Shown piece by piece: positions 1-64,000 of a stretch of DNA of 64,000 nt. The notes under the pieces were generated by a model. The model made no database searches. It saw only the letters and a list, made by a program, of their open reading frames with translations, and was not told where the DNA came from. Each line of letters opens with the position of its first letter. The stretch's first letter is position 1. The position numbers and the translations under genes were made by a program. This stretch comes from Acidobacteriota bacterium (GTDB taxonomy: Bacteria; Acidobacteriota; Thermoanaerobaculia; Multivoradales; JAGPDF01), in contig JACTMI010000028.1 of the NCBI GenBank assembly GCA_014584695.1, positions 1 to 64,000 on the forward strand, read 5' to 3'.

Positions 1-785
1 GCGATCCAGTCGCCGTCGGTGGCCAGGGAATGGCCGAAGCGCTCGCCGTTGCCCGAGCCCGCGAGCAGCGGGGAGAAGCTGCCGGTGGTCGGATCGGTGT
101 AGGCGATCCACACCTCGCCCCCCTGGCCGTTGCGTCCGGGCAGGCCGACCAGCGCGAGGTTCGGACTGAGCACGACCAGCGAGTAGCCAGCCTGGTCGAA
201 CAGCTCGCCGTCGAAGCGACGCTCGAGCCACCATTCGTTCTCAATCTTGCGAAAGAAGCTGACCGCCCCTCCGGCGCCCCGGAAGGGCTGACCGACGGCG
301 ATCAGGTCGCCGTGCTTGGCGACGCTGTACACGGCATGCTGGGAGACCGCAATGTCTTGACTCCCGATTGCCGTGGTGCGGACGATGTAGTAATCGAACC
401 AGCCCATGCAGCAGAAGCTGATTGTCAGGTGCTCGCTCTCTCCGTCGTGCCCGGAGGCGAACGGCTGGGGTCCGAAGTTGTAGGGCTGCTCCCACACGGT
501 GACCCACGAGCCCTCGTGAAGCTCGAGAGCCATCGTACCGTGTGCCTCGGTCGCCCCCACCCGGACGTAGCCGGGGCTCGCCTTGGCGGCGGCCACGCTG
601 CCGCCGAACGCCGCTCCCGGCGGCAGGACATAGTCCGGGCCAGGGGTCTCGTCCCAGAGAATGACCTGGTGCGGCGGAATCACCTGTTGGCCCTCGGCCG
701 GAGTCGCCACCAGCAGGGCCAACGCGGCCAAGACCGGGCCGCGGCAAAGACGGACGGACAGCGATCGACCTCGAGCCACGCGCAT
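1..785 (-). CDS. Secreted FG-GAP/beta-propeller-like protein, partial (C-terminus beyond window)
   Basis: The frame runs from an ATG at 785 to the window edge without a stop, so only about the first 261 residues are present. A GAGGGGG ribosome-binding site lies about 8 nt upstream of the ATG. The N-terminus is a signal peptide: an Arg-rich start, a hydrophobic stretch (VLAALALLVATPAEG), then the mature protein. From about residue 60 it shows loosely repeated blocks of the type FGGSVA...GYVRVG, AVYSVAKHGDLIAVGQP and YSLVVLSPNLALVGLPG, each followed by a short name-like segment. This is the spacing of FG-GAP (integrin-alpha-like) propeller blades in bacterial secreted proteins. Such proteins are usually extracytoplasmic and of unknown ligand, so no catalytic role can be assigned. 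Confidence 0.7.
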   Translation of the reverse strand, partial: MRVARGRSLSVRLCRGPVLAALALLVATPAEGQQVIPPHQVILWDETPGPDYVLPPGAAFGGSVAAAKASPGYVRVGATEAHGTMALELHEGSWVTVWEQPYNFGPQPFASGHDGESEHLTISFCCMGWFDYYIVRTTAIGSQDIAVSQHAVYSVAKHGDLIAVGQPFRGAGGAVSFFRKIENEWWLERRFDGELFDQAGYSLVVLSPNLALVGLPGRNGQGGEVWIAYTDPTTGSFSPLLAGSGNGERFGHSLATDGDWI

Positions 786-863
786 GGCGAGTACCCCCTC
801 GCCAAGACGTGCGTCGAAACCGCCCAAGCCGCGCCATGAGCGCCCGGGGGCCCCCACCAGCGC

Positions 864-1120
864 TCACCGCGGCGCGTCGATCGGGATCCGGCCCCCGAGG
901 TCGATGATGGGGATGAACAGGTAGCCCTCCGCCCAGACCAGCGCGGTCCGCAGGCCGGCCGCGCCGAGCGCCCGAACATTCCGATGCGCCCACACGATCC
1001 AGCGCGCGGAGGCGACGTCAGTCAACAACCAACCGGTGAGCTCCACGAGCCCGATGACGAACGAGAGTCATCGCGACCACGACCCGCGAGGCGAGTCCAA
1101 GAGCGACCAGCGGCCACGCC
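864..1120 (-). pseudogene. Possible frameshifted small membrane protein remnant
   Basis: One minus-strand frame gives 60 codons from a GTG at 1046 to a stop at 864, rich in Trp and hydrophobic residues (LVWAEGYLFIPIIDLGGRIP). Just upstream a different frame encodes another hydrophobic segment (LAWPLVALGLASRVVVAM) without a usable start. Joining the two by a one-base shift near 1066-1072 would give one small membrane-protein-like sequence. I see no ribosome-binding site and recognise no family, so this may be a decayed gene or chance. Confidence 0.22.
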
Positions 1121-1524
1121 AAGCACGCCCCCGGTAAGCCCGCACGCTCCCGATCAGCTCACCTCTCGGCGAGCCCGTTCCACGCCATTCCACCCGCGAA
1201 CAGACCAGGCCAGGAATCGCAGCGCAATCGGCACGTGCAGCCGCAGCCGCCGCACGCACGCACCACCCCCTCGACATCCCCCGCTCCGCCCTCGGCCCCC
1301 CACCCCGCTCCAGGCCACCCTTCGGATGAGCCCCGTGACAAAGCCCCCTTGCTCCAGAAACCCCGGAGCCCTAAACTCGCCCACCAGGTCGCACTGCACC
1401 ATTCCCTTCGCCCCACGGGAGGCCCCCATTTTCCGCAGGGTAACCCCCATGTCATACGCAATGGCATTCAGCCGTGGCGGGGTCAATCCTAGGTAGGCGG
1501 CAGGCTCAATATTTAGGAGGCTTC
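1121..1524. other. Intergenic stretch, no supportable gene
   Basis: No frame here has a convincing start, ribosome-binding site or recognisable family. The plus strand is C-rich and gives Pro/Arg-rich translations typical of non-coding GC-rich DNA. A minus-strand frame from about 1495 down to 1300 reads plausibly (TPPRLNAIAYDMGVTLRKMG) and could be a decayed gene end. It has no start signal and degenerates into Gly/Arg-rich sequence. Confidence 0.4.
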
Positions 1525-1983
1525 ATGAACTCAATTCCGAACGTCTCTGGACTTGAGGATTGGGAAGTTGGGGTTCTCCAAGAGATGAGGCTACTCAAGC
1601 AAGAGAACCTCCTTGAGCCGGTTCTCGACGCGATTGCTTCCTGCTTGGGCGTTCTCTATCAGCGCGATCAACAACAAGCCGAACGTGACAGTAAGAAGAA
1701 GACTCCGACATCACCTCAGGGTCCACTCGCTGCCAAGCTCGCGAAACTAAAGCCCCAACTTGAGCGGCGCGAGATTGAAGGACTGATCGCAGCGAAGACA
1801 GTCGCGGGCCAGATGCTCTCGAAGTCGAAGTACACGCGTAAGGACATCCTTTGGGTCATTGCCGAAGAGCTTGCGGCTAAACGACAGATCGTTAGGGCCA
1901 GGCAGTGCAGTGTCTACATTAGGAAGGGCAATGCGTTTGGTGCTTTTCAGGGTGGCCTGCCTAGCCTCGGTAAGAACGGGTGA
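1525..1983 (+). CDS. Hypothetical protein, probable integron-cassette gene
   Basis: This 152-residue protein matches no family I recognise. The ATG at 1525 is chosen over an upstream GTG because a strong AGGAGG ribosome-binding site sits 4-5 bases before it. The sequence is hydrophilic and helical, with a Lys-rich middle (DSKKKTPTSPQGP) and a charged segment containing SKSKYTRKDILWVIAEELA. There is no signal peptide or membrane segment. Base composition is clearly less GC-rich than the surrounding chromosome. The stop at 1981-1983 is 20 bases before an attC-like site at 2003-2071, the arrangement expected of a gene cassette. Function is unknown. Confidence 0.75.
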   Translation: MNSIPNVSGLEDWEVGVLQEMRLLKQENLLEPVLDAIASCLGVLYQRDQQQAERDSKKKTPTSPQGPLAAKLAKLKPQLERREIEGLIAAKTVAGQMLSKSKYTRKDILWVIAEELAAKRQIVRARQCSVYIRKGNAFGAFQGGLPSLGKNG

Positions 1984-2002
1984 TCACATTTCTGCGGCTG
2001 CC

Positions 2003-2071
2003 GCCTGACAATTCGTTCGAGCTGGCAACAGGGCTTCGCCCTGTTGCCGCTCAACTCATGATCCGTTATGC
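2003..2071 (+). repeat. attC-like integron recombination site
   Basis: An imperfect palindrome with attC architecture. The outer boxes are GCCTGAC (2003-2009) and GTTATGC (2065-2071), the latter resembling the GTTRRRY core. Inner boxes TTCGAGC (2016-2022) and GCTCAA (2049-2054) pair with one extrahelical base (C2018). The central stem is a perfect 11-bp inverted repeat, 2024-2034 with 2038-2048, around a TTC loop. The left side, AATTCGTTCGAGC, closely resembles the left arm of aadA-type attC sites as I remember them. No integrase gene is in the window. The hairpin could alternatively serve as a terminator, but it has no T-tract. Confidence 0.7.
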
Positions 2072-2330
2072 CGCTAGCTGACGAGAGCTACTTGGCTACC
2101 GTAGATGAGGCCGACCTAATCGAGGCCTTCGAGGCGTGGGTCTGGTTGGCTGGCTCGGAGATGAAGCCGCTCTTTCTTTCGCTGTCCGGTGACGTCTTCA
2201 TTCGTGATGATTCAGGAGCGACCTTCTGGGTTCAGACTGGAAGTGGTTCATACGAGCGCCTAGCCGATTCCGTGGCTGAGTTTGAAGAGGAGCGGGCCGA
2301 CGGCTCGAAGCGAGCTATTCGCCGTCCCGT
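2068..2330 (+). pseudogene. DUF1851/Tdi1-C-like small protein gene, interrupted by IS630 element
   Basis: The ATG at 2068 lies inside the right core box of the attC-like site, as is common for cassette genes. About 87 codons are intact. The segment LFLSLSGDVFIRDDSG followed by ERLADSVAEFEEE has the pattern of the DUF1851 (T6SS immunity Tdi1 C-terminal) family. It is shorter than full Tdi1 proteins, so the assignment is tentative. At 2331 the frame enters the left end of an IS630-family element. Joining the left flank to the right flank at 3426 restores a reading frame that ends after four or five codons (V-L-D-F-Q-stop). The insertion may therefore have removed only the extreme C-terminus. 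Confidence 0.5.
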
Positions 2331-3425
2331 ATTGCACTTGCCAGTTCCGGAGAAACGTGAGAGAGTCCGGTCGTGCGAAAGAGCGATCGGAGGACGCTGT
2401 CGGTGGAGGCGCGAGTGGAGCTGCGCAAGCAGCTCGTCGCGCTTCGCCGCGAAGGTAAGACCCTGGTCGAGATCAGCGCGATCACCGGATACGCGCGGAC
2501 CTATTGTTCGCAGCTCGCCAAGCAGTTCGATGCATCGCCGCGAGCTGCGGCGAATCTGAAGCGTGGAGGGCGGCCCGCAGGGAACGGTCGCAAACTCAGC
2601 GCGAAACAGGAGGAGCAAGTTCAGCGATGGATCCGCGATCGCTGCCCGGATCAGCTGCGGCTGCCCTTCGCGCTGTGGACCCTGCGCGCGGTGCAGGAGC
2701 TCGTGCGCAGAGAGTTTCGGATCCGACTTCCGAAGAGTACGACCGCGGTCTACCTGTCGCGCTGGGGCTTCACGTCGCAGCGACCCAAGAAGCGCGCCTA
2801 CGAGCGTGACGACGCGGCCGTGAAGCGCTGGCTTGAGGTGGAGTACCCGAGAATCGCCCGCCGTGCCAAGCGCGAAGGCGCCGAGATCAGCTGGGGTGAC
2901 GAGACCGGGCTTCGTAGCGACCAGGTGCGGCATCGCGGTTATTCCCCGAAGGGGCTGACGCCTCTGATCCGCATCCCAGCGCGCCGAAAGAGCCTTTCGA
3001 TCTTGTCCTCGATCACGAATCAAGGAAAGGTCCGCTTCATGATCTTCAAGGGCGCCCTGAAGACGACCACTCTCGTCACCTTCATGCGCCGACTGACCCG
3101 CGACGCGGAGAAGAAGGTCTTTCTGATCCTCGACAATCTCAACGTCCACAAATCGGCGCCGGTCCGAAAGTGGGTCGAGAAGCACGCCGACGCGATCGAG
3201 GTCTTCTTCCTGCCGCCCTACTCGCCAGAGCTCAATCCAGACGAGTACCTCAACAGCGACTTCAAGCGCTCCGTCTACACCGACATCCCAGCCCCGGATC
3301 AGGCTTCGCTTCATCGGCAGGCACTTGGGCACCTTCGCCGAATTCAGAAGTCACCAGCTCGCGTTGCTGCCTACTTCAAGCATCCCGCCATCCGCTACGC
3401 GGCGTGACGCGATGGCAACTGCAAT
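2331..3425 (+). mobile_element. IS630-family insertion sequence, apparently complete
   Basis: A 1,095-bp element bounded by imperfect 13-bp terminal inverted repeats. The left end at 2331-2343 reads ATTGCACTTGCCA; the right end at 3413-3425 is the reverse complement of ATTGCAGTTGCCA, with a single mismatch. The single transposase gene lies 5' to 3' inside. IS630 elements duplicate a TA dinucleotide. Here the left flank ends in TA overlapping the repeat, but the right side reads TG, so the duplication is not clean and one copy may have mutated. Size and structure are normal for the family. Confidence 0.75.
2373..3407 (+). CDS. IS630-family DDE transposase
   Basis: A 344-residue transposase starting at a GTG inside the IS630 element. 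The N-terminal region (about residues 10-75) is a helix-turn-helix DNA-binding domain (EGKTLVEISAITGYARTYCS), followed by a winged-helix segment. The RNase H-fold catalytic domain contains the expected triad: Asp in SWGDETGLRSD, Asp in LILDNLNVHKS, and Glu in PPYSPELNPDEYLN. Length and spacing are normal and no frameshift is seen, so it could be active. It interrupts a small DUF1851-like gene. Confidence 0.92.
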   Translation: MRKSDRRTLSVEARVELRKQLVALRREGKTLVEISAITGYARTYCSQLAKQFDASPRAAANLKRGGRPAGNGRKLSAKQEEQVQRWIRDRCPDQLRLPFALWTLRAVQELVRREFRIRLPKSTTAVYLSRWGFTSQRPKKRAYERDDAAVKRWLEVEYPRIARRAKREGAEISWGDETGLRSDQVRHRGYSPKGLTPLIRIPARRKSLSILSSITNQGKVRFMIFKGALKTTTLVTFMRRLTRDAEKKVFLILDNLNVHKSAPVRKWVEKHADAIEVFFLPPYSPELNPDEYLNSDFKRSVYTDIPAPDQASLHRQALGHLRRIQKSPARVAAYFKHPAIRYAA

Positions 3426-3467
3426 GTTGGACTTTCAATAGTTGGGCGGCAGGAGACTCGACGATAG

Positions 3468-4292
3468 ATGAATAGGGAGCGCCCCGCACGCTTGAGCCTC
3501 TCGCGCGCTCTTCGATTTGAAGTGTTCAAGCGCGATTCCTTCAAGTGCCAGTACTGCGGTGCGACCGCACCCCAGGTCCTTCTCCACCTTGACCACATTG
3601 TCCCAGTGTCTGCGGGCGGAACGAACGAGATTACGAATCTCGTGACTAGCTGTATTGACTGCAATCTCGGAAAGCGAGCCAAACTCCTCGCCGATGATGC
3701 GGCGGTTACGAAGGCGCGGAACCAACTTGAAGAGCTTCAGGAGCGTCGAGAGCAGCTGACAATGATGATGGAGTGGAACCTCAGCCTTCGGGAACTCGCA
3801 CAGCAAACTCTCGACGTGGCTGCCGACTACTGGCAACACTACACACCTGGCTGGTCGGTCGCCGACGAAGGTCGCCGCGACCTGGCCAAATGGATCAAGA
3901 AGTTTTCTCTTCAAGAGGTGCTTTCCGCCATGGATGTTGCCGCAACGCACTACCTAAGATTTGAGGCCGAAGGCGCGATAATTGAGGAATCTTGGGATTC
4001 AGCATTTTCCAAGATCCCGGGAATTTGCCGCGTTGAGCGCGAGTCCAAGGATGATCCAGAGATCAGGGAGCTCTATTTCATTCGTGGCATCGCGCGCAGA
4101 AACTGCGAGAACTCCTTCAGGAATGCCGAGGCTCTGGAGCTCTTGAAAGACGCCCGCTTCTATGGGATTTCCACTGACACACTTCGCACAGTGGCCATTG
4201 AGTCCTATTCTTGGTACCGCTTTTCGACCGATCTCCGGTTGCTAATCAGAGAGGCTCGCGCCAGTAGCGAGGGAGAGTCCGATGAAACATAG
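3468..4292 (+). CDS. HNH endonuclease domain protein
   Basis: A 274-residue protein. Residues about 25-75 form an HNH nuclease with two zinc knuckles: CQYC, then the catalytic HLDHIVPVSAGG, then N in TNEITNLV, then CIDCN. The rest (about residues 80-274) is a helical region of unknown function with no recognisable motif. Stand-alone HNH proteins nick or cleave DNA and occur as homing-like, defence or restriction components; the role here is unknown. The gene begins 28 bases after the probable end of the interrupted DUF1851-like gene and is followed by a degenerate attC-like site. It may be part of the same cassette. Base composition is lower in GC than the chromosomal core. Confidence 0.8.
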   Translation: MNRERPARLSLSRALRFEVFKRDSFKCQYCGATAPQVLLHLDHIVPVSAGGTNEITNLVTSCIDCNLGKRAKLLADDAAVTKARNQLEELQERREQLTMMMEWNLSLRELAQQTLDVAADYWQHYTPGWSVADEGRRDLAKWIKKFSLQEVLSAMDVAATHYLRFEAEGAIIEESWDSAFSKIPGICRVERESKDDPEIRELYFIRGIARRNCENSFRNAEALELLKDARFYGISTDTLRTVAIESYSWYRFSTDLRLLIREARASSEGESDET

Positions 4293-4319
4293 GCGATCAA
4301 GCACCCATGTGTATCTGCC

Positions 4320-4425
4320 GTTCAACCAATCGTTGGAGCGGCCGGGCCTCGACCGCCTCGTCTCGCTTCGCTCGGCCCCCGCGGTGCTGGCCCGCCCTTC
4401 AACTCTGATCCTCTGGCACGCTGCT
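4320..4425 (+). repeat. Degenerate attC-like site
   Basis: The left arm GTTCAAC-CAATC-GTTGGAG (4320-4338) parallels the left arm of the attC-like site at 2003. GTTGGAG can pair with CTTCAAC at 4397-4403, and GGCCGGGCC (4340-4348) partly pairs with GGCCCGCC (4389-4396). After CTTCAAC the spacer CTCTGATCC also resembles CTCATGATCC of the first site. The expected right core box (GTTNNNN) is not found; the sequence reads CTCTGGCACGC. The site is either decayed or was truncated by later rearrangement. Confidence 0.38.
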
Positions 4426-4502
4426 GCCAAGCCCGCGTTTCGTGGGGAATCTCGCGGGCGGCTGCAGTTTTGAATCAGCCAGCACATTCGGAGGGCCTTC
4501 CG

Positions 4503-4715
4503 ATGATTGGCGAATCGATGCCGCCGCTGGGTCTGTTCTACAGCCTTTCGCTCGGGACGTTCGTTCCGACGGACCACCTCCTGCGGCGGATTCGGCCGCT
4601 GGTCGGCGACAAGGCCGTTCGGCGAACCTGCCGGGCTCTCTACTCGAAGACCGGGCGAACGGCGATCCCTCCGGAGCAGCTGTTTCTGGCGATGGTGGGC
4701 GGTTATCTGCTCGGC
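4503..4715 (+). pseudogene. Truncated transposase (DUF772, IS5/IS1182-type N-terminus)
   Basis: About 71 codons from the ATG at 4503 match the N-terminal DUF772 region of IS5/IS1182-type transposases: FYSLSLGTFVPTDHLLRRIR, then LYSKTGRTAIPPEQLFLAM and GGYLLG. The similarity ends abruptly at about 4715, where the frame runs into the 3' end of the opposite-strand DUF2569 gene. The catalytic domain is absent, so this is a dead remnant. Its right boundary marks a rearrangement junction. Confidence 0.75.
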
Positions 4716-5413
4716 GAGCTGTACGTGTTTCGAACGCGCTTGGAGAACGCGAAGTAGAGCCACCAAGCTGCAGAAAACAGCATCGCCTGGAACACGACGC
4801 TGAAGGCACCGCCCCACATCGCTACCCAAATCTCACGCGGCACTTCAGTGGCACTTGCCATACCAAGGATCTGAACGAGTAGCGTGCCACCCGCCTTTAT
4901 GAGTAGGAAGCGCCTAGCATGCTGTCTGCCACTCGGGTCGCCCGCCCACACTAGCGCACCCACCACTATCCCATAGACAACAAGGGCTCCGAGCCCCACT
5001 CCATCTACCCACACTGCGGTGCGCAAGGCGGGCAGAGCCTCGAACCCGAGTCTTGCCTGCTCCCAGTTATCCTTTGAGGCGACGATAAACGCTAGCGGTT
5101 GGAGAAGCGTCAGAGTGACGCAGAAGAACAACAGCCAGCCGCCGATACCGCTGGGACCAACACTTATGACTGACCCCTGTGGCTGGGTCGGTGTCGGAGG
5201 TGCGGGTGGATTCCGCGACGCGGTTGGAGGTATAGCCAGCTCGCCCCTTGAACCGTAGAGCAGAGAACTGAGAGGGATCCATTCAGCAAGCCCTTCTGCC
5301 CACGAGAGTGCAGCTGGACTCAATGAGCCGTTCTCTACTAGCTCTTCGACCCGCTTGCGAGTGTACGGTCCCAATTGCTTCCTATCTTGATACACGAAGA
5401 TCAACTCTCCCAT
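4703..5413 (-). CDS. GYF_2-DUF2569 membrane protein
   Basis: A 236-residue protein. The ATG at 5413 is preferred because GAGGGG lies about 7 bases upstream and the GYF_2 domain begins immediately. Residues 1-50 are GYF_2 (FVYQDRKQLGPYTRKRVEEL, then SWAEGLAEWIPLSSLL). A Pro-rich linker (about 60-80) follows, and then a DUF2569 domain with four hydrophobic segments, starting IGGWLLFFCVTLTLLQPLAF and ending YFAFSKRVRNTY. GYF_2 domains are thought to bind peptides or membrane partners; the specific role is unknown. The last few codons and the stop lie in DNA shared with the transposase remnant, so the stop may come from the insertion junction. Confidence 0.82.
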   Translation of the reverse strand: MGELIFVYQDRKQLGPYTRKRVEELVENGSLSPAALSWAEGLAEWIPLSSLLYGSRGELAIPPTASRNPPAPPTPTQPQGSVISVGPSGIGGWLLFFCVTLTLLQPLAFIVASKDNWEQARLGFEALPALRTAVWVDGVGLGALVVYGIVVGALVWAGDPSGRQHARRFLLIKAGGTLLVQILGMASATEVPREIWVAMWGGAFSVVFQAMLFSAAWWLYFAFSKRVRNTYSSPSR

Positions 5414-5754
5414 CGAACCACCCCTCGTCGGCAGATGGGGCCCCTCAAGACCTGACCCCGCGAGAGGAGTTCCCGGTTGGCAGTTGCACGCGCGGATGTT
5501 AGCTTGCTCCAAGAAGAGGAGGACGAAGACAGCGCGCTGCGTGAGTGCAGGCCGCAAGACGTCGGAGCGAACCATGAGAGGCCATACTCGCTACGCGACA
5601 CTCGGAAAACCCATGACAACCACGGAAGGTGAATCGGCACCTACGGCCAGCGATTTCAATGCCTCTCCGGTCTGGTAGTACTCAGATAGCGAGACCGCTC
5701 CACTCATGAGCCGATGGACGGCCAGGGAGTCCAGGAGGTTGATGCTACGCTTTC
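5414..5754. other. Intergenic region, no clear gene
   Basis: No frame has both a ribosome-binding site and a recognisable product. A GGGGCCCC palindrome at about 5437-5444 lies just upstream of the DUF2569 gene. A 64-codon plus-strand frame at 5484-5678 is low-complexity and unlikely to be real. AGGAGG at about 5733 precedes the DUF4160 gene but is about 20 bases from its ATG. Confidence 0.4.
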
Positions 5755-6003
5755 ATGGGGAGGCCCACAATCTTTCGTGCGGCCGGTCCTCGATTCGCCT
5801 TCTTGTTCTTCTCGCGCGAGGAAGCGCGGCTCCATGTTCATGCCATCGGGCCCGAGGGTGAGGCGAGATTCTGGCTCGAGCCGGAGATTGGAGTCGCGCG
5901 CAACTTCGGACTGAGCGAGCGCGAGATCCGCGAGGCTCTCCGGTTCGTCGAGGAGCACGAGAATGAGGTCAGAGCAGGTTGGCGCAAGCACTTCGGCAGC
6001 TGA
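5755..6003 (+). CDS. DUF4160 domain protein
   Basis: This 82-residue protein covers the whole DUF4160 family length. Typical family features are present: PTIFRAAG at the start, FSREEARLHVHAIGPEGEARFWLEP in pieces across residues 18-43, and FGLSEREIREALRFVEEHE before a terminal Trp/Phe motif. DUF4160 genes are commonly paired with DUF2442 genes, and the pair has been suggested to be toxin-antitoxin-like, although biochemical function is unproven. The next gene, overlapping by 41 bases, is indeed DUF2442. Confidence 0.85.
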   Translation: MGRPTIFRAAGPRFAFLFFSREEARLHVHAIGPEGEARFWLEPEIGVARNFGLSEREIREALRFVEEHENEVRAGWRKHFGS

Positions 6004-6283
6004 GGTCACGAACGTCTCGCCCCACGGATTCTGGATTCTGCTCGACGACAACCAGAGGTTTCTGCCATTCGAGCGGTTCCCTTGGGTCGCCGAGGTGTCG
6101 ATTGCTCGCCTCTCCAGGGCAGAGCGGCCCTTTCCGCATCACCTCCATTGGCCCGAGCTCGACATCGACCGTCACGTCGAGTCGATCGACGATCCAGACT
6201 CGTATCCCCTCGTGAGTGGCGCGCGGCCTGACGAATCGCGCGAGCGAGCACCGGCTGCGCGGTCGCGCCGCCGGCGCCGCTGA
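5963..6283 (+). CDS. DUF2442 domain protein
   Basis: A 106-residue protein. The middle part matches DUF2442: VSPHGFWILLDD, FLPFERFPWV, HHLHWPELDIDRHVESI and DPDSYPLV. After about residue 87 there is an Arg-rich tail (AARSRRRRR) that could contact nucleic acid or be a composition artefact. The start ATG lies inside the end of the DUF4160 gene, giving translational coupling. The partner order DUF4160-DUF2442 is the common one. Confidence 0.82.
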   Translation: MRSEQVGASTSAAEVTNVSPHGFWILLDDNQRFLPFERFPWVAEVSIARLSRAERPFPHHLHWPELDIDRHVESIDDPDSYPLVSGARPDESRERAPAARSRRRRR

Positions 6284-6316
6284 GCACGGAGCAGTCGGAC
6301 GACCTGGGATTCTGCC

Positions 6317-6655
6317 GTGCCGATCAGCGAGATCGAAAAGAAGCGAGCGGACGCAACCCTCCGGGAGTACTGCGAGGGCAAGACCCAGCCAGAGATTCGC
6401 CACGAGCTGGAGATCGTCTATCGTTTCGAGGGTCTGTTCGCCTATGTTTCCGAGCGGCGGCCCGACTGGAGGGACGAGACCGTCTACCGAACCCACGATG
6501 TGGCGAAATTCCGGTTCTCCGTCACCACCCGAGAGTGGAGCCTCTTCTGGCGCGACAGGAACTTGAAATGGCATCGCTTCGAGGACTGCCCCCCTTCCAC
6601 CGATCTCGGCGACCTTCTCGGCGTTGTCGACGAGCACCCGATCTTCTATGGCTAG
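6317..6655 (+). CDS. DUF3024 domain protein
   Basis: A 112-residue protein starting at a GTG. It matches DUF3024: IVYRFEGLFAYVSERRPDW, VAKFRFSVTTREWSLFWRDR and KWHRFEDCPP, ending near the family's usual length (IFYG). DUF3024 proteins are small, soluble and of unknown function, often found among mobile or cassette genes. It follows the DUF2442 gene by 33 bases in the same direction and may be co-transcribed. Confidence 0.8.
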   Translation: MPISEIEKKRADATLREYCEGKTQPEIRHELEIVYRFEGLFAYVSERRPDWRDETVYRTHDVAKFRFSVTTREWSLFWRDRNLKWHRFEDCPPSTDLGDLLGVVDEHPIFYG

Positions 6656-6747
6656 ATTCGTCCCGCACTGTCCCTCGTTCCAGCGGGCAAACGGGCTGGC
6701 GGCCGTTCGCAGCTGAGCTCGCGGCCCGCCATGAGGCCTGAAGAGTG

Positions 6748-7077
6748 ATGCCACCCGAGATCCCAGAGAAGGACTGGAAGGTCTTCCGCGAGCTTCGCGA
6801 GGTCGCGCTCGAGCGCCTGTGCCAGCGCGCCCTTCGAGACGCCAAGGCGGTGGTCGAGAAACCGGCCACTTCCCAACGCGAGAGGTTCAGTGAGCTGTTT
6901 GCTCTGGTCGAAGAGCGCAACGAGCAGATCGCCCGCGGCTTCGACGACCCGAAGCGGTCCGCCATGCTCCTCCAGCTCGCGTTCATCCACCGCTTGGGAT
7001 TGCTCGAAAGCCAGGAGCTGGCTCGATTCTCAGAGGGTATCCGCGCGAGGATCGAGTCGCTCGCGAAGCTCATGTAG
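6748..7077 (+). CDS. Small alpha-helical hypothetical protein
   Basis: A 109-residue protein. A GTG three bases upstream is an alternative start. The sequence is charged and helical throughout (EIPEKDWKVFRELREVALER, then AFIHRLGLLESQELARFSEG) with no signal peptide. It resembles a widespread small family of unknown function found in soil bacteria, but I cannot name a domain. It is the last of the small-gene run on this strand before the minus-strand operons. Confidence 0.68.
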   Translation: MPPEIPEKDWKVFRELREVALERLCQRALRDAKAVVEKPATSQRERFSELFALVEERNEQIARGFDDPKRSAMLLQLAFIHRLGLLESQELARFSEGIRARIESLAKLM

Positions 7078-7192
7078 ACCGCGCCGGGTGGCGCCATGTC
7101 CGCCGCGAAACCGCATTGCTGCGCAACGACGTGAAGTGTCGAGCTCGTGTCACCGACCCGGGCCAGAGGGGCCAGCCCAACAGCTCAACCCC

Positions 7193-8317
7193 TCAGACGC
7201 GGCCCTCGCCTGGATTCTCGCCTTTGGCCTGCCGGTAGGCGCGCTCGATGGCGGGTGACAGGACGAAGGCGTCGAAGGCTGGGCCGCGGTTGCTGTCTTC
7301 GGGGGCGAGCTTGGCCTTCCAGTCGGGGAGCTTGATCTTCTCCTTCGCCTGCTCGAGCGTGAGGCCGTCGGCGACCGCCTGCTTGGTCTCGGCGACGATG
7401 GCGCGCAGCAGCTCCTGCACCGTGTGCAGGTAGGCGCGGTCGCGCATCACCGGGCCGTGGCCGGGTACGATGACGTCGGCCGGCAGCGCGTCGACGGCGG
7501 CCAGGGTGTCGATCCACTCGGCGTAGTACGAGCCGAAGCAGAACGGGATCGGATAGACCAGCAGATCGCCGGTGGCGACGATGCGCTCCGCGGGCAGGAA
7601 GACGACGATGTCGCCGGCCGTGTTGCCGCGCCCGAGCCAGCGCAGCTCGATCGTGCGCGCGCCGCGCTGCAACACCAGCTGGTCGGTGAACGTCAGGTCC
7701 GGCGGCATCTCCCGCTGCTGCGCGAGCTCGACCACGGCCATCGAGTAGAACGCCGCGAGCTCGCCGGCGCGCTTGCGGCGGCGCTCGACGAGCTCCTTGC
7801 CCTCGTCGTCGAGACCGGTCTCCGCCCAACGGGTGAAGCGCGCGGCCGCCTGCTCGTACTCCTCGAGGATCCCCGGCCGTGGCCTGTAGGTGTGCTCGAG
7901 GATGAGAGGGCGCGTCGCGGCGTGAGAGACGATCGTCACTTCGGGCCAGAGCTCGCGGTAGAGATAGTTGCCGCCGTGGTGGTCGTCGTGCCAATGCGTG
8001 TTGACGACGTAGCGCGCCGGCTTGTCGGTGATCTTCCGGAGCTCGGCGATCAGCCGCCGCGTCGTCGACGGCAGCAGCGCCGTGTCGACGACGACGACAT
8101 CCTCGTCGTTGACGATCACGAGCGAGTTGCCCTCGATCGGATCCTGCAGCGGGTCCTGCCAGGTCATGGCGTAGACGCCTTCGGCGAGGCGGGTGACCTC
8201 GAGCTCCCGCTCCGCCAGCGGCGCGCCCGCGGCGCGCGCGGCCCCGGCGGCGGGCAGCGCGGCGCAGAGAGCGGCGAGCAACGTACCGGCGGCGACGACG
8301 GAGCGACTGGGCGGCAT
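7193..8317 (-). CDS. Exported metallo-beta-lactamase-fold hydrolase
   Basis: A 374-residue protein with a cleavable signal peptide (residues 1-30 or so; VVAAGTLLAALCAALPAAGA). The metal-binding motif THWHDDHHGG is intact, followed by further ligands in ATGDLL and VPGHGPV. The gene order of motifs is that of the quinoprotein-relay/class-B-like branch of the MBL superfamily, with a C-terminal helical part (about residues 290-374). Substrate cannot be predicted; most chromosomal members are not beta-lactamases. The gene is separated from the oxidase operon by 114 bases and may have its own promoter. Confidence 0.85.
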   Translation of the reverse strand: MPPSRSVVAAGTLLAALCAALPAAGAARAAGAPLAERELEVTRLAEGVYAMTWQDPLQDPIEGNSLVIVNDEDVVVVDTALLPSTTRRLIAELRKITDKPARYVVNTHWHDDHHGGNYLYRELWPEVTIVSHAATRPLILEHTYRPRPGILEEYEQAAARFTRWAETGLDDEGKELVERRRKRAGELAAFYSMAVVELAQQREMPPDLTFTDQLVLQRGARTIELRWLGRGNTAGDIVVFLPAERIVATGDLLVYPIPFCFGSYYAEWIDTLAAVDALPADVIVPGHGPVMRDRAYLHTVQELLRAIVAETKQAVADGLTLEQAKEKIKLPDWKAKLAPEDSNRGPAFDAFVLSPAIERAYRQAKGENPGEGRV

Positions 8318-8431
8318 CGGAGACTCCTCGGTTCGAGGACTGACTACGTCGGCCGCGACCGGGGGTTCTCGCGCCCGGCTCGAGTGGGATCGACCGGTCT
8401 CCCCGTGTTACCGCCGCCTCGGCGCCCCGCC

Positions 8432-9028
8432 TCAGCGCGGCGTTTCGCGAATGAACAGCGCTTCGCCGTCTTCCGTGAGGGTGAGGAGGAGAATGCGCCC
8501 AGGTGCGAGGTCGATCGGGGTGTCGAGGTGGAGCGCGGGGAGCGCGGCGTAGGCGGAGAGGAGGTCCGGGGGGGAGTCCGGGGGTGGGGGGGCGGGGGCG
8601 AAGTGGAGCTCGAGGTGGCGCCGGCCGGCGGGGGTGGGGAGGGTGGCTTCGACGGCCAGCGGGCGGGTGCGACGCAGGCCGCTGGGGGAGACCGTGCGGG
8701 CGAGGCGCTCGGTGCCGTCGAGCTTCACGGTGAGGTGATAGTCGAGCGCGGTCTCGGTGCAGATCCTCGGGCTGCGCATGTGGATCGGCAGCGCTTCGAG
8801 CTCCCGCGCGGACGGCTCGCGGCAGACCTCCAGACGTGCGTGCGTGGTGCGGAGCGCCAAGCGGAGGGCGGCGTCTCGGGGCGGCTCGCCGAGCGGGACG
8901 CGGGCGACCAGCGCGGTGCCGGCGACCAGCGCCAGCGAGACGACGGCGCGTAGCGCCAGCGTGGCGGCGCTCGGTCGCGCCTCCGGCGCCGGCCGTGGCG
9001 GATTCGGAGCCGCGAGGCGCTCAGCCAC
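8432..9028 (-). CDS. Membrane-anchored hypothetical protein, last gene of oxidase operon
   Basis: A 198-residue protein starting with a GTG that overlaps the end of the cytochrome b-ferredoxin fusion by 8 bases, so it is translationally coupled to the respiratory operon. It has one membrane segment at about residues 25-45 (ALRAVVSLALVAGTALVARV) and a periplasmic domain of about 150 residues with three Cys, but no CXXCH or copper motif. The domain has no family I recognise. Position suggests an assembly or accessory factor for the oxidase complex. This is inference from context only. Confidence 0.7.
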   Translation of the reverse strand: MAERLAAPNPPRPAPEARPSAATLALRAVVSLALVAGTALVARVPLGEPPRDAALRLALRTTHARLEVCREPSARELEALPIHMRSPRICTETALDYHLTVKLDGTERLARTVSPSGLRRTRPLAVEATLPTPAGRRHLELHFAPAPPPPDSPPDLLSAYAALPALHLDTPIDLAPGRILLLTLTEDGEALFIRETPR

Positions 9029-10625
9029 GACCCGCTCCCACCGCGACGGGAGTCGCCGCCGTCGTCGTCGCGCACTCGATCTCCGGCTCCGCGGCGTCGA
9101 CCGGCGGCGGGGCGAGCGCGGTGACGCGGGCGGCGAGCTCGGCGATCGCGCGCGCGGCGGCGGCCGACTCCGAGGCCGAGAACGAGGCGAAGGCGATCCG
9201 GCGGCGGTCCACCCGCTCCGGAAGCTCCGCCTCGCGGCCGTCGAAGAGCCGGGCCGCGAGCCACTTCGGGCCCTCTCTGAAGCGGCAGTCGCGCGGCGGG
9301 CAGGTCAGGAGCAGCACGCCGCCCAGCCCCTGTCGCAACGCCAGCTCCACTCCCGCGGTGTGGATGCTGCCCGCGCACGGCACCGTCTCCACCAGCACCC
9401 CCGGCCGCTCGAACGCCGAGCGCTCGCGGACGACGCCGTTGCGGCAGCCGAGCACCAGGATCTCCCGGCCGGTGAGCGCGGCGCCGGCCAGCCGTGCTCT
9501 GAGCGCCGCCAGCTGCTCCCGCCCGGTCCAGTCCGTCGGGCCCACCCCCATCGGCGCGCAGGCCGCCGCGCAGATGCCGCAGCCGACGCAGCGCGCCGGG
9601 TCCACCCAGGCGACCGTCGCCGAGCGGGCGAGGCCGGCCGTGCGCGGCACCATCGTGATCGCCTCGTAGGGGCAGTCTCGCGCGCACGACTCGCAGCCCG
9701 TGCAGCGGTCCTGGTCGACCGACGAAACGCGGATCGGCGCGCGCGACCGCCAGATCCAGGCGAGCGCGGTCAGGCCGCCGAAGAGCGCCAGCCAGAAGAG
9801 CGCCTGCGCCGCCGGCCCGACGCGCCGCGCCAGCGGCAGCCAGAAGGCGTAGAGCAGGTCGGTCGGCACCTCGCCGGGGAGCGCCAGCAGGTCCGCCGCC
9901 GGGCCGATCCCCGCCGGCACCAGGATCGCCGCGAGAGCGAGCGCCGCGAGCGCCCAGCGCCGCACCGGCGGCGGCGGCAACCAGACCGGCCGCGCCACCC
10001 GCGAGACGTGCAGCCAGAGCAGCGCCGCCAGGCCGAGCGGGATCGCCACGTGGAGAAAGAGATTCATGAAGAAGAACGACGACGGCACCGGCTGCGCGCC
10101 GTCGAAAGCGCGCGCCAGCGGCTGCGACATCACCGGCAGCAGATCGATCAGCCGGGTGCCGCGCGCCGCGATCTCGAGCCCCTGCGTGTCCCAGACCATG
10201 ACCAGGCCGGTCCAGCCGCAGGCGAGCAGCGTGCCGAGCAGCACCACGCCGCTCACCCAGGCGAGGACGCGCGGGCCCCAGGTGTGGCCGGCGAGCAGCT
10301 TGCGGACCAGGTGGACCGCCGCCGCGACGATCGCGAGATCCGCGCTCAGCCGGTGCAGCGAGCGGACCCAGGCGCCGAGGAAGATCTCGCGCTCGATGCG
10401 CAGCACCGACTCGTAGGGCTCGGCGATCCGGTAGAAGAGGAAGAGGTAGAGCCCGGTCGCGATCGAGACCAGCAGACAGAGGACCGCGAGGTTGCCGCTC
10501 TGGTGGAGCGGATTCCAGCGCGAGCCGTAGATCCGGTCGAACAGGCGCTCGAGCGGCGCCACCGCGCGCTCGAGCCAGCGCGCCGCCGGCGGCGGGGCGG
10601 CCGGGCCGCCCCGCGCCGAAGTCAT
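9021..10625 (-). CDS. Cytochrome b-ferredoxin-FlpD-like fusion protein
   Basis: A 534-residue three-part protein. Residues about 45-215 are a cytochrome b N-terminal domain with four heme ligands as two H-x13-H pairs (His91/His105 and His192/His206). Further membrane helices lie at about 223-290. Residues 305-360 hold two [4Fe-4S] motifs, CTGCESCARDCP (Cys308-318) and CVGCGICAAAC (Cys346-356). The C-terminal part (about 388-460) resembles FlpD/MvhD, with VLGCRNG, VPCAGS and TCPPRDCRFREG (Cys394, 417, 442, 447). It probably passes electrons between a quinone or cytochrome and iron-sulfur carriers on the membrane. It overlaps the SCO gene by ATGA and the next gene by 8 bases. The arrangement is unusual. 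Confidence 0.85.
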   Translation of the reverse strand: MTSARGGPAAPPPAARWLERAVAPLERLFDRIYGSRWNPLHQSGNLAVLCLLVSIATGLYLFLFYRIAEPYESVLRIEREIFLGAWVRSLHRLSADLAIVAAAVHLVRKLLAGHTWGPRVLAWVSGVVLLGTLLACGWTGLVMVWDTQGLEIAARGTRLIDLLPVMSQPLARAFDGAQPVPSSFFFMNLFLHVAIPLGLAALLWLHVSRVARPVWLPPPPVRRWALAALALAAILVPAGIGPAADLLALPGEVPTDLLYAFWLPLARRVGPAAQALFWLALFGGLTALAWIWRSRAPIRVSSVDQDRCTGCESCARDCPYEAITMVPRTAGLARSATVAWVDPARCVGCGICAAACAPMGVGPTDWTGREQLAALRARLAGAALTGREILVLGCRNGVVRERSAFERPGVLVETVPCAGSIHTAGVELALRQGLGGVLLLTCPPRDCRFREGPKWLAARLFDGREAELPERVDRRRIAFASFSASESAAAARAIAELAARVTALAPPPVDAAEPEIECATTTAATPVAVGAGRG

Positions 10626-11566
10626 GCCCGCTCCCGTTCCAGCCGCGCGACCGCGCCCACCAGCCAGCTCGCCGGCGGGTTGAGAAAGCGGAACGCGATC
10701 CGCCCTTCGCCGTCGAGCACGAAGACCAGGCCGGGGTGAGTGATCTCGCCCGTGGCCTCGTCGCGGACGGCGCCGAGCCCGTAGGCCTCGTGCACCGCCA
10801 GCACCTCCTCGACCGCGCCCGAGAGGAGCCGCGCTCCGGGCACCGCGGCGACACCCCAGGCCTGGGCCAGCGTCGGCAGCGACGAAGGGGTGTCGCGCCA
10901 GGGATCCAGGGTGACGAAGAGCGCGGTGGCGCGCGGACCGGCGCGCTCGCCGGCGAGGCGCACCGAGCGAACCAGACCCGGACAGACCGTGGCGCAGTGG
11001 GCGTAGGCGAAGGTGACGATCGCCGGCTTGCCCGCGAGCGCCGCGGGCTCGAGCCGCGCGCCGTGCTGGTCGACGAGCGGGATCGCCGGCGCCGGATCGA
11101 ACGAGCGGGGATAGGCCGCGGGCAACGGCTCGCCCTCCGCCGCCGAGAGCGCCACCGGCCCCGCCGACAGGCGCGCGATCTCCGCCCGCCGCTCGATCAG
11201 CCAGGCGCCGGCCAGGAGCGGCGGTAGCGCCACCGCGCCGAGCAGCACCGCCCCCGCCGCGGTGCCCGAGAGGCGGCGGCTCCAAGCCGCGAGATCGCGC
11301 CCCCAGACCGCGACCAGGAAGACCAGAATCGACAGCGGGCTCGCCACCAGCAGCATCCAGCCCCAGGTGTCGGGGAGGCCGCCCGGGGGTGAGCCGAAGC
11401 AGACCGCGCGGGCGCGGTCGAGCCACTCCGGCGGCGCCGGCAGGGGAGCGAGCGCCATCCCCCACCAGGCCGCCGTGGCGGCGAGCCAGCCGAGGAAGCC
11501 GAAGGCCGCGAAGCGCGAAGGGCTCCTCGAGACCGGCGGCGGCGAGGTAGGGGCGAGCGCGAGCAT
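10622..11566 (-). CDS. SCO1/SenC-family copper chaperone with membrane N-terminus
   Basis: A 314-residue protein. Residues 18-125 contain three predicted membrane helices. The C-terminal thioredoxin-fold SCO domain (about 155-314) has the copper site Cys191-x3-Cys195 (HCATVCPG) and His277 (ITHPGLVFVLD). SCO proteins deliver copper to the CuA centre of oxidase subunit II, which is encoded two genes upstream and has intact CuA ligands. The gene lies 15 bases after subunit I and overlaps the cytochrome b fusion by ATGA. The multi-helix N-terminus is longer than the single anchor of classic SCO1. Confidence 0.88.
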   Translation of the reverse strand: MLALAPTSPPPVSRSPSRFAAFGFLGWLAATAAWWGMALAPLPAPPEWLDRARAVCFGSPPGGLPDTWGWMLLVASPLSILVFLVAVWGRDLAAWSRRLSGTAAGAVLLGAVALPPLLAGAWLIERRAEIARLSAGPVALSAAEGEPLPAAYPRSFDPAPAIPLVDQHGARLEPAALAGKPAIVTFAYAHCATVCPGLVRSVRLAGERAGPRATALFVTLDPWRDTPSSLPTLAQAWGVAAVPGARLLSGAVEEVLAVHEAYGLGAVRDEATGEITHPGLVFVLDGEGRIAFRFLNPPASWLVGAVARLERERA

Positions 11567-11581
11567 GGTGGATCCTCCCTC

Positions 11582-13366
11582 TCAGCCCATCTTCCAGAGC
11601 ATCGACAGCACCTTCCAGTTGGTGAAGTAGTAGAGGATGAAGACCGCCAGGAAGACGAACACCAGGATGACGGTGCCGGGGGCGCCGGCGCGATGGGCGG
11701 CGGCCGAGGCGTCGACGTCGTGCAGTTGCGGCGGCAGCCGGACGATCCCCTGCGGCACGCCGGGCTCGCCGGGCTGCAGGCGCTCGAGCGCCACCGTGTC
11801 GCCGAAGAAGACCGACTTGACCGCGATCGCGATGTAGAGCAGGACGGCGATCGCGGCGAGGGTGCCGCCGATGCCGATCCCCGCCATCAGCAGGTCGACC
11901 ACCGGCGGCAGCTCGAGCGTGAAGGGCGCGTTGGGGAAGGTGATGTCGGCGTGGCGGCGGGGCACGCCAAAGCTGCCGGCGAAGGTCATGCTGACCGACA
12001 TCAGGGCGATGCCGGCGCCGAACAGCCACGGCTGCCAGCGCGCCGCCCGCCAGAAGGCGACCCGGCGCTTGAAGACGAGCGGCAGCAGGTAGTAGGTGAG
12101 CGCCATGAACGCGAGCGCCGTGCCGCCGACCACCGTGACGTGGAAGTGCCCCGGCACGCGCAGCGTGTTGTGGGCGATCAGATTGATCTGCTCGGTGCCC
12201 TGGGTGACGCCGGTGATGCCGCCCATGAAGCCGAAGATCACCAACGACAGGAAAGTGCCGGAGAAGCCCGGGTCCGACCAGGGGGCCCGGCGCAGCCAGT
12301 CGAAAGCGCCGCGCGTGAAGCCGCGCAGTCGCATCCCCATCTCCATCCCCGCCGGCACGGTGAAGCCGTGGATCATCGAGGCGAGCACCGCGAGATACAT
12401 CGCGTAGCTGGTGTTCCAGACCTTCCAAGCCGGGCCCATGCCCGGGTCGACCAGCAGGTGGTGGGCCGAGGCCATCGAGATGAACAGCACGTAGAGGACG
12501 AAGGCCCAGCGGCTGACCTTCTGGTTGACCACCACCGCGCCGATCGTCAGCGCGCCCATCAGGTACCAGACCGAGACCATTGCCGCGACGTTGATCTGCT
12601 GCGAGGAGTGGCCGAGCGCCCAGAACATCAGCCGGTAGACCTGCGGGTCGATCTCCATCATCCCCATCGACCAGAGGAAGGCGGGGATGTAGATCGCCGC
12701 GCCGTGCAGCAGCGTGATCACCGCGATGATCGCGGCGGTCAGCGCGCCGAACGTGACCAGCGGCACCGAGCCCTCGTAGCTCCTCTCCCGCTTGGCGACC
12801 ACCAGCGAGGCGAAGAAGAGGCCGACCGCGATCAGCGCCCCGACCGCGAACAGGATGATCCCCAGGTAGTAGAGGGGATGGGCGCGCAGCGGCACGTAGG
12901 AGGTGAACAGCACGTCGGCCCGCCCCCACAGCACCACGAAGTCGACCAGCAGGGCGCCGGCGAGCATCAGGGCGAAGCCGGTCCAGGCCGTCTTGGGCGC
13001 CGGCTGCCGGGCGTTGAGCAGGATCGGTCCGGCGAAGTAGAGGATCGCCATCTCGAAGAAGATGATGAAGAAGATCAGCATGTTGAGCCCGTGCAGGGTC
13101 AAGATGCGGTAGTACCAGACCGGATCGAGCAGGTGCACCGCCTGCCAGCGGGTGAGCGCCAGCAGCAGCGCCGCCACCGCGCCGACCAGGAAGAAGACCA
13201 CGCCGGCGACCGCGTTCCAACGCACCAGCCGCTCGGAGTCGCGGTTGACCACCAGGCCGGTGACCGGGCAGACGCGGGCGAGCGCGCGCCAGAGGAAGTT
13301 GCCATCGCCACCGGCTTGGTTGCCCGGCGCCGCGGCGCCGGGGAGAGCTTCGCTGACGGTGCTCAT
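11582..13366 (-). CDS. Heme-copper oxidase subunit I, eNOR-like (active-site Tyr replaced by Gln)
   Basis: A 594-residue polytopic protein with about 13 membrane helices. Heme and copper ligands are visible: His92 (LHGLNML), His253 (LGHSSQQ), His302/His303 (AHHLLVDP), and His407/His409 (VPGHFHV). Overall it resembles B-type (ba3-like) subunits. In O2 reductases of A and B type the motif after the copper His is HPEVY, with Tyr cross-linked to His. Here the same position is Gln257 (HSSQQ). As I recall, Tyr-to-Gln replacement is a hallmark of the proposed eNOR family, whose Rhodothermus marinus member reduces NO. An unusual O2 reductase cannot be excluded. The start overlaps subunit II by ATGA. 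Confidence 0.88.
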   Translation of the reverse strand: MSTVSEALPGAAAPGNQAGGDGNFLWRALARVCPVTGLVVNRDSERLVRWNAVAGVVFFLVGAVAALLLALTRWQAVHLLDPVWYYRILTLHGLNMLIFFIIFFEMAILYFAGPILLNARQPAPKTAWTGFALMLAGALLVDFVVLWGRADVLFTSYVPLRAHPLYYLGIILFAVGALIAVGLFFASLVVAKRERSYEGSVPLVTFGALTAAIIAVITLLHGAAIYIPAFLWSMGMMEIDPQVYRLMFWALGHSSQQINVAAMVSVWYLMGALTIGAVVVNQKVSRWAFVLYVLFISMASAHHLLVDPGMGPAWKVWNTSYAMYLAVLASMIHGFTVPAGMEMGMRLRGFTRGAFDWLRRAPWSDPGFSGTFLSLVIFGFMGGITGVTQGTEQINLIAHNTLRVPGHFHVTVVGGTALAFMALTYYLLPLVFKRRVAFWRAARWQPWLFGAGIALMSVSMTFAGSFGVPRRHADITFPNAPFTLELPPVVDLLMAGIGIGGTLAAIAVLLYIAIAVKSVFFGDTVALERLQPGEPGVPQGIVRLPPQLHDVDASAAAHRAGAPGTVILVFVFLAVFILYYFTNWKVLSMLWKMG

Positions 13367-13980
13367 GGTGCCTCCTCGGTGGCGAACTGGACGCGCGGAG
13401 CCGCGGGCGCGAGCGCGGCGCTCTTGGCCGCCGGCTCGACCAGGATCCGTCCCAGCATCTGGTGATGGCCGATGCCGCAGAATTCGTTGCAGATGATCCG
13501 GTACTCGCCGGGCTGGTTCGGGGTGATGCGCAGCCCGTAGTCGTAGCCGGGGATGACCTGGATGTTGAGGTTGGCCGGGTAGAGGCCGAAGCCGTGGTTG
13601 ACGTCGAGCGCCGAGAGGTGGAGGGTGTAGGTCGCCCCCTCCTGCAGCACCAGCGCCGGATACCAGCGCCACATCTGGCCGAGCATGTAGACATCGGCGC
13701 CGGGCGGCGGCGCCACCAGCGGCATGCCGTTCTCCTCGCCGATCTTGTAGTCCTCGACGAAGCGGAAGGTGCGCGAGAGGAAGTCGGCGGGCGCGACCTT
13801 GGTGCGGATGCCGGAGGGGTTCTGACCGCCCTTCAGGTGCCAGAAGGGCATCATCGCGAACAGCACCAGGCACCAGCAGAAAGCGATCGCGATCCAGAGC
13901 CGCTCCTGACGGCCGGCCGGCTGCCACCAGTTGCCGCGCGGCGCCACGAGTCCGGAACCGAGCTGCGAGCCCGCGCTCAC
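13363..13980 (-). CDS. Heme-copper oxidase subunit II with CuA
   Basis: A 205-residue protein. One membrane helix lies at about residues 28-46 (LWIAIAFCWCLVLFAMMPF). A cupredoxin domain (about 90-185) carries a complete CuA site: His129 (DVNHGFG), Cys164, Cys168, His172 and Met175 (CNEFCGIGHHQM). Subunit II takes electrons from cytochrome c or another periplasmic donor and passes them to subunit I. It starts at a GTG overlapping the small subunit's stop codon by four bases, and its end overlaps the subunit I start. Confidence 0.93.
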   Translation of the reverse strand: MSAGSQLGSGLVAPRGNWWQPAGRQERLWIAIAFCWCLVLFAMMPFWHLKGGQNPSGIRTKVAPADFLSRTFRFVEDYKIGEENGMPLVAPPPGADVYMLGQMWRWYPALVLQEGATYTLHLSALDVNHGFGLYPANLNIQVIPGYDYGLRITPNQPGEYRIICNEFCGIGHHQMLGRILVEPAAKSAALAPAAPRVQFATEEAP

Positions 13981-14144
13981 GGCAGCGTCCCCGCCGGCAG
14001 CAGGGCGATCTCGAGCAGCCCCCAGCCGGTGTAGAAGAGGAGCATCACCAGCAGCCCCGCCGCCAGGAGGAGGAAGGGCCGGTCGAACAGCCGCTGTCCG
14101 AGCGGCGGCGGGGTCTCGTCGGTCGTCGCGCGATCCGGGGGCAT
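13977..14144 (-). CDS. Small single-helix oxidase subunit (subunit IIa-like)
   Basis: A 55-residue protein too short for most gene callers. It has one membrane helix (PFLLLAAGLLVMLLFYTGWG) after a short Pro-rich head. A strong GAAGGAGGG ribosome-binding site precedes the ATG. Its position at the head of the operon and its size fit the IIa/CbaD-type subunit that accompanies ba3-like oxidases. It overlaps the subunit II start. Confidence 0.75.
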   Translation of the reverse strand: MPPDRATTDETPPPLGQRLFDRPFLLLAAGLLVMLLFYTGWGLLEIALLPAGTLP

Positions 14145-14205
14145 GGGTCCCTCCTTCGTGGGCCGGGGGCGGGGTCGCCCTGTGGTCACGGCAACGCTAG
14201 GAAAC

Positions 14206-14236
14206 AGGACCGACCAGGTCCTATGACGACGGTCAT
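14206..14236. promoter_or_regulatory. Two adjacent palindromes between divergent operons; one CRP/FNR-like
   Basis: Two inverted repeats lie back to back in the 147-bp region between the minus-strand oxidase operon and the plus-strand aminotransferase. The first is AGGACC-N5-GGTCCT at 14206-14222. The second is ATGAC-N4-GTCAT at 14223-14236, a 5-4-5 layout like FNR/DNR-type operators (TTGAT-N4-ATCAA). It sits about 80 bases from the first oxidase gene. I infer an operator; no -35/-10 can be assigned with confidence. Confidence 0.4.
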
Positions 14237-14291
14237 GCGCCCCCCCGCACGGTGGGGGGGGGGCACCTGCGGGCCGTGCGAGAATCGCGGC

Positions 14292-16046
14292 ATGGCGACG
14301 GCGGCGGACCGGCAGGCGCTGGTGGAGCTGGTGCGGGCCTCGATCCTGGGCGACGACCAGGCGCTCGACGGGCCCTTCGGGCCGCGCCGGATCACCTACG
14401 CCGACTACACCGCTTCCGGCCGTTCGCTCGGCTTCCTCGAGGACTTCCTGCGCTCGGAAGTGCTGCCGCGCTACGCCAACACCCACACCGAAGCCTCGGG
14501 CACCGGCATGCAGACGACCGCGTTCCGGGAGGAGGCGCGCGGAATCGTCCACCGCGCCGTGGGCGCCTCGGCCGCCGATGTCGTGCTCTTCTGCGGTAGC
14601 GGCGCCACCGGCGCGATCGCCAAGCTGATCGACGTGCTGAACCTCCGCCTGCCGGCCGATCTCGACGCCCGCTTCGGGCTCTCGGCGCGGATTCCTCCGG
14701 CGGAGCGGCCGGTGGTCTTCATCGGCCCCTACGAGCACCATTCGAACGAGCTGCCCTGGCGGGAGTCGATCGCCGAGGTGGTGGTGATCGCCGAGGACGC
14801 CGACGGCCGGATCGATCTCGAGCACCTCCGCCGCGAGCTCGAGCGCCACCGCGGCCGGGCGCTCAAGATCGGCAGCTTCTCGGCGGCGTCGAACGTCACC
14901 GGCATCCTGTCGGACACGGTGGCGATCACGCGGCTCCTGCACGCCCACGAGGCGCTGTCGTTCTGGGACTACGCCGCGGCGGCGCCCTACGTCGACATCG
15001 ACATGAACCCGTCGGCGCGCGACGCCGCGCTCGCCGACGCCGACAAGGACGCGATCTTCCTGTCGCCGCACAAGTTCATCGGCGGGCCCGGCACGCCCGG
15101 CGTGCTGGTGGCCAAGCGCGCGCTGTTCAGGAACCGGGTGCCGACGGTCCCCGGCGGCGGCACGGTCGCCTACGTCAACGCTTTCGAGCACGACTACCTG
15201 CGCGACGTCGAGCACCGCGAGGAGGGGGGGACGCCGGCGATCCTGGAGTCGATCCGCGCCGGGCTGGTCTTCCACCTCAAGGAGGCGGTGGGCGCGGAGA
15301 CGATCGAGCGGCTGGAGAGTGGGTTCGTCCGTCGCGCCCTCGAGCGCTGGCGGGCCCACCCGAAGCTGCGGCTGCTCGGCAGCCTGCAGGCGCCGCGCCT
15401 GTCGATCGTTTCGTTCCTGGTCCGCCACCGCGACGGCTATCTGCATCACAACTTCGTGGTGGCGCTCTTGAACGACCTGTTCGGCATCCAGTCGCGCGGC
15501 GGCTGCTCGTGCGCGGGGCCCTATGGCCACCGGCTGCTCGGCATCGACCTCGAGACGTCGCACCGCTTCGAGCGCGGCATCCTGGCCGGCTGCGAGGGGA
15601 TCAAGCCGGGCTGGACGCGGCTGGGCTTCAACTACTTCCTGTCGGAGGCGGTGTTCGAGTTCCTGCTGGCGGCGGTCGAGCTGGTCGCCGAGCAGGGGTG
15701 GCGGCTGCTGCCGCAGTACCGGTTCGACGCCACGAGCGGGCAATGGCGGCACCGGCAGCGGCCGCTGCGCCCGGCGGCGCGGCTCGGCGACATCCGCTAC
15801 GACCTCGGCCGGATGGACTACCGCTCGATCCACCTCACCGAACCCGAATCGGCGCTCGCCGGCTACCTCGAGGAGGCGCGCCGGATCCTGGCCGCGGCCA
15901 CCGCGGCGCCGGCCGACGGCGATGGTGTCATCGAGCCACTGCCCGAGGAGCTCGAGGCGCTGCGCTGGTTCCCGCTGCCCCACGAGGCCGCCGCCGAGCT
16001 GGCCGGCGCCGGCGGTCCGGCGACGCACTCGATCCTGCGCGGCTGA
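14292..16046 (+). CDS. Class V aminotransferase / cysteine desulfurase-like PLP enzyme, long form
   Basis: A 584-residue PLP-dependent enzyme. The ATG at 14292 gives the conserved N-terminus; an upstream in-frame ATG at 14223 lies in the operator palindrome and is unlikely. The PLP Lys is in LSPHKFIGGPGTPGVL, and the cofactor Asp region is SFWDYAAAAPYVDI. RGGCSCAGPYGH contains Cys residues where cysteine desulfurases have the catalytic loop. The protein is roughly 170 residues longer than SufS/CsdA enzymes, with a C-terminal extension that I do not recognise. Substrate is uncertain. Confidence 0.85.
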   Translation: MATAADRQALVELVRASILGDDQALDGPFGPRRITYADYTASGRSLGFLEDFLRSEVLPRYANTHTEASGTGMQTTAFREEARGIVHRAVGASAADVVLFCGSGATGAIAKLIDVLNLRLPADLDARFGLSARIPPAERPVVFIGPYEHHSNELPWRESIAEVVVIAEDADGRIDLEHLRRELERHRGRALKIGSFSAASNVTGILSDTVAITRLLHAHEALSFWDYAAAAPYVDIDMNPSARDAALADADKDAIFLSPHKFIGGPGTPGVLVAKRALFRNRVPTVPGGGTVAYVNAFEHDYLRDVEHREEGGTPAILESIRAGLVFHLKEAVGAETIERLESGFVRRALERWRAHPKLRLLGSLQAPRLSIVSFLVRHRDGYLHHNFVVALLNDLFGIQSRGGCSCAGPYGHRLLGIDLETSHRFERGILAGCEGIKPGWTRLGFNYFLSEAVFEFLLAAVELVAEQGWRLLPQYRFDATSGQWRHRQRPLRPAARLGDIRYDLGRMDYRSIHLTEPESALAGYLEEARRILAAATAAPADGDGVIEPLPEELEALRWFPLPHEAAAELAGAGGPATHSILRG

Positions 16047-16095
16047 GCACCCGGTCGACGCGGAACCGCGCGGGCCGCAACCGCGCGCGCCGAAG

Positions 16096-16629
16096 CTACC
16101 GGCGCGACCGTTCGATCAACCCGCGCACCTGCGCCAGATGGTGGCGACCGTGCCAGGCGTACATCGCGACGCTCTCGTCGAGCCGCCAGAGCTTGCCGGT
16201 GTCGCCGTGGACGAAGCGCCGTGGCCAGGAGTCCTCGCGCAGCGCGCGCAGGAACGCCACCCACCGCGCGTGCACGGCCTCGAGCAGCGCGAGCGGCGCC
16301 GAGACCTCACCGACCAACACGTCGGGCGTCGCCGCCCACGCCTTCTCGTCGTAGCCGCGCACCGTCGGCTGCTCCTCCGTCACCGTCAAGCGGTGCCGGA
16401 CGTAGGCGTTCAGATGGCTGTCCGGAACGTGGTGAACCACCTGCCGGACCGTCCACCCACCATCCCGGTAAGGCGTGTCGAGCTGCGCAGCCGTCAGCCG
16501 AGCCACCACCCCCCGAAAGTCGCCGGGCAACCGCTCGAGCTCGCCCAGGAGCTCCTCCCGCAGCCCGCGCGAGATCGCCGCCACCGCCTCGAAGCGGCCG
16601 ATGGGATACCGCAGATCCAGATCGCTCAT
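16096..16629 (-). CDS. DinB/YfiT-family putative metal-dependent hydrolase or thiol transferase
   Basis: A 177-residue protein. The ATG at 16629 is used; a GTG six bases upstream is possible. It is a four-helix DinB_2-type protein with the metal-binding His residues in WTVRQVVHHVPDSH and YAWHGRHHLAQV, the YfiT/BstA pattern. Family members transfer low-molecular-weight thiols (for example bacillithiol) or have unknown hydrolase activity. No thiol cofactor pathway is visible here. The composite repeat begins about 75 bases upstream of its start. Confidence 0.87.
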   Translation of the reverse strand: MSDLDLRYPIGRFEAVAAISRGLREELLGELERLPGDFRGVVARLTAAQLDTPYRDGGWTVRQVVHHVPDSHLNAYVRHRLTVTEEQPTVRGYDEKAWAATPDVLVGEVSAPLALLEAVHARWVAFLRALREDSWPRRFVHGDTGKLWRLDESVAMYAWHGRHHLAQVRGLIERSRR

Positions 16630-16703
16630 GCCCACATTTCTATCGCACCCCCGCTCCCACCGGCACGCCGCTCATCTCGAGCAAGAGACGCCTCCGAGCC
16701 AAG

Positions 16704-16738
16704 AGCGAAGAGCGAAGAGCGAAAAGCGAAAAGCGAAA
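16704..16738 (+). repeat. Heptamer array, 5 units (composite repeat copy 1)
   Basis: Five tandem 7-bp units: AGCGAAG twice, then AGCGAAA three times. They lead directly into AGCTCCAATTAA and the conserved segment of composite repeat copy 1. The second copy, at 18613, has 15 units, so unit number varies like a microsatellite. Confidence 0.92.
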
Positions 16739-17340
16739 AGCTCCAATTAAGCGGGTAGTGGGCGGGGCGGGGGAGGCGAGGGCCTGGCGGCGGTGGTGTG
16801 CGGCGCGTTGGTTGGGAGCAGGTTCCTGGCCAGCCTCGCAGATCCAGCGGGTGCCGAGGACTCGCCACGGGTTGGACACCACCCACCCCCTTCAACAGAA
16901 CGCTTTTCAACACCGCTCCGCCCGCACCGGCCGATGAGGACCCGCCACCGGCGGAACACCACCCACCCCCTTCAACAGAACGCTTTTCAGCACCGCTCTG
17001 CCCGCACCGGCCGATGAGGACTCGCCACCGGCGGACCCCCCCCACCCCCTTCAACAGAAAGCCTTTCAACAGCGCCCCGCCCACACCGGCCGGTGAGGAC
17101 TCGCCACCGGCGGAGCACCGCCCACCCCCTTCAACAGAACGCTTTTCAACAACGCCCCGTCCGCACCGGCCGATGAGGACCCGCCACCGGCGGAGCACCG
17201 TCCACCCCCTTCAACAGAAAGCTTTTCAGCACCGCTCTACTCGCACCGGCCGGTGAGGACTCGCCACCGGCGAAACACCACCCACCCCCTTCAACAGAAT
17301 CCTCCTCAACAGCGTTCGGTCCGCATCGACGGGTGCGGCC
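16739..17340 (+). repeat. Composite repeat copy 1: conserved segment plus six 80-bp tandem repeats
   Basis: The first roughly 150 bases are about 95% identical to 18717-18868. They are followed by six tandem units in which TTCAACAG recurs at 16891, 16971, 17050, 17130, 17210 and 17290 (spacing 80, 79, 80, 80, 80). Each unit contains two near-copies of TTCAACAGNNCGCT, a GC-rich segment, and the small palindrome CCGCC-ACC-GGCGG. The period is not a multiple of three, so frames shift and coding is unlikely. It fills the gap between the nucleotidyltransferase 3' end and the DinB gene start. Confidence 0.92.
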
Positions 17341-17393
17341 TCGCCTCGGCTGCGCGAGTGGCCACCGCTGTCGGCCGCTAACGGGTGGAAAGG

Positions 17394-18221
17394 TCAGCTG
17401 GAGCCTGATGAGGGGCGGACGGTCGGAAAAGCGCCGCGGAGGGAGCCGGCGTGGAAGCGGAGGTTGCCGGCACGAAGGTCATCAGTGAGCTGGGCGCGTG
17501 CTCCCCGGTAGAGCTGGAATTGGGCGTCGAGGACGCACTTGCCGACCTCCGGGGCGGGGAGCCGATGGACGATCTCCCGTGCCTCCGAAAGGCGGAGCCG
17601 CCAGTGGCGGGAAAGCTCGCCGGCATCCGGCGCGCCGCCTTCGAAGTCGAGCGTGTCGACCTCCGCTTGCGAGTAGTGACTGGTGCGCGCGGCGTGTTCC
17701 AGGATCGACGCCGGAGAGAAACCGGGGTCCTTGCCAGCGGCCGCCCAGGCGAGGTAGCCGAGCGGTTGAACTCGTTCGTCGAGGGTCATGGAGTCGATCC
17801 AGTCTCGAACCTCGAGCCGGCCGACCAGGGCGAGCACCTTGTTGGTCGCGAGATCGAACGGGTGGAGCGTCAACCCGAACAGGTCGTGCTCGACCAGAGG
17901 AAAGAAACGGAAGGCGCTGTCGCTGGACCAGTCGATGCGCAGGCGGTTCTCGCCTCGCCGCACCTCGGCGGTGACGAATCCGCGCGTCTCGCGCAAGGTC
18001 TCCACCGAACAGCCGGCTTCGGTCAGGGTCCGGCGATCGGCCTCGAAGCTCTCGGCGACCGCCTCGCGCGCGTCGTGGAACAGGTCGAGGTCGCGGGACC
18101 GGCGCGACGCCGCCAGGATCTCGTTGAGAGCGGCCCCGCCGGCGACGTAGCTCTCGCCACTCGCCTTCCGCCTCGCCGCTAGGAGGCGGCAGGCGTCGCG
18201 TTGGAAAGGGTCGAGAGCCAT
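17394..18221 (-). CDS. AbiEii/AbiGii-like nucleotidyltransferase (toxin-like)
   Basis: A 275-residue protein. The ATG at 18221 starts the family's N-terminus. The nucleotidyltransferase signature GGAAL...SRDLDLFHD (about residues 28-47) has the two metal-binding Asp residues. A further segment, FDLATNKVLALVGRLEVRDW (about 130-150), matches the AbiEii domain pattern of Lys and Arg-Asp. AbiEii proteins act as type IV or related toxins, or as tRNA nucleotidyltransferases. Here the gene overlaps by 43 bases a small upstream gene that could be its antitoxin. The two-gene module is flanked by the two direct composite repeats. Confidence 0.82.
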   Translation of the reverse strand: MALDPFQRDACRLLAARRKASGESYVAGGAALNEILAASRRSRDLDLFHDAREAVAESFEADRRTLTEAGCSVETLRETRGFVTAEVRRGENRLRIDWSSDSAFRFFPLVEHDLFGLTLHPFDLATNKVLALVGRLEVRDWIDSMTLDERVQPLGYLAWAAAGKDPGFSPASILEHAARTSHYSQAEVDTLDFEGGAPDAGELSRHWRLRLSEAREIVHRLPAPEVGKCVLDAQFQLYRGARAQLTDDLRAGNLRFHAGSLRGAFPTVRPSSGSS

Positions 18222-18430
18222 CGTCTGAGCTCCGCGGCGCGCAGGAAGGCGGCCCGGTCGCCGTGCTTCTCGATCGCGTCGAGCGCCATCCGCGCGGTCT
18301 CGAAATCCACCGGCAAGAAGTCCTCGCGCATGTACCAGAGACACAGCGCTCGCTGCTCCTCGACGAAGCGTGCCAGCTCCTCGCGCAGCGGGTCGGGAAG
18401 CGATTCGACAGCGTGGCTCGGCGCAGACAT
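18179..18430 (-). CDS. Small protein paired with nucleotidyltransferase (antitoxin candidate)
   Basis: An 83-residue, helical, acidic/basic mixed protein (LARFVEEQRALCLWYMRED, then FETARMALDAIEKHGDRAAF) with no membrane segment. Its 3' end overlaps the nucleotidyltransferase gene by 43 bases, so the two are translationally coupled, with the small gene first. This is the usual order for antitoxin-toxin pairs. No DNA-binding motif is recognised. The assignment as antitoxin is inference from context. Confidence 0.65.
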   Translation of the reverse strand: MSAPSHAVESLPDPLREELARFVEEQRALCLWYMREDFLPVDFETARMALDAIEKHGDRAAFLRAAELRRWLSTLSNATPAAS

Positions 18431-18612
18431 GAGCAGAAGGTCCCGAGGAGGTCCCTCGTATGCTACCCCAGCCCGCCCGGCACTTCGTCACCGCATTCTC
18501 CCCGCCCTCCACGTGCGCGCGCGAGCGCAACGACGGGTCTCCGCTTCCGGCGAGAGCCGGAGAACGAACCGCCAACCATCAGTCGCCTGGAGCAAGGAGC
18601 GGGAGGCCATGT

Positions 18613-18717
18613 GCGAAAAGCGAAAAGCGAAAAGCGAAAAGCGAGAAGCGAGAAGCGAAAAGCGAAAAGCGAAAAGCGAAAAGCGAAAAGCGAAAAGCGA
18701 AAAGCGAAAAGCGAAAA
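18613..18717 (+). repeat. Heptamer array, 15 units (composite repeat copy 2)
   Basis: Fifteen tandem copies of GCGAAAA, with two variant GCGAGAA units in positions 5 and 6. The array runs directly into GCTCCAATTAA at 18718 exactly as in copy 1. On the plus strand it can be read as a Lys/Arg/Ser-rich peptide, and on the minus strand as a Phe/Ser/Leu-rich peptide. Both readings are products of the repeat and not evidence of a gene. Confidence 0.95.
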
Positions 18718-19130
18718 GCTCCAATTAAGGGGGTAGTGGGCGGAGCGGGGGAGGCGAGGGCCTGGCGGCGGTGGTGTGCGGCGCGCTGGTTTGGAGCAGG
18801 TTCCTGGCCAGCCTCGCAGATCCAGCAGGTGCCGAGGACTCGCCCCGGGCTGGACACCACCCACCCCCTTCAACAGAGCGCTTTTCAACAGCGCTCCGCC
18901 CGCACCGTCCGATGAGGACTCGCTACCGCCGGAACACTACCCACCCCCTTCAACAGAACGCCTTTCAACAGCGCTCCGCCCGCACCGGCTGGTGAGGACC
19001 CGCCACCGGCGGAGCACCGCCCACCCCTTTCAACAGAACGCCTTTCAACAGCGCTCCGCCCGCACCGGCCGATGAGGACTCGCCACCGGCGGAACCCCGC
19101 CCACCCCCTTCAACAGAGCGTTTTTCCAGA
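18718..19130 (+). repeat. Composite repeat copy 2: conserved segment plus four 80-bp tandem repeats
   Basis: Same orientation and order as copy 1. After the conserved segment (GCTCCAATTAA through GGACACCACCC), TTCAACAG recurs at 18869, 18949, 19029 and 19109, exactly 80 bases apart. About ten substitutions over the first 200 bases separate the two copies. The array stops abruptly after the fourth TTCAACAG and loses similarity near 19120-19130. It fills the gap between the AlgX-like gene's 3' end and the small antitoxin-like gene's start. Confidence 0.92.
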
Positions 19131-19191
19131 GCGCCAGACGGACCGAGATCGTCGAGGCTTGGCGACCGTTGTGGGAGCGGCCCGTCCCTTC

Positions 19192-19209
19192 CGGCGAGCG
19201 TGCTCGCCC
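19192..19209 (-). terminator. Hairpin after AlgX-like gene
   Basis: GGCGAGC-GT-GCTCGCC is a 16-base palindrome about 10 bases beyond the AlgX-like stop codon. In RNA it would form a GC-rich stem with a small loop. No U-tract follows, so it is only a candidate terminator. Confidence 0.35.
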
Positions 19210-19217
19210 GGAGGCGA

Positions 19218-20468
19218 TCACTCGGCCGCGGGCAGCGGCGTCGCCTGCCAGTCGCCGGTGGTGAGCTCACGGGCGGCGAGTTGCCAGACGATGGCGCGGA
19301 CGCCGGACAGGCGGGTCGAATCGCGGGCGAGCTCCTGGGCGAGAGCTTCGCGGGTGGCTTTGGCGCCGCCGGCATTGCGCAGGATGCGGTCGACCGGCAG
19401 ACCGAGGTGGAAAGAGAGCCGCTCGGCGAGCCCGCCGCCGGCGCCGAAGCCGAGCTCGGGTTGGGAGTAGATGGCGGCGAAGCTGTCGCCCAGGAGCAGC
19501 ACCGGGGCGGCCCGCTCCGGGCGCCAGGGCGAGCCGTCGGCTTGCTCGACGCGAGCGACCTCGACCCGCTCGGCCCCGAAGCGCGCCAACGGAGTCGGCA
19601 ACCCGAGCAGGGCCAGGCTGTCGCCGATCCCCTCGACCGTGACGCTCCTCTCGCGGAACCGGCCCGTCTCGCCCACGGGGAGATCGGCGAGCGCGCGCAG
19701 GCGAAGCGCGATCTCGCGCGCCACGGCGTCCATCGCCGCCGGGCGCCAGTGAGTGTCCCGTTCGAGATAGGCGAGATCCTCGCCGCGCGCGCGCGCCGAC
19801 CAGCGCAGCAGCCGCGAGGGCTCGAGCAGCGGCACGCCCGCGGCGGCGAGAGCGCGCGCGAACGGCTCGTCCCTGGGACCCTCGACCGGCGCCGCGGCGG
19901 AAGCGCGGCCGAAGCGGTCCGGGTGGACGGCGGGCTTAGCGGGCGCGAGCACCACCAGCAGCGCGATGCCGCGCTCCTCGAGCGCGCGCGCGAAGGCCGC
20001 GGTCTCTCGGCCGGCGCGCTCCGAACCGGCCCCGGCGGCGACCGCGCGGCGCGTCGAGTGGTCGAAGTCGTCGCGAAAGACCAGAAGTCCCCCGCGCCCG
20101 ACGTAGGCCTCCTCGTTGCCGAAGCCGAGCCACGCGGTGAGCGCGAGCTGACCCCAGGGGCGGATCACGCGGGCGATCGCCGAGCCCTCGTCGAGCCGGT
20201 GCTCGATCTCCCGCGCCGCCGCCAGGAGGCGAGCGTTGCCGGTGCCGAAGAGGCGATCGGCCGCGAGCGTCGGCGGCGGCGGCGGCAGCGGCGCTGGGAG
20301 GCGAGACTCCCCGCGCGCCAGGGCAACCGCCTCCAGCACCAGCGCGCACGCGAACAGCGCGAGGGGCAGCCCGACCAGCGAGCGGGCGGTGCCCCGGCCG
20401 ACGCGAGTCGCCGCCATCTCCTCGCGGGCCTCCCGTTCGCGGGACGAGGGATCGAACGGGGCGCGCAT
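19218..20468 (-). CDS. AlgX/AlgJ-like SGNH-fold protein (O-acetylation partner)
   Basis: A 416-residue protein. A membrane anchor or signal lies at about residues 30-50 (ARSLVGLPLALFACALVLEA). The SGNH-like domain has DTHWRP (Asp and His of the catalytic dyad, about residues 240-245) and LLLGDSFAAI (the nucleophile Ser block, about 321-330). This matches the AlgX/AlgJ family, which transfers acetyl groups to exported polysaccharide in the periplasm. The ATG overlaps the MBOAT gene's stop by one base (TGATG). The polysaccharide modified is unknown; no alginate synthesis genes are visible. Confidence 0.82.
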   Translation of the reverse strand: MRAPFDPSSREREAREEMAATRVGRGTARSLVGLPLALFACALVLEAVALARGESRLPAPLPPPPPTLAADRLFGTGNARLLAAAREIEHRLDEGSAIARVIRPWGQLALTAWLGFGNEEAYVGRGGLLVFRDDFDHSTRRAVAAGAGSERAGRETAAFARALEERGIALLVVLAPAKPAVHPDRFGRASAAAPVEGPRDEPFARALAAAGVPLLEPSRLLRWSARARGEDLAYLERDTHWRPAAMDAVAREIALRLRALADLPVGETGRFRERSVTVEGIGDSLALLGLPTPLARFGAERVEVARVEQADGSPWRPERAAPVLLLGDSFAAIYSQPELGFGAGGGLAERLSFHLGLPVDRILRNAGGAKATREALAQELARDSTRLSGVRAIVWQLAARELTTGDWQATPLPAAE

Positions 20469-21919
20469 CAGAAGATGAAGTAGATGAACGGGTTGAACTT
20501 CTGGGTCGCGAGCGCGGCGACGGCGAGGCCGAACAGCGCGAGCGCGGTGGCGACGCGCGCCGGGGTGAGCTCGCGCGTCCAGGTCCAGCTCGGCGGGCCG
20601 AGCCAGACTACGGCGGCGGCGGTCACGAACGAGAGCAGCAGATAAGGCGAGTGGAGGAGGCCCGGGAGCAGGGCGGCCCCGGCGGCGGCGGGAGCGAAAC
20701 CCGCCAAGCGGGCGAGGAAGTCGAGCGTGGCCGGAAAGTCCGCGGCGCGGAAGGGGACCCACGCGATCGTCGCGATGCCGAAGACGACGGCGGTGCGCAT
20801 GGTGCCCGGAAGGCGGCCGTAGAGCCGCTCGACCCCGACCGCGCGCTCGAGCGCCAGCAGCGCGCCGTGAATGCCGCCCCAGAGGACGAAATTCCACGAC
20901 GCGCCGTGCCAGAGACCGCCCAGCAGCATCACCAGCGCGAGATTGACGTAAGTGCGGGCGGGGCCTTTCCGGTTGCCGCCCAACGGCAGGTAGAGGTAGT
21001 CGCGCAACCAGGTGGACAGCGACAGATGCCAGCGGCGCCAGAACTCGGTGATCGAGCGCGAGCGGTAGGGCTGATCGAAGTTCTTCGGGAAGACGAAACC
21101 GAGCGCGAGCCCGAGGCCGATCGCCATGTCCGAGTAGCCGGAGAAGTCGAAGTAGATCTGGAAGGAGTAGGCGGCGAGGCCGTACCAGGCGTCGAGCATC
21201 CCCGGGCCCGCGGCGTCGAAGACGGTGTCGGCGATCTTGCCGCACGGATTGGCGAGCAGCACCTTCTTGGCCAGGCCGACGGCGAAGAGCGCCGCGCCCC
21301 GGGCCGCCAGGACCAAGGTGGCGCGCCGCTCGCGCAGCTGGTCGGCGACCTCCGAGAAGCGGACGATGGGGCCGGCGACGAGCTGCGGAAACATCGACAC
21401 GAAACAGGCGAAGTCGACGAAGCTCCGCATCGCGGCGGCCCGCCCGCGGTAGAGGTCGATCGAGTAGCTCATCGACTGGAAGGTGTAGAAGCTGATGCCG
21501 AGCGGCAGCGTGACTTCGAGCGCGGTCTCGATCGCGGCGGCCGGGACGCCGAGCGCGGCGGCGAGCCCGTTCCAGCTGCCGACCGCGAAATCGAAGTACT
21601 TGAAGAAGCCGAGGATCGAGAGGTTCGAGATCACCGAGGCGGCGACCGCCAGCCGCTGCCGCCGCGTCCGCGGCGCCCCGGGATCGAGCGGCGCCGGCTC
21701 GGGGCCCCAGGGCGTCGCGCCGGCGAGCACCAGGCCGCAGATCCAGTCGATCGTGGTCGAGATCAGCAGCAGCAGGCAGAAAGCGGGATTCGACCAGCCG
21801 TAGAAGAGATAGGAGAGCAGGGTGAGCGCGAGGTTGCGCCCCCGTGACGGAACCGCGAAGTAGAGCCCGAGCGCGAGCGGCAGGAAGCCGAACAGGAAGA
21901 GGTAGGAGCTGAAGACCAT
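20468..21919 (-). CDS. MBOAT O-acyltransferase (AlgI-like)
   Basis: A 483-residue protein with about ten or more membrane helices. MBOAT features are clear: ITEFWRRWHLSLSTWLRDYL, YLPLGGNRKG and the catalytic His in GGLWHGASWNF. AlgI-type enzymes move acetyl from acetyl-CoA across the inner membrane for polysaccharide O-acetylation, working with an AlgX/AlgJ partner. That partner is the next gene, coupled by a one-base overlap. The N-terminus (MVFSSYLFLFGFLPLALGLY) is typical for the family, so the start is reliable. Confidence 0.93.
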   Translation of the reverse strand: MVFSSYLFLFGFLPLALGLYFAVPSRGRNLALTLLSYLFYGWSNPAFCLLLLISTTIDWICGLVLAGATPWGPEPAPLDPGAPRTRRQRLAVAASVISNLSILGFFKYFDFAVGSWNGLAAALGVPAAAIETALEVTLPLGISFYTFQSMSYSIDLYRGRAAAMRSFVDFACFVSMFPQLVAGPIVRFSEVADQLRERRATLVLAARGAALFAVGLAKKVLLANPCGKIADTVFDAAGPGMLDAWYGLAAYSFQIYFDFSGYSDMAIGLGLALGFVFPKNFDQPYRSRSITEFWRRWHLSLSTWLRDYLYLPLGGNRKGPARTYVNLALVMLLGGLWHGASWNFVLWGGIHGALLALERAVGVERLYGRLPGTMRTAVVFGIATIAWVPFRAADFPATLDFLARLAGFAPAAAGAALLPGLLHSPYLLLSFVTAAAVVWLGPPSWTWTRELTPARVATALALFGLAVAALATQKFNPFIYFIF

Positions 21920-21937
21920 GAGTCGGCCCGCCGCGGC

Positions 21938-24031
21938 CTAGCCGCCGCCGCTCCAGGCGACGTCGAAGCCGAGCGGCGGGCCTCCCGCTGGCGCCGGTGG
22001 CAGCGTGTCCGAGAGGACGACGCTCTCGAGCTGCGGCTGGGCCGCGTGCGGCTCGAGCCGGAGCCGGCGGACGGTGCCCAGCGGGTCGGCGGCCTCGGGC
22101 GTCGGCGCGCCGTCGAGCAGCGACCAGCGGGCGACCCGGATCCTGCCGGCGAGCGGCACGCCCGCGAGCGCGCGCAGGACCTCCCACTCCTCGGTGACCA
22201 GCGCCTGGCGGTAGGGCGAGATCTCCTCGAGCGTCGGCGGCCGCGAGCGGGCGAGCAGGCGCGCCTCGACCTCGGCGAAGGGGGGAGCCGGCGCCGACGC
22301 GAGCGCCGCCAGCGCCAGCCGAGCGCTCGCCGCGACGGTCCCTGCGTCGAGCTCCGCGGCGTGAATCGCCAGATGCGAGAGCGCGCCGCGAAAGCGCTCG
22401 TCGCTGCCGGCCTCGGCGCCGATCAGGAGCCAGCCATTCTGCCAGTGGAAGAAATCCCCCGGTACCGGGAAGCGTCCGGCCGGCTCGCCATCGAGGTAGA
22501 CCGCCAGGCGGCCCGGCGAGTAGGTGAAGGCGACGTGGCGCGGGCGCCGGTCCTCGAAGCGGACGAGCTCGACCGGCGACCCGCCGGTGCCGTCGGTCTC
22601 GGCGGTGCGCAAGACGAGCCGCAGGCGATCTCCCGCCTGCTCGACCCGGAAGCTGCGCCGCCCCGGCCGGACCGAGAGCGCGACGATCGGGCCGGACGCG
22701 CCGAGGTCCGCGGGCTCGACCACCGCTTCGAAGCTGAGCGTGTTCGAGGCCCTCAGGGTCTCGATCACGCGCCGCGAGGTCGTCTCGTCGGCCTGGAAGT
22801 AGCCGCCGCCCAGACTGATGCGGCCGCGCCGGTCGAAGGTGGCCCGGCCGTGCGCGGCGAGGACGTCGCTCGCGGCGTCGGCGGCGATCCGGTTCGGACG
22901 GTCCGATCCCTCCCAGACGAGCGCCAGCCGCTCGCGCGCCGCCGGCCAGCTGGGCGCCGCCTCGACCGCCGGGGGCCGGTCGGCCGCGGAGGGGTGCGGC
23001 CGGGCGGGGGCGCGCGGCGGCGGCTCGGCGCGGAAGAGGTCGGGGAAGCGGTCGACCGCCGGATGGGTCGTGATCCGGATCGCGCGGCCGATCGGCGCGA
23101 GGCTCTCCGGATCGACCTCGATCACCAGCACGTCGTAGTCGGAGCTAAAGTGGTCGTGGGCGCCGTCCGAGCCGGCGACGGCGAGCAGCGAGCCGTCGGG
23201 CGAGAGGCGCGGAAAGTAGAGATAGCCGCGCTCGCGCGGCAGGCGCGGATCGCCTTTGGCGAGCAGGGTGAAGCTGCGCCGCGTCTCGAGCTCGAGCGCG
23301 TCGATCGGCCCCCCCGCGCCGGCCGACCAGTAGCCGAAGCGCCCGCCGCGTTCGAAATAGGGCTGGCAGCCGCCGAGCGGCGTCGCGCGGGCGATGCTGC
23401 CGTCCGACCGGCGCGCCGAGAAGGACGGGGTGCCGCCGCTCGCCCAGCGGCCGGTCGGATCGACCAGCCAGCCTTCGCCGTCGGCCGGTCCGCGCGCCAT
23501 CACGCGGCGGGCGCCGGTCGAGAGGTCGAGCAGCACGCTGGCGTTCTCCCCGTCGATGTAGAGCAGCTCGTCCTCGCTCCACCAGACCGCGGCCAGGTGC
23601 TCGCCGTAGTGGCGGGCCGGGCGGGCGACGACGCGGTCGAGCGACCCGTCGGCGAGCATCAGGTGGAGCTCGCCGTCGGTGGTCGGGGGCAGGTAGGTGC
23701 GGCTGCCGCCGGGGATGGAGAGATAGGCGATGCGCTGGCCGTCCGGCGAGACGTGGGCGCAGCAGTGGTCGCGGCCCGGCTCCTCGGCCGAGAGCTGAAC
23801 CGGCGGCCCGCCCTCGAGCGCGCGCCGCCAGATCCGGAAAGCGCCAGTGCGGTTCGACTCCCAGACCACGAAGCCCGGGCCCCAGGCCTCGTTGGCATCG
23901 CCCTCGAAGCCGAGAGCGGTCGCTCCGGCGACGGTGCCGGCCGCTCCCTCGGCGCGGCAGCCGGCGGCCGCCGCGCCGGCGAGCAGGCAGACGAGAAACG
24001 GCGCGGTCAGAGCCGCCGGGCGGGCGCGCAT
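21938..24031 (-). CDS. Lipoprotein with TolB-like beta-propeller and LamG-like domain
   Basis: A 697-residue protein. The ATG at 24031 is preferred over a TTG at 24049. The signal peptide ends in a lipobox-like AAAGC with Cys25. Residues about 45-330 contain propeller repeats of the TolB/WD40 type (WESNRTGAFRIWR, VSPDGQRIAYLS, LSPDGSLLAVAGSDG). After a Pro-rich linker, residues about 400-560 form a LamG/concanavalin-like jelly roll (TLSFEAVVEPADLG, VAFTYSPGRLAVYLDGEPAG, WLLIGAEAG). The whole is probably an outer-membrane or periplasmic lipoprotein binding carbohydrate. It ends 19 bases before the AlgI gene and is likely in the same operon. Confidence 0.75.
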   Translation of the reverse strand: MRARPAALTAPFLVCLLAGAAAAGCRAEGAAGTVAGATALGFEGDANEAWGPGFVVWESNRTGAFRIWRRALEGGPPVQLSAEEPGRDHCCAHVSPDGQRIAYLSIPGGSRTYLPPTTDGELHLMLADGSLDRVVARPARHYGEHLAAVWWSEDELLYIDGENASVLLDLSTGARRVMARGPADGEGWLVDPTGRWASGGTPSFSARRSDGSIARATPLGGCQPYFERGGRFGYWSAGAGGPIDALELETRRSFTLLAKGDPRLPRERGYLYFPRLSPDGSLLAVAGSDGAHDHFSSDYDVLVIEVDPESLAPIGRAIRITTHPAVDRFPDLFRAEPPPRAPARPHPSAADRPPAVEAAPSWPAARERLALVWEGSDRPNRIAADAASDVLAAHGRATFDRRGRISLGGGYFQADETTSRRVIETLRASNTLSFEAVVEPADLGASGPIVALSVRPGRRSFRVEQAGDRLRLVLRTAETDGTGGSPVELVRFEDRRPRHVAFTYSPGRLAVYLDGEPAGRFPVPGDFFHWQNGWLLIGAEAGSDERFRGALSHLAIHAAELDAGTVAASARLALAALASAPAPPFAEVEARLLARSRPPTLEEISPYRQALVTEEWEVLRALAGVPLAGRIRVARWSLLDGAPTPEAADPLGTVRRLRLEPHAAQPQLESVVLSDTLPPAPAGGPPLGFDVAWSGGG

Positions 24032-24067
24032 CGCCCGCCATCGTAGCAATCGCCGGACCGGAGCCGG

Positions 24068-25051
24068 CTACATGCCGAGCGCGCGCTCGAGCTCGCTGGC
24101 GAGCCGGTCGCGCTCCTCGCCCGTGGGGAGCCACCCGCGGCCGGCGGCGAGGTTCTCCTGGAGATGGCCGACTTTCGAAGTCGCCGGAATGGCGCAGGTG
24201 ACCGCTGGATTCCCGAGCGTCCACTTGAGCATCGCTTGCGCCCAGGTCTCGACGCCGCGCTCCACGAGCCAGCCGGGCACCGGCGAGTTGCCCAGTCGCC
24301 GGAACGCCGCGCCGCCGGCGAAGGGCCGGTTGGCGAGCACCGCCACGCCGCGCCGCAGCGCCAGCGGCAGCAGCTCGCGCTCGGCCTCGCGCTCGCCGAT
24401 CGAGTAGTTGACCTGCACGAAGTCGAGGCCGCCCCGCTCGATCCTTTCGGCGAGCGCGCCGTGAAAGGAAGCGGTGTAGTGAGTGATGCCGACCAGGCGA
24501 ACCCGGCCGGCGCGCTTCCACTCGGCGAGCGTCGCCAGGTGCTGGTCGACGTCGAGCAGGTTGTGGACCTGCATCAGATCGATGGTGTCGGCGCGCAGCA
24601 GCCGGAGAGACTCCTCCATCTGGCGGATTCCCGCCTCGCGCCCCTCGGTCCAGACCTTGGTGGCGAGGAAGAGCTTGGCGCGGGCGCCGAGGCGCTCGGC
24701 CAGGGCGCCGAGCGCCCCTTCCGCCCGTCCGTACATCGGCGAGGTGTCGACCACCGTGGCGCCGGCAGCGACGAAGGCGGCGAGCACCGGCTGGAGCTCG
24801 TCGAGCCCCCCTTCGTCGACGTCGAGCACGCGATAGGTGCCGAGGCCGACGATCGGCAGGGTCTCGCCGGTCGACGGCACCGGCCGGCGCAGGAGCTCGG
24901 CCGGCGCGCTGACGCTGGCGCGGCCGGGAGACGGCGCGACCAGGGGGCCGGTCAACGCTCCCGCGGCGACCGCCGCCCAACCGAGCAGCTGGCGACGGGT
25001 GCAGGGGAGGGCTTCGGGTTCGAGATTCGGCGCTGGGGTCATGCGCGGCAT
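24068..25051 (-). CDS. Tat-exported aldo/keto reductase
   Basis: A 327-residue protein (318 if the ATG at 25042 is used). The N-terminus has a twin-Arg signal (TRRQLLGWAAVAAGAL), suggesting folded export. The AKR barrel follows: GLGTYRVLD, VVDTSPMYGRAEG (Asp, Tyr of the tetrad), FLATKVW (Lys), DLMQVHNLLD (His) and CAIPATSKVGHLQEN (NADP loop). The tetrad is complete. Substrate is unknown. Tat-exported AKRs are known but their electron donors outside the cytoplasm are unclear. A stop at 24068 precedes the lipoprotein gene's start by about 37 bases. Confidence 0.86.
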   Translation of the reverse strand: MPRMTPAPNLEPEALPCTRRQLLGWAAVAAGALTGPLVAPSPGRASVSAPAELLRRPVPSTGETLPIVGLGTYRVLDVDEGGLDELQPVLAAFVAAGATVVDTSPMYGRAEGALGALAERLGARAKLFLATKVWTEGREAGIRQMEESLRLLRADTIDLMQVHNLLDVDQHLATLAEWKRAGRVRLVGITHYTASFHGALAERIERGGLDFVQVNYSIGEREAERELLPLALRRGVAVLANRPFAGGAAFRRLGNSPVPGWLVERGVETWAQAMLKWTLGNPAVTCAIPATSKVGHLQENLAAGRGWLPTGEERDRLASELERALGM

Positions 25052-25122
25052 TCTAGGCGCAAGTGCGCGCGGGGGCGCCGGCGCGCCGCGGCTCGCGCGG
25101 CGCGCCGGTGGCGGCGACCGCG

Positions 25123-25608
25123 TCAGTTCGTCGCTGCGACCATCACCGAAGTGTGGTCGAGGACGTGCTCGCCCAGCCACTGCGCGAGCACCTCGCGCGG
25201 CACTTCGCCGAGCGTCGCGGTGATGCGGGTCTCGGCGCCCTGGCGCGCCACGGTGTAGTTGATCTGCTTGCCGGGGGCGAAGCCCTTCTTGACCTTGGCG
25301 ATCTGCTCCTTGTTCTCCTCGCCCAGCTTGACTCCCTCGAGCGCCACCAGCACGTCGCCGGCGCGGAAGCCGGCCTGCGCGGCGGGGCTGCCCGCCGCGA
25401 CCGCCTTGACGGTGTAGCCGCCGGCGGCGTTCTTCTCGGTCTCGAGGCCCAGGTAGCCCTTCTTGGCCATCTTCTCGGCCATCTTCTGGTAGTCGGCCTG
25501 GGAGTGGGCCTCGGCGCACTTGGCGCCGCCGGCGAGTGCGGCGGTGCCGCCGAGCAGGGCGACGGCGGCGGCGAGGGCGACGGCGAGACGGATCGGGTTG
25601 CGCTTCAT
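25123..25608 (-). CDS. Secreted PDZ-domain protein
   Basis: A 161-residue protein with a signal peptide (RLAVALAAAVALLGGTAALA) and a single PDZ domain (about residues 50-135: YLGLETEK, GSPAAQAGFRAGDVLVALEG, then GKQINYTVARQG). There is no protease or other catalytic domain. It likely binds protein C-termini in the periplasm. It lies 71 bases upstream of the aldo/keto reductase gene on the same strand, and divergently from the sensor kinase. Confidence 0.85.
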   Translation of the reverse strand: MKRNPIRLAVALAAAVALLGGTAALAGGAKCAEAHSQADYQKMAEKMAKKGYLGLETEKNAAGGYTVKAVAAGSPAAQAGFRAGDVLVALEGVKLGEENKEQIAKVKKGFAPGKQINYTVARQGAETRITATLGEVPREVLAQWLGEHVLDHTSVMVAATN

Positions 25609-25824
25609 CGGTTTCTCCTGCGCTCTGACGCTCCTCCGGGCCGGGCGCCGGCGGCCGGGGCTCGTCGGCTGTTGACATCGATGCGGCGCCTCGAGTTGCA
25701 AGGTACGCCCCGGAGCTGTAAATGTCGGGTCCTTGGGGTCAAACGAGGTCAAGGATTGTCAAAGTTCGGTAAACGTCGGTGGTCGGAGCTGGCGCGCGGC
25801 GCGCGCTTGTGGTCTAAAGCGACC

Positions 25825-27510
25825 ATGGGTGCCCCCACGATTCCGAGCCGGCTCGGCTCGCGCCGGACCTGGGGGATCGTCGCCGCGGCGCTGGTGCCGC
25901 TGGCGCTCTTGTTGCTGGTCCAGTACCGCTGGCTGCAGCGGCTCGAACGCGTCTCGGCGGTCGCCCACCGCGCCACGTTGGACAACTACCTCGAAGCGGT
26001 CGTCTCGGCGGTCGAGCTGCGCTACCGGACGCTGGGCGAGCGGGCGCTCAATCTGCCGCCGGGGCTGTTCGAGAACGGCCGCCTGGGCAAGGCCGCCTAC
26101 CATTTCGCGAAGAAGGGCGGCGACGGCGCGCGCGCGCTGTTCGTGGTGCCGCTCACAGGCGAGGGGGCTGGCATGCCCCAGTTCTTCGATCCGGCGACGG
26201 AGACGCTCGGAGCGCGCCCCTGGACGGAGGAGGTGCGGGCGGTCTACGTGGCGGTGGCGCCCTGGAAGGTCATCGCCGCCAAGGGCGGGCACGTCGAGCG
26301 CGCCGCGCTCCAGGTCGAGGTTCGCGATCCCGAGCACCGGATGATCCTCAATCCGGTCTCGGACGAAGCGGGCAGGCTGGTCGGACTCTCCGGGCTGATC
26401 GTCGACTTCGAGCGCTTCGAGAGCACGGTGCTGCGCGAGGCGATCGACGCCGCGCTGCCGAAGTTCTTCGGCGATGATCGCGCGCGCCGGCCGGTGGTCT
26501 CGCTGGCGCGCGCCGGGGGGGGCGCCGCGGTCGACCTGACCGGCGGCGGCGCGGCGGCGCGGCGGCCGCCCGAGGCCACCCGGCCGGTCGGCTTCCTCTT
26601 TCCCGACCTCGAGCTCGGCATCCGCAGCGGCCACGAGACCGCCGCCGCCTGGGCGCGGCGCAATTTCCTGCTCAACCTGGCGCTGTCGGCGCTGCTCGCC
26701 AGCGCGGTGGCGGGTGGCGTCCTGTTCGCGCTGCGCGCCGCGGCGCGCGAGATGAAGCTGTCGCAGATGAAGAGCGACTTCGTCTCCAACGTCTCACACG
26801 AGCTGCGCACGCCGCTCGCCTCGATCCGGGTCTTCGGCGAGCTGCTGCGGCTCGGCCGAGTCGACTCGGCGGAGAAGGTGCGAGAGTACGGCGAGTACAT
26901 CGAGACCGAGAGCCGACGGCTGACCCAGTTGGTCAACAACATCCTCGATCTCGCGCGCATCGAGTCGGGTCGCAAGAGCTACCGATTCGCGATCGCCGAT
27001 CTCGAGGCGGTCGTCGGCGAGACACTGCGGACCTTTCGCGTCAGTCTCGCCCAGAGCGGCTTCCGGATCTCCTATCTGCCGCCGCTCGAGCCCCTGCCGC
27101 CGTTGCCGATCGACGAGGCGGCGGTGGCGCAGTCGATCGGCAACCTGCTCGACAACGCGATCAAGTACTCGGGCGAAGCACGCGACGTCGAGATCGGCAT
27201 GCGCCGCGAGGGCGCCCACGCCGTGGTCTGGGTGCGCGACCGCGGCATCGGCATCGCGCCGGACGACCAGGAGCGGATCTTCGAACGGTTCCACCGCGTC
27301 TCCACCGGGCTCGTGCACGACGTCAAGGGGAGCGGGTTGGGCCTGGCGATCGTGCGCCACGTCGCCGAGGCCCACGGCGGCCGCGTCGAGGTCGCGAGCC
27401 GCCCCGGCGCGGGCAGCACCTTCTCGCTGTTCCTGCCGCTCGCGCCCGCCGTCGCGGCGCTCGCTTCCGCCGAGCTCGGCACCGCCGGCCCGCGGACCTC
27501 GGAGGCCTGA
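25825..27510 (+). CDS. Membrane sensor histidine kinase
   Basis: A 561-residue protein. A membrane helix near residues 12-32 and another near 277-300 enclose a periplasmic sensor of about 240 residues with no named family. There is no HAMP domain. The HisKA site is NVSHELRTPL with phospho-acceptor His325. HATPase motifs follow: NLLDNAIKYSG (N box), DRGIGI (G1) and GSGLGLAI (G2). The gene's stop overlaps the response regulator's start (TGATG). The stimulus is unknown; the upstream region separates it from the PDZ gene in the opposite direction. Confidence 0.93.
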   Translation: MGAPTIPSRLGSRRTWGIVAAALVPLALLLLVQYRWLQRLERVSAVAHRATLDNYLEAVVSAVELRYRTLGERALNLPPGLFENGRLGKAAYHFAKKGGDGARALFVVPLTGEGAGMPQFFDPATETLGARPWTEEVRAVYVAVAPWKVIAAKGGHVERAALQVEVRDPEHRMILNPVSDEAGRLVGLSGLIVDFERFESTVLREAIDAALPKFFGDDRARRPVVSLARAGGGAAVDLTGGGAAARRPPEATRPVGFLFPDLELGIRSGHETAAAWARRNFLLNLALSALLASAVAGGVLFALRAAAREMKLSQMKSDFVSNVSHELRTPLASIRVFGELLRLGRVDSAEKVREYGEYIETESRRLTQLVNNILDLARIESGRKSYRFAIADLEAVVGETLRTFRVSLAQSGFRISYLPPLEPLPPLPIDEAAVAQSIGNLLDNAIKYSGEARDVEIGMRREGAHAVVWVRDRGIGIAPDDQERIFERFHRVSTGLVHDVKGSGLGLAIVRHVAEAHGGRVEVASRPGAGSTFSLFLPLAPAVAALASAELGTAGPRTSEA

Positions 27511-28187
27511 TGCCCAAGGTGCTGATCGTCGAGGACGACGAGGCGATGTCGGTGGCGCTCGCCGATGGCTTCGCTTCGGAGGGCTACGAGGTGCGCTTGG
27601 CGCGCGACGGCGAGGCCGGCCTGAAAGCGGCGCGGGCCGAAGCGCCGGACCTGCTGATCCTGGACGTCATGCTGCCCAAGCGGACCGGGCTCGACGTCTG
27701 CCGCGAGCTGCGCGGCGCGGGCAGCTCGGTGCCGATCCTGATGCTCACCGCGCGCGGCCAGGAGATCGACAAGGTGGTCGGCCTGCGCACCGGTGCCGAC
27801 GACTACGTCACCAAACCGTTCGGCTTCCTGGAGCTGATCGCGCGCGCCGAGGCGCTGCTGCGGCGCACCGGCGGCCTGGCGTTGGCGGCGCCGCTCCACC
27901 TGGGCGAGGTCGAGATCGACCTGCGGCGCCATCGCGCGACGCGCGCCGGGAGGCCGCTCGAGCTGACCGCGCGCGAGTACCGCCTGCTCGCGTTCTTCGC
28001 CCGCCACCGCGGTCAGGTGGTGACGCGCCAGGCGCTGCTCGAGTCGGTCTGGGAGTATCGCGGCAGCCCCACCACGCGCACCGTCGACATGCACGTCGCC
28101 AAGCTGCGCAAGAAGATCGAGCCCGACCCCAGCGAACCACGCTTCCTGCTCACGGTTCACGGCCTCGGCTACCAGCTCGCCGAGTGA
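27510..28187 (+). CDS. OmpR/PhoB-family response regulator
   Basis: A 225-residue protein. The receiver domain (1-120) has acidic pocket EDD, phospho-acceptor Asp52 (LLILDVMLPK), Thr in MLTARG, and Lys in DYVTKPFG. The C-terminal winged helix (about 135-225) carries ELTAREYRLLAFF and RTVDMHVAKLRKKIE, typical of PhoB-type DNA binding. It is coupled to the histidine kinase and together they form a two-component system. No target site can be deduced. Confidence 0.95.
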   Translation: MPKVLIVEDDEAMSVALADGFASEGYEVRLARDGEAGLKAARAEAPDLLILDVMLPKRTGLDVCRELRGAGSSVPILMLTARGQEIDKVVGLRTGADDYVTKPFGFLELIARAEALLRRTGGLALAAPLHLGEVEIDLRRHRATRAGRPLELTAREYRLLAFFARHRGQVVTRQALLESVWEYRGSPTTRTVDMHVAKLRKKIEPDPSEPRFLLTVHGLGYQLAE

Positions 28188-28215
28188 TCTGGAAGGGGGG
28201 CGCCCGGGGGCGGTG

Positions 28216-29979
<1,764 letters not shown>

Positions 29980-30055
29980 CGCGCCGTAGTGTACCTCGCG
30001 CCCGGACGGCCGGGGGCGGCAAAGCGGGGCGGTGCTGGGGTAGATTCGGCCGCCC

Positions 30056-30904
30056 GTGGACGTCTCCCGCGCCTTCGCGCTCGCCGCCGCCGCCGCCGTG
30101 GGCTGGGCGCTGTTCGATCTCCTGCGCCGGGCGCTCGCCGACCGCCTCTCGGCCTGGTCGCTGGTGGCGGCGACGACGCTCGGCGCGCTGCCGCTGCTCG
30201 CCCTGGGCACGGCGCTCGACGGCGACTGGACGCTGGCGCCAGGGTACTGGCTGCCCGGCCTCGCCTCGGTCGCGCTCAACGTGGCGGCCAACTTCGGCTA
30301 CTTCCGTTCGCTGCAGATGTCGCCGTTGTCGGTGACGCTGCCGATGCTCTCCTTCACCCCGATGTTCGCCTCGGCGCTGGGCGCGATCGTCCTCGGGGAG
30401 GAGCTGTCGGCGCGCGCGCTCGGCGGGGCACTGCTGGTGGTCTTCGGCGGCCTGGCGCTAGGTCTCAAGGAGGGTGGCTTGCGCTTCGAGCCGGGCAGCG
30501 CGGTGATGCTGGGGGTGGCGCTGCTCTGGTCGGCGACGCTGTTGCTCGACAAGCGCGCGATGGACTTCGCGAGCCCCTACCTGCACGCCCTGGTGCTGAA
30601 CCTGGGCGTGGCGGCGGGCGGTGTCTGCGCGCTGGTGCTGTCACGCCGGACGCGGGAGCTCGGTGTGGCTGGGCGGCACGCCGGCCTGCTGACGCTCGCC
30701 ATCGCGGTCGGAGCGCTCGCTCTGGTGGTTCAGCTGCTGGCGCTGCGCGAGATGCCGGTGGGGGTGATCGAGACGGTCAAGCGCGGCGTCGGCGGTCTCT
30801 CGGCGGTCGCCTTCGGGCGGTGGCTCTACGGCGAGCCGGTGACGCTGCGCAAGATCGGCGCGATCCTGCTGATGACCGCCGGCGTGGCGCTGCTGCTGCT
30901 CTGA
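30056..30904 (+). CDS. EamA/DMT-family transporter
   Basis: A 282-residue protein starting at a GTG, with ten predicted membrane helices in two repeated halves of five (typical EamA). Conserved positions include LTLPMLSFTPMFA and the second repeat VIETVKRGVGGLSAVAFGRW. DMT transporters export metabolites such as amino acids or nucleotides. The substrate is unknown. Confidence 0.87.
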   Translation: MDVSRAFALAAAAAVGWALFDLLRRALADRLSAWSLVAATTLGALPLLALGTALDGDWTLAPGYWLPGLASVALNVAANFGYFRSLQMSPLSVTLPMLSFTPMFASALGAIVLGEELSARALGGALLVVFGGLALGLKEGGLRFEPGSAVMLGVALLWSATLLLDKRAMDFASPYLHALVLNLGVAAGGVCALVLSRRTRELGVAGRHAGLLTLAIAVGALALVVQLLALREMPVGVIETVKRGVGGLSAVAFGRWLYGEPVTLRKIGAILLMTAGVALLLL

Positions 30905-30922
30905 GCAGGCGGGGCGGCCGAC

Positions 30923-30960
30923 GACTCCGGTCGGCGTTCGAATCAGAGCTGACCGGAGTC
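30923..30960. terminator. Bidirectional hairpin between convergent genes
   Basis: A perfect 10-bp inverted repeat, GACTCCGGTC (30923-30932) and GACCGGAGTC (30951-30960), with an 18-base loop. It lies between the EamA stop and the end of the FAD oxidoreductase, with the second arm inside the latter's coding end. It could serve both directions; there is no T-tract. Confidence 0.4.
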
Positions 30961-32337
30961 GAGCGTCGCCAGCCGGCGGCGGTAGTCGGGGTCGTCGTAG
31001 CGGCCGGGCAGGAAGGCGCGCGCCCAGTCGGGGATCGCCTCGCCGGCGATCTGCGCGGCCAGCAGCTCGCCGGCCGCCGGCGCGGCCATGATGCCGAAGC
31101 CCGATAGCGCGCCCAGGACCCAGGCGCCCTCCAGCTGGGGCGAGAGGGGGCCGATCAGGGGCCGGTTCTCCGCCGTCTTGGTGTAGTAGCCGCCGTCGAC
31201 GTAGGGGCGGCGGCCGCGCTCGAGGTAGACCGAGAAGCGCGGCACGATGCGGGAGACGCCGCGCAGGACGACGGCCAGATGGAGCGGATCGATCTCGAAC
31301 GGGAACGCCCGCTCGGTGGCGCCGGAGTGGTAGTTCCAGAGCAGGATCGCCGACCGGCTGTCGAGACCCCCTTCCGGCCGGAAGTGGACGCCCGCGGGCA
31401 GCGGCGCGAGCAGGGGCGCCGTGCCCGGGTCCTCGGCCAGCGCGGCGCGTTCCTCTTCGCTCCAGGCGATCGTCACCGGGTCGGTCCAGATCGCCAGCGG
31501 CGCTTCGCGGGGCAACACGCGCAACTCGTCGTCGAAGAAGACCTTGAGATGGAGCTCGTGGCGGACCGGCAGCTCGACGCCGGCGAAGGCCGCGACGTCG
31601 GCGACGAAGGGGCCCGCGGCGTCGACGAAGCAGGGAGTGGCGATCCGGTCGACCTGGCCCCGGCGGGCGATGTCGACGCCCACGACCCGGCGCCCCTCGC
31701 GCGCGACGCCGACCACGGCGGCCTCGATCAGCTGGGCTCCGGCGGCACGCGCCCGCTCGAGCCAGAGCATGCCGAGCTGCTGGGCGGAGAGCCAGCCGCA
31801 GGCGCGGGCGTGGAGGCCGGCGACGGCGTCGGGGGTGACCCAGGGGAAGCAACGGCGCAGCTGCTCGGCGTCGAGGAACAGGTCGGCGCCGCCCGGGCCG
31901 GCCTCGAGCCGGTTCCAATGCGGCGCCTGCCAGGGCGGGTCCGCCGGGTCTCCCCGGTGGAGACGCAGGTCGCCCGCGCCGGCGGTCGAAATCTGGCGGG
32001 CTCCGCGCTCGAGCGCGGCCGCCCCGGCTGCGGTCGCGGTGAGGTAGAGGTAGCCGTTGCGATTGAGCGCGAAGGCGTCGTCCGAATCCGCCGCGAGCTC
32101 GTCGAGCAGCGCGATCGAACGCGCCGTCAGCTCGATCATCGGCCGGTCGGGCCACCAGTTGCGGTAGCACTCGGTCGACTTGTCGCTGGTGAGCGTCAGC
32201 GGCGGGCGCGGATCGACCAGGACGACCTGCTCGAGCCCGCGCCGCGCCGCCAGATGCCAGGCGGCGGAGAGGCCCGCCACCCCGGCGCCGCAGATCACGG
32301 CGCCGGCCCGGGCCGGCGGCGTCAGCTCTCGGGCCAT
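30943..32337 (-). CDS. FAD-dependent oxidoreductase (DAO family)
   Basis: A 464-residue protein. The dinucleotide motif GAGVAGLSAAWHLA begins at about residue 17, and the family's FAD-binding VLVDPRPP follows. GGYYTKTAENRPLIGPL and ALSGFGIMAAPAAGEL near the C-terminus match the DAO/glycine oxidase-type closing motif. The substrate is a small amine or amino acid by family; it cannot be specified. The start overlaps the end of aroC by 16 bases, an unusual partnership that gives no clear pathway hint. Confidence 0.82.
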   Translation of the reverse strand: MARELTPPARAGAVICGAGVAGLSAAWHLAARRGLEQVVLVDPRPPLTLTSDKSTECYRNWWPDRPMIELTARSIALLDELAADSDDAFALNRNGYLYLTATAAGAAALERGARQISTAGAGDLRLHRGDPADPPWQAPHWNRLEAGPGGADLFLDAEQLRRCFPWVTPDAVAGLHARACGWLSAQQLGMLWLERARAAGAQLIEAAVVGVAREGRRVVGVDIARRGQVDRIATPCFVDAAGPFVADVAAFAGVELPVRHELHLKVFFDDELRVLPREAPLAIWTDPVTIAWSEEERAALAEDPGTAPLLAPLPAGVHFRPEGGLDSRSAILLWNYHSGATERAFPFEIDPLHLAVVLRGVSRIVPRFSVYLERGRRPYVDGGYYTKTAENRPLIGPLSPQLEGAWVLGALSGFGIMAAPAAGELLAAQIAGEAIPDWARAFLPGRYDDPDYRRRLATLDSGQL

Positions 32338-33512
32338 CGCCGGACGAGCTCGCGGCTGGCGGCGGCGTGGAGCAGCAGCTCGGCCATCGAGTCGCCGCCG
32401 TACTTCTCGAGTGCCGCGTCGGCGAGGACCAGCGCCAGCATCGCCTCGCCGATCACCCCGGCGGCGGGAAGGGCGGTGACGTCGCTGCGTTCGTACTGCG
32501 AGCGCCGCGCCTCGCCGGTGTCGAGATCGATCGACGGGAGACCCTCGCGCAATGTGGCGATCGGCTTCTTGTACAGCGTCACCACCACGTCCTCGCCGTT
32601 GGTGATCCCGCCTTCGAGGCCCCCCGCCCGGTTGGAGGCGCGGGGGAAACGGCCGTCCTCGCCGCGCGGCAGGATGGCGTCGTGGGCGGCGCTGCCGTAA
32701 CCGTTCGCGGCCGCGAGGCCCGCGCCGAGCTCGACCGCCTTGACCGCCGGCACCGACATCATGGCCTGCGCGATGCGGCCGTCGAGCTTGGCCGACCAGG
32801 AAACGTGGGAGCCGAGGCCCGCGGGCACGCCGCGCGCGATCACGGTCACGGCGCCGCCCAGGGTCTCCCCGCGCTGCTTGGCGTCGTCGACCAGCGCGAT
32901 CATCGCCGGCTCGAAGTCGCGGTCGATGGCGCGCAGCGGCGATTCGTCGTCGACCGCGGCGACCTCCTCCCAGGTCGGCGCCGGCCGGTCGGCGCCGATC
33001 GGACCGAGCGCGCGGACGCCGCTCCGGATCTCGACTCCGAGCGCGGCGAGCAGCATCTTGGCGAAGGCTCCGGCGGCGACGCGACCGGTGGTCTCCCGCG
33101 CCGAGGCGCGCTCCAGGATGTCGCGCAGGTCGCGACGCAGGTACTTCTCGCCTCCGGCGAGATCGGCGTGGCCCGGGCGGGGGCTCTTCAGACGGCGCAG
33201 CTCGGCGAATTCGGCGTCGATCTCCTCGGCCGCCGCCGCCATGGCGCGCCGCCAGTTGGGCCAGTCGCGGTTTTCGATCCAGAGCGCCACCGGCGAGCCG
33301 AGCGTCTCGCCACCGCGCACGCCGCCGCGGATCTCGGCCACGTCGCGCTCGATCTGCATCCGGCGGCCGCGGCCGTAGCCGTGCTGGCGCCGCGCCAGGT
33401 CGAGCGCGAGTCGAGCGGTGTCGACGCGCAGTCCCGCCGGCAGCCCCTCGAGGACGACGGAGAGGCCGGGGCCGTGAGACTCGCCGGCGGTGGTCAGGCG
33501 GAGGCGGTTCAC
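32322..33512 (-). CDS. aroC: Chorismate synthase
   Basis: A 396-residue enzyme converting EPSP to chorismate in the shikimate pathway, using reduced FMN. Family signatures are present: LTTAGESHGPGL near the N-terminus, RQHGYGRGRRMQIE, and the region GSAAHDAILP. Length is normal. The gene lies 9 bases after the thioesterase gene. aroB, the shikimate-pathway enzyme at its start, is also in this window but in a different operon. Confidence 0.96.
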   Translation of the reverse strand: MNRLRLTTAGESHGPGLSVVLEGLPAGLRVDTARLALDLARRQHGYGRGRRMQIERDVAEIRGGVRGGETLGSPVALWIENRDWPNWRRAMAAAAEEIDAEFAELRRLKSPRPGHADLAGGEKYLRRDLRDILERASARETTGRVAAGAFAKMLLAALGVEIRSGVRALGPIGADRPAPTWEEVAAVDDESPLRAIDRDFEPAMIALVDDAKQRGETLGGAVTVIARGVPAGLGSHVSWSAKLDGRIAQAMMSVPAVKAVELGAGLAAANGYGSAAHDAILPRGEDGRFPRASNRAGGLEGGITNGEDVVVTLYKKPIATLREGLPSIDLDTGEARRSQYERSDVTALPAAGVIGEAMLALVLADAALEKYGGDSMAELLLHAAASRELVRRWPES

Positions 33513-33521
33513 GCCGCCAGC

Positions 33522-33983
33522 TTACCGGAGCGCGGCGGTGGGCGCGCCGCCCGGCGGGCCGTCGGGCAGGAACGCCGCGAAGGGGGCGTAGAGCTCGGCC
33601 GGGAAGCGGGTCGGGTGACGGCTCGCGGCGTCGACCCAGACGTGCTCGGTCGACGCGGTGGCGAGCAGCAGGTCGCAGCGGGAGATCCGGTAGGCGAAGG
33701 TGACGCCGCGGCTGCCCAGCCGGTCGACCCAGCAGGAGACGACGACCGACTCGCCGTAGCGCGCTGGCGCCCGGTACGACAGCTGGACGCCGGTGACCAG
33801 GAGCAGCAGCCCCCGCTTTTCGATCTCGGCGTAGTGGAATCCGGCCTCCAGGCAGAGGCGGGTGCGAGCCAGCTCGCACCAGACGATGTAGTTGGCGTGG
33901 TGGACCACACCCATCTGGTCGGTCTCGGCGTAGCGCACTTCGACCTCGACGTCGACGTGGCGGGGGGGAAGTCGGCGGCTCAT
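33522..33983 (-). CDS. YbgC-like acyl-CoA thioesterase
   Basis: A 153-residue hot-dog-fold protein. The 4HBT active-site Asp is in YAETDQMGVVHHANYIVW, matching YbgC/FcbC-type thioesterases that hydrolyse short acyl-CoAs. YbgC is often linked to the Tol-Pal system, which is not nearby here. It lies in a run with aroC on the minus strand. Confidence 0.9.
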   Translation of the reverse strand: MSRRLPPRHVDVEVEVRYAETDQMGVVHHANYIVWCELARTRLCLEAGFHYAEIEKRGLLLLVTGVQLSYRAPARYGESVVVSCWVDRLGSRGVTFAYRISRCDLLLATASTEHVWVDAASRHPTRFPAELYAPFAAFLPDGPPGGAPTAALR

Positions 33984-34024
33984 CGCCGCGGGATGCTACC
34001 GCGCCGGCGGCGGCTCACCCGCCG

Positions 34025-34882
34025 TCACTTCGGTGGGTAGGCCGTCAGGTAGAAGTAAGCCGCTTCCAGCTCGGCGTCGCGCAGGTAGGTGAGCTGGGGC
34101 CCCCGCCCGGCGCGGCTCGGCTTGCCTTGATGGCGCGCCAGCGCCAGGAAGGGCCGCACCGCCGCGGTCGAGGTCATGGTTTCGAGCGGTACCAGGCTCG
34201 GATCCTTGGCCGGCCTGCCCGCCTGCGCCCGCGCCGCGTGGCAGATCTGGCACGTACCCTTGACGATCCGTTCGCCGACGCGGTCGACCGGCATCTGGAG
34301 CGTATCGTCGCGGTGGCGCGGGTCGGGCACGCTCGCGAGGCGCTCGAGGTAGGCGAGCAGGATCTCTTCCTCGTCCGCGGTGAGATCGAACGCCGGCATC
34401 GCCGGGCCACCTTCGGCGATTCGGTGCCGGAGCAGCTGCTCGGCGGCGGCGGCCCGCCGGCTCGCCACCTCCGCGGCGGTGCCGCCCCCTTGCTGGAGCT
34501 CGCCCGAGGTGGTGCGGACGACATCGACCAGCGGCCGGATCTCGGGCGGGGAGCCCACCCCGGCGGCGCCATGACAGGCGCGGCAGGTGAAGCGGTAGAG
34601 ATCGGCCCCGCGCACGGCGAAACCCTCCCGCAGCCACGTTCCGCCGGTCGGCGCGGGGGCCTGGAGCAAGGCGTCCTGCTGTTCGGGCCCGAGCGCGCCG
34701 ACGCGGCCGAGGGCCGAAGCATCGTAGGGGCGCCCGAGGTGCTCGATCCAGCTGGGGCCGGTGGCGGAGGTGGTCTCGGCGGAAGCGCTCGCCGCCGCGG
34801 CCGGCGTCGAGACGACGGCGGCCAGTGCGAGCAGCCGCCCCGCCATCCCGAGGAGCACGTGGAAGCTCGAGTTCGGTCTCAT
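34025..34882 (-). CDS. Periplasmic diheme cytochrome c
   Basis: A 285-residue protein with a signal peptide and two CXXCH heme sites: CRACH at Cys100-His104 and CQICH at Cys211-His215. Met ligands are plausible in GPAMPAFDL and further on. A possible electron donor to the CuA subunit, but it is 20 kb from the oxidase operon so any link is speculative. It is transcribed alone, divergent from the carbonic anhydrase-like gene. Confidence 0.88.
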   Translation of the reverse strand: MRPNSSFHVLLGMAGRLLALAAVVSTPAAAASASAETTSATGPSWIEHLGRPYDASALGRVGALGPEQQDALLQAPAPTGGTWLREGFAVRGADLYRFTCRACHGAAGVGSPPEIRPLVDVVRTTSGELQQGGGTAAEVASRRAAAAEQLLRHRIAEGGPAMPAFDLTADEEEILLAYLERLASVPDPRHRDDTLQMPVDRVGERIVKGTCQICHAARAQAGRPAKDPSLVPLETMTSTAAVRPFLALARHQGKPSRAGRGPQLTYLRDAELEAAYFYLTAYPPK

Positions 34883-35019
34883 GGCGGGCTAGGTTACACC
34901 GAGCGCGCCGGTTGTCGCCGCCCCCCGAGGCGGTCCCGACGGGCCGGCCGGCGGCGGGATCGTGGGATATTGTTTCGGGTTCGAGCCCGGGCCCGCGGCC
35001 CGGGAGCGCCGAGCCGAAC

Positions 35020-35547
35020 GTGCCGATCCATCCCCACCTCGACCGCTGGCCGCGCCTGGGCGCGCGGGTCTTCCTGGCCCCCTCGGCGCACCTCGCCGGC
35101 GAGATCGAGGTCGGCGACGACTGCTCGTTCTGGTTCCACACCGCCGCGCGCGGCGATGTCCACTGGATCCGCGTCGGCGCGCGCACCAGCGTCCAGGACG
35201 GCACCATCCTCCACGTCACCCACGAGCGGTTCCCACTCTCGATCGGCGCCGATGTCGTCATCGGCCATAGCTGCATGATCCACGGCTGCACGCTCGAGGA
35301 CGGCTGCCTGGTCGGCATCGGCGCGCGCGTTCTCGACGGCGCGGTGGTCGAGTCGGGGGCGCAGGTGGGCGCCGGCGCGGTGGTTCCGCCGGGCTTCCGG
35401 GTACCGGCCGGGCAACTCGCGCTCGGAGTGCCGGCCAAGGTGGTCCGTGCCCTCACCGCCGCGGAGAGCCAGACCATCCGCGACATCGTCGCGCGCTACG
35501 TGCGGGTCAAGGACGAGTACTTGGCAGCCCTCGGGCCGGGGTTCTGA
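35020..35547 (+). CDS. Gamma-carbonic anhydrase-like hexapeptide-repeat protein
   Basis: A 175-residue left-handed beta-helix protein. The GTG at 35020 gives the expected N-terminus (PIHPHLDRWPRLG). Hexapeptide repeats run from about residue 30 to 140. Putative zinc His residues lie in ILHVTHERF and VIGHSCMIHGC. Family members include PaaY, YrdA and carbonic anhydrases; activity cannot be told from sequence. It ends 2 bases before hisS and may be co-transcribed with it. Confidence 0.87.
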   Translation: MPIHPHLDRWPRLGARVFLAPSAHLAGEIEVGDDCSFWFHTAARGDVHWIRVGARTSVQDGTILHVTHERFPLSIGADVVIGHSCMIHGCTLEDGCLVGIGARVLDGAVVESGAQVGAGAVVPPGFRVPAGQLALGVPAKVVRALTAAESQTIRDIVARYVRVKDEYLAALGPGF

Positions 35548-35549
35548 GC

Positions 35550-36863
35550 GTGGCGAAGCGACATGCGGCCCCGAAGGGCACGCGCGATCTGCTGCCACCG
35601 GAAACCGCGGTGTGGGCGCGCGTCGAGTCGATCGCGCGGCGGGTCTTCGGTCTGTACGGCTACCGCGAGATCCGGACCCCGATCTTCGAGGAGACGGAGC
35701 TGTTCCAGCGCGGCGTCGGCGAGGCGACCGACATCGTCGGCAAGGAGATGTACAGCTTCGTCGACAAGGGGGGCCGCAATCTGACGCTGCGCCCCGAGTC
35801 GACCGCCGCCGTCTGCCGCGCCTACGTCGAGCACGGCATGCAGCAGCTGCCGCAGCCGGTCCGCCTCTTCTACATCGGTCCCCAGTTCCGCTACGAGCGC
35901 CCCCAGAAGGGCCGCTACCGCCAGTTCCACCAGATCGGCGCCGAGCTGCTGGGCGGTAAGGGGGCGGAGTCCGATGTCGAGATATTGCTCATGCTGGTCG
36001 CCTTCTTGCGCGAGCTGGGCTTCGCCGACCTGAGGGTCCTCGTCAACACCGTGGGCGACGCCGAGTCCCGCGCCGCCTTCCGGGGGAAGCTGGTGGAGTA
36101 CCTGGCGCCCAGAAAGGACCAGTTAGGAGAAGAGAGTGCTCGGCGTCTGGTGACCAATCCGCTGCGGATTCTCGACAGCAAGAGCCCCGAGGAGCAGGCG
36201 TTGCTCGCCGGCGCGCCGAAGCTCGAAGAGTCCCTGACGGCTCGCAGCCGCGAGCACTTCGCGCGAGTCCTCTCTTCAATGGAAGCTTCCGCAGTCCCTT
36301 TCCGAATCGAACCGCGGCTGGTGCGAGGCCTCGACTACTACACCAATACCGTGTTCGAGATCACCTCCGAGGGTCTCGGCGCGCAGAACGCGATCTGCGG
36401 CGGGGGAGCTTACGAAGGGCTGGTCGATGCGCTCGGTGGGCCGCCGACCTACGGCGTCGGCTTCGCCATTGGCGAAGACCGCCTGATCGAGGTGCTGCCA
36501 CCGAGCTCGCCCGCGCGCGACGTTCCGCGGCCAGTCATCGTGCGCGCGGTCCCTTGGGGTCGCAGGTTGCCGAGCTTCGCCTTCGAAGACGCGGATGCCT
36601 CGGGCCGTTTCGTCGAGCTGCTCCGGGCGCGCGGAATTCCAGCGCTCGACTTCGAGTGGGGCGACGCCAAGCGGGCCTACGCGGCGGCCGAAGCCTACGG
36701 CTCGGAATGGGTGGTCCTGATCGGGGAGGACGAGCTCTCCGCGGACCGCCAGACGATCGAACGGGTCGTGCTGCGCGAGGTGCGAACCCGGCACGAACGG
36801 CGGCTCTCCGTCGCGGAAGCCATGGATCAGCTCTCCGAGACGGGTCCAAAGGCGCTCGGGTGA
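35550..36863 (+). CDS. hisS: Histidyl-tRNA synthetase
   Basis: A 437-residue class II synthetase charging tRNA-His. It starts at a GTG (AKRHAAPKGTRDLLPPE). Motif 2 includes RYERPQKGRYRQFHQIGAE, and the His-specific motif GLDYYTNTVFEI is present, followed by motif 3-type YGVGFAIGEDRL. The anticodon-binding domain occupies about residues 330-420. Length is normal. Confidence 0.96.
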   Translation: MAKRHAAPKGTRDLLPPETAVWARVESIARRVFGLYGYREIRTPIFEETELFQRGVGEATDIVGKEMYSFVDKGGRNLTLRPESTAAVCRAYVEHGMQQLPQPVRLFYIGPQFRYERPQKGRYRQFHQIGAELLGGKGAESDVEILLMLVAFLRELGFADLRVLVNTVGDAESRAAFRGKLVEYLAPRKDQLGEESARRLVTNPLRILDSKSPEEQALLAGAPKLEESLTARSREHFARVLSSMEASAVPFRIEPRLVRGLDYYTNTVFEITSEGLGAQNAICGGGAYEGLVDALGGPPTYGVGFAIGEDRLIEVLPPSSPARDVPRPVIVRAVPWGRRLPSFAFEDADASGRFVELLRARGIPALDFEWGDAKRAYAAAEAYGSEWVVLIGEDELSADRQTIERVVLREVRTRHERRLSVAEAMDQLSETGPKALG

Positions 36864-36962
36864 AATGGGTGTCAGGGATTGGCGAAGATGCCCCGCACGC
36901 GACCCCTTCAATGGAGCTTTTTCCCTCCGGTGCGAACCGGTGACTGCTGAGGAGTGGAGATC

Positions 36963-38717
<1,755 letters not shown>

Positions 38718-38734
38718 GCGGCGAGGAGACGAGC

Positions 38735-39841
38735 GTGGGCGCTGCCACTTTCGAGCTCCGCCATCCCCGCGGCACGACCACCGTGTTCGCCGGCGCGGGC
38801 GCCCTCGAGAGCGCCGCGCCGTGGATCTTCGGCGAGCTGGCCGGGCGGCCGCTCTACGCCGTCTCCTCGGCGCCGATCCTGGCGCGTCACCGCGACGGTC
38901 TGGCGCGAGTCGCTTCGGCCGCCCGCTCGCTCGAGGTGTTCGAGGTGCCCGACGGCGAGGCGGCGAAGAGCCTCGAGGTCGCCAGCGACCTCCACCGGCG
39001 GCTGGCGCGGTCGGGCGCCAAACGGGACGGCGTGCTGGCCGCCTTCGGCGGCGGCAGCGTCGGCGACCTGACCGGGTTCGTCGCCGGCACCTACCTGCGC
39101 GGCGTCGCGTTCCTCCAGCTGCCGACGACCCTCCTGGCGCAGGTCGACGCGGCGATCGGTGGCAAGACCGGCGTCGACTTGCCGGAAGCGAAGAACGCCG
39201 TCGGCCTCTTTCATCATCCCCGCGTGGTGGTCGCGGAGGCGGCCTGGCTCGCGACCCTGCCCGCCGACGAGATCCGGTCCGGGCTGGTCGAGGCGATCAA
39301 GACCGCGGCGCTGCTCGATCCCGCTCTCCTCGATCGCATCGAGAGCGAGCTCGACGAGTTGCGGCGTGCCCGCCCGACGGCGCTCGGGCCGATCGTCGAG
39401 GCGGCGGCCCGGGCGAAGGCCAGGTTGGTCGAGTCCGACCCGGAGGAGGCCGGCGCGCGCGCCCTGCTCAACTTCGGCCACACGCTCGGCCACGCTCTCG
39501 AAACGGCCGCCGGGTACGGCCGCCTGCGCCACGGCGACGCCGTCGCGCACGGCATCCGCTTCGCGCTCGTGCTGGCGCGTTCGCGGGGGCTCGAGCCGGG
39601 ATTCGGGGCGAGGCTGGGCAGACTCCTGGACCGCCTGTCGATACCGCCGCTGCCGCCGCTCGACGCTGCGCGGCTGGTCGACCTGATGGCCCGGGACAAG
39701 AAGGCGCGCGAGTCCGGGCTGGGGTGGGTGCTGGCGCTCGCCCCCGGGCGGGCGGAGTACGGGGTACCGATCTCGGCCGGCGAAGTCTCCGCCGAGCTGG
39801 CGAGGTTCCTCGCCGGGCGCGAGCCCGCGCGGCCTCTATAA
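38735..39841 (+). CDS. aroB: 3-dehydroquinate synthase
   Basis: A 368-residue enzyme of the shikimate pathway, making 3-dehydroquinate from DAHP with NAD and zinc. The GTG at 38735 has AGGAG upstream. Signatures: GGGSVGDLTGF, LPTTLLAQVDAAIGGKTGVD, and the zinc His residues in NFGHTLGHALE. C-terminal half is of normal length. aroC, which completes the pathway, is in a different operon of this window. Confidence 0.96.
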   Translation: MGAATFELRHPRGTTTVFAGAGALESAAPWIFGELAGRPLYAVSSAPILARHRDGLARVASAARSLEVFEVPDGEAAKSLEVASDLHRRLARSGAKRDGVLAAFGGGSVGDLTGFVAGTYLRGVAFLQLPTTLLAQVDAAIGGKTGVDLPEAKNAVGLFHHPRVVVAEAAWLATLPADEIRSGLVEAIKTAALLDPALLDRIESELDELRRARPTALGPIVEAAARAKARLVESDPEEAGARALLNFGHTLGHALETAAGYGRLRHGDAVAHGIRFALVLARSRGLEPGFGARLGRLLDRLSIPPLPPLDAARLVDLMARDKKARESGLGWVLALAPGRAEYGVPISAGEVSAELARFLAGREPARPL

Positions 39842-39881
39842 TCGGGGTACCGGAACGCGCCCGAGCATCGGCCGCCACGAC

Positions 39882-41654
39882 ATGCGCCTGCCCTCGATCT
39901 TCCACCGCCGCCTGCGTCTTCGGCACCTCATCTTCCTGCTGCTGCTGCTCGCCGGCGCGATTCCGCTGGCCATCTCGAACTGGGTCCTGATCGCGCAGAA
40001 CCGGGACCTGCTGGAGACGGAGGAGAAGAGCTACCTGACGCAGTCGGCACAGTCGCTGTCGCGCGAGCTCGGCGACTACCTGGCGGGCAACAAGCGTCTG
40101 CTCCATCAGCTGGGCGTCGGTCTGCTCGCGGCACCAGGTGCGGCGGAGATCGAAGATCGCTTGCGCGAGACCTGGGTCGGCGCCTACCTGCACCGCTTCA
40201 GCGCCGCCAACCCGAACCTCATCGCGCTGCGCGTGCTCGACACCGCGGGCGCCGGTCCACGCTTCGCTCCGCCCGACTCGGCGCCGGAGATCTCGGACGC
40301 CCTGGACGAGGCCTTCGCGATCGCTCGGGCGGAAGGGTCGACCACTTTTCGGTTCGCGGTCCTGCGCGCGGCGAACGAGCCGGTGGCGGTCCTGGCCGTG
40401 CCGGTCGCCAACGACCGCGGCGAGGTCACGCTGGTGGTCGAAGCCGTCCTGCGCCTGCGTCTGATGGAGGCGGTGTTCGAGCGCGAGGCGCAAGGCCAGG
40501 TCGAGGTCTTTCTGATCGACCGCGACGGCACCCTGCTGTGGTCCGAAGGGGCCGACGACAGGACGCGGGCGTCGCTCGCCCACTCGAACCTGGTGCTCGA
40601 TTTCGTGCGCAAACCGCTGCACTTGACGGCCGAGTACACCATCGCCACCGCGCGGGGACCCGAAGCGATGCTGGGTCAGGTGGCGCCGGTGGAGGAGACC
40701 GGCTGGGGTGTGGTGGTCCACAAGCCGGTGGCCACCGCCTTCGAAGCGGCGCGCAAGATGGTCGTTTCGGCGGTGCTCGCGTCGCTCTTGCTCCTGCTGC
40801 TGGCGGCGCTCCTGGCGCTGGTGATCTCGCGCTGGGTCGGGCATCCGATCCGCCGGCTGATCCGTTCCACGCACGAGATCGCGAGCGGCAATTTCGGCAT
40901 GCGCCTCGAGGAGGAGCGAGTCGTCGCGGAGCTGTCCGACCTGGCCAGAGACTTCAACCAGATGAGCGGTTACGTCGAGGCCTACGTCGGCAAGCTGCGC
41001 GAGGCCGCGCAGCGCAACCGCGACCTGTTCATCAGCTCGATCCGGGCCTTCGCGGCGGCGATCGACGCCAAGGACCCGTACACGCGAGGCCATTCGGAGC
41101 GGGTGGCGGAGCTGTCGCGCGCGATCTCGCGCCATCTCTCGCAGAGCGAGGAGTTCCAGCAAAAGCTCTGGATCGGCGCCCTGCTGCACGACGTCGGCAA
41201 GATCGGCATCGAGGATCGCGTGTTGCGCAAGGGCGGCGTGCTCACCGCCGAGGAGTTCGAGCAGATGAAGCGCCATCCGACGGTCGGAGCCGACATCTTG
41301 CAGCCGCTCGAGGACCTGCGCGACATGCTGCCGGCGGTGCGCTGGCATCACGAGAACTGGAACGGCCGAGGCTACCCGGACGGCTTGCGCGGCGAGGACA
41401 TCCCGCTGATGGCGCGCATCGTCGCGGTGGCCGACTGTTTCGACGCCATCACCACCGACCGGCCCTATCAAAAGGGCTACGAGCCTCGCTACGCCGCCGA
41501 GGTGATCACCAAGCTGGCGGGTTCCCGCTTCGACGCCAAGGTGGTGACCGCCTTCCTGCGCGCATTCGAGGTCGGAGACCTGGTGGTCGAGCCCGGCGAC
41601 AGCACCCTGGTCGCGCAGCTCGAGGCCGAGCTGCCGGCCGCGGTCAATACCTGA
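39882..41654 (+). CDS. Membrane HD-GYP c-di-GMP phosphodiesterase with sensor domain
   Basis: A 590-residue protein. Membrane helices near residues 17-36 and 285-310 enclose a Cache-like periplasmic sensor. HAMP follows (RWVGHPIRRLIRSTHEI). The HD-GYP domain (about 385-575) has YTRGHSERVAE, LLHDVGKIGI and HHENWNGRGYPDGL. It probably degrades c-di-GMP. The neighbouring roadblock-like gene is 14 bases downstream, suggesting a signalling pair. Confidence 0.93.
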   Translation: MRLPSIFHRRLRLRHLIFLLLLLAGAIPLAISNWVLIAQNRDLLETEEKSYLTQSAQSLSRELGDYLAGNKRLLHQLGVGLLAAPGAAEIEDRLRETWVGAYLHRFSAANPNLIALRVLDTAGAGPRFAPPDSAPEISDALDEAFAIARAEGSTTFRFAVLRAANEPVAVLAVPVANDRGEVTLVVEAVLRLRLMEAVFEREAQGQVEVFLIDRDGTLLWSEGADDRTRASLAHSNLVLDFVRKPLHLTAEYTIATARGPEAMLGQVAPVEETGWGVVVHKPVATAFEAARKMVVSAVLASLLLLLLAALLALVISRWVGHPIRRLIRSTHEIASGNFGMRLEEERVVAELSDLARDFNQMSGYVEAYVGKLREAAQRNRDLFISSIRAFAAAIDAKDPYTRGHSERVAELSRAISRHLSQSEEFQQKLWIGALLHDVGKIGIEDRVLRKGGVLTAEEFEQMKRHPTVGADILQPLEDLRDMLPAVRWHHENWNGRGYPDGLRGEDIPLMARIVAVADCFDAITTDRPYQKGYEPRYAAEVITKLAGSRFDAKVVTAFLRAFEVGDLVVEPGDSTLVAQLEAELPAAVNT

Positions 41655-41668
41655 ACGGGGGAGAGTCG

Positions 41669-42040
41669 ATGCCGTACCAGTACATCCTGGCCGACCTGCT
41701 GGCGAAGAACGACGGCGCGGTGGGGGTGCTCTTCCTCGACGACAGCGGCGAAACGGTCGATCTCGCTTGCGCCGACGCGAGCCCCTATCAAATGCGGGTG
41801 GTGGGCGCCTACGTCGGCATCTACCTGCGCCAGATCGAGAGCTTCCTGCGCTCCAACGATCACGGCGAGCCGCGCTGGCTCCACATCGAGAAAGACACGC
41901 TCCACCTCTACGCGGTGCCGCTGCCGGACTCCTACTACCTGGTCCTGGTCCAGCGCGCGCCGGCGCTCAGCGCGCGCGCGCGGCGCAGCCTCGAGCAGGC
42001 CCGCGAGGCGCTCGCGCGCGAGCTGTTCCCCGTCACTTGA
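41669..42040 (+). CDS. Roadblock/LC7-like small protein
   Basis: A 123-residue soluble protein. Its alternating strand-helix pattern ([18 protein letters not shown], then [17 protein letters not shown]) resembles the roadblock/LC7 fold, which often partners small GTPases or other signalling proteins. No GTPase gene of the MglA type is present, but ftsY, a GTPase of another kind, follows with a one-base overlap. The family call is moderate. Confidence 0.6.
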
Positions 42041-42966
42041 TGGAGCCCCCGAAGCCCGGTCTGTGGGGGCGCCTGCGCGGCGGCTTGGCGCGCACGCAGG
42101 AGCGACTCTCGGAGCGCCTGGGATCGCTGCTCGACCTGCCCGCCACGCTGGATGCGGCGACGCTCGAGGAGCTGGAGGAGGCGCTCCTGGCGGCCGACCT
42201 CGGCGTCCCCACGACGACGCTGTTGATCGAGCGAATTCGCGAGCGGGTCCGCCGGTCCGATGTCGAGCGGCCGGAGCGGTTGCGCGGGCTGCTGGCCGAG
42301 GAGATCGCCCGGATTCTCGCCGAGACCCCGGCCCCCGCTGGGCTCGGCGGGCCGGAACCGGCGATCGTCCTGGTGGTCGGGGTCAACGGCGCCGGCAAGA
42401 CCACTTCGATCGCCAAGCTCGCCCGCCGGGAGCTCGCCGCCGGGCGGCGGGTCCTGCTCGCCGCCGCCGACACGTTCCGCGCCGCCGCCATCGAGCAGCT
42501 GGCGCTCTGGGGCGAACGCCTGGGCGTGGAGGTGGTCCGCCAGGCCGCGGGTTCCGACCCGGCGGCGGTGGTGTTCGACGCGCTGCAGGCGGCCAAGGCG
42601 CGGCGGGTCGACCGGCTGATCGTCGACACCGCCGGGCGGTTGCACAACAAGGAACACCTGATGGCCGAGCTGGCGAAGATCCGGCGCATCATCGCGCGCG
42701 AGGCCGCCGCGTTCCGCGTCGAGACCGTGCTCGTCCTCGACGCCACGACCGGACAGAACGCGCTGGCTCAGGCGCGCGCCTTCCTGGCCGCCGCCGAGGT
42801 CGACGGGCTCCTGCTCTCCAAGCTCGATGGCACCGCCAAGGGCGGAATGGTGGTCGCCGTGGCGCGCGAGCTCAACCTGCCGGTGCTCTATCTCGGAGTC
42901 GGCGAGACGGCGGACGACCTCGTCGACTTCGAGCCTCGGGAGTTCGCCACTGCCCTCCTCGCCTGA
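42040..42966 (+). CDS. ftsY: Signal recognition particle receptor FtsY
   Basis: A 308-residue SRP GTPase. The N domain (about 1-95) is helical. G motifs: [15 protein letters not shown] (G1), [11 protein letters not shown] (G2), DTAGRLHNK (G3) and [10 protein letters not shown] (G4). The acidic N-terminal A domain of E. coli FtsY is absent, as in many bacteria. FtsY docks ribosome-SRP complexes at the membrane. It overlaps the roadblock-like gene by one base. Confidence 0.95.
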
Positions 42967-43012
42967 GGCCGGGGCGCGCGCGAAGCGCCGCGGCGAGCGG
43001 CCGCCGCCGGCG

Positions 43013-44092
43013 ATGCGGCGAGCGCTGGCGCTCGCCGCGCGGGGGCGGTTCACCTGCGCGCCCAACCCGCGCGTCGGCGCGGTGGTCGTGTCCGGCGGGA
43101 GGATCGTCGGCGAGGGCTGGCATCAGCGGGCCGGCGAGCCGCACGCGGAGGTCCACGCCCTGACGGCGGCGGGCGGGAGCGCCCGTGGCGCCACCCTCTA
43201 CGTCACCCTGGAGCCATGTGCCCACCACGGTCGGACCCCGCCCTGCGTCGAGGCGATCCTGGCGGCCGGGATCGCCCGGGTCGTCGCCTGCCATCGCGAT
43301 CCCGACCCCCGCACCGCGGGCCGGGGCTTCGAGCGCCTGGCCGCGGCGGCAGTCGAGGTGATCGTCGGGCCGGGCGCCGCCGAGGCGATCGAAGGCAATC
43401 TGCCGTTCCTGGTCTCGCGAGCGCTGGCGCGTCCCGCGGTCACCCTGAAATGGGCGGCGAGCCTGGACGGGCGGATCGCCACGGCCGCGGGCGAGAGCCG
43501 CTGGATCACCGGCGCGCTCGCGCGGCGCCGCGCGCTCGAGCTGCGCGAGGAGCACGACGCGGTGCTGGTCGGGAGCGGCACCGTGCTGGCCGACGATCCG
43601 CGCCTGAACCGGCGCCTCGGACGGGCGGATAGCGCGATCGTGCGGGTGATCCTGGACCGCCGCGCGAGAACGCCCCCGACGGCGCGGCTGTTCAGCGAGG
43701 CGGGACAGGTGCTCGTGTACACTGAAGCGCCGGCAGCGGCCGCGCTGCGGGCGCGCGGAGCCGAGGTCGTCGTGCTGCCGTCGGTCGTGCCCGGTGCCGT
43801 GTTGGCCGACCTGGCCGCGCGGGGTATCCAGAGCGTCCTGGTCGAGGGGGGGGCCGGCATCGCCGGCGCCTTCGTCGACTCCGGCCTGTGGGATCGCCTG
43901 GAGGTCTTCGTCGCGCCGCTCGTCGTGGGCGGCGCCGGCGCGCTGCCAGCGGTCGCCGGTTCCGGGTGGCCGGCGCTCGCCGCGGCAGCCCGGGTCGAGC
44001 GGCTGCGAGCTCGACGCGCGGGGGAGGACTTGCAGCTGAGTGGAGTGAATCGGGAGTGTTCACGGGTCTTGTCGTCGAGCGTGGGCGCCTGA
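43013..44092 (+). CDS. ribD: Bifunctional riboflavin deaminase-reductase RibD
   Basis: A 359-residue enzyme for the second and third steps of riboflavin synthesis. The zinc deaminase domain (1-140) has PHAEVHAL and EPCAHHGRTPPC. The reductase domain (about 145-350) begins VTLKWAASLDGRIAT. The ATG at 43013 is the earliest start with good family alignment; no strong ribosome-binding site is visible. The gene overlaps ribE by 37 bases. Confidence 0.94.
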   Translation: MRRALALAARGRFTCAPNPRVGAVVVSGGRIVGEGWHQRAGEPHAEVHALTAAGGSARGATLYVTLEPCAHHGRTPPCVEAILAAGIARVVACHRDPDPRTAGRGFERLAAAAVEVIVGPGAAEAIEGNLPFLVSRALARPAVTLKWAASLDGRIATAAGESRWITGALARRRALELREEHDAVLVGSGTVLADDPRLNRRLGRADSAIVRVILDRRARTPPTARLFSEAGQVLVYTEAPAAAALRARGAEVVVLPSVVPGAVLADLAARGIQSVLVEGGAGIAGAFVDSGLWDRLEVFVAPLVVGGAGALPAVAGSGWPALAAAARVERLRARRAGEDLQLSGVNRECSRVLSSSVGA

Positions 44093-44667
44093 TCGCGGAT
44101 CCGAGAAGGTCGGATCAGGGGGGAGTGCGCCTGGTGATCGGACACTCGCCCGCGGTGGGCCAGCGGCTCGGGCCGGGGGCGAGCCTCGCCGTGGCGGGGG
44201 TCTGCCTCACCGTGGTCGCGGGCGACGAAACGCACAGCGAAGTCGAGCTGTCGCGCGAGACCCTGGCCCGCACCCGCTTCGCCCAGCTCCGCCGGGGCAG
44301 CGAAGTCAACCTCGAACCGGCGCTGCGGTTCGGCGACCCGATGGGCGGGCACTGGGTCCAGGGGCACGTCGATGGTCTGGTCCGCCTGCTGCGTCGCACC
44401 GATGTCGAGGAGCACTCCGATTTCGAGGTCGAGCTGCCGGTGGGGCTCGAGGCCTGCGTGGTGGAGAAGGGCTCGGTGGCGCTCGACGGCGTCAGTCTGA
44501 CCGTGGCGGGCCTCCTCGCGACGAGCTTCACGATCGCGCTCATCCCGCACACGCTGGCGGTCACCACGCTGGGCAGCGCCCGCCCCGGGGATCGATTTCA
44601 TTTCGAGGCCGACGTCCTCGCGAAGTACGTCGAGCGCGCCCTGGCGGCTCGCGGCCTCCCCACGTGA
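44056..44667 (+). CDS. ribE: Riboflavin synthase alpha chain
   Basis: A 203-residue enzyme making riboflavin from two lumazines. It starts at GTG, giving VFTGLVVERG, the family N-terminus. Two lumazine-binding repeats are visible (first with GVCLTVV, second with GVSLTVAG). It overlaps ribD by 37 bases; GTP cyclohydrolase II/DHBP synthase and lumazine synthase genes are not in this window. Confidence 0.94.
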   Translation: MFTGLVVERGRLIADPRRSDQGGVRLVIGHSPAVGQRLGPGASLAVAGVCLTVVAGDETHSEVELSRETLARTRFAQLRRGSEVNLEPALRFGDPMGGHWVQGHVDGLVRLLRRTDVEEHSDFEVELPVGLEACVVEKGSVALDGVSLTVAGLLATSFTIALIPHTLAVTTLGSARPGDRFHFEADVLAKYVERALAARGLPT

Positions 44668-45638
44668 CCTGGCGAGAGCTGGCCCCCGAGCCGTCGAGGT
44701 TCTGGATCCGGTGGGCGCCGCGGCGTCGCGCCGGGACCGAGCTGCCGTTCGTCGACCTGATCGACCGGCGGATCGTCTGGCCGGAACCGGAGGGTGCCGC
44801 GACCTCCGGGGGCCCGGAGCCGGTGTCGCCCTCGCGGGCCGATCTGACCTATCTGCCCCCGGCGCGCGCGGCCGAGCGGGAACAGCGACAATCGGCCCTG
44901 CTCGCCCTCGCCGCGGCCGGCGTGCCGACGCTGCTGCAGCATCCGGCGGGAGCTGTCGCGACGTCCGCGCCAGCCACGGTCACAGTCCTCGATCTGCTCC
45001 CCCGGCTGCTCGCCGGGGCCGGGGCGGCGCCGCTCGCCATCGATCCGTCCGATCGCCCCGCCGGGCGGCTCTGGGTGCTCCTGCCGCTGCTGCCGGGAGC
45101 GATCCCGGAGCCGTCGGGCTTCGCTTCCTGGAGCGTGGGCCTGACTGGCCTGGCGGCCGAGGCGGTGGTGCCGATGCCACTCGATCTTTCCGCCACCGAC
45201 CGCCGCCGGATCACGGAGGCGCTGGGCGAAGAGAGCTTCGAGGCGGTCTTTCACTCGCCCGCTCCCGACGAGCGGCAGGTGGCACGGGCGCTCGACCTCG
45301 CCGGCCTGCCCCTCTTTCCCCTGCGCCCCGAAGGGGGAAGCGTGTCGCCGCGATTGGCGCGTAATCGCCGGCTCGCGGCCGCGCTCGCCGAAGCGGGCGA
45401 GCTGACGCTGGGCCTCGGCGGCACCGAGCCCGAGGGACAGGCGTTGCTCGCCGCCGCCCGGCACCTCGAGACGACCCCGCTCGACCTGTCGGGGGTGGCC
45501 GCCGAGGGCAATCTCGACGTCGTGACCTGGCTCTCGCCGGGCGCGCGCGCGATCGTGGCGGAGTGCCTGGGCGGCGGCCGTTCGGCCACCCTGGAGGCGT
45601 TGCGCCGCCGCTGGCTGAACCCCGAGGTCGGAGACTGA
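44664..45638 (+). CDS. Hypothetical protein between ribE and hemW
   Basis: A 324-residue soluble protein starting at a GTG that overlaps the ribE stop by four bases. It has no membrane segments or metal-binding Cys. The N-terminal 60 residues are followed by alternating helices and strands (TVTVLDLLPRLLAGAGAAP, then LAAEAVVPMPLDLS) and a C-terminal part with LTLGLGGTEPEGQALLAAAR. I recognise no family. Context links it to ribE and hemW, but no role can be assigned. Confidence 0.75.
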   Translation: MTWRELAPEPSRFWIRWAPRRRAGTELPFVDLIDRRIVWPEPEGAATSGGPEPVSPSRADLTYLPPARAAEREQRQSALLALAAAGVPTLLQHPAGAVATSAPATVTVLDLLPRLLAGAGAAPLAIDPSDRPAGRLWVLLPLLPGAIPEPSGFASWSVGLTGLAAEAVVPMPLDLSATDRRRITEALGEESFEAVFHSPAPDERQVARALDLAGLPLFPLRPEGGSVSPRLARNRRLAAALAEAGELTLGLGGTEPEGQALLAAARHLETTPLDLSGVAAEGNLDVVTWLSPGARAIVAECLGGGRSATLEALRRRWLNPEVGD

Positions 45639-45643
45639 CCGCG

Positions 45644-46741
45644 GTGCAGACCCTCGGCATCTACCTCCATGTGCCGTTCTGCCGGACACGCTGCCGCTAC
45701 TGCGATTTCTACCGCGTCGGCGAGAACCGCGCCCGCATGGACCGCTTCGTTTCGGCGCTGGCACGCGAGATCGAGGGTTGGGCGGCGCACGCGGGACGCC
45801 GCGTCGACACCGTCTTTCTGGGTGGCGGCACGCCGTCGCTGCTGGCGCCGGAGGAGATCGGCGCCATCCTCGGTTGGCTGGCCAACCGGTTCGATGTCGA
45901 TCCCGAAGCGGAGGTGACCGCCGAGGCGAATCCCTCGGATCTGCATCCGGAGCGCCTCGCCGGCCTCCGGCGGGCCGGTGTCAATCGCCTTTCGATCGGC
46001 GTCCAGTCGTTCTGTGACCGAGAGCTCGGCCTGCTCGGCCGCCGTCACGACGGTGCGCGCGCCGCGGCGGTGATCGCCGAGGCGCGCGCGGCCGGGTTCG
46101 AGCGCCTGAGTCTGGACCTGATGGTGGGCATTCCGGCGCAGACCGAGGCCTCCTTCGCGGCTTCGCTCGAACGAGCGATCGCCCTCTCTCCCGACCACAT
46201 GTCGCTCTACCTGCTCGAAGTTCACGGCGGCTCCGAGCTCGACTTCCTGAAGCGAGAGCGGCCGCGGCTCTTTCCGGGCGAGGAGGCCGAGCGCCGCCGC
46301 TACCTCAGGATGCGAGAGCGCCTCCGCGCCGCCGGCTTCCGGCACTACGAGATCTCGAACTTCGCGCGTCCGGGAGCGGAGTGCCGCCACAACCTCCGCT
46401 ACTGGCGCAGCGGCGAGTGGCTCGGCCTGGGCCCCGCGGCCCATTCCTCGCTCGGCGGGCGGCGGTTCCGCCACCCGCCGGACCTCGAGCGCTGGTTGGC
46501 CGACCCCCTGGCCATCGAGGACCTCGCCGCCGATCCGGCGACCGAGCGGGTGCTGCTCGGCCTCCGGCTCGAGGAGGGAGTCGAGCTCGGCGCGCTGGCG
46601 GCCGCGGGGGTGGATGAAGCCGAAGCGCGTCGCCGGGCCGACCGCCTCGCGCCGTTCGTCGAGATCCGGGGCGACCGGCTGCGGCTCCGGCCGGAGGGCT
46701 ATCTGGTCTCGAATTCGGTCCTCGCCGGCCTCCTCGGCTGA
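45644..46741 (+). CDS. hemW: Radical SAM heme chaperone HemW
   Basis: A 365-residue radical SAM protein. The GTG start gives QTLGIYLHVPFCRTRCRYC, with the cluster motif CRTRCRYC (C-x3-C-x2-C). GGGTPSLL, the SAM-binding segment, and DLMVGIPAQT follow, as in HemW. It is thought to insert heme into proteins such as cytochromes, not to act as coproporphyrinogen oxidase. A heme-rich respiratory set is encoded elsewhere in the window. Confidence 0.92.
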   Translation: MQTLGIYLHVPFCRTRCRYCDFYRVGENRARMDRFVSALAREIEGWAAHAGRRVDTVFLGGGTPSLLAPEEIGAILGWLANRFDVDPEAEVTAEANPSDLHPERLAGLRRAGVNRLSIGVQSFCDRELGLLGRRHDGARAAAVIAEARAAGFERLSLDLMVGIPAQTEASFAASLERAIALSPDHMSLYLLEVHGGSELDFLKRERPRLFPGEEAERRRYLRMRERLRAAGFRHYEISNFARPGAECRHNLRYWRSGEWLGLGPAAHSSLGGRRFRHPPDLERWLADPLAIEDLAADPATERVLLGLRLEEGVELGALAAAGVDEAEARRRADRLAPFVEIRGDRLRLRPEGYLVSNSVLAGLLG

Positions 46742-46786
46742 GCGGATGCCGGGTCCGGTGCGCCGGCAAGCGGGTAGAGTGGCGAC

Positions 46787-47827
46787 GTGGAACCGATCGA
46801 CCTGCGCTCCGACACGGTGACGCGACCCTCGCCGGCGATGCGCCGGGCGATGGCCGAGGCCGAGGTGGGTGACGACGTCTACGGCGAGGATCCGACGGTG
46901 CGGCGGCTGGAGGAGGAGGGCGCCGCCGCGCTCGGCTTCGAGGCGGCCCTGTTCGTGCCGAGCGGGATCATGGGCAACCAGATCGGCACGCGCCTCCTGG
47001 TGCCGCGGGGCCACGAGCTGCTGGTGGACGAACGGGCGCACCTGGTGCTGTTCGAGCTCGGCGCGCTGGCGGCGATCGGCGGCATCCAACCCCGTACCCT
47101 GCCCTCCGCCGACGGTCTGCCTCCGATCTCCGCGCTCGACCGCGGCTACGCGGCCAAGGGGGGCTATCGCGATCCGACCGGCGGCGTGGCGCTCGAGAAC
47201 AGCCACAACATGGCGGGCGGCCGGGTGTTCGCCCGCGCGCGGATCGAACCGATTCTCGACTGGGCGCACGCTCGGAATCTGCCGGTGCACCTCGACGGCG
47301 CGCGGATCTGGAACGCCGCCACCGCTCTCGGCACCACGCCGGCCGAGCTCGCGCGGGGGTTCGACACGGTGATGTTCTGCCTGTCCAAGGGGCTGGGCGC
47401 GCCGGTCGGCTCGCTAGTGTGCGCCGCGGCCGATCGAATCGCCGAGGCGCGCGAGCTGCGGCGGCAGCTGGGTGGCGCCATGCGACAGGTGGGCGTGCTG
47501 GCGGCGGCCGGGCTGGTCGCCCTGCGGGAGGGGCCGGCCCATCTCGCCGAAGATCACGCGCAGGCGCGGCGCCTGGCGCGCGCGCTCGCCGACCGCTCCG
47601 ACGTCGAGATCGATCCCGACCTGGTCGAGACGAACATCGGCATCTTTCGCGTCCGGCCTCGTGCCGGTGAGCTCGCCCCGGCGCCCCGTTTCGCGCACGA
47701 GCTGGAAGCGGCCGGGGTGCGGATGTCGGCGATCGACCCCGACCACGTCCGCTTCGTCACGCACCGCGACGTCCCCGCCGCCGCGATCGACCGGGCGCTC
47801 GCGATCCTGGGCACCTACGGCGCCTGA
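46787..47827 (+). CDS. ltaE: Low-specificity threonine aldolase
   Basis: A 346-residue PLP enzyme cleaving threonine to glycine and acetaldehyde. The GTG start gives [14 protein letters not shown]. The PLP Lys is in [13 protein letters not shown], and [11 protein letters not shown] is the family's substrate-binding segment. Length is normal. It ends back to back with ridA (stop codons adjacent at 47825-47830). Confidence 0.92.
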
Positions 47828-48226
47828 TCAGCCCGGCAGGCGGGCCACGAGGTCGATCTCGACGCGGGCGCCCTTGGGCAGGCCGGCGACGGCGAAGGTG
47901 GAGCGGGCCGGCTTGTGGTCGCCGAAGGCCGCGGCGTAAATGCCGTTGAGGGTGGGGAAGTCGGCCATATCGGCCAGGTAGACGGTGGCCTTGACGACGT
48001 CGCCGAAGCCGCAGCCCGCGGCGGAAAGCACCGCACCGAGATTGGCGAAGACCTGGCGGGCCTGGGCATCGAAGCCGCCGGCCACCAGCTCGCCGGTGGT
48101 CGGATCGAGCCCGACCTGGCCCGAGGTGAACAGCCAGCCGTTGGCCGAGACGGCCTGCGAGTAGGGGCCGATCGCCGCCGGAGCGGCGTCGGAGTGGTGG
48201 CGTGCGAGCTGCCGGTCGGTGCTCAT
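47828..48226 (-). CDS. ridA: RidA-family enamine/imine deaminase
   Basis: A 132-residue protein. IGPYSQAVSANGWLFTSGQ begins the domain, and the catalytic Arg lies in the RVEIDLVA region (GARVEIDLVARLPG). RidA hydrolyses reactive enamines from PLP enzymes such as threonine dehydratase. The start overlaps the hpt stop by four bases. Confidence 0.92.
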   Translation of the reverse strand: MSTDRQLARHHSDAAPAAIGPYSQAVSANGWLFTSGQVGLDPTTGELVAGGFDAQARQVFANLGAVLSAAGCGFGDVVKATVYLADMADFPTLNGIYAAAFGDHKPARSTFAVAGLPKGARVEIDLVARLPG

Positions 48227-48780
48227 GCGTGTTGCTCCTCCTCGAAGAACTCGACCACCCCGACATACGGGAGGTTGCGGTACCGTTCGTCGTAGTCGAG
48301 CCCGTAGCCGACCACGAAATCGCGGCCGATGCGGAAGCCGCAGTAGTCGATCGGTACCTCGGCTTCGCGGGCTTCGTGCTTGTCGAGCAGCGCGCACAGC
48401 TTGACGCTGCGCGCGCCGCGGAAGCGGAACAGATCCAGGATCGTGCGCAGCGTCCAGCCGGTGTCCACGATGTCCTCGACCAGCAGGACGTCCTTGCCGC
48501 GGATCGAGAAATCGATGTCGCGCTTGATCCGGACCTCGCCCGCCGTGGTGCCGGCGCCGTAGCTCGAGGTCTGGAAGAAATCGATCGCCACCGGCACCGC
48601 CAGGCGCCGGACCAGGTCGGTGAAGAAGAAGATCGAGCCCTTGAGCACGCCGATCGCGACCAGGCTGTCGGAGCTCGCGTAGTCGCGGTCGATCTCGGCC
48701 GCCAGCTCCGCGACTCGGGTGGCGAGCCGGTGCTCGTCGATCAGCGGGCGGACGCGGTGATTCGGCATTCCCGCGGGCAT
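48223..48780 (-). CDS. hpt: Hypoxanthine phosphoribosyltransferase
   Basis: A 185-residue purine-salvage enzyme. The PRPP-binding motif is LVEDIVDTGWTL, and GVLKGSIFFFTDL carries the family loop I. YGLDYDERYRNLPYVG is the typical C-terminal base-binding motif. An alternative ATG four codons later (48768) is possible. It shares the purine salvage theme with the purine nucleoside phosphorylase further on. Confidence 0.94.
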   Translation of the reverse strand: MPAGMPNHRVRPLIDEHRLATRVAELAAEIDRDYASSDSLVAIGVLKGSIFFFTDLVRRLAVPVAIDFFQTSSYGAGTTAGEVRIKRDIDFSIRGKDVLLVEDIVDTGWTLRTILDLFRFRGARSVKLCALLDKHEAREAEVPIDYCGFRIGRDFVVGYGLDYDERYRNLPYVGVVEFFEEEQHA

Positions 48781-48816
48781 GGCTTAGAATCCTCTCCGTC
48801 TTCCATCGAGAGTGAC

Positions 48817-50325
48817 ATGGATTCCGATCAGAGCTCGCTCCATCGACGCTACGTCGACCTCGCCGCGCGCTTCAAGGCCAGGTGGACGTTTCACCAGTTC
48901 CTCCAGGGCATCCAGAAGTTCTTCGTCGAGGCCGACGTCGGGCGCTACCCCTCGGACTTCCAGGAGATCCACGCCTCGCTCAAGACGGTCGCCGACGCTT
49001 TCGGCGGCCCGGTCGACGAGCGGGTCGCGGCGCAGCTCGACCAGGCGGGGCGGCAGCTCGATCAGATGGCCGCGATCCTGAGCGCCGCGGACGCCCGCGT
49101 CTCGCCCTCGCTGCTGCGCCAGTTCTTCGATCGCGTGAAGAACTTCGACGATCAGATCCTAACCCAGATGGTGAAGTTCTATCTCTACACCGCGATCGAG
49201 CGTGGCCTGTCGGGAGACCGCCTGGACAAGGTCGACTATCTGCTGACCAAGCTCGCCGAGGAACCCCTGCCCACCGGCGGTCTGGTCTCCAGGGACCGGA
49301 CCCGCCTGCGCGAGATCTTCGAGGGATTCTGGGGGATGTTCGAGGGCATAGTGCCGGATCCCGGCTGGCTCGAGGAGCGCAAGGCCGAGATGGCGGAGAT
49401 CCGGCGCGGCCTCGGCTCGGTGGCCGATCTCGAGCACCTCAACGAGTCGCAGGCGGTCGTCCGGTACCGGGATCTCAAGCAGCAGCTCGGCCGCTATTTG
49501 CTCCACCCGGAGCTCGGTATCGGCGTGGTGGAGACGAACCTGTCGATCAAGAACAAGATCCGGCAGCACTTCCACCTGGAGGAGCAGAAGCTGCTGTCCG
49601 ATTCGCAGCGGATCTTCGAGCTCGAGAACAAGGTCGCGGTCGACTCCGAGCTGGACCAGGAGCTGACCCAGTTCCGGCGCAAGTTCGAGGAGTTCGAACG
49701 CAAGCAGCGGACCGACAACGTCAAGCTCGAGGATCTCGCCTACCTGCGCCGGCAGGTCGAGGGGTTGATGCCGCGGCTCGCCCGGCCGGCGACCGCCGCG
49801 GAGGAAGATCCATCCACCGACGTCACGGGACGGGCAGGCGTGGACGCGAGAGGCCACGACGCGATCCTCGGGCCGCACTGGCGGGAGCTCATGGACGGCC
49901 TCGGCGGCACCGACGACAACGCGCCCCCCAAGGCGGTCGCGCTGGCGCGGGAGATCTACCACCTCCGGCTCGAGCCGCGGGAGGTGATCGCCTATCGGCG
50001 GCTGAACGTGACCCCCGAAGGCGACCCGGAGACGGAGCGCTTCCTGCTCGAGGCGGCGGCGCTGCGCCTGCGCATGAACCAGGAGGCGGCCGAGATCACG
50101 GAGCTGCTCGACGAGACCGCGGTGACCAAGGATGCCCCGGTCTTCGCGCGGGCGCGGCAGACCACCAAGGTGGTGGACGAGTACGTCCAGCGCTTCGGCC
50201 ACTTCATCGATACCTCGATCCAGGAGAGCCTGTTCGCCGAGGCGCAGCAGCTGCAGCTGCTGCGCATGCGGCTGATCCGTGACTACAGCGGCCTGTGGCT
50301 GCTGGTCAATCGGCCCGCGACCTGA
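48817..50325 (+). CDS. Hypothetical helical protein, 502 residues
   Basis: A 502-residue protein with no signal peptide or membrane segment. Almost all of it is predicted helical, with coiled-coil-like stretches such as ELDQELTQFRRKFEEFERKQ. It contains no nucleotide-binding or metal motif that I recognise. It lies divergently from hpt, with 36 bases between starts. It may be a scaffold or regulatory protein; function unknown. Confidence 0.78.
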   Translation: MDSDQSSLHRRYVDLAARFKARWTFHQFLQGIQKFFVEADVGRYPSDFQEIHASLKTVADAFGGPVDERVAAQLDQAGRQLDQMAAILSAADARVSPSLLRQFFDRVKNFDDQILTQMVKFYLYTAIERGLSGDRLDKVDYLLTKLAEEPLPTGGLVSRDRTRLREIFEGFWGMFEGIVPDPGWLEERKAEMAEIRRGLGSVADLEHLNESQAVVRYRDLKQQLGRYLLHPELGIGVVETNLSIKNKIRQHFHLEEQKLLSDSQRIFELENKVAVDSELDQELTQFRRKFEEFERKQRTDNVKLEDLAYLRRQVEGLMPRLARPATAAEEDPSTDVTGRAGVDARGHDAILGPHWRELMDGLGGTDDNAPPKAVALAREIYHLRLEPREVIAYRRLNVTPEGDPETERFLLEAAALRLRMNQEAAEITELLDETAVTKDAPVFARARQTTKVVDEYVQRFGHFIDTSIQESLFAEAQQLQLLRMRLIRDYSGLWLLVNRPAT

Positions 50326-50346
50326 CCGCGGCGCGCCGCCGCCGGT

Positions 50347-51195
50347 TCAGCCCGCGGCCCGCGCCGGCACGAGGCGAGGGTCGGCGAGCAGCGCGGCGAG
50401 CAGCGACTGCACGCGCCGGGCGGCGGCGCGGCCGGTCTCCAGCACCTCTTCGTGGGTGAGTGGCGCATCGGTCACCCCGGCGCCGGGGTTGGCCACCAGC
50501 GAGAGCACCAGGCAGCGCAGCCCCAGGTGGCGGGCGGCGATCACCTCGTGGACGGTCGACATCCCGACCAGGTCCGCACCCAGAGTCCGGAGCATGCGAA
50601 CCTCCGCCGGCGTCTCGTAGCTGGGTCCGGGCAGCCCCGCGTAGACGCCTTGGGCGAGGGCGATTCCCAGCCGCTCGGCGTGCTCGTGGGCGAGCGCGCG
50701 GAGGCGACCGTCGTAGGCATCGAGGAGATCCGGAAACCGCGCGCCCCAGTCGTCCGGCGGCTCGCCCCACAGAGGGTTGCGGGCGGTGAGGTTCAAGTGA
50801 TCCGCCACCGCCGCCAGGGTGCCGGCGGGCCAGTCCGGACGGACGCCGCCGGCGGCGTTGGTCATCACCAGGACGCGCGCCCCGAGGCGCGCCGCCAACC
50901 GGATCGGGAAGACCACCTGGGCCGGCTCGTAGCCCTGATAGCCGTGGATGCGGCCGCGGCAGGAGAGCGCGCGCAGACCGGGCCGCGGCTCGAGGACCTC
51001 GACGGCGTGACCGTGGCCGGCCACGGCGCGGACCGGGAACGGGAGCCAGTCCGCCAGCGGCTCGGGGCCCTCGACCGGCGCTCCGAGGTCGACCGCGAGC
51101 CCCGACCCCGCGACCAGGACGAGATCGATCGGTGCCCGGCCGAGCGCTCGCCAACGCTCGGCTGCGGCTTCCAGCTCGACCTCGTAGTGATTCAT
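50347..51195 (-). CDS. Purine nucleoside phosphorylase
   Basis: A 282-residue enzyme of the trimeric PNP type (PunA/Xap). LVLVAGSGLA is the phosphate-binding region, and NAAGGVRPDW plus MSTVHEVIAARHLGL match the family. It splits purine nucleosides with phosphate. Start is the ATG at 51195; lysS starts 43 bases away on the other strand. Confidence 0.9.
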   Translation of the reverse strand: MNHYEVELEAAAERWRALGRAPIDLVLVAGSGLAVDLGAPVEGPEPLADWLPFPVRAVAGHGHAVEVLEPRPGLRALSCRGRIHGYQGYEPAQVVFPIRLAARLGARVLVMTNAAGGVRPDWPAGTLAAVADHLNLTARNPLWGEPPDDWGARFPDLLDAYDGRLRALAHEHAERLGIALAQGVYAGLPGPSYETPAEVRMLRTLGADLVGMSTVHEVIAARHLGLRCLVLSLVANPGAGVTDAPLTHEEVLETGRAAARRVQSLLAALLADPRLVPARAAG

Positions 51196-51237
51196 GGCCG
51201 CGCATCCTAGCAGTCCCTTCGGATATCCTCCCTGCGC

Positions 51238-52794
51238 ATGTCGGAGCTCGACGAGCAGATCGCCCATCGCCGGCGCAAGCGCGAGCGACTTCGCGAGCGC
51301 GGCGTCGCCGCCTTCCCGGCGCGCGCTCCCCACGACCTCGAGCCGGCGGAAGTGGTGGCCCGTTTCGGCGACCTCGACGCCGCGTCGATCGCCGGGAGGC
51401 GAGAGCGGCTGCGGGTGCCGGGCCGGATTCGTGCCATTCGCGAGCAGGGCAAGCTCGTCTTCGTCGATCTGCACGACGGCGCCGCCAAGTTGCAGCTCTT
51501 CGTGCGCCGGCAAGCCCTCGACGAGGCTTCGGCGGAGCTGCTGGCGGACCTCGACCTCGGCGACTACCTGCTCGCCGAGGGCGAGCTGTTGCGCACCCGC
51601 GCGGGCGAGCTCTCGCTCGCGCCGGAACGCTTGACCCTGCTCGCCAAGGCGCTGCGGCCGTTGCCCGAGAAATGGCATGGGCTCACCGACACCGAAGCGC
51701 GCTACCGCCAACGCTACCTGGACCTGATCGCCAACCCGGAGTCGCGGCGGGTGTTCGAGATCCGTGCCCGCCTGGTCTCCGGAATCCGCGCCTTCCTCGA
51801 CGCCCGCGGCTTCCTCGAGGTCGAGACGCCGATGATGCAGGCGATCCCCGGCGGCGCCGCGGCGCGCCCGTTCGCCACCCACCACAACGCCCTCGACCTG
51901 GAGCTGTTCCTGCGCGTGGCGCCGGAGCTCTACCTCAAGCGGCTGCTCGTGGGGGGGCTGCACCGCGTCTACGAGATCAACCGGAACTTCCGCAACGAGG
52001 GGATCTCGACCCAGCACAACCCCGAGTTCACCATGCTCGAGTTCTACTGGGCGTACGCCGACTACCACCAGCTCATGGACCTCACGGAGGAGTTGGTGGC
52101 GGGCCTGGCCAACTCGGTGCTCGGGAGCGAGGCGCTGACCTTCAAAGGCAAGGCGCTGGATCTGAAGCGGCCGTGGCCGCGCTGGACGATGGCGGAGGCG
52201 CTCCACGGCCTGGCCGGGGTCGAACCGGAGCGGACGCGTTCGGTGGCGGGACTGCTGGCCGAGGCCGCCTCCCGCCGCCTCGACCTGCCCCCCGACCTCG
52301 CGGGCGCCGACCCCTGCTATGGGAAGCTCCTGGCCGTCGTGTTCGAGCAGCTCTGCGAAGCGAAGCTGGACGGCCCGGTGTTCATCATCGACCACCCGGT
52401 CGAGATCTCGCCGCTCGCCAAGCAGAAGCCCGAGGACCCTCGCTTCACCGAGCGTTTCGAGCTCTATCTGGGCGGGATGGAGGTCGCGAACGCCTTCTCG
52501 GAGCTCAACGATCCGGACGTCCAAGCCGAGCGCTTCCGCCAGCAGCTGGCGGCACGTGTGGCCGGGGACGCCGAGGCCCATCGATTCGACGCCGACTTCG
52601 TGCGCGCGCTCGAGCACGGCATGCCGCCGGCCGGCGGAGAAGGGATCGGCATCGACCGCCTGACGATGCTGTTCACCGATCGACCCTCGATTCGCGACGT
52701 CATTCTCTTCCCGCTGTTGCGGCCGGAGGCCGCAGCCGGAGCGGCCGCGGCCGGAGGCGGGGCGGCGGCCGCCGCACCGGCACAGGTCCGGTGA
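51238..52794 (+). CDS. lysS: Lysyl-tRNA synthetase (class II)
   Basis: A 518-residue class II enzyme. OB-fold anticodon domain at about 60-140. Motif 2 reads [15 protein letters not shown], followed by [16 protein letters not shown], and motif 3 is [13 protein letters not shown]. An Ala-rich tail (about 490-518) is present beyond the usual end, probably without function. The stop overlaps the lolC/E start by GTGA. Confidence 0.96.
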
Positions 52795-53966
52795 CCGCAA
52801 TCCCCGTCGAGCTCGCCCTGGCGTTGCGCTGGCTGCGCAGCACGCGCAAGGACGCGTTCACCAGCTTCCTCTCCGCCGTGGCCGCGGGCGGCATCGGTCT
52901 GGGTGTCGCCGCGCTGGTGCTGGCGTTAGCGGCGCTCAGCGGCATGCAGCGCTTGCTCCGGGCGGAGATCCTGACGCGCACTCCGGCCCTGGAGATCCGC
53001 CTGCCCGCCGGAACCGACCACCTGGAGGTCGAACGAACGATCTCGCGCGAGCCCGAAGTGCGGGCCGTCCAGACCGTGCTGCGGGGCAGTGGCTGGGTGG
53101 TCGCCGGCGGCACGGCGCTGGCGGTGGAGCTGTTCGGGCACGAAGGCGCCGTACCCGCCTCCTTCCCCGACGCGGCGGGGGCGCCGCCCGGTCTCTACTT
53201 GTCGGCCGCTCAGGCCGCGCGGCTGGGCCTCGAGCCGGGAGCGATCGTCGATCTGGCGGCGCCGCGACCGACGCTGACGCCGCTCGGCCCCCAGCCCCGG
53301 CTGTTGTCCATGCGGCTCGCTGGAACCTACCGGCCGGCGCGCACCGACGAGATCGCCCAGGCGGCGCTGCCCCTCGAGCGCGCCGAGATCCTGCTCGGTG
53401 GCGATCGCGCACGGGTGCTGCAGGTGACGACCGGCGACCTCGACGGCGCCCTCGGCCTCGCCGGGAGGCTCACGGCAAGCCTCCCCGCTGGAACCGCCAT
53501 CGCGACCTGGCAAGACCTGAACCGCCCGCTCTTCTTCGCTCTGCGGCTCGAGAAGACGGTGATGTTCCTCGCCGTTTCCCTGGTGGTCGCGGTGGCCGCG
53601 ATCGCCCTCTTCTCCGACCTCTCGCTGGTGGCCTCGACGAAACGGCGAGAGCTGGGCGTCCTCGCCGCGGTGGGGGTCGACGCCCGCGGCGTGCGCGCGA
53701 CCTTTCTCTGGCTCGGGCTCCTGCTGTCGGGTCTCGGCGCCGCCGCCGGCGCCGTGCTGGGCTGCTCGGCCGCGCTGGTGCTCGACCGTTACCGGCTGCT
53801 CGAGTTGCCGGCCGGCGTCCTGCTCTTCGATCACCTTCCCTTCGACCTGCGAGCCCTCGACGTCGCGGCGGTGCTGGCGATCACGCTCGCCCTGGCCGCC
53901 ATATGCTCCGGTCTCGCCGCGGTGCGGGCGGCCCGCCTCGATCCGGTGGAGGCCCTGAGGCGATGA
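52791..53966 (+). CDS. Lipoprotein-releasing ABC permease (LolC/LolE type)
   Basis: A 391-residue protein starting at a GTG that overlaps lysS by four bases. The N-terminal helix ([20 protein letters not shown]) and three C-terminal helices enclose a periplasmic domain of about 230 residues, the MacB_PCD/FtsX arrangement. The single permease with LolD suggests a homodimer as in LolF-type systems. It extracts lipoproteins from the inner membrane for transfer to the outer membrane. It overlaps lolD by four bases. Confidence 0.9.
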
Positions 53967-54646
53967 GCGTCACCGTCTCCGCCCGCGGGCTCCATCGCAG
54001 CTTCCGCGACGCGACCCGCACGGTCGAGGTGCTGCGCGGCGCCGAGCTGGAGCTGGCGGCGGGGGAGCTGGTGGCGGTGGTCGGACCCTCGGGCTGCGGC
54101 AAGTCGACGCTGCTCCACCTGCTGGGTGGCCTGGACCGCCCCGACGACGGCGAGATCGAGGTCGGCGGCCGGCGCCTGTCGGCGCTGTCGCCGGCGCAGC
54201 TCGCGGCCTTCCGCAACCGGACCGTCGGCTTCGTCTTCCAATTCTCGCAGTTGCTCGCGGACTTCACGGCGCTCGAGAACGTCGCGCTGCCCGGGCGAAT
54301 CGCCGGCCGCGCCGCCGGCGAGCTGCTGGCGCGCGCGGGTGGGCTGCTCGACGAGGTCGGGCTGGCGGCGCGGCGGGATCACTTCCCCGGCGAGCTGTCC
54401 GGCGGGGAGCAGCAGCGGGTGGCGCTCTGCCGCGCGCTCCTGCTCGAGCCGCCGCTGGTGCTCGCCGACGAGCCGACCGGCAATCTCGATCCCGCCGCCG
54501 GCGACGTTGTGTTCCGGCTCCTGGTCGAGCTCCAGCGGCGGCACGGGACCACGGCGCTGGTGGTGACTCACAACCCGGAGCTGGCGCGCCGATGTGATAG
54601 GATCCTGCTGCTCGAGAACGGGGTGCTGCGAGGTGGAAACCCTTGA
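53963..54646 (+). CDS. lolD: Lipoprotein-releasing ABC ATPase LolD
   Basis: A 227-residue ABC ATPase. Walker A GPSGCGKST, Q loop VFQFSQLL, signature LSGGEQQR, Walker B LVLADEPTGNLD and His switch VVTHNPE are all intact. It powers the LolC/E-type permease encoded immediately upstream with a four-base overlap. Confidence 0.95.
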   Translation: MSVTVSARGLHRSFRDATRTVEVLRGAELELAAGELVAVVGPSGCGKSTLLHLLGGLDRPDDGEIEVGGRRLSALSPAQLAAFRNRTVGFVFQFSQLLADFTALENVALPGRIAGRAAGELLARAGGLLDEVGLAARRDHFPGELSGGEQQRVALCRALLLEPPLVLADEPTGNLDPAAGDVVFRLLVELQRRHGTTALVVTHNPELARRCDRILLLENGVLRGGNP

Positions 54647-54670
54647 TTCGTCGGGACTTCGGTAACTGAC

Positions 54671-57097
<2,427 letters not shown>

Positions 57098-57192
57098 CGC
57101 GCACGCCGGGCGGGTCGCGCGGCGTGCGGCCCGGTATTCCTCTTGCAGGCGAGGCGGGGGTAGTTCGACGGTGACGACGGGTGGAGGACTGC

Positions 57193-59583
57193 GTGACGAC
57201 GGGTGTTGACGACAAGAGGGCGCGCTGGGCGGCATGGTTGGTCGGTCTCTGGCTCCTGGGCGCAGCTGCGGCGCCGGCCCAGGTGGTCCAGGGGGTCGAG
57301 TTTCGGGGCTTGCAGGCCCTGGCCGAGGAGACTCTGCGCTTCTATCTCGGCGTCGAGGTGGGATCGCCGCTCGACGAAGAGGCGCTCAACCGCAACCTGC
57401 ACGCGCTGTGGCAGCGGCGGCTGGTCGACGACGTCCGGATCGACCGCGTCCCCGTCGAGGGTGGCGTGCGCCTGGTCGTCACCGTGGTCGAGAGGCCGAT
57501 CCTGCGCTCGGTCGACTACCAGGGCCTGAAGCGTCTCTCGCGCACGGACATCAACGAACGCATCGCCAAGGATCAGATCGACGTCCGCGAGGGCGACCCG
57601 CTCGACATGGGCGAGCTGCGCCGCCTCGAGAGCGCGATCGAGGAGATGTATCGCGACAAGGGTTACCGCTTCGCCGAGGCGGTGTTCGCCCTCGAGGCCG
57701 TGTCGCCGACCGAACGACGAGTCCTGTTCACGATCGACGAGGCCGAGAAAGTCCGCATCGGCGACATCGACTTCCAGGGCAACCGCGTGGTCGGCGATTG
57801 GCGGCTGCGGTGGACGATGCGGAAGACCAAGGAGACGAATCTCCTCTGGCGGATACTCAAGAAGGACATTTACAACCCGGCGACCGTGCAGGAGGACCTG
57901 CAGAAGGTCAAGGACGTCTACCGGGCGATCGGCTACAAGGACGTGATCGTCGAGGACCCGCTGCTGTCGACCGCTGGCCGCGGCGGCAAGCGCCGCCTGC
58001 GGCTCGATATTCCGGTGGACGAAGGAACGAGGTGGAAGCTCGGCGAGATCACGATCGAAGGCAACGAGGTCTTCTCCGACCAGGCGCTCCTGCGCCAGTT
58101 CAAGCGCCCGCGCGGCGGGTGGCTGCGGTCGAAGAACGTCGAGGAGGGCGTCAAGGCGGTCGACGAGGCGTATCGCAACTACGGCCACATCTTCTCCCGG
58201 GTCGAGACCGAGCTGCGCGAGCGCCAAGCCGGCGTCGCCGATCTGGTGGTTCGGGTCACCGAAGGTGACCAGTATCGCGTCGGACGGCTGGAGTTCCAGG
58301 GCAACACCCGAACCCGCGACAAGGTCCTGCGACGGGAGTTCCGCGTCCAGGAGGGCACGCTGCTCAACATGGGCGCGATCAAGAACAGCCTGTTCAAGGT
58401 CAACCAGCTCGGCTATTTCAAGCTCGACCAGGACGACCCGATCTTGTTCGAGAACTTCGACAGCGAGAAGAAGACCGTGGATCTCGCGATCCAGGGCGAG
58501 GAGTCGGATCGCACCGAGCTGCAGGTCGGCGGCGGCTGGAGCGAGATCGACGGCTTCTTCGGGCAGCTGTCGGTCCGCACCCAGAACTTCCTCGGCCGTG
58601 GCGAGTCGGTGGGGGTCTCCTTCCAATCCGGCCGGTACCGCGACGAGTTCGACGTCTCCTACTTCGTGCCCTGGCTGTTCGATCGGCCGCAGAGCGCCGG
58701 GCTGCAGCTGTTCAAGAGCGATCTCGACTACACGTTCTTCAGCGATCAGCGGGTGGTGCGCAAGAGCGAGGGTGGGGTTCTGACCTACGGGCGCTCCTTC
58801 GGCTTCTTCAACAGCTTCAGCGTCAGTCTCAATCGGTCGGACATCCTCGACAGCCGGAGCGCCCTCAATTTGGACGGCGATCTGGTCGAGCAGCAGTTCT
58901 CGCTCTCGAACTCCTCGCTGCGGCCCGCGTGGGTCTTCGACAGCCGCGACAGCCGTGTCGAGCCGACGATGGGTCGCCGGTTCGCTCTCTCGCTCGAGCA
59001 CGCGGGGGGCTTCCTCGGCGGCGACAACTACTTCTGGCGGCCCGAGCTCGGCGCGACGCTCTTCCAGACGATGACGGTGGTGCCGATCCAGACCGTGCTC
59101 GGATTCAACCTGCGGGCCGGCTACGTGAAGCCGTTCGACAACCGCCAGCTGAGCTTCCTGGAGCGCTACTACCTGGGAGGCGAGACCACCATCCGGGGCT
59201 TCCGCTTCCGCTCCATCTGGGTCCGCTGCGAGGGCGGCGAGCCCTACCCGAACCGGCCGGACCAACCCTGCGCGAAGGACGAGACCCTGATCGACGACTT
59301 CGGCTTCCCGCTCGGCGGCGACCGGTTCTTCCAGGCAAATTTGGAGTACCATCTGCTGGTCGGCGGCCCGTTCCGGCTGCTCGCCTTCGTCGATGCCGGC
59401 AACGTCTACGGCGAGGGTCAGAGCTTCGATCTGGGCCGCCTCCGCTACACCGCGGGCGCCGAGCTGAGGATCTTCGTGCCGGTCTTCGGCGCGCCGCTGC
59501 GCTTCATCTACGCCTCGAACCTGAGCTCGCTGCCCGACGACCGGTTCGAAGGTTTCCAGTTCAGTATCGGTGCGACGTTCTAG
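57193..59583 (+). CDS. bamA: Outer-membrane assembly factor BamA
   Basis: A 796-residue protein. The GTG at 57193 is preferred to an in-frame GTG at 57181 because GGAGG lies 5-9 bases upstream of it. A signal peptide (WLVGLWLLGAAAAPAQ) is followed by about five POTRA repeats (VEFRGLQALAEETLRF begins the first) and, from about residue 430, the 16-strand surface antigen barrel with FLERYYLGGETTIRGFRFRS as the conserved RGF loop. It inserts beta-barrel proteins into the outer membrane. It heads the lpx cluster. Confidence 0.96.
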   Translation: MTTGVDDKRARWAAWLVGLWLLGAAAAPAQVVQGVEFRGLQALAEETLRFYLGVEVGSPLDEEALNRNLHALWQRRLVDDVRIDRVPVEGGVRLVVTVVERPILRSVDYQGLKRLSRTDINERIAKDQIDVREGDPLDMGELRRLESAIEEMYRDKGYRFAEAVFALEAVSPTERRVLFTIDEAEKVRIGDIDFQGNRVVGDWRLRWTMRKTKETNLLWRILKKDIYNPATVQEDLQKVKDVYRAIGYKDVIVEDPLLSTAGRGGKRRLRLDIPVDEGTRWKLGEITIEGNEVFSDQALLRQFKRPRGGWLRSKNVEEGVKAVDEAYRNYGHIFSRVETELRERQAGVADLVVRVTEGDQYRVGRLEFQGNTRTRDKVLRREFRVQEGTLLNMGAIKNSLFKVNQLGYFKLDQDDPILFENFDSEKKTVDLAIQGEESDRTELQVGGGWSEIDGFFGQLSVRTQNFLGRGESVGVSFQSGRYRDEFDVSYFVPWLFDRPQSAGLQLFKSDLDYTFFSDQRVVRKSEGGVLTYGRSFGFFNSFSVSLNRSDILDSRSALNLDGDLVEQQFSLSNSSLRPAWVFDSRDSRVEPTMGRRFALSLEHAGGFLGGDNYFWRPELGATLFQTMTVVPIQTVLGFNLRAGYVKPFDNRQLSFLERYYLGGETTIRGFRFRSIWVRCEGGEPYPNRPDQPCAKDETLIDDFGFPLGGDRFFQANLEYHLLVGGPFRLLAFVDAGNVYGEGQSFDLGRLRYTAGAELRIFVPVFGAPLRFIYASNLSSLPDDRFEGFQFSIGATF

Positions 59584-59596
59584 AGGAGTGCTGAGC

Positions 59597-60160
59597 ATGC
59601 GAGGGGGATTCGAGCGGGGAACGATGTCGACGGGCGGCGCCCTGGCGGTCGGACTGGTGCTGCTGCTGGCGCTGTGCGCGGCCCCGGCTCCGGCGCAGCC
59701 GAACGGAGTAAAGGTCGCGGTGATCGACGTGCGCCGACTGGTCACGGACTCCGTAGCGGGCAAGGAAGCGCTCGCCAAGCTGAAGAAGCTGCAAGACGAC
59801 CGCGTGGCGGAGGGTCGGGCCAAGCAGGACGAGATCGAGCAGCTGCGCAAGAAGCTGAACGAGGGGCGCTTGTCGCTCGCCGACGACAAGCTCTCGGAGC
59901 TCGAGAAGCAGCTCGAAGACAGAGTCACGGCTTTTCGCAGGTTCCAGGAGGACGCGGAGCGCGAGTTGGCCAAGAGCCGCGACTCCGCCTTCGCCGACAT
60001 CGAGCGGAAGGTGGCGCCGCTGATCGAGCAGGTCGGACGCGAGGGGGCCTATACCCTGATCTTCAACAAGTTCGAAAGCGGCCTGGTGTTCGCGATCGAG
60101 AGCGCCGACATCACCGATCAGATCATTCAGCGCTTCGACGCCTCGACCAAGGGGCAGTAG
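59597..60160 (+). CDS. skp: Skp/OmpH-family periplasmic chaperone
   Basis: A 187-residue protein. The ATG at 59597 has AGGAG about 8 bases upstream; an earlier GTG overlaps bamA and is less likely. Signal peptide (GLVLLLALCAAPAPAQ), then VKVAVIDVRRLVTDS, a long coiled-coil (about 60-130), and a C-terminal part. Skp holds unfolded outer-membrane proteins for BamA. It follows bamA by 13 bases. Confidence 0.9.
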   Translation: MRGGFERGTMSTGGALAVGLVLLLALCAAPAPAQPNGVKVAVIDVRRLVTDSVAGKEALAKLKKLQDDRVAEGRAKQDEIEQLRKKLNEGRLSLADDKLSELEKQLEDRVTAFRRFQEDAERELAKSRDSAFADIERKVAPLIEQVGREGAYTLIFNKFESGLVFAIESADITDQIIQRFDASTKGQ

Positions 60161-60164
60161 GCCC

Positions 60165-61190
60165 TTGACCTGGACGCTCGGGGAGATCGCCGAGCGCCTC
60201 GGAGGCGAGCTCATCGGCGATGGCGCGCGCCCGATCGCGCGGGTGCGAACGCTCGACGAGGCGGGCCCGGGCGACCTGTCGTTCCTCACCCATCCGCGGT
60301 ACCTGGAGGCCGCGCTCCGCAGCGGCGCCGGCGCGCTCCTGGTCGCGCGCCGGCTCGAGGGGGCGAGCTGTGATCAGGTCGTCGTGGCCAGCCCGTCCGC
60401 GGCCTTGGCGCAGGTGCTCGAGCTTCTCCACCCGGAGCCGGAGGCGACGGCTGGGGTCCACGAGACGGCGGTCGTCGGCGCCGGCTGCCGGGTCGACCCG
60501 AGCGCCGGCGTCGGTCCTTACGCCGTGTTGGGGCGGCGAGTTTCGGTGGGCGCCGGTGCCTCGATCGGCGCCCACGTCGCGGTCGGAGACGACTGCGTGA
60601 TCGGCGCCGGCGCCGTGCTCCATCCGCACGTGGTGCTCTACCGCCGGACGGTGGTGGGAGAGCGAACCGTGGTGCACGCGGGCGCCGTGCTGGGCGCGGA
60701 CGGATTCGGCTACGCCACGGAGGATGCAGGCCACCGCAAGATTCCACAAGTGGGAGACGTCGAGGTCGGCGCCGAGGTCGAGATCGGCGCGCTCTCGGCG
60801 GTGGACAGGGCCCTGCTCGGTACGACCCGCGTCGGAGACGGCAGCAAGATCGACAATCTGGTGCAAGTTGGCCACAATGTGCAGATCGGGCGCGGAGCGA
60901 TCCTCTGTGGGCAGTCCGGGGTGGCGGGCAGCGCCAGACTCGGGGAAGGGGTCGTCCTCGCTGGCCAAGCGGGCGTCTCGGGCCACCTCGAGATCGGCGC
61001 TGGCGCGCGCGTGGCGGCGAAGTCGGCGGTCTACCAGAGCGTCGCCGCGGGAACCACGGTGGCCGGCATCCCCGCCCAGCCGATCGCCGCCTGGCGGCGG
61101 CAGCAGGCGCTGCTGCGTCGCCTGGCGGAGATTTGGCGGCGACTGCTGCGACTGGAAGGCCCGGGAGCCCGGGGGGAGGGGGAATCTTGA
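60165..61190 (+). CDS. lpxD: UDP-3-O-acylglucosamine N-acyltransferase LpxD
   Basis: A 341-residue enzyme adding the second acyl chain in lipid A synthesis. It starts with TTG, the only start that keeps the uridine-binding N-terminus. Hexapeptide repeats cover about 100-280. The catalytic His is in LVQVGHNVQIG. A C-terminal helical part (WRRQQALLRRLAEIWRRLLR) is basic. Confidence 0.94.
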   Translation: MTWTLGEIAERLGGELIGDGARPIARVRTLDEAGPGDLSFLTHPRYLEAALRSGAGALLVARRLEGASCDQVVVASPSAALAQVLELLHPEPEATAGVHETAVVGAGCRVDPSAGVGPYAVLGRRVSVGAGASIGAHVAVGDDCVIGAGAVLHPHVVLYRRTVVGERTVVHAGAVLGADGFGYATEDAGHRKIPQVGDVEVGAEVEIGALSAVDRALLGTTRVGDGSKIDNLVQVGHNVQIGRGAILCGQSGVAGSARLGEGVVLAGQAGVSGHLEIGAGARVAAKSAVYQSVAAGTTVAGIPAQPIAAWRRQQALLRRLAEIWRRLLRLEGPGARGEGES

Positions 61191-61192
61191 CC

Positions 61193-61657
61193 ATGCCGGC
61201 CGGGGGTTGGGACGTGCGCTGGGTGCAACGGATCTTGCCGCATCGCTACCCGATGCTGCTGATCGATCGCGTGCTCGAAATGGAGTCGCGGAAGCGGATC
61301 GTCGCGATCAAGAACTTCACCATCAACGAGGAGTTCTTCCAAGGGCACTTCCCGGGCCACCCGATCGTGCCGGGAGTCCTGCTGATCGAGGCGATGGCGC
61401 AGGCGGGCGGCATCCTGCTGCTCTCGGACGACCCGGAGCGCGAGAGCAAGCTGCTCTATTTCATGGCCATCGAGCGCGCGCGATTCCGCCGGCCGGTGAC
61501 GCCCGGCGACCAGGTCCGCTTCGAGGTCGACGTGCTGAGGCTGAAGACCGCCCACTGCAAGCTGGCGGCGAAGGCGATCGTGGACGGCGCGGTCCACGCC
61601 GAGGCGGAGCTGCTGTCGACTTTCGTGTCCCGGGACGGGCGGAGCGGCGGCACGTGA
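61193..61657 (+). CDS. fabZ: 3-hydroxyacyl-ACP dehydratase FabZ
   Basis: A 154-residue hot-dog dehydratase. [18 protein letters not shown] begins the domain, and [20 protein letters not shown] carries the catalytic His and Glu. FabZ supplies unsaturated acyl-ACP for phospholipids, in competition with LpxA for 3-hydroxyacyl-ACP. It overlaps the lpxA start by four bases. Confidence 0.95.
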
Positions 61658-62475
61658 GCGCGCGGATCCACCCCAGCGCGGTGGTCGATCCTGCGGCGCG
61701 GATCGGACCGGATGTCGTGATCGGTCCGCACGCGGTCGTCGGCGCCGACGTGGAGGTGGGTGTGGGCACCGAGATTCGAGCCCACGCGGTGCTGCAGGGG
61801 CCGGCGCGTATCGGACGCGAGAACCGGATTCATCCCCACGCCTGCCTCGGCGGTGATCCCCAGGACCTGAAGTACGCGGGCGAGCACGTCGCGCTCGAGG
61901 TCGGCGACCGCAACGTGATTCGCGAATTCGTGACCTTCCATCGCGGCACCGGCAAGGGAGGCGGCCTGACCCGGGTGGGAGACGACAACCTCTTCATGGT
62001 CTCCGCGCACGTCGCCCACGACTGCCAGGTGGGCAGCCGCACCATCTTCGCCAATTGCGCCACGCTGGCCGGCCACGTCGAGGTGCACGACGACGCGATC
62101 ATCGGCGCCTTCGCGGCGGTTCAACAGTATGGCCGGGTCGGCCGCCACGGCTACATCGGAGGCTTTACGCGGCTGCTCACCGACGCCCTTCCCTTCGTCA
62201 AGACCGTCGGCCTGCGACCGGTGGTGCTGGGCGTCAACCGTATCGGGCTCCAGCGCAAGGGCTTCGACGCCGAGCGCGTGCGCACGCTCCAGCGCGCCTT
62301 TCGCATCCTGCTTCGCTCCGGCCTCAACTCGAGCCAGGCGCTGGAGCGGCTGGCGGTGGAGTTTCCCGGCCAGGAGGACGTCGCCTACCTGATCGACTTC
62401 GTGCGCAGCGCCCGCCGCGGCGTCGTCCGGGCGCTGCCGACGCGACGGGGCGAAGAAGGTCTGGCGGAGGAGTAG
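61654..62475 (+). CDS. lpxA: UDP-N-acetylglucosamine acyltransferase LpxA
   Basis: A 273-residue acyltransferase of lipid A synthesis. GTG start. Hexapeptide repeats cover about 1-190 (IHPSAVVDPAARIGPDVVIG). The catalytic His is in SAHVAHDCQVG. LpxA transfers the 3-hydroxyacyl group to UDP-GlcNAc or, in GnnA/GnnB-bearing bacteria, to the 3-amino analogue. The adjacent Gfo/Idh gene makes the latter worth testing. Confidence 0.95.
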   Translation: MSARIHPSAVVDPAARIGPDVVIGPHAVVGADVEVGVGTEIRAHAVLQGPARIGRENRIHPHACLGGDPQDLKYAGEHVALEVGDRNVIREFVTFHRGTGKGGGLTRVGDDNLFMVSAHVAHDCQVGSRTIFANCATLAGHVEVHDDAIIGAFAAVQQYGRVGRHGYIGGFTRLLTDALPFVKTVGLRPVVLGVNRIGLQRKGFDAERVRTLQRAFRILLRSGLNSSQALERLAVEFPGQEDVAYLIDFVRSARRGVVRALPTRRGEEGLAEE

Positions 62476-62476
62476 C

Positions 62477-63409
62477 GTGAGGGCCGGGGTCTTCGGTGTC
62501 GGCGCGCTCGGACGCCATCACACCCGCATCCTGGGCGACCTCCCGGGCGTGCGACGGATCGGCGTCTATGATCCCCGCGCGGACACGGCGGCGGCGGTCG
62601 CGGCCGAGTTCGGGACCGTCGCATATCCGAGCTTCGACGAGCTCGCCGATGGCATCGAGGCTGCCGTGCTCGCCGTACCCACGGTGCGGCACGCGGAGCT
62701 CGGCATCGCGCTGCTCGAGCGTGGCATTCACCTGCTGGTGGAGAAGCCCATCACCTCGACGCTCGAGGAAGCCGACCGGCTGCTCGCGGCGGCGGAGAGC
62801 GCCGGCCGGGTGCTGGCGGTCGGACACGTCGAGTTCCACAACCCGGTGGTCGAGGCCTTGATCGCGTCGGGGGGGCGGCCGCGGTTCGTCGAGATCGAAA
62901 GGCTGGGCGTTTTCTCGCCGCGCAGCCTCGACGTCGACGTGATCCTCGATCTGATGATCCACGACCTGCAGATCCTGCACGCGCTCGATCCGTCGCCGGT
63001 CGTGGAGGTGAGGGCCACCGGCGTGCCGGTGCTCTCGGATCGCATCGACATCGCCAACGCTCGACTGGTTCTCGCCTCCGGGCTGGTGGCGAACCTGACC
63101 GCTTCGCGGGTGTCGGCGGAGAAAACGCGCAAGCTGCGCGCGTTCCTCGCCGATCGCTACGTATCGCTCGACTTCCAGGCCCAGGAGATCAAGGGCTTCC
63201 GCCTGGATCGCGCGGGTGAAGGGCGGCGCGTGGTCCCCGATCACCGGGCGGTCGAGCGCGCCGAGCCCCTGCGCCGCGAGCTCGAGAGCTTCTTCGCCGC
63301 CTGCCGCGGCGAGCCGGCGCGCGTCGTCTCGGGTGCCGAGGCGCGCCGGGCGCTCGCCACGGCACTCGAAGTCGTCGCCGCGACGGCGGCAGTGCCAGCC
63401 TCGTGGTAG
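62477..63409 (+). CDS. Gfo/Idh/MocA-family oxidoreductase (possibly GnnA-like)
   Basis: A 310-residue NAD-dependent oxidoreductase starting at GTG. The N-terminal Rossmann motif is GVGALGRHHTRIL, EKPIT marks the catalytic domain boundary, and DVILDLMIHDLQIL has the His of the substrate domain. It begins one base after lpxA ends, so it is in the lipid A operon. In Acidithiobacillus ferrooxidans and Leptospira a Gfo/Idh enzyme (GnnA) next to lpxA oxidises UDP-GlcNAc for 3-amino lipid A; the partner aminotransferase GnnB is not seen here. Function remains open. Confidence 0.87.
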   Translation: MRAGVFGVGALGRHHTRILGDLPGVRRIGVYDPRADTAAAVAAEFGTVAYPSFDELADGIEAAVLAVPTVRHAELGIALLERGIHLLVEKPITSTLEEADRLLAAAESAGRVLAVGHVEFHNPVVEALIASGGRPRFVEIERLGVFSPRSLDVDVILDLMIHDLQILHALDPSPVVEVRATGVPVLSDRIDIANARLVLASGLVANLTASRVSAEKTRKLRAFLADRYVSLDFQAQEIKGFRLDRAGEGRRVVPDHRAVERAEPLRRELESFFAACRGEPARVVSGAEARRALATALEVVAATAAVPASW

Positions 63410-63485
63410 ATTCCGCCGGGCCACGGCGGTCCCGTCGCGGCCACGTCCCCACGCGACGAAGGTCCCGCGGCAGCGGAGGATTTCG

Positions 63486-64000
63486 ATGAGCGAGTACCGC
63501 ATCGGTGTGATCGGTGGCAGCGGCCTGTACGAGATGGCCGGATTGACAGTGAAGGAGGAGCGGCGCATCACGAGCCCCTGGGGCGAGGCGTCGGACGCCT
63601 ACGTCCTCGGGGATCTCGACGGCCGGCCAGTCGCCTTCCTCGCTCGCCACGGCCGCGGTCACCGGCTGCTGCCCACCGAGCTCAACTACCGCGCGAACGT
63701 CTACGGCTTCAAGAAGCTGGGCGTCGAGTTCCTGATCTCCGTCTCCGCGGTCGGCTCGATGAAGATCGAGTACGTGCCCGGCCATATCGTGGTGCCGGAC
63801 CAGTTCTTCGACCGCACTCGCCACCGGCCCGACACGTTCTTCGGCGACGGACTGGTCGCGCACGTGTCGATCGCCCACCCGATCTCCGCGACCCTCGCCG
63901 AGGTTCTGGTGGGCGCGGCCAGCGACGAGAGCGCGACCGTGCACGCGGGCGGTTGCTATCTCAACATGGAGGGGCCGCTGTTCTCGACCAAGGCGGAGTC
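63486..64000 (+). CDS. S-methyl-5'-thioadenosine phosphorylase, partial (C-terminus beyond window)
   Basis: At least 171 residues from an ATG at 63486 with GGAGG upstream. IGVIGGSGLYEMAGL and ARHGRGHRLLPTELNYRAN are the phosphate/substrate regions of the MTAP/PNP family, and VSAVGSMKIEYVPGH supports MTAP over PNP. It splits methylthioadenosine in polyamine/methionine salvage. The frame is open at the right edge. Confidence 0.9.
   Translation, partial: MSEYRIGVIGGSGLYEMAGLTVKEERRITSPWGEASDAYVLGDLDGRPVAFLARHGRGHRLLPTELNYRANVYGFKKLGVEFLISVSAVGSMKIEYVPGHIVVPDQFFDRTRHRPDTFFGDGLVAHVSIAHPISATLAEVLVGAASDESATVHAGGCYLNMEGPLFSTKAE

Follow-up and report, generated by a model that had tools for sequence, protein, structure and literature searches.

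What does a membrane cytochrome b that runs on into two [4Fe-4S] motifs and an FlpD/MvhD domain do beside a heme-copper enzyme bearing the sequence mark of a NO reductase? The question is raised by P0001, the 534-residue product of a frame without internal stop at 9021-10625 (minus strand, as are all the genes of its operon) in the 64,000-nucleotide stretch of Acidobacteriota DNA analysed here (the window). The triple fusion described in the initial annotation is real, all three parts scoring above the curated Pfam cut-offs within this one frame. Cytochrome_B (PF00033) covers the N-terminal four-helix part at residues 40-207 (10005-10508; E 5.8e-21, 75.6 bits against a cut-off of 27.2), Fer4 and dicluster families exceed their cut-offs within residues 299-357, where the two CxxCxxCxxxC motifs occupy residues 303-357 (9555-9719), and FlpD (PF02662) spans residues 409-504 (E 3.5e-12, 46.9 bits against 22.3) of a domain encoded at 9108-9473.

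Profile searches bear out the proposed FlpD/MvhD kinship of the C-terminal domain, which a lack of relationship would have undone. PF02662 is also above its cut-off in the P0001 relatives L027, L030 and L042, and the C-terminal part of P0001 alone matches the solved MvhD subunits 9sw2_D, 8rvv_F, 8rvu_F and 7bkb_F (E 1e-4 to 6e-4), with C417, C442 and C447 aligned to MvhD cysteines. The NCBIfam model for HdrA2 (NF040770) aligns to residues 301-506 only, at 64 bits against a whole-protein cut-off of 1100, and the FAD-binding HdrA body was accordingly not found in P0001. The domain is the sole FlpD domain recovered by a profile search of the source genome, and its setting places FlpD domains beyond the Hdr and hydrogenase systems.

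The heme and cluster ligands are well conserved. Two H-x13-H pairs, H91/H105 and H192/H206, lie in the four-helix part; in the cytochrome b fold each heme is ligated by one histidine from each pair, so that one such pair does not stand for one heme. All four axial histidines are invariant in the 25 homologues aligned, the eight [4Fe-4S] cysteines are kept in 24 of the 25 (the exception being a member without that domain), and the four FlpD cysteines C394, C417, C442 and C447 are kept in 24, 24, 23 and 22 of them. The FlpD site is damaged in two homologues, L024 and L029, of which the former may contain an assembly error. Because relatives in three phyla keep the domain order, a chance fusion is excluded. 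Hydropathy averaged over ten relatives gives six transmembrane helices, and the loops on the side of the N-terminus are richer in basic residues, so that by the positive-inside rule both ends of P0001 are predicted to be cytoplasmic, in agreement with the cytoplasmic placement of the Fe-S part that had been called for. The fusion of a transmembrane helix and periplasmic domain downstream of FlpD in some relatives supports a cytoplasmic position for FlpD.

Helices five and six (9747-9962), which come after the cytochrome b match and before the ferredoxin part, resemble cytochrome b helices E and F. When a profile built from 16 relatives was compared with every chain in the PDB, all 15 matches were to cytochrome b or to subunit IV of b6f, each of them weak (E 0.06-0.7). 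In the same alignment D256 of the ef loop takes the position of the PEWY Glu, and the other positions of the motif vary among relatives. The best matches of the four-helix heme part are cytochrome b6 chains. P0001 thus resembles the b6f complex in pairing a cytochrome b6-like part with the first half of subunit IV; in contrast to that complex it has neither Rieske protein nor cytochrome f/c1, ends after helix F and carries Asp for the PEWY Glu. It also has no cysteine at what we take to be the position that binds the extra heme of cytochrome b6. The source genome has no PF00033 cytochrome b besides P0001, and in 15 of the 20 further carriers searched the counterpart of P0001 likewise stands alone. 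We rejected the idea of a relic or stray bc1 subunit, given this sole occurrence and the constant company of the reductase described below.

That company is a tight six-gene operon (8432-14144), at four of whose five junctions the neighbouring frames have a few bases in common. It begins with P0006 (13977-14144), a small single-helix protein conserved in the cluster and probably subunit IIa-like, followed by subunit II (P0004, 13363-13980) with a complete CuA site, CNEFCGIGHHQM, and by the heme-copper subunit I (P0005, 11582-13366). This B-family-like subunit, whose best PDB matches are ba3 oxidases, carries the motif GHSSQQ, with Gln257 replacing the cross-linked Tyr, and falls in the eNOR class, of which Gln at the Tyr position is the mark (PMC8756737). 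Next come P0003 (10622-11566), a Sco/SenC-like copper assembly protein (PF02630) with an N-terminal membrane part, P0001 itself, and P0002 (8432-9028), with one transmembrane helix and a periplasmic domain bearing an LxxxPxHMR motif. Pfam and NCBIfam searches of the operon genes found no Rieske protein, cytochrome c1/f or cytochrome c. No gene for a cytoplasmic FlpD partner was seen near P0001, and no hydrogenase, formate dehydrogenase, HdrA or HdrB/HdrC gene among those of the cluster. The operon is flanked by P0007 (7193-8317, minus strand), which has a metallo-beta-lactamase fold and begins with a signal-like stretch, and by P0008 (14223-16046, plus strand), a cysteine-desulfurase-like aminotransferase of 607 residues; having no match in any other cluster, both were rejected as parts of the system.

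The pairing of fusion and reductase extends far beyond this contig. Among 396 Acidobacteriota genomes, eNOR occurs in nine (eight genera) and the fusion in ten, the nine eNOR genomes all being common to both, and the tenth fusion is a divergent paralogue in genome G153. Among 143 genomes of one Bdellovibrionota class, eNOR occurs in ten and the fusion in nine, with nine in common; in the unpaired eNOR (G563) the frame is cut and stops near the end of a small contig. Kinship among the genomes inflates these counts, and the two phyla agree. Over 14 loci the distances of P0001 and eNOR correlate (Mantel r 0.89), as joint inheritance would also have them do. Gln was found in 19 of 19 recovered subunit I sequences, two of them from the same genome; the 19 include two plasmid eNORs that have no P0001. 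The association of the fusion with a Gln-type subunit I, which the initial annotation put up for testing, holds almost perfectly in two phyla, with Gln in every recovered partner, but gives way in G153, where a split relative stands beside a cbb3-like operon. Named relatives of P0001 come from the Acidobacteriota (Thermoanaerobaculia and others), the Oligoflexia/Bdellovibrionales and a bin labelled 'Schekmanbacteria'. In that 9.2 Mb assembly (L025, G435) fusion and eNOR lie on different contigs and show an identity like that of Acidobacteriota members, and the label may be wrong.

Natural variants bear on how P0001 is tied to its neighbours. Members of the Bdellovibrionota and of one Acidobacteriota family have the P0002 domain fused behind FlpD via a transmembrane helix, which ties the two products together. 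Searches with P0002 relatives found no convincing relative in Pfam, NCBIfam or the PDB, and P0002 probably represents an undescribed domain family found with this cluster. We dropped the notion of a copper protein, since one member lacks the His of its HM and another lacks both Cys. In one genome only (G525; L104, 8774-9913), the P0002 domain follows cytochrome b directly, the ferredoxin and FlpD parts being absent, and the gene still lies inside an eNOR cluster. This variant shows that the Fe-S arm can be lost and points to cytochrome b as what chiefly ties the protein to the reductase, with the Fe-S branch probably in a secondary role.

On balance, and with modest confidence, we judge that P0001 is probably a dedicated electron-input subunit, fed by quinol and Fe-S carriers, of this clade of Gln-type NO reductases. 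Its six-helix cytochrome b would take electrons from menaquinol, from the cytoplasmic Fe-S arm or from both, and would hand them on at the periplasmic side towards CuA of subunit II, from which they would pass to the NO site of subunit I, while P0002 would hold the periplasmic junction of what may be one complex. The cytoplasmic arm, running from heme bH over both [4Fe-4S] clusters to an FlpD [2Fe-2S] cluster, would offer a second entry through which a cytoplasmic redox protein could load the same path. The direction of flow is likewise part of the model. The operon encodes neither a Rieske protein nor a cytochrome c that could bridge heme bL and CuA, a gap that counts against it. From the Gln and the linkage to NirK, and from these only, we infer NO rather than O2 as the substrate. 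A precedent for such an arrangement is SoxABCD of Sulfolobus, where a heme-copper quinol oxidase has a cytochrome b of its own, SoxC, encoded alongside it. The NCBIfam SoxC model (NF041076) aligns to residues 44-206 of P0001, below its cut-off, and SoxC, unlike P0001, has no ferredoxin or FlpD part.

One alternative is that the cytochrome b links only cytoplasmic Fe-S carriers to the quinone pool, helping to reduce the pool when NO is present, while eNOR is fed separately by a cytochrome c or cupredoxin from alternative complex III. The source genome does hold an operon like that of alternative complex III (NrfD matches; ActB/ActC-like frames in L112), CuA is a normal acceptor site for cytochrome c, and the records of the Thermus and Thermomicrobium plasmid eNORs carry no P0001-like protein, which implies that eNOR is able to work without one. 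Such a division of labour would, however, leave unexplained both the tight association of eNOR with P0001 and the retention, in L104, of cytochrome b and P0002 with eNOR after loss of the Fe-S arm, and we regard it as unlikely. An assembly role, in which P0001 and P0002 would act like Sco and the heme/Fe-S protein would supply electrons for copper or heme insertion rather than for turnover, appears to us highly unlikely: the P0001 gene does adjoin that of Sco, and the small, anchored periplasmic P0002 belongs to no known family, but a six-helix protein equipped with every heme and cluster ligand is more elaborate than such a task would call for, and four heme ligands kept in 25 of 25 homologues point to transmembrane electron transfer.

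The retained helices E and F, with their PEWY-like loop, suggest another use of the same parts, namely quinol bifurcation. Of the two electrons of a menaquinol oxidised at a Qo-like site, one would go to eNOR at high potential and the other over bL, bH and the [4Fe-4S] clusters to FlpD and a cytoplasmic low-potential acceptor. A like scheme has been proposed for the Rieske/cytochrome b complexes of Kuenenia with their cytoplasmic Fe-S NAD(P) oxidoreductase (PMC12954380). Against it stand the lack of a Rieske protein, the replacement of the PEWY Glu by Asp in an otherwise unconserved motif, the loss of the Fe-S arm in L104 and the damage to it in two other members, and the lack of a reductase partner encoded nearby; we consider bifurcation distinctly improbable. 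The same doubt attaches to its corollary, a heme-copper NO reductase complex whose own quinol-oxidising cytochrome b would split electrons between NO and the Fe-S/FlpD arm, such that NO reduction would drive the reduction of low-potential carriers in the cytoplasm.

As in published eNORs (PMC8756737, PMC11388526), subunit I is B-family-like with Gln at the Tyr position in GHxxQQ, subunit II is of the CuA type and the scatter over phyla is wide; those descriptions, however, name two subunits, whereas here Sco, the cytochrome b/Fe-S/FlpD protein and P0002 also belong to the conserved cluster. The C-terminal part of HdrA2 is a ferredoxin plus MvhD (PMC5296606), and in P0001, too, a pair of [4Fe-4S] motifs precedes the MvhD domain; this part is joined in HdrA2 to an FAD-containing HdrA body and in P0001 to a membrane cytochrome b. 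Like P0001, the Kuenenia complexes wire a cytochrome b to a cytoplasmic Fe-S chain (PMC12954380), but they employ a Rieske protein, multiheme cytochromes c and an FAD/NAD(P) subunit where the present cluster has FlpD and a heme-copper NO reductase. Each module of P0001 is a familiar one; QmoB, too, is similar to the C-terminal part of HdrA2.

The view that no complex with this exact domain order had been described needs qualification. A similar order, cytochrome c, cytochrome b6, ferredoxin-type and FlpD, is listed without discussion for RME88945.1 in Table A3 of PMC8756737; for the joint cluster we found no published description in the literature searched, which did not include the 2024 PNAS eNOR paper. 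We claim no priority. PMC8756737 stresses the lack of experiments on eNORs. A cluster conserved in three phyla, which ties a CuA-type NO reductase to a six-helix cytochrome b and a cytoplasmic Fe-S/FlpD chain, now gives a concrete, if putative, electron route into the enzyme. It also serves as a marker by which to recognise a clade whose members probably reduce NO, and hence form N2O, and which standard annotation names cytochrome c oxidase.

NirK lies near the cluster in two genomes. The G224 protein, which bears a cytochrome c tail, is encoded directly beside the cluster together with a NirV-like protein and another Sco, and in G072 NirK lies 2.6 kb from the P0001 homologue. NosZ is over its cut-off in 7 of 14 Acidobacteriota carriers against 2 of 15 non-carriers of the same order, in a sample that was not balanced. 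A profile search of the source genome found neither NirK nor NosZ over cut-off, so the enzyme here may remove NO made by others. Upstream of the operon (14223-14236) lies an operator-like palindrome, ATGACNNNNGTCAT, of the form ATGACnnnnGTCAT, which has no second exact copy in the window. It recurs exactly in three other clusters (L047, L048 and L057), and is thus exact in 4 of 23 upstream regions, the other 19 being without it. Its core, TGACnnnnGTCA, is found in published HcpR sites of NO-stress genes (PMC1274295), a resemblance that hints at a link to NO stress and is suggestive only. FNR-type boxes, TTGATnnnnATCAA, showed nothing consistent upstream of the clusters.

Two further loci show the module in other settings. 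On the Acidobacteriota chromosome G153 (L053, 1861-10300), a cbb3-like oxidase, cytochromes c, a Rieske protein, a cytochrome b, a second cytochrome b fused to two [4Fe-4S] motifs and a separate FlpD-like frame are encoded one after another. They apparently include a Rieske/cytochrome b complex whose Fe-S/FlpD arm reaches into the cytoplasm. A reading of the intervening TGA as a selenocysteine codon was rejected, as the frame ends there and the separate FlpD-like frame comes after it, the pattern of a split gene. The presence of this split module beside a Rieske/cytochrome b and cbb3-like operon shows that it is not exclusive to the Gln-type enzyme, and argues that it is older or wider than the link with eNOR. 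The second locus is a plasmid of Defluviimonas (Alphaproteobacteria; L042), which carries the whole cluster together with cyoE and hemerythrin: a heme o synthase gene lies within the cluster (11709-12590) and a hemerythrin-family gene follows it (15514-15918).

Follow-up and report, generated by a model that had tools for sequence, protein, structure and literature searches.

When an open reading frame matches cytochrome oxidase but lacks the tyrosine of the oxygen-reducing site, does it encode an enzyme of oxygen respiration or one that reduces nitric oxide (NO)? This question is raised by the window analysed here, a stretch of 64,000 nucleotides that makes up positions 1 to 64,000 of contig JACTMI010000028.1 in an Acidobacteriota genome (GCA_014584695.1). 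O2 reductases need the active-site tyrosine for splitting the O-O bond, and the step carried out by NO reductases produces the greenhouse gas N2O. The original prediction, made from the letters of the window, had placed a heme-copper subunit I at 11582-13366 and named it a candidate eNOR-like NO reductase. Sequence, tree and genome context all speak for the eNOR reading, and we consider it likely that the locus encodes an eNOR-family NO reductase with a dedicated electron-supplying partner module. The enzyme itself is a member of an already published family. The result added here is a co-inherited module composed of a cytochrome b-FeS-FlpD protein and a protein termed orf198, of which no mention was found in the eNOR literature searched, the main characterization paper lying outside the scope of that search.

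The coordinates of subunit I were right, and the gene, for which no strand had been given, runs on the minus strand from 13366 to 11582; a plus-strand frame over the same interval is antisense and was rejected. The operon reads, in its order on the minus strand:

13977-14144, minus strand: tm55, a 55-residue membrane protein with a single predicted helix (residues 25-43), the first gene of the operon
13363-13980, minus strand: subunit II, a cupredoxin with a complete CuA site and a GTG start (COX2/CoxB matches)
11582-13366, minus strand: heme-copper subunit I, putatively of eNOR type, 594 residues, with Gln257 (PF00115, 222 bits)
10622-11566, minus strand: SCO-type copper chaperone with N-terminal membrane helices and a CxxxC motif (Pfam SCO1-SenC, 1.5e-18)
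9021-10625, minus strand: fusion of a diheme cytochrome b, two [4Fe-4S] sites and FlpD (Pfam Cytochrome_B, Fer4 and FlpD)
8432-9028, minus strand: orf198, one helix and a periplasmic beta-sandwich, with a Cys69 / His83-Met84-Arg85 / Cys90 motif

Start and stop codons overlap between tm55 and subunit II, subunits II and I, SCO and cytochrome b, and cytochrome b and orf198, so that the operon reads as one transcription unit. The SCO chaperone and the cytochrome b fusion had both been anticipated, as had an intact CuA subunit II. Indeed, all CuA ligands of subunit II are present (His129, Cys164, Glu166, Cys168, His172 and Met175) and are kept in 84/84 relatives, the Glu in 83/84. Among the 50 full-context eNOR loci, defined by flanks of 5 kb or more to either side, a tm55 homologue adjoins eNOR in 48 and a SCO homologue is present in 45; tm55 itself has no Pfam or NCBIfam match. 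Elsewhere in the window, at about 16600-19100, repeats encode KRKAKSEK-like runs in several frames and are likely a non-coding repeat region.

The predicted heme and CuB histidines are all in place: His92 and His409 for the low-spin heme, His253 and His302/303 for CuB, and His407 as the proximal heme ligand. Across 84 aligned relatives of the Gln clade they are invariant, the exceptions being Lys409 in one plasmid copy from Thermus and a single row that is truncated. In the motif GHSSQQIN, Gln257 stands four residues after the CuB ligand His253, at the position where O2 reductases carry the cross-linked Tyr. The Gln is found in 84/84 aligned relatives and in 6/6 further Acidobacteriota homologues (90/90, two of the six being identical to rows already among the 84). 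Judged from these alignments, such conservation rules out chance. An eNOR is expected to have one conserved proton channel. At four positions of the candidate channel, Ser330, His333 and Tyr268 are likewise invariant and the remaining residue is Val264; we take these residues to be the equivalents of S309, T312, Y248 and Y244 of ba3, respectively. In the literature, eNOR is recognized by a Gln at the Tyr position (PMC8756737), and it has been characterized biochemically as an NO reductase (PMC8756737, PMC11388526, PMC8879329).

Eighty relatives, at 51-83% identity, are spread over Thermoanaerobaculia, Gemmatimonadota, Bdellovibrionota, Rokubacteria, Myxococcota, Spirochaetota, Pseudomonadota and others, and the named Gln-type references are those of Defluviimonas, Thermomicrobium roseum and Thermus thermophilus plasmids. 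A subunit I phylogeny had been proposed as a check of the prediction. In this tree the Gln enzymes cluster together (SH-aLRT 99), apart from three Tyr-bearing B-type enzymes, and the present subunit I falls with the Gln-type enzymes of Thermus, Thermomicrobium and Defluviimonas; the tree was built by a quick method, has several long reference branches, carries no claim on the deeper order and does not contain the characterized Rhodothermus marinus enzyme under its name. The R. marinus enzyme is reportedly the eNOR tested by Murali et al. in 2024, and an earlier paper on the family is said to be that of Hemp and Gennis from 2008. One of the plasmid copies, a Gln-type enzyme on T. thermophilus plasmid pHB5018d (locus L108, 11989-13671), has Lys in place of the low-spin heme His of GHFH (GHFK), which could be a ligand change or the mark of a decaying copy.

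We strongly infer that NO is the substrate of the Gln-type enzyme, and the genomic surroundings of its relatives support this. NirS or NirK occurs in 28/37 eNOR-carrying genomes (E up to 1e-60 for NirS and up to 1e-30 for NirK). The eNOR gene is present in 7/297 Acidobacteriota genomes; 6/7 of these carriers have an NO-forming nitrite reductase vs 7/290 non-carriers (p 1.3e-8), or 5/7 vs 6/290 when NirK or NirS must pass its cut-off (p 5e-7), figures whose weight is lowered by shared ancestry, a partial confounder. The signal survives shared ancestry because most eNOR carriers belong to different families. One relative, from the class to which the present genome belongs, has nirS immediately upstream of eNOR subunits II and I. 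Furthermore, Rrf2 regulators are encoded at 27 eNOR loci, most within 0.9 kb, and nearly all have the pattern C-x6-C-x5-C, which the Thermus copy lacks.

The genome to which the window belongs encodes a second NOR-like enzyme (contig C26:45360-46631), which has Asn at the Tyr position (GHTIVN), is sNOR-like and could already handle NO. A CuA subunit II and SCO go with it, and RIC, a protein of iron-sulfur repair, is encoded nearby together with an NnrS protein and a nitrate reductase resembling NasC. A NirK-like protein scores 171 bits against a curated cut-off of 296; its gene (C27:17291-18235; locus L101, 4253-6055, minus strand) is followed by one for an azurin-like cupredoxin, and the two make a plausible donor pair. 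A weak Cytochrom_D1 match in this genome was rejected as NirS, and the search for NosZ returned only the CuA domains of three subunit II proteins. The NirK-like protein, the two NOR-type enzymes and the lack of NosZ would together make this genome a potential source of N2O. A formate dehydrogenase-like molybdoenzyme at C18:98133-99410 contains one in-frame TGA, possibly for selenocysteine.

A divergent short heme-copper homologue (409-461 residues) adjoins eNOR in five loci and also lies close to the Asn-type enzyme of this genome:

L130, 3966-5351: short heme-copper homologue beside eNOR, found also in loci L009, L011, L014 and L018
L086, 3721-4950, minus strand: short heme-copper homologue near the Asn-type enzyme, itself at 9223-11253, minus strand, of the same locus

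In this protein, which is almost invisible to Pfam, the heme histidines and a GGGH..Q-like motif are retained and the CuB His-His pair is absent. It is possibly a CuB-less, NO-linked heme protein.

The cytochrome b-FeS-FlpD gene is linked to eNOR in 46/50 loci, in several arrangements: same-strand downstream, divergent upstream and convergent downstream. Among the 297 Acidobacteriota genomes it is found in the seven that carry eNOR (p 2e-13) and, beyond these, gives one weak match, of 27% identity and with an interrupted frame. Among plasmids, the sole near-full-length match to the fusion is on the Defluviimonas eNOR plasmid. No such module lies near the Gln-type enzymes of Thermus and Thermomicrobium; it thus marks a subgroup and is not required by all eNORs. 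The predicted structure (AlphaFold pLDDT 90.5) matches the cytochrome b of bc1 and b6f in Foldseek searches. In 73 sequences the four heme-b histidines are invariant and the eight Fe-S cysteines nearly so. The position equivalent to PEWY, residue 256, placed by eye from the family pattern, is Asp in 66/73 and Asn in 7/73, and the operon contains no Rieske gene. In the FlpD part Cys394, Cys417, Cys442 and Cys447 are kept, and the second Cys is missing from what we take as the canonical FlpD CxxC. In 14 loci orf198 and the cytochrome b protein are fused, and in 44/58 others orf198 lies immediately downstream, so that a single complex of the two is very probable. The predicted structure of orf198 (pLDDT 92.6) found no convincing PDB match (best E 0.004, low TM), and we therefore claim no function for it. 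As to FlpD in connection with NO reductase or denitrification, the literature search returned a single paper, PMC8756737, which mentions FlpD in a different connection.

Is the enzyme, then, an oxygen reductase after all? Among solved structures, that of the ba3 O2 reductase from Thermus is nearest to it (E 5e-44). Pfam and NCBIfam name it only as cytochrome oxidase, as had been foreseen, with a score far under every NCBIfam cut-off, and public plasmid records label its relatives cbb3-type or ba3-type oxidases. A B-type enzyme that has lost the tyrosine cross-link might still reduce O2, inefficiently or by way of another residue. However, the Gln is invariant throughout the clade, the gene is associated with nirS/nirK and Rrf2 regulators, and oxygen is covered in this genome by separate A-type and cbb3 oxidases. 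We judge O2 reduction very unlikely because of the Gln and the placement in the tree. If NO is the substrate, eNOR could still serve mainly as a defence against NO, and not in respiration. The Rrf2 regulators, which are NsrR/IscR-like, fit such a module, as do the Thermus copy, which adjoins DUF542 (RIC) and Rrf2, the location of this genome's second NOR-like enzyme next to RIC and NnrS, and the missing NosZ. Yet so many eNOR genomes hold an NO-forming nitrite reductase, and a CuA-fed, multi-subunit enzyme with its own electron module so suggests respiration, that we find a mainly detoxifying function rather doubtful. The two roles are compatible and inseparable on present evidence.

For the cytochrome b complex, the main rival to electron supply is a role in assembly, in which the module would reduce copper or thiols during cofactor insertion. 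A precedent is offered by CcoG, a [4Fe-4S] membrane protein that takes part in the assembly of cbb3 oxidase; the module adjoins the SCO chaperone, and orf198 has a conserved Cys pair. This pair, however, is lost in three loci, and the invariant heme ligands and cytochrome b fold of the fusion point to transmembrane electron transfer, which leaves an assembly reductase unlikely. From co-inheritance and anatomy we infer, with moderate confidence, that the module supplies electrons and that they flow towards eNOR.

In the mechanism that we favour, an eNOR with its electron-supplying partner, subunit I would convert 2 NO to N2O at a site formed by a high-spin heme and CuB, served by a low-spin heme and having Gln257 instead of the tyrosine. 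Subunit II would take up the electrons at its CuA centre. Most likely they would be fed in by a dedicated partner complex, made up of the cytochrome b-[4Fe-4S]2-FlpD protein and orf198, which would draw either on the quinol pool or on a reductant from the cytoplasm that docks at the FlpD domain, and would pass electrons via the two b hemes to the periplasmic side and on to eNOR. It is possible, and we propose it tentatively, that a large, multi-phylum subgroup of eNORs operates in complex with a transmembrane electron module of its own. If so, NO reduction would be wired directly to quinol or to low-potential carriers of the cytoplasm and not only to soluble cytochrome c, and eNOR with its module would represent a new kind of NO-respiratory supercomplex. 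Enzymes of this type are called cytochrome oxidase by the annotation libraries used and are easily missed. The co-inherited cytochrome b module can serve as a specific marker, and it yields a hypothesis, open to testing, on how eNORs receive their electrons.

Compared with known systems, the locus is closest to the eNOR family, also called ba3-a1. It shares with this family the Gln at the Tyr position, a B-type-like subunit I, the adjoining CuA subunit II and the misannotation as cytochrome oxidase, and differs in its Thermoanaerobaculia-like Acidobacteriota host and, as far as the eNOR literature searched goes, in the co-inherited cytochrome b-FeS-FlpD/orf198 module. The ba3-type O2 reductases of the B family have the same overall fold and ligands and provide the best PDB match, whereas the present enzyme carries Gln257 where a B-type O2 reductase is recognized by the cross-linked Tyr at CuB His+4, and sits on a separate branch. 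With the Asn-type sNOR/bNOR it has in common that both are heme-copper NO reductases, putatively so here, with a CuA subunit II; the Asn, however, belongs to the paralogue on C26. The partner protein resembles cytochrome b6 and the cytochrome b of bc1 in its fold and four heme ligands, and the C-terminus of HdrA2 and MvhD in its Fer4 and FlpD domains. In contrast to all of these, it unites every domain in one protein and lacks one Cys of the FlpD CxxC, and, in contrast to bc1 and b6f, an Asp/Asn region replaces the PEWY-type Qo motif in an operon without a Rieske protein.
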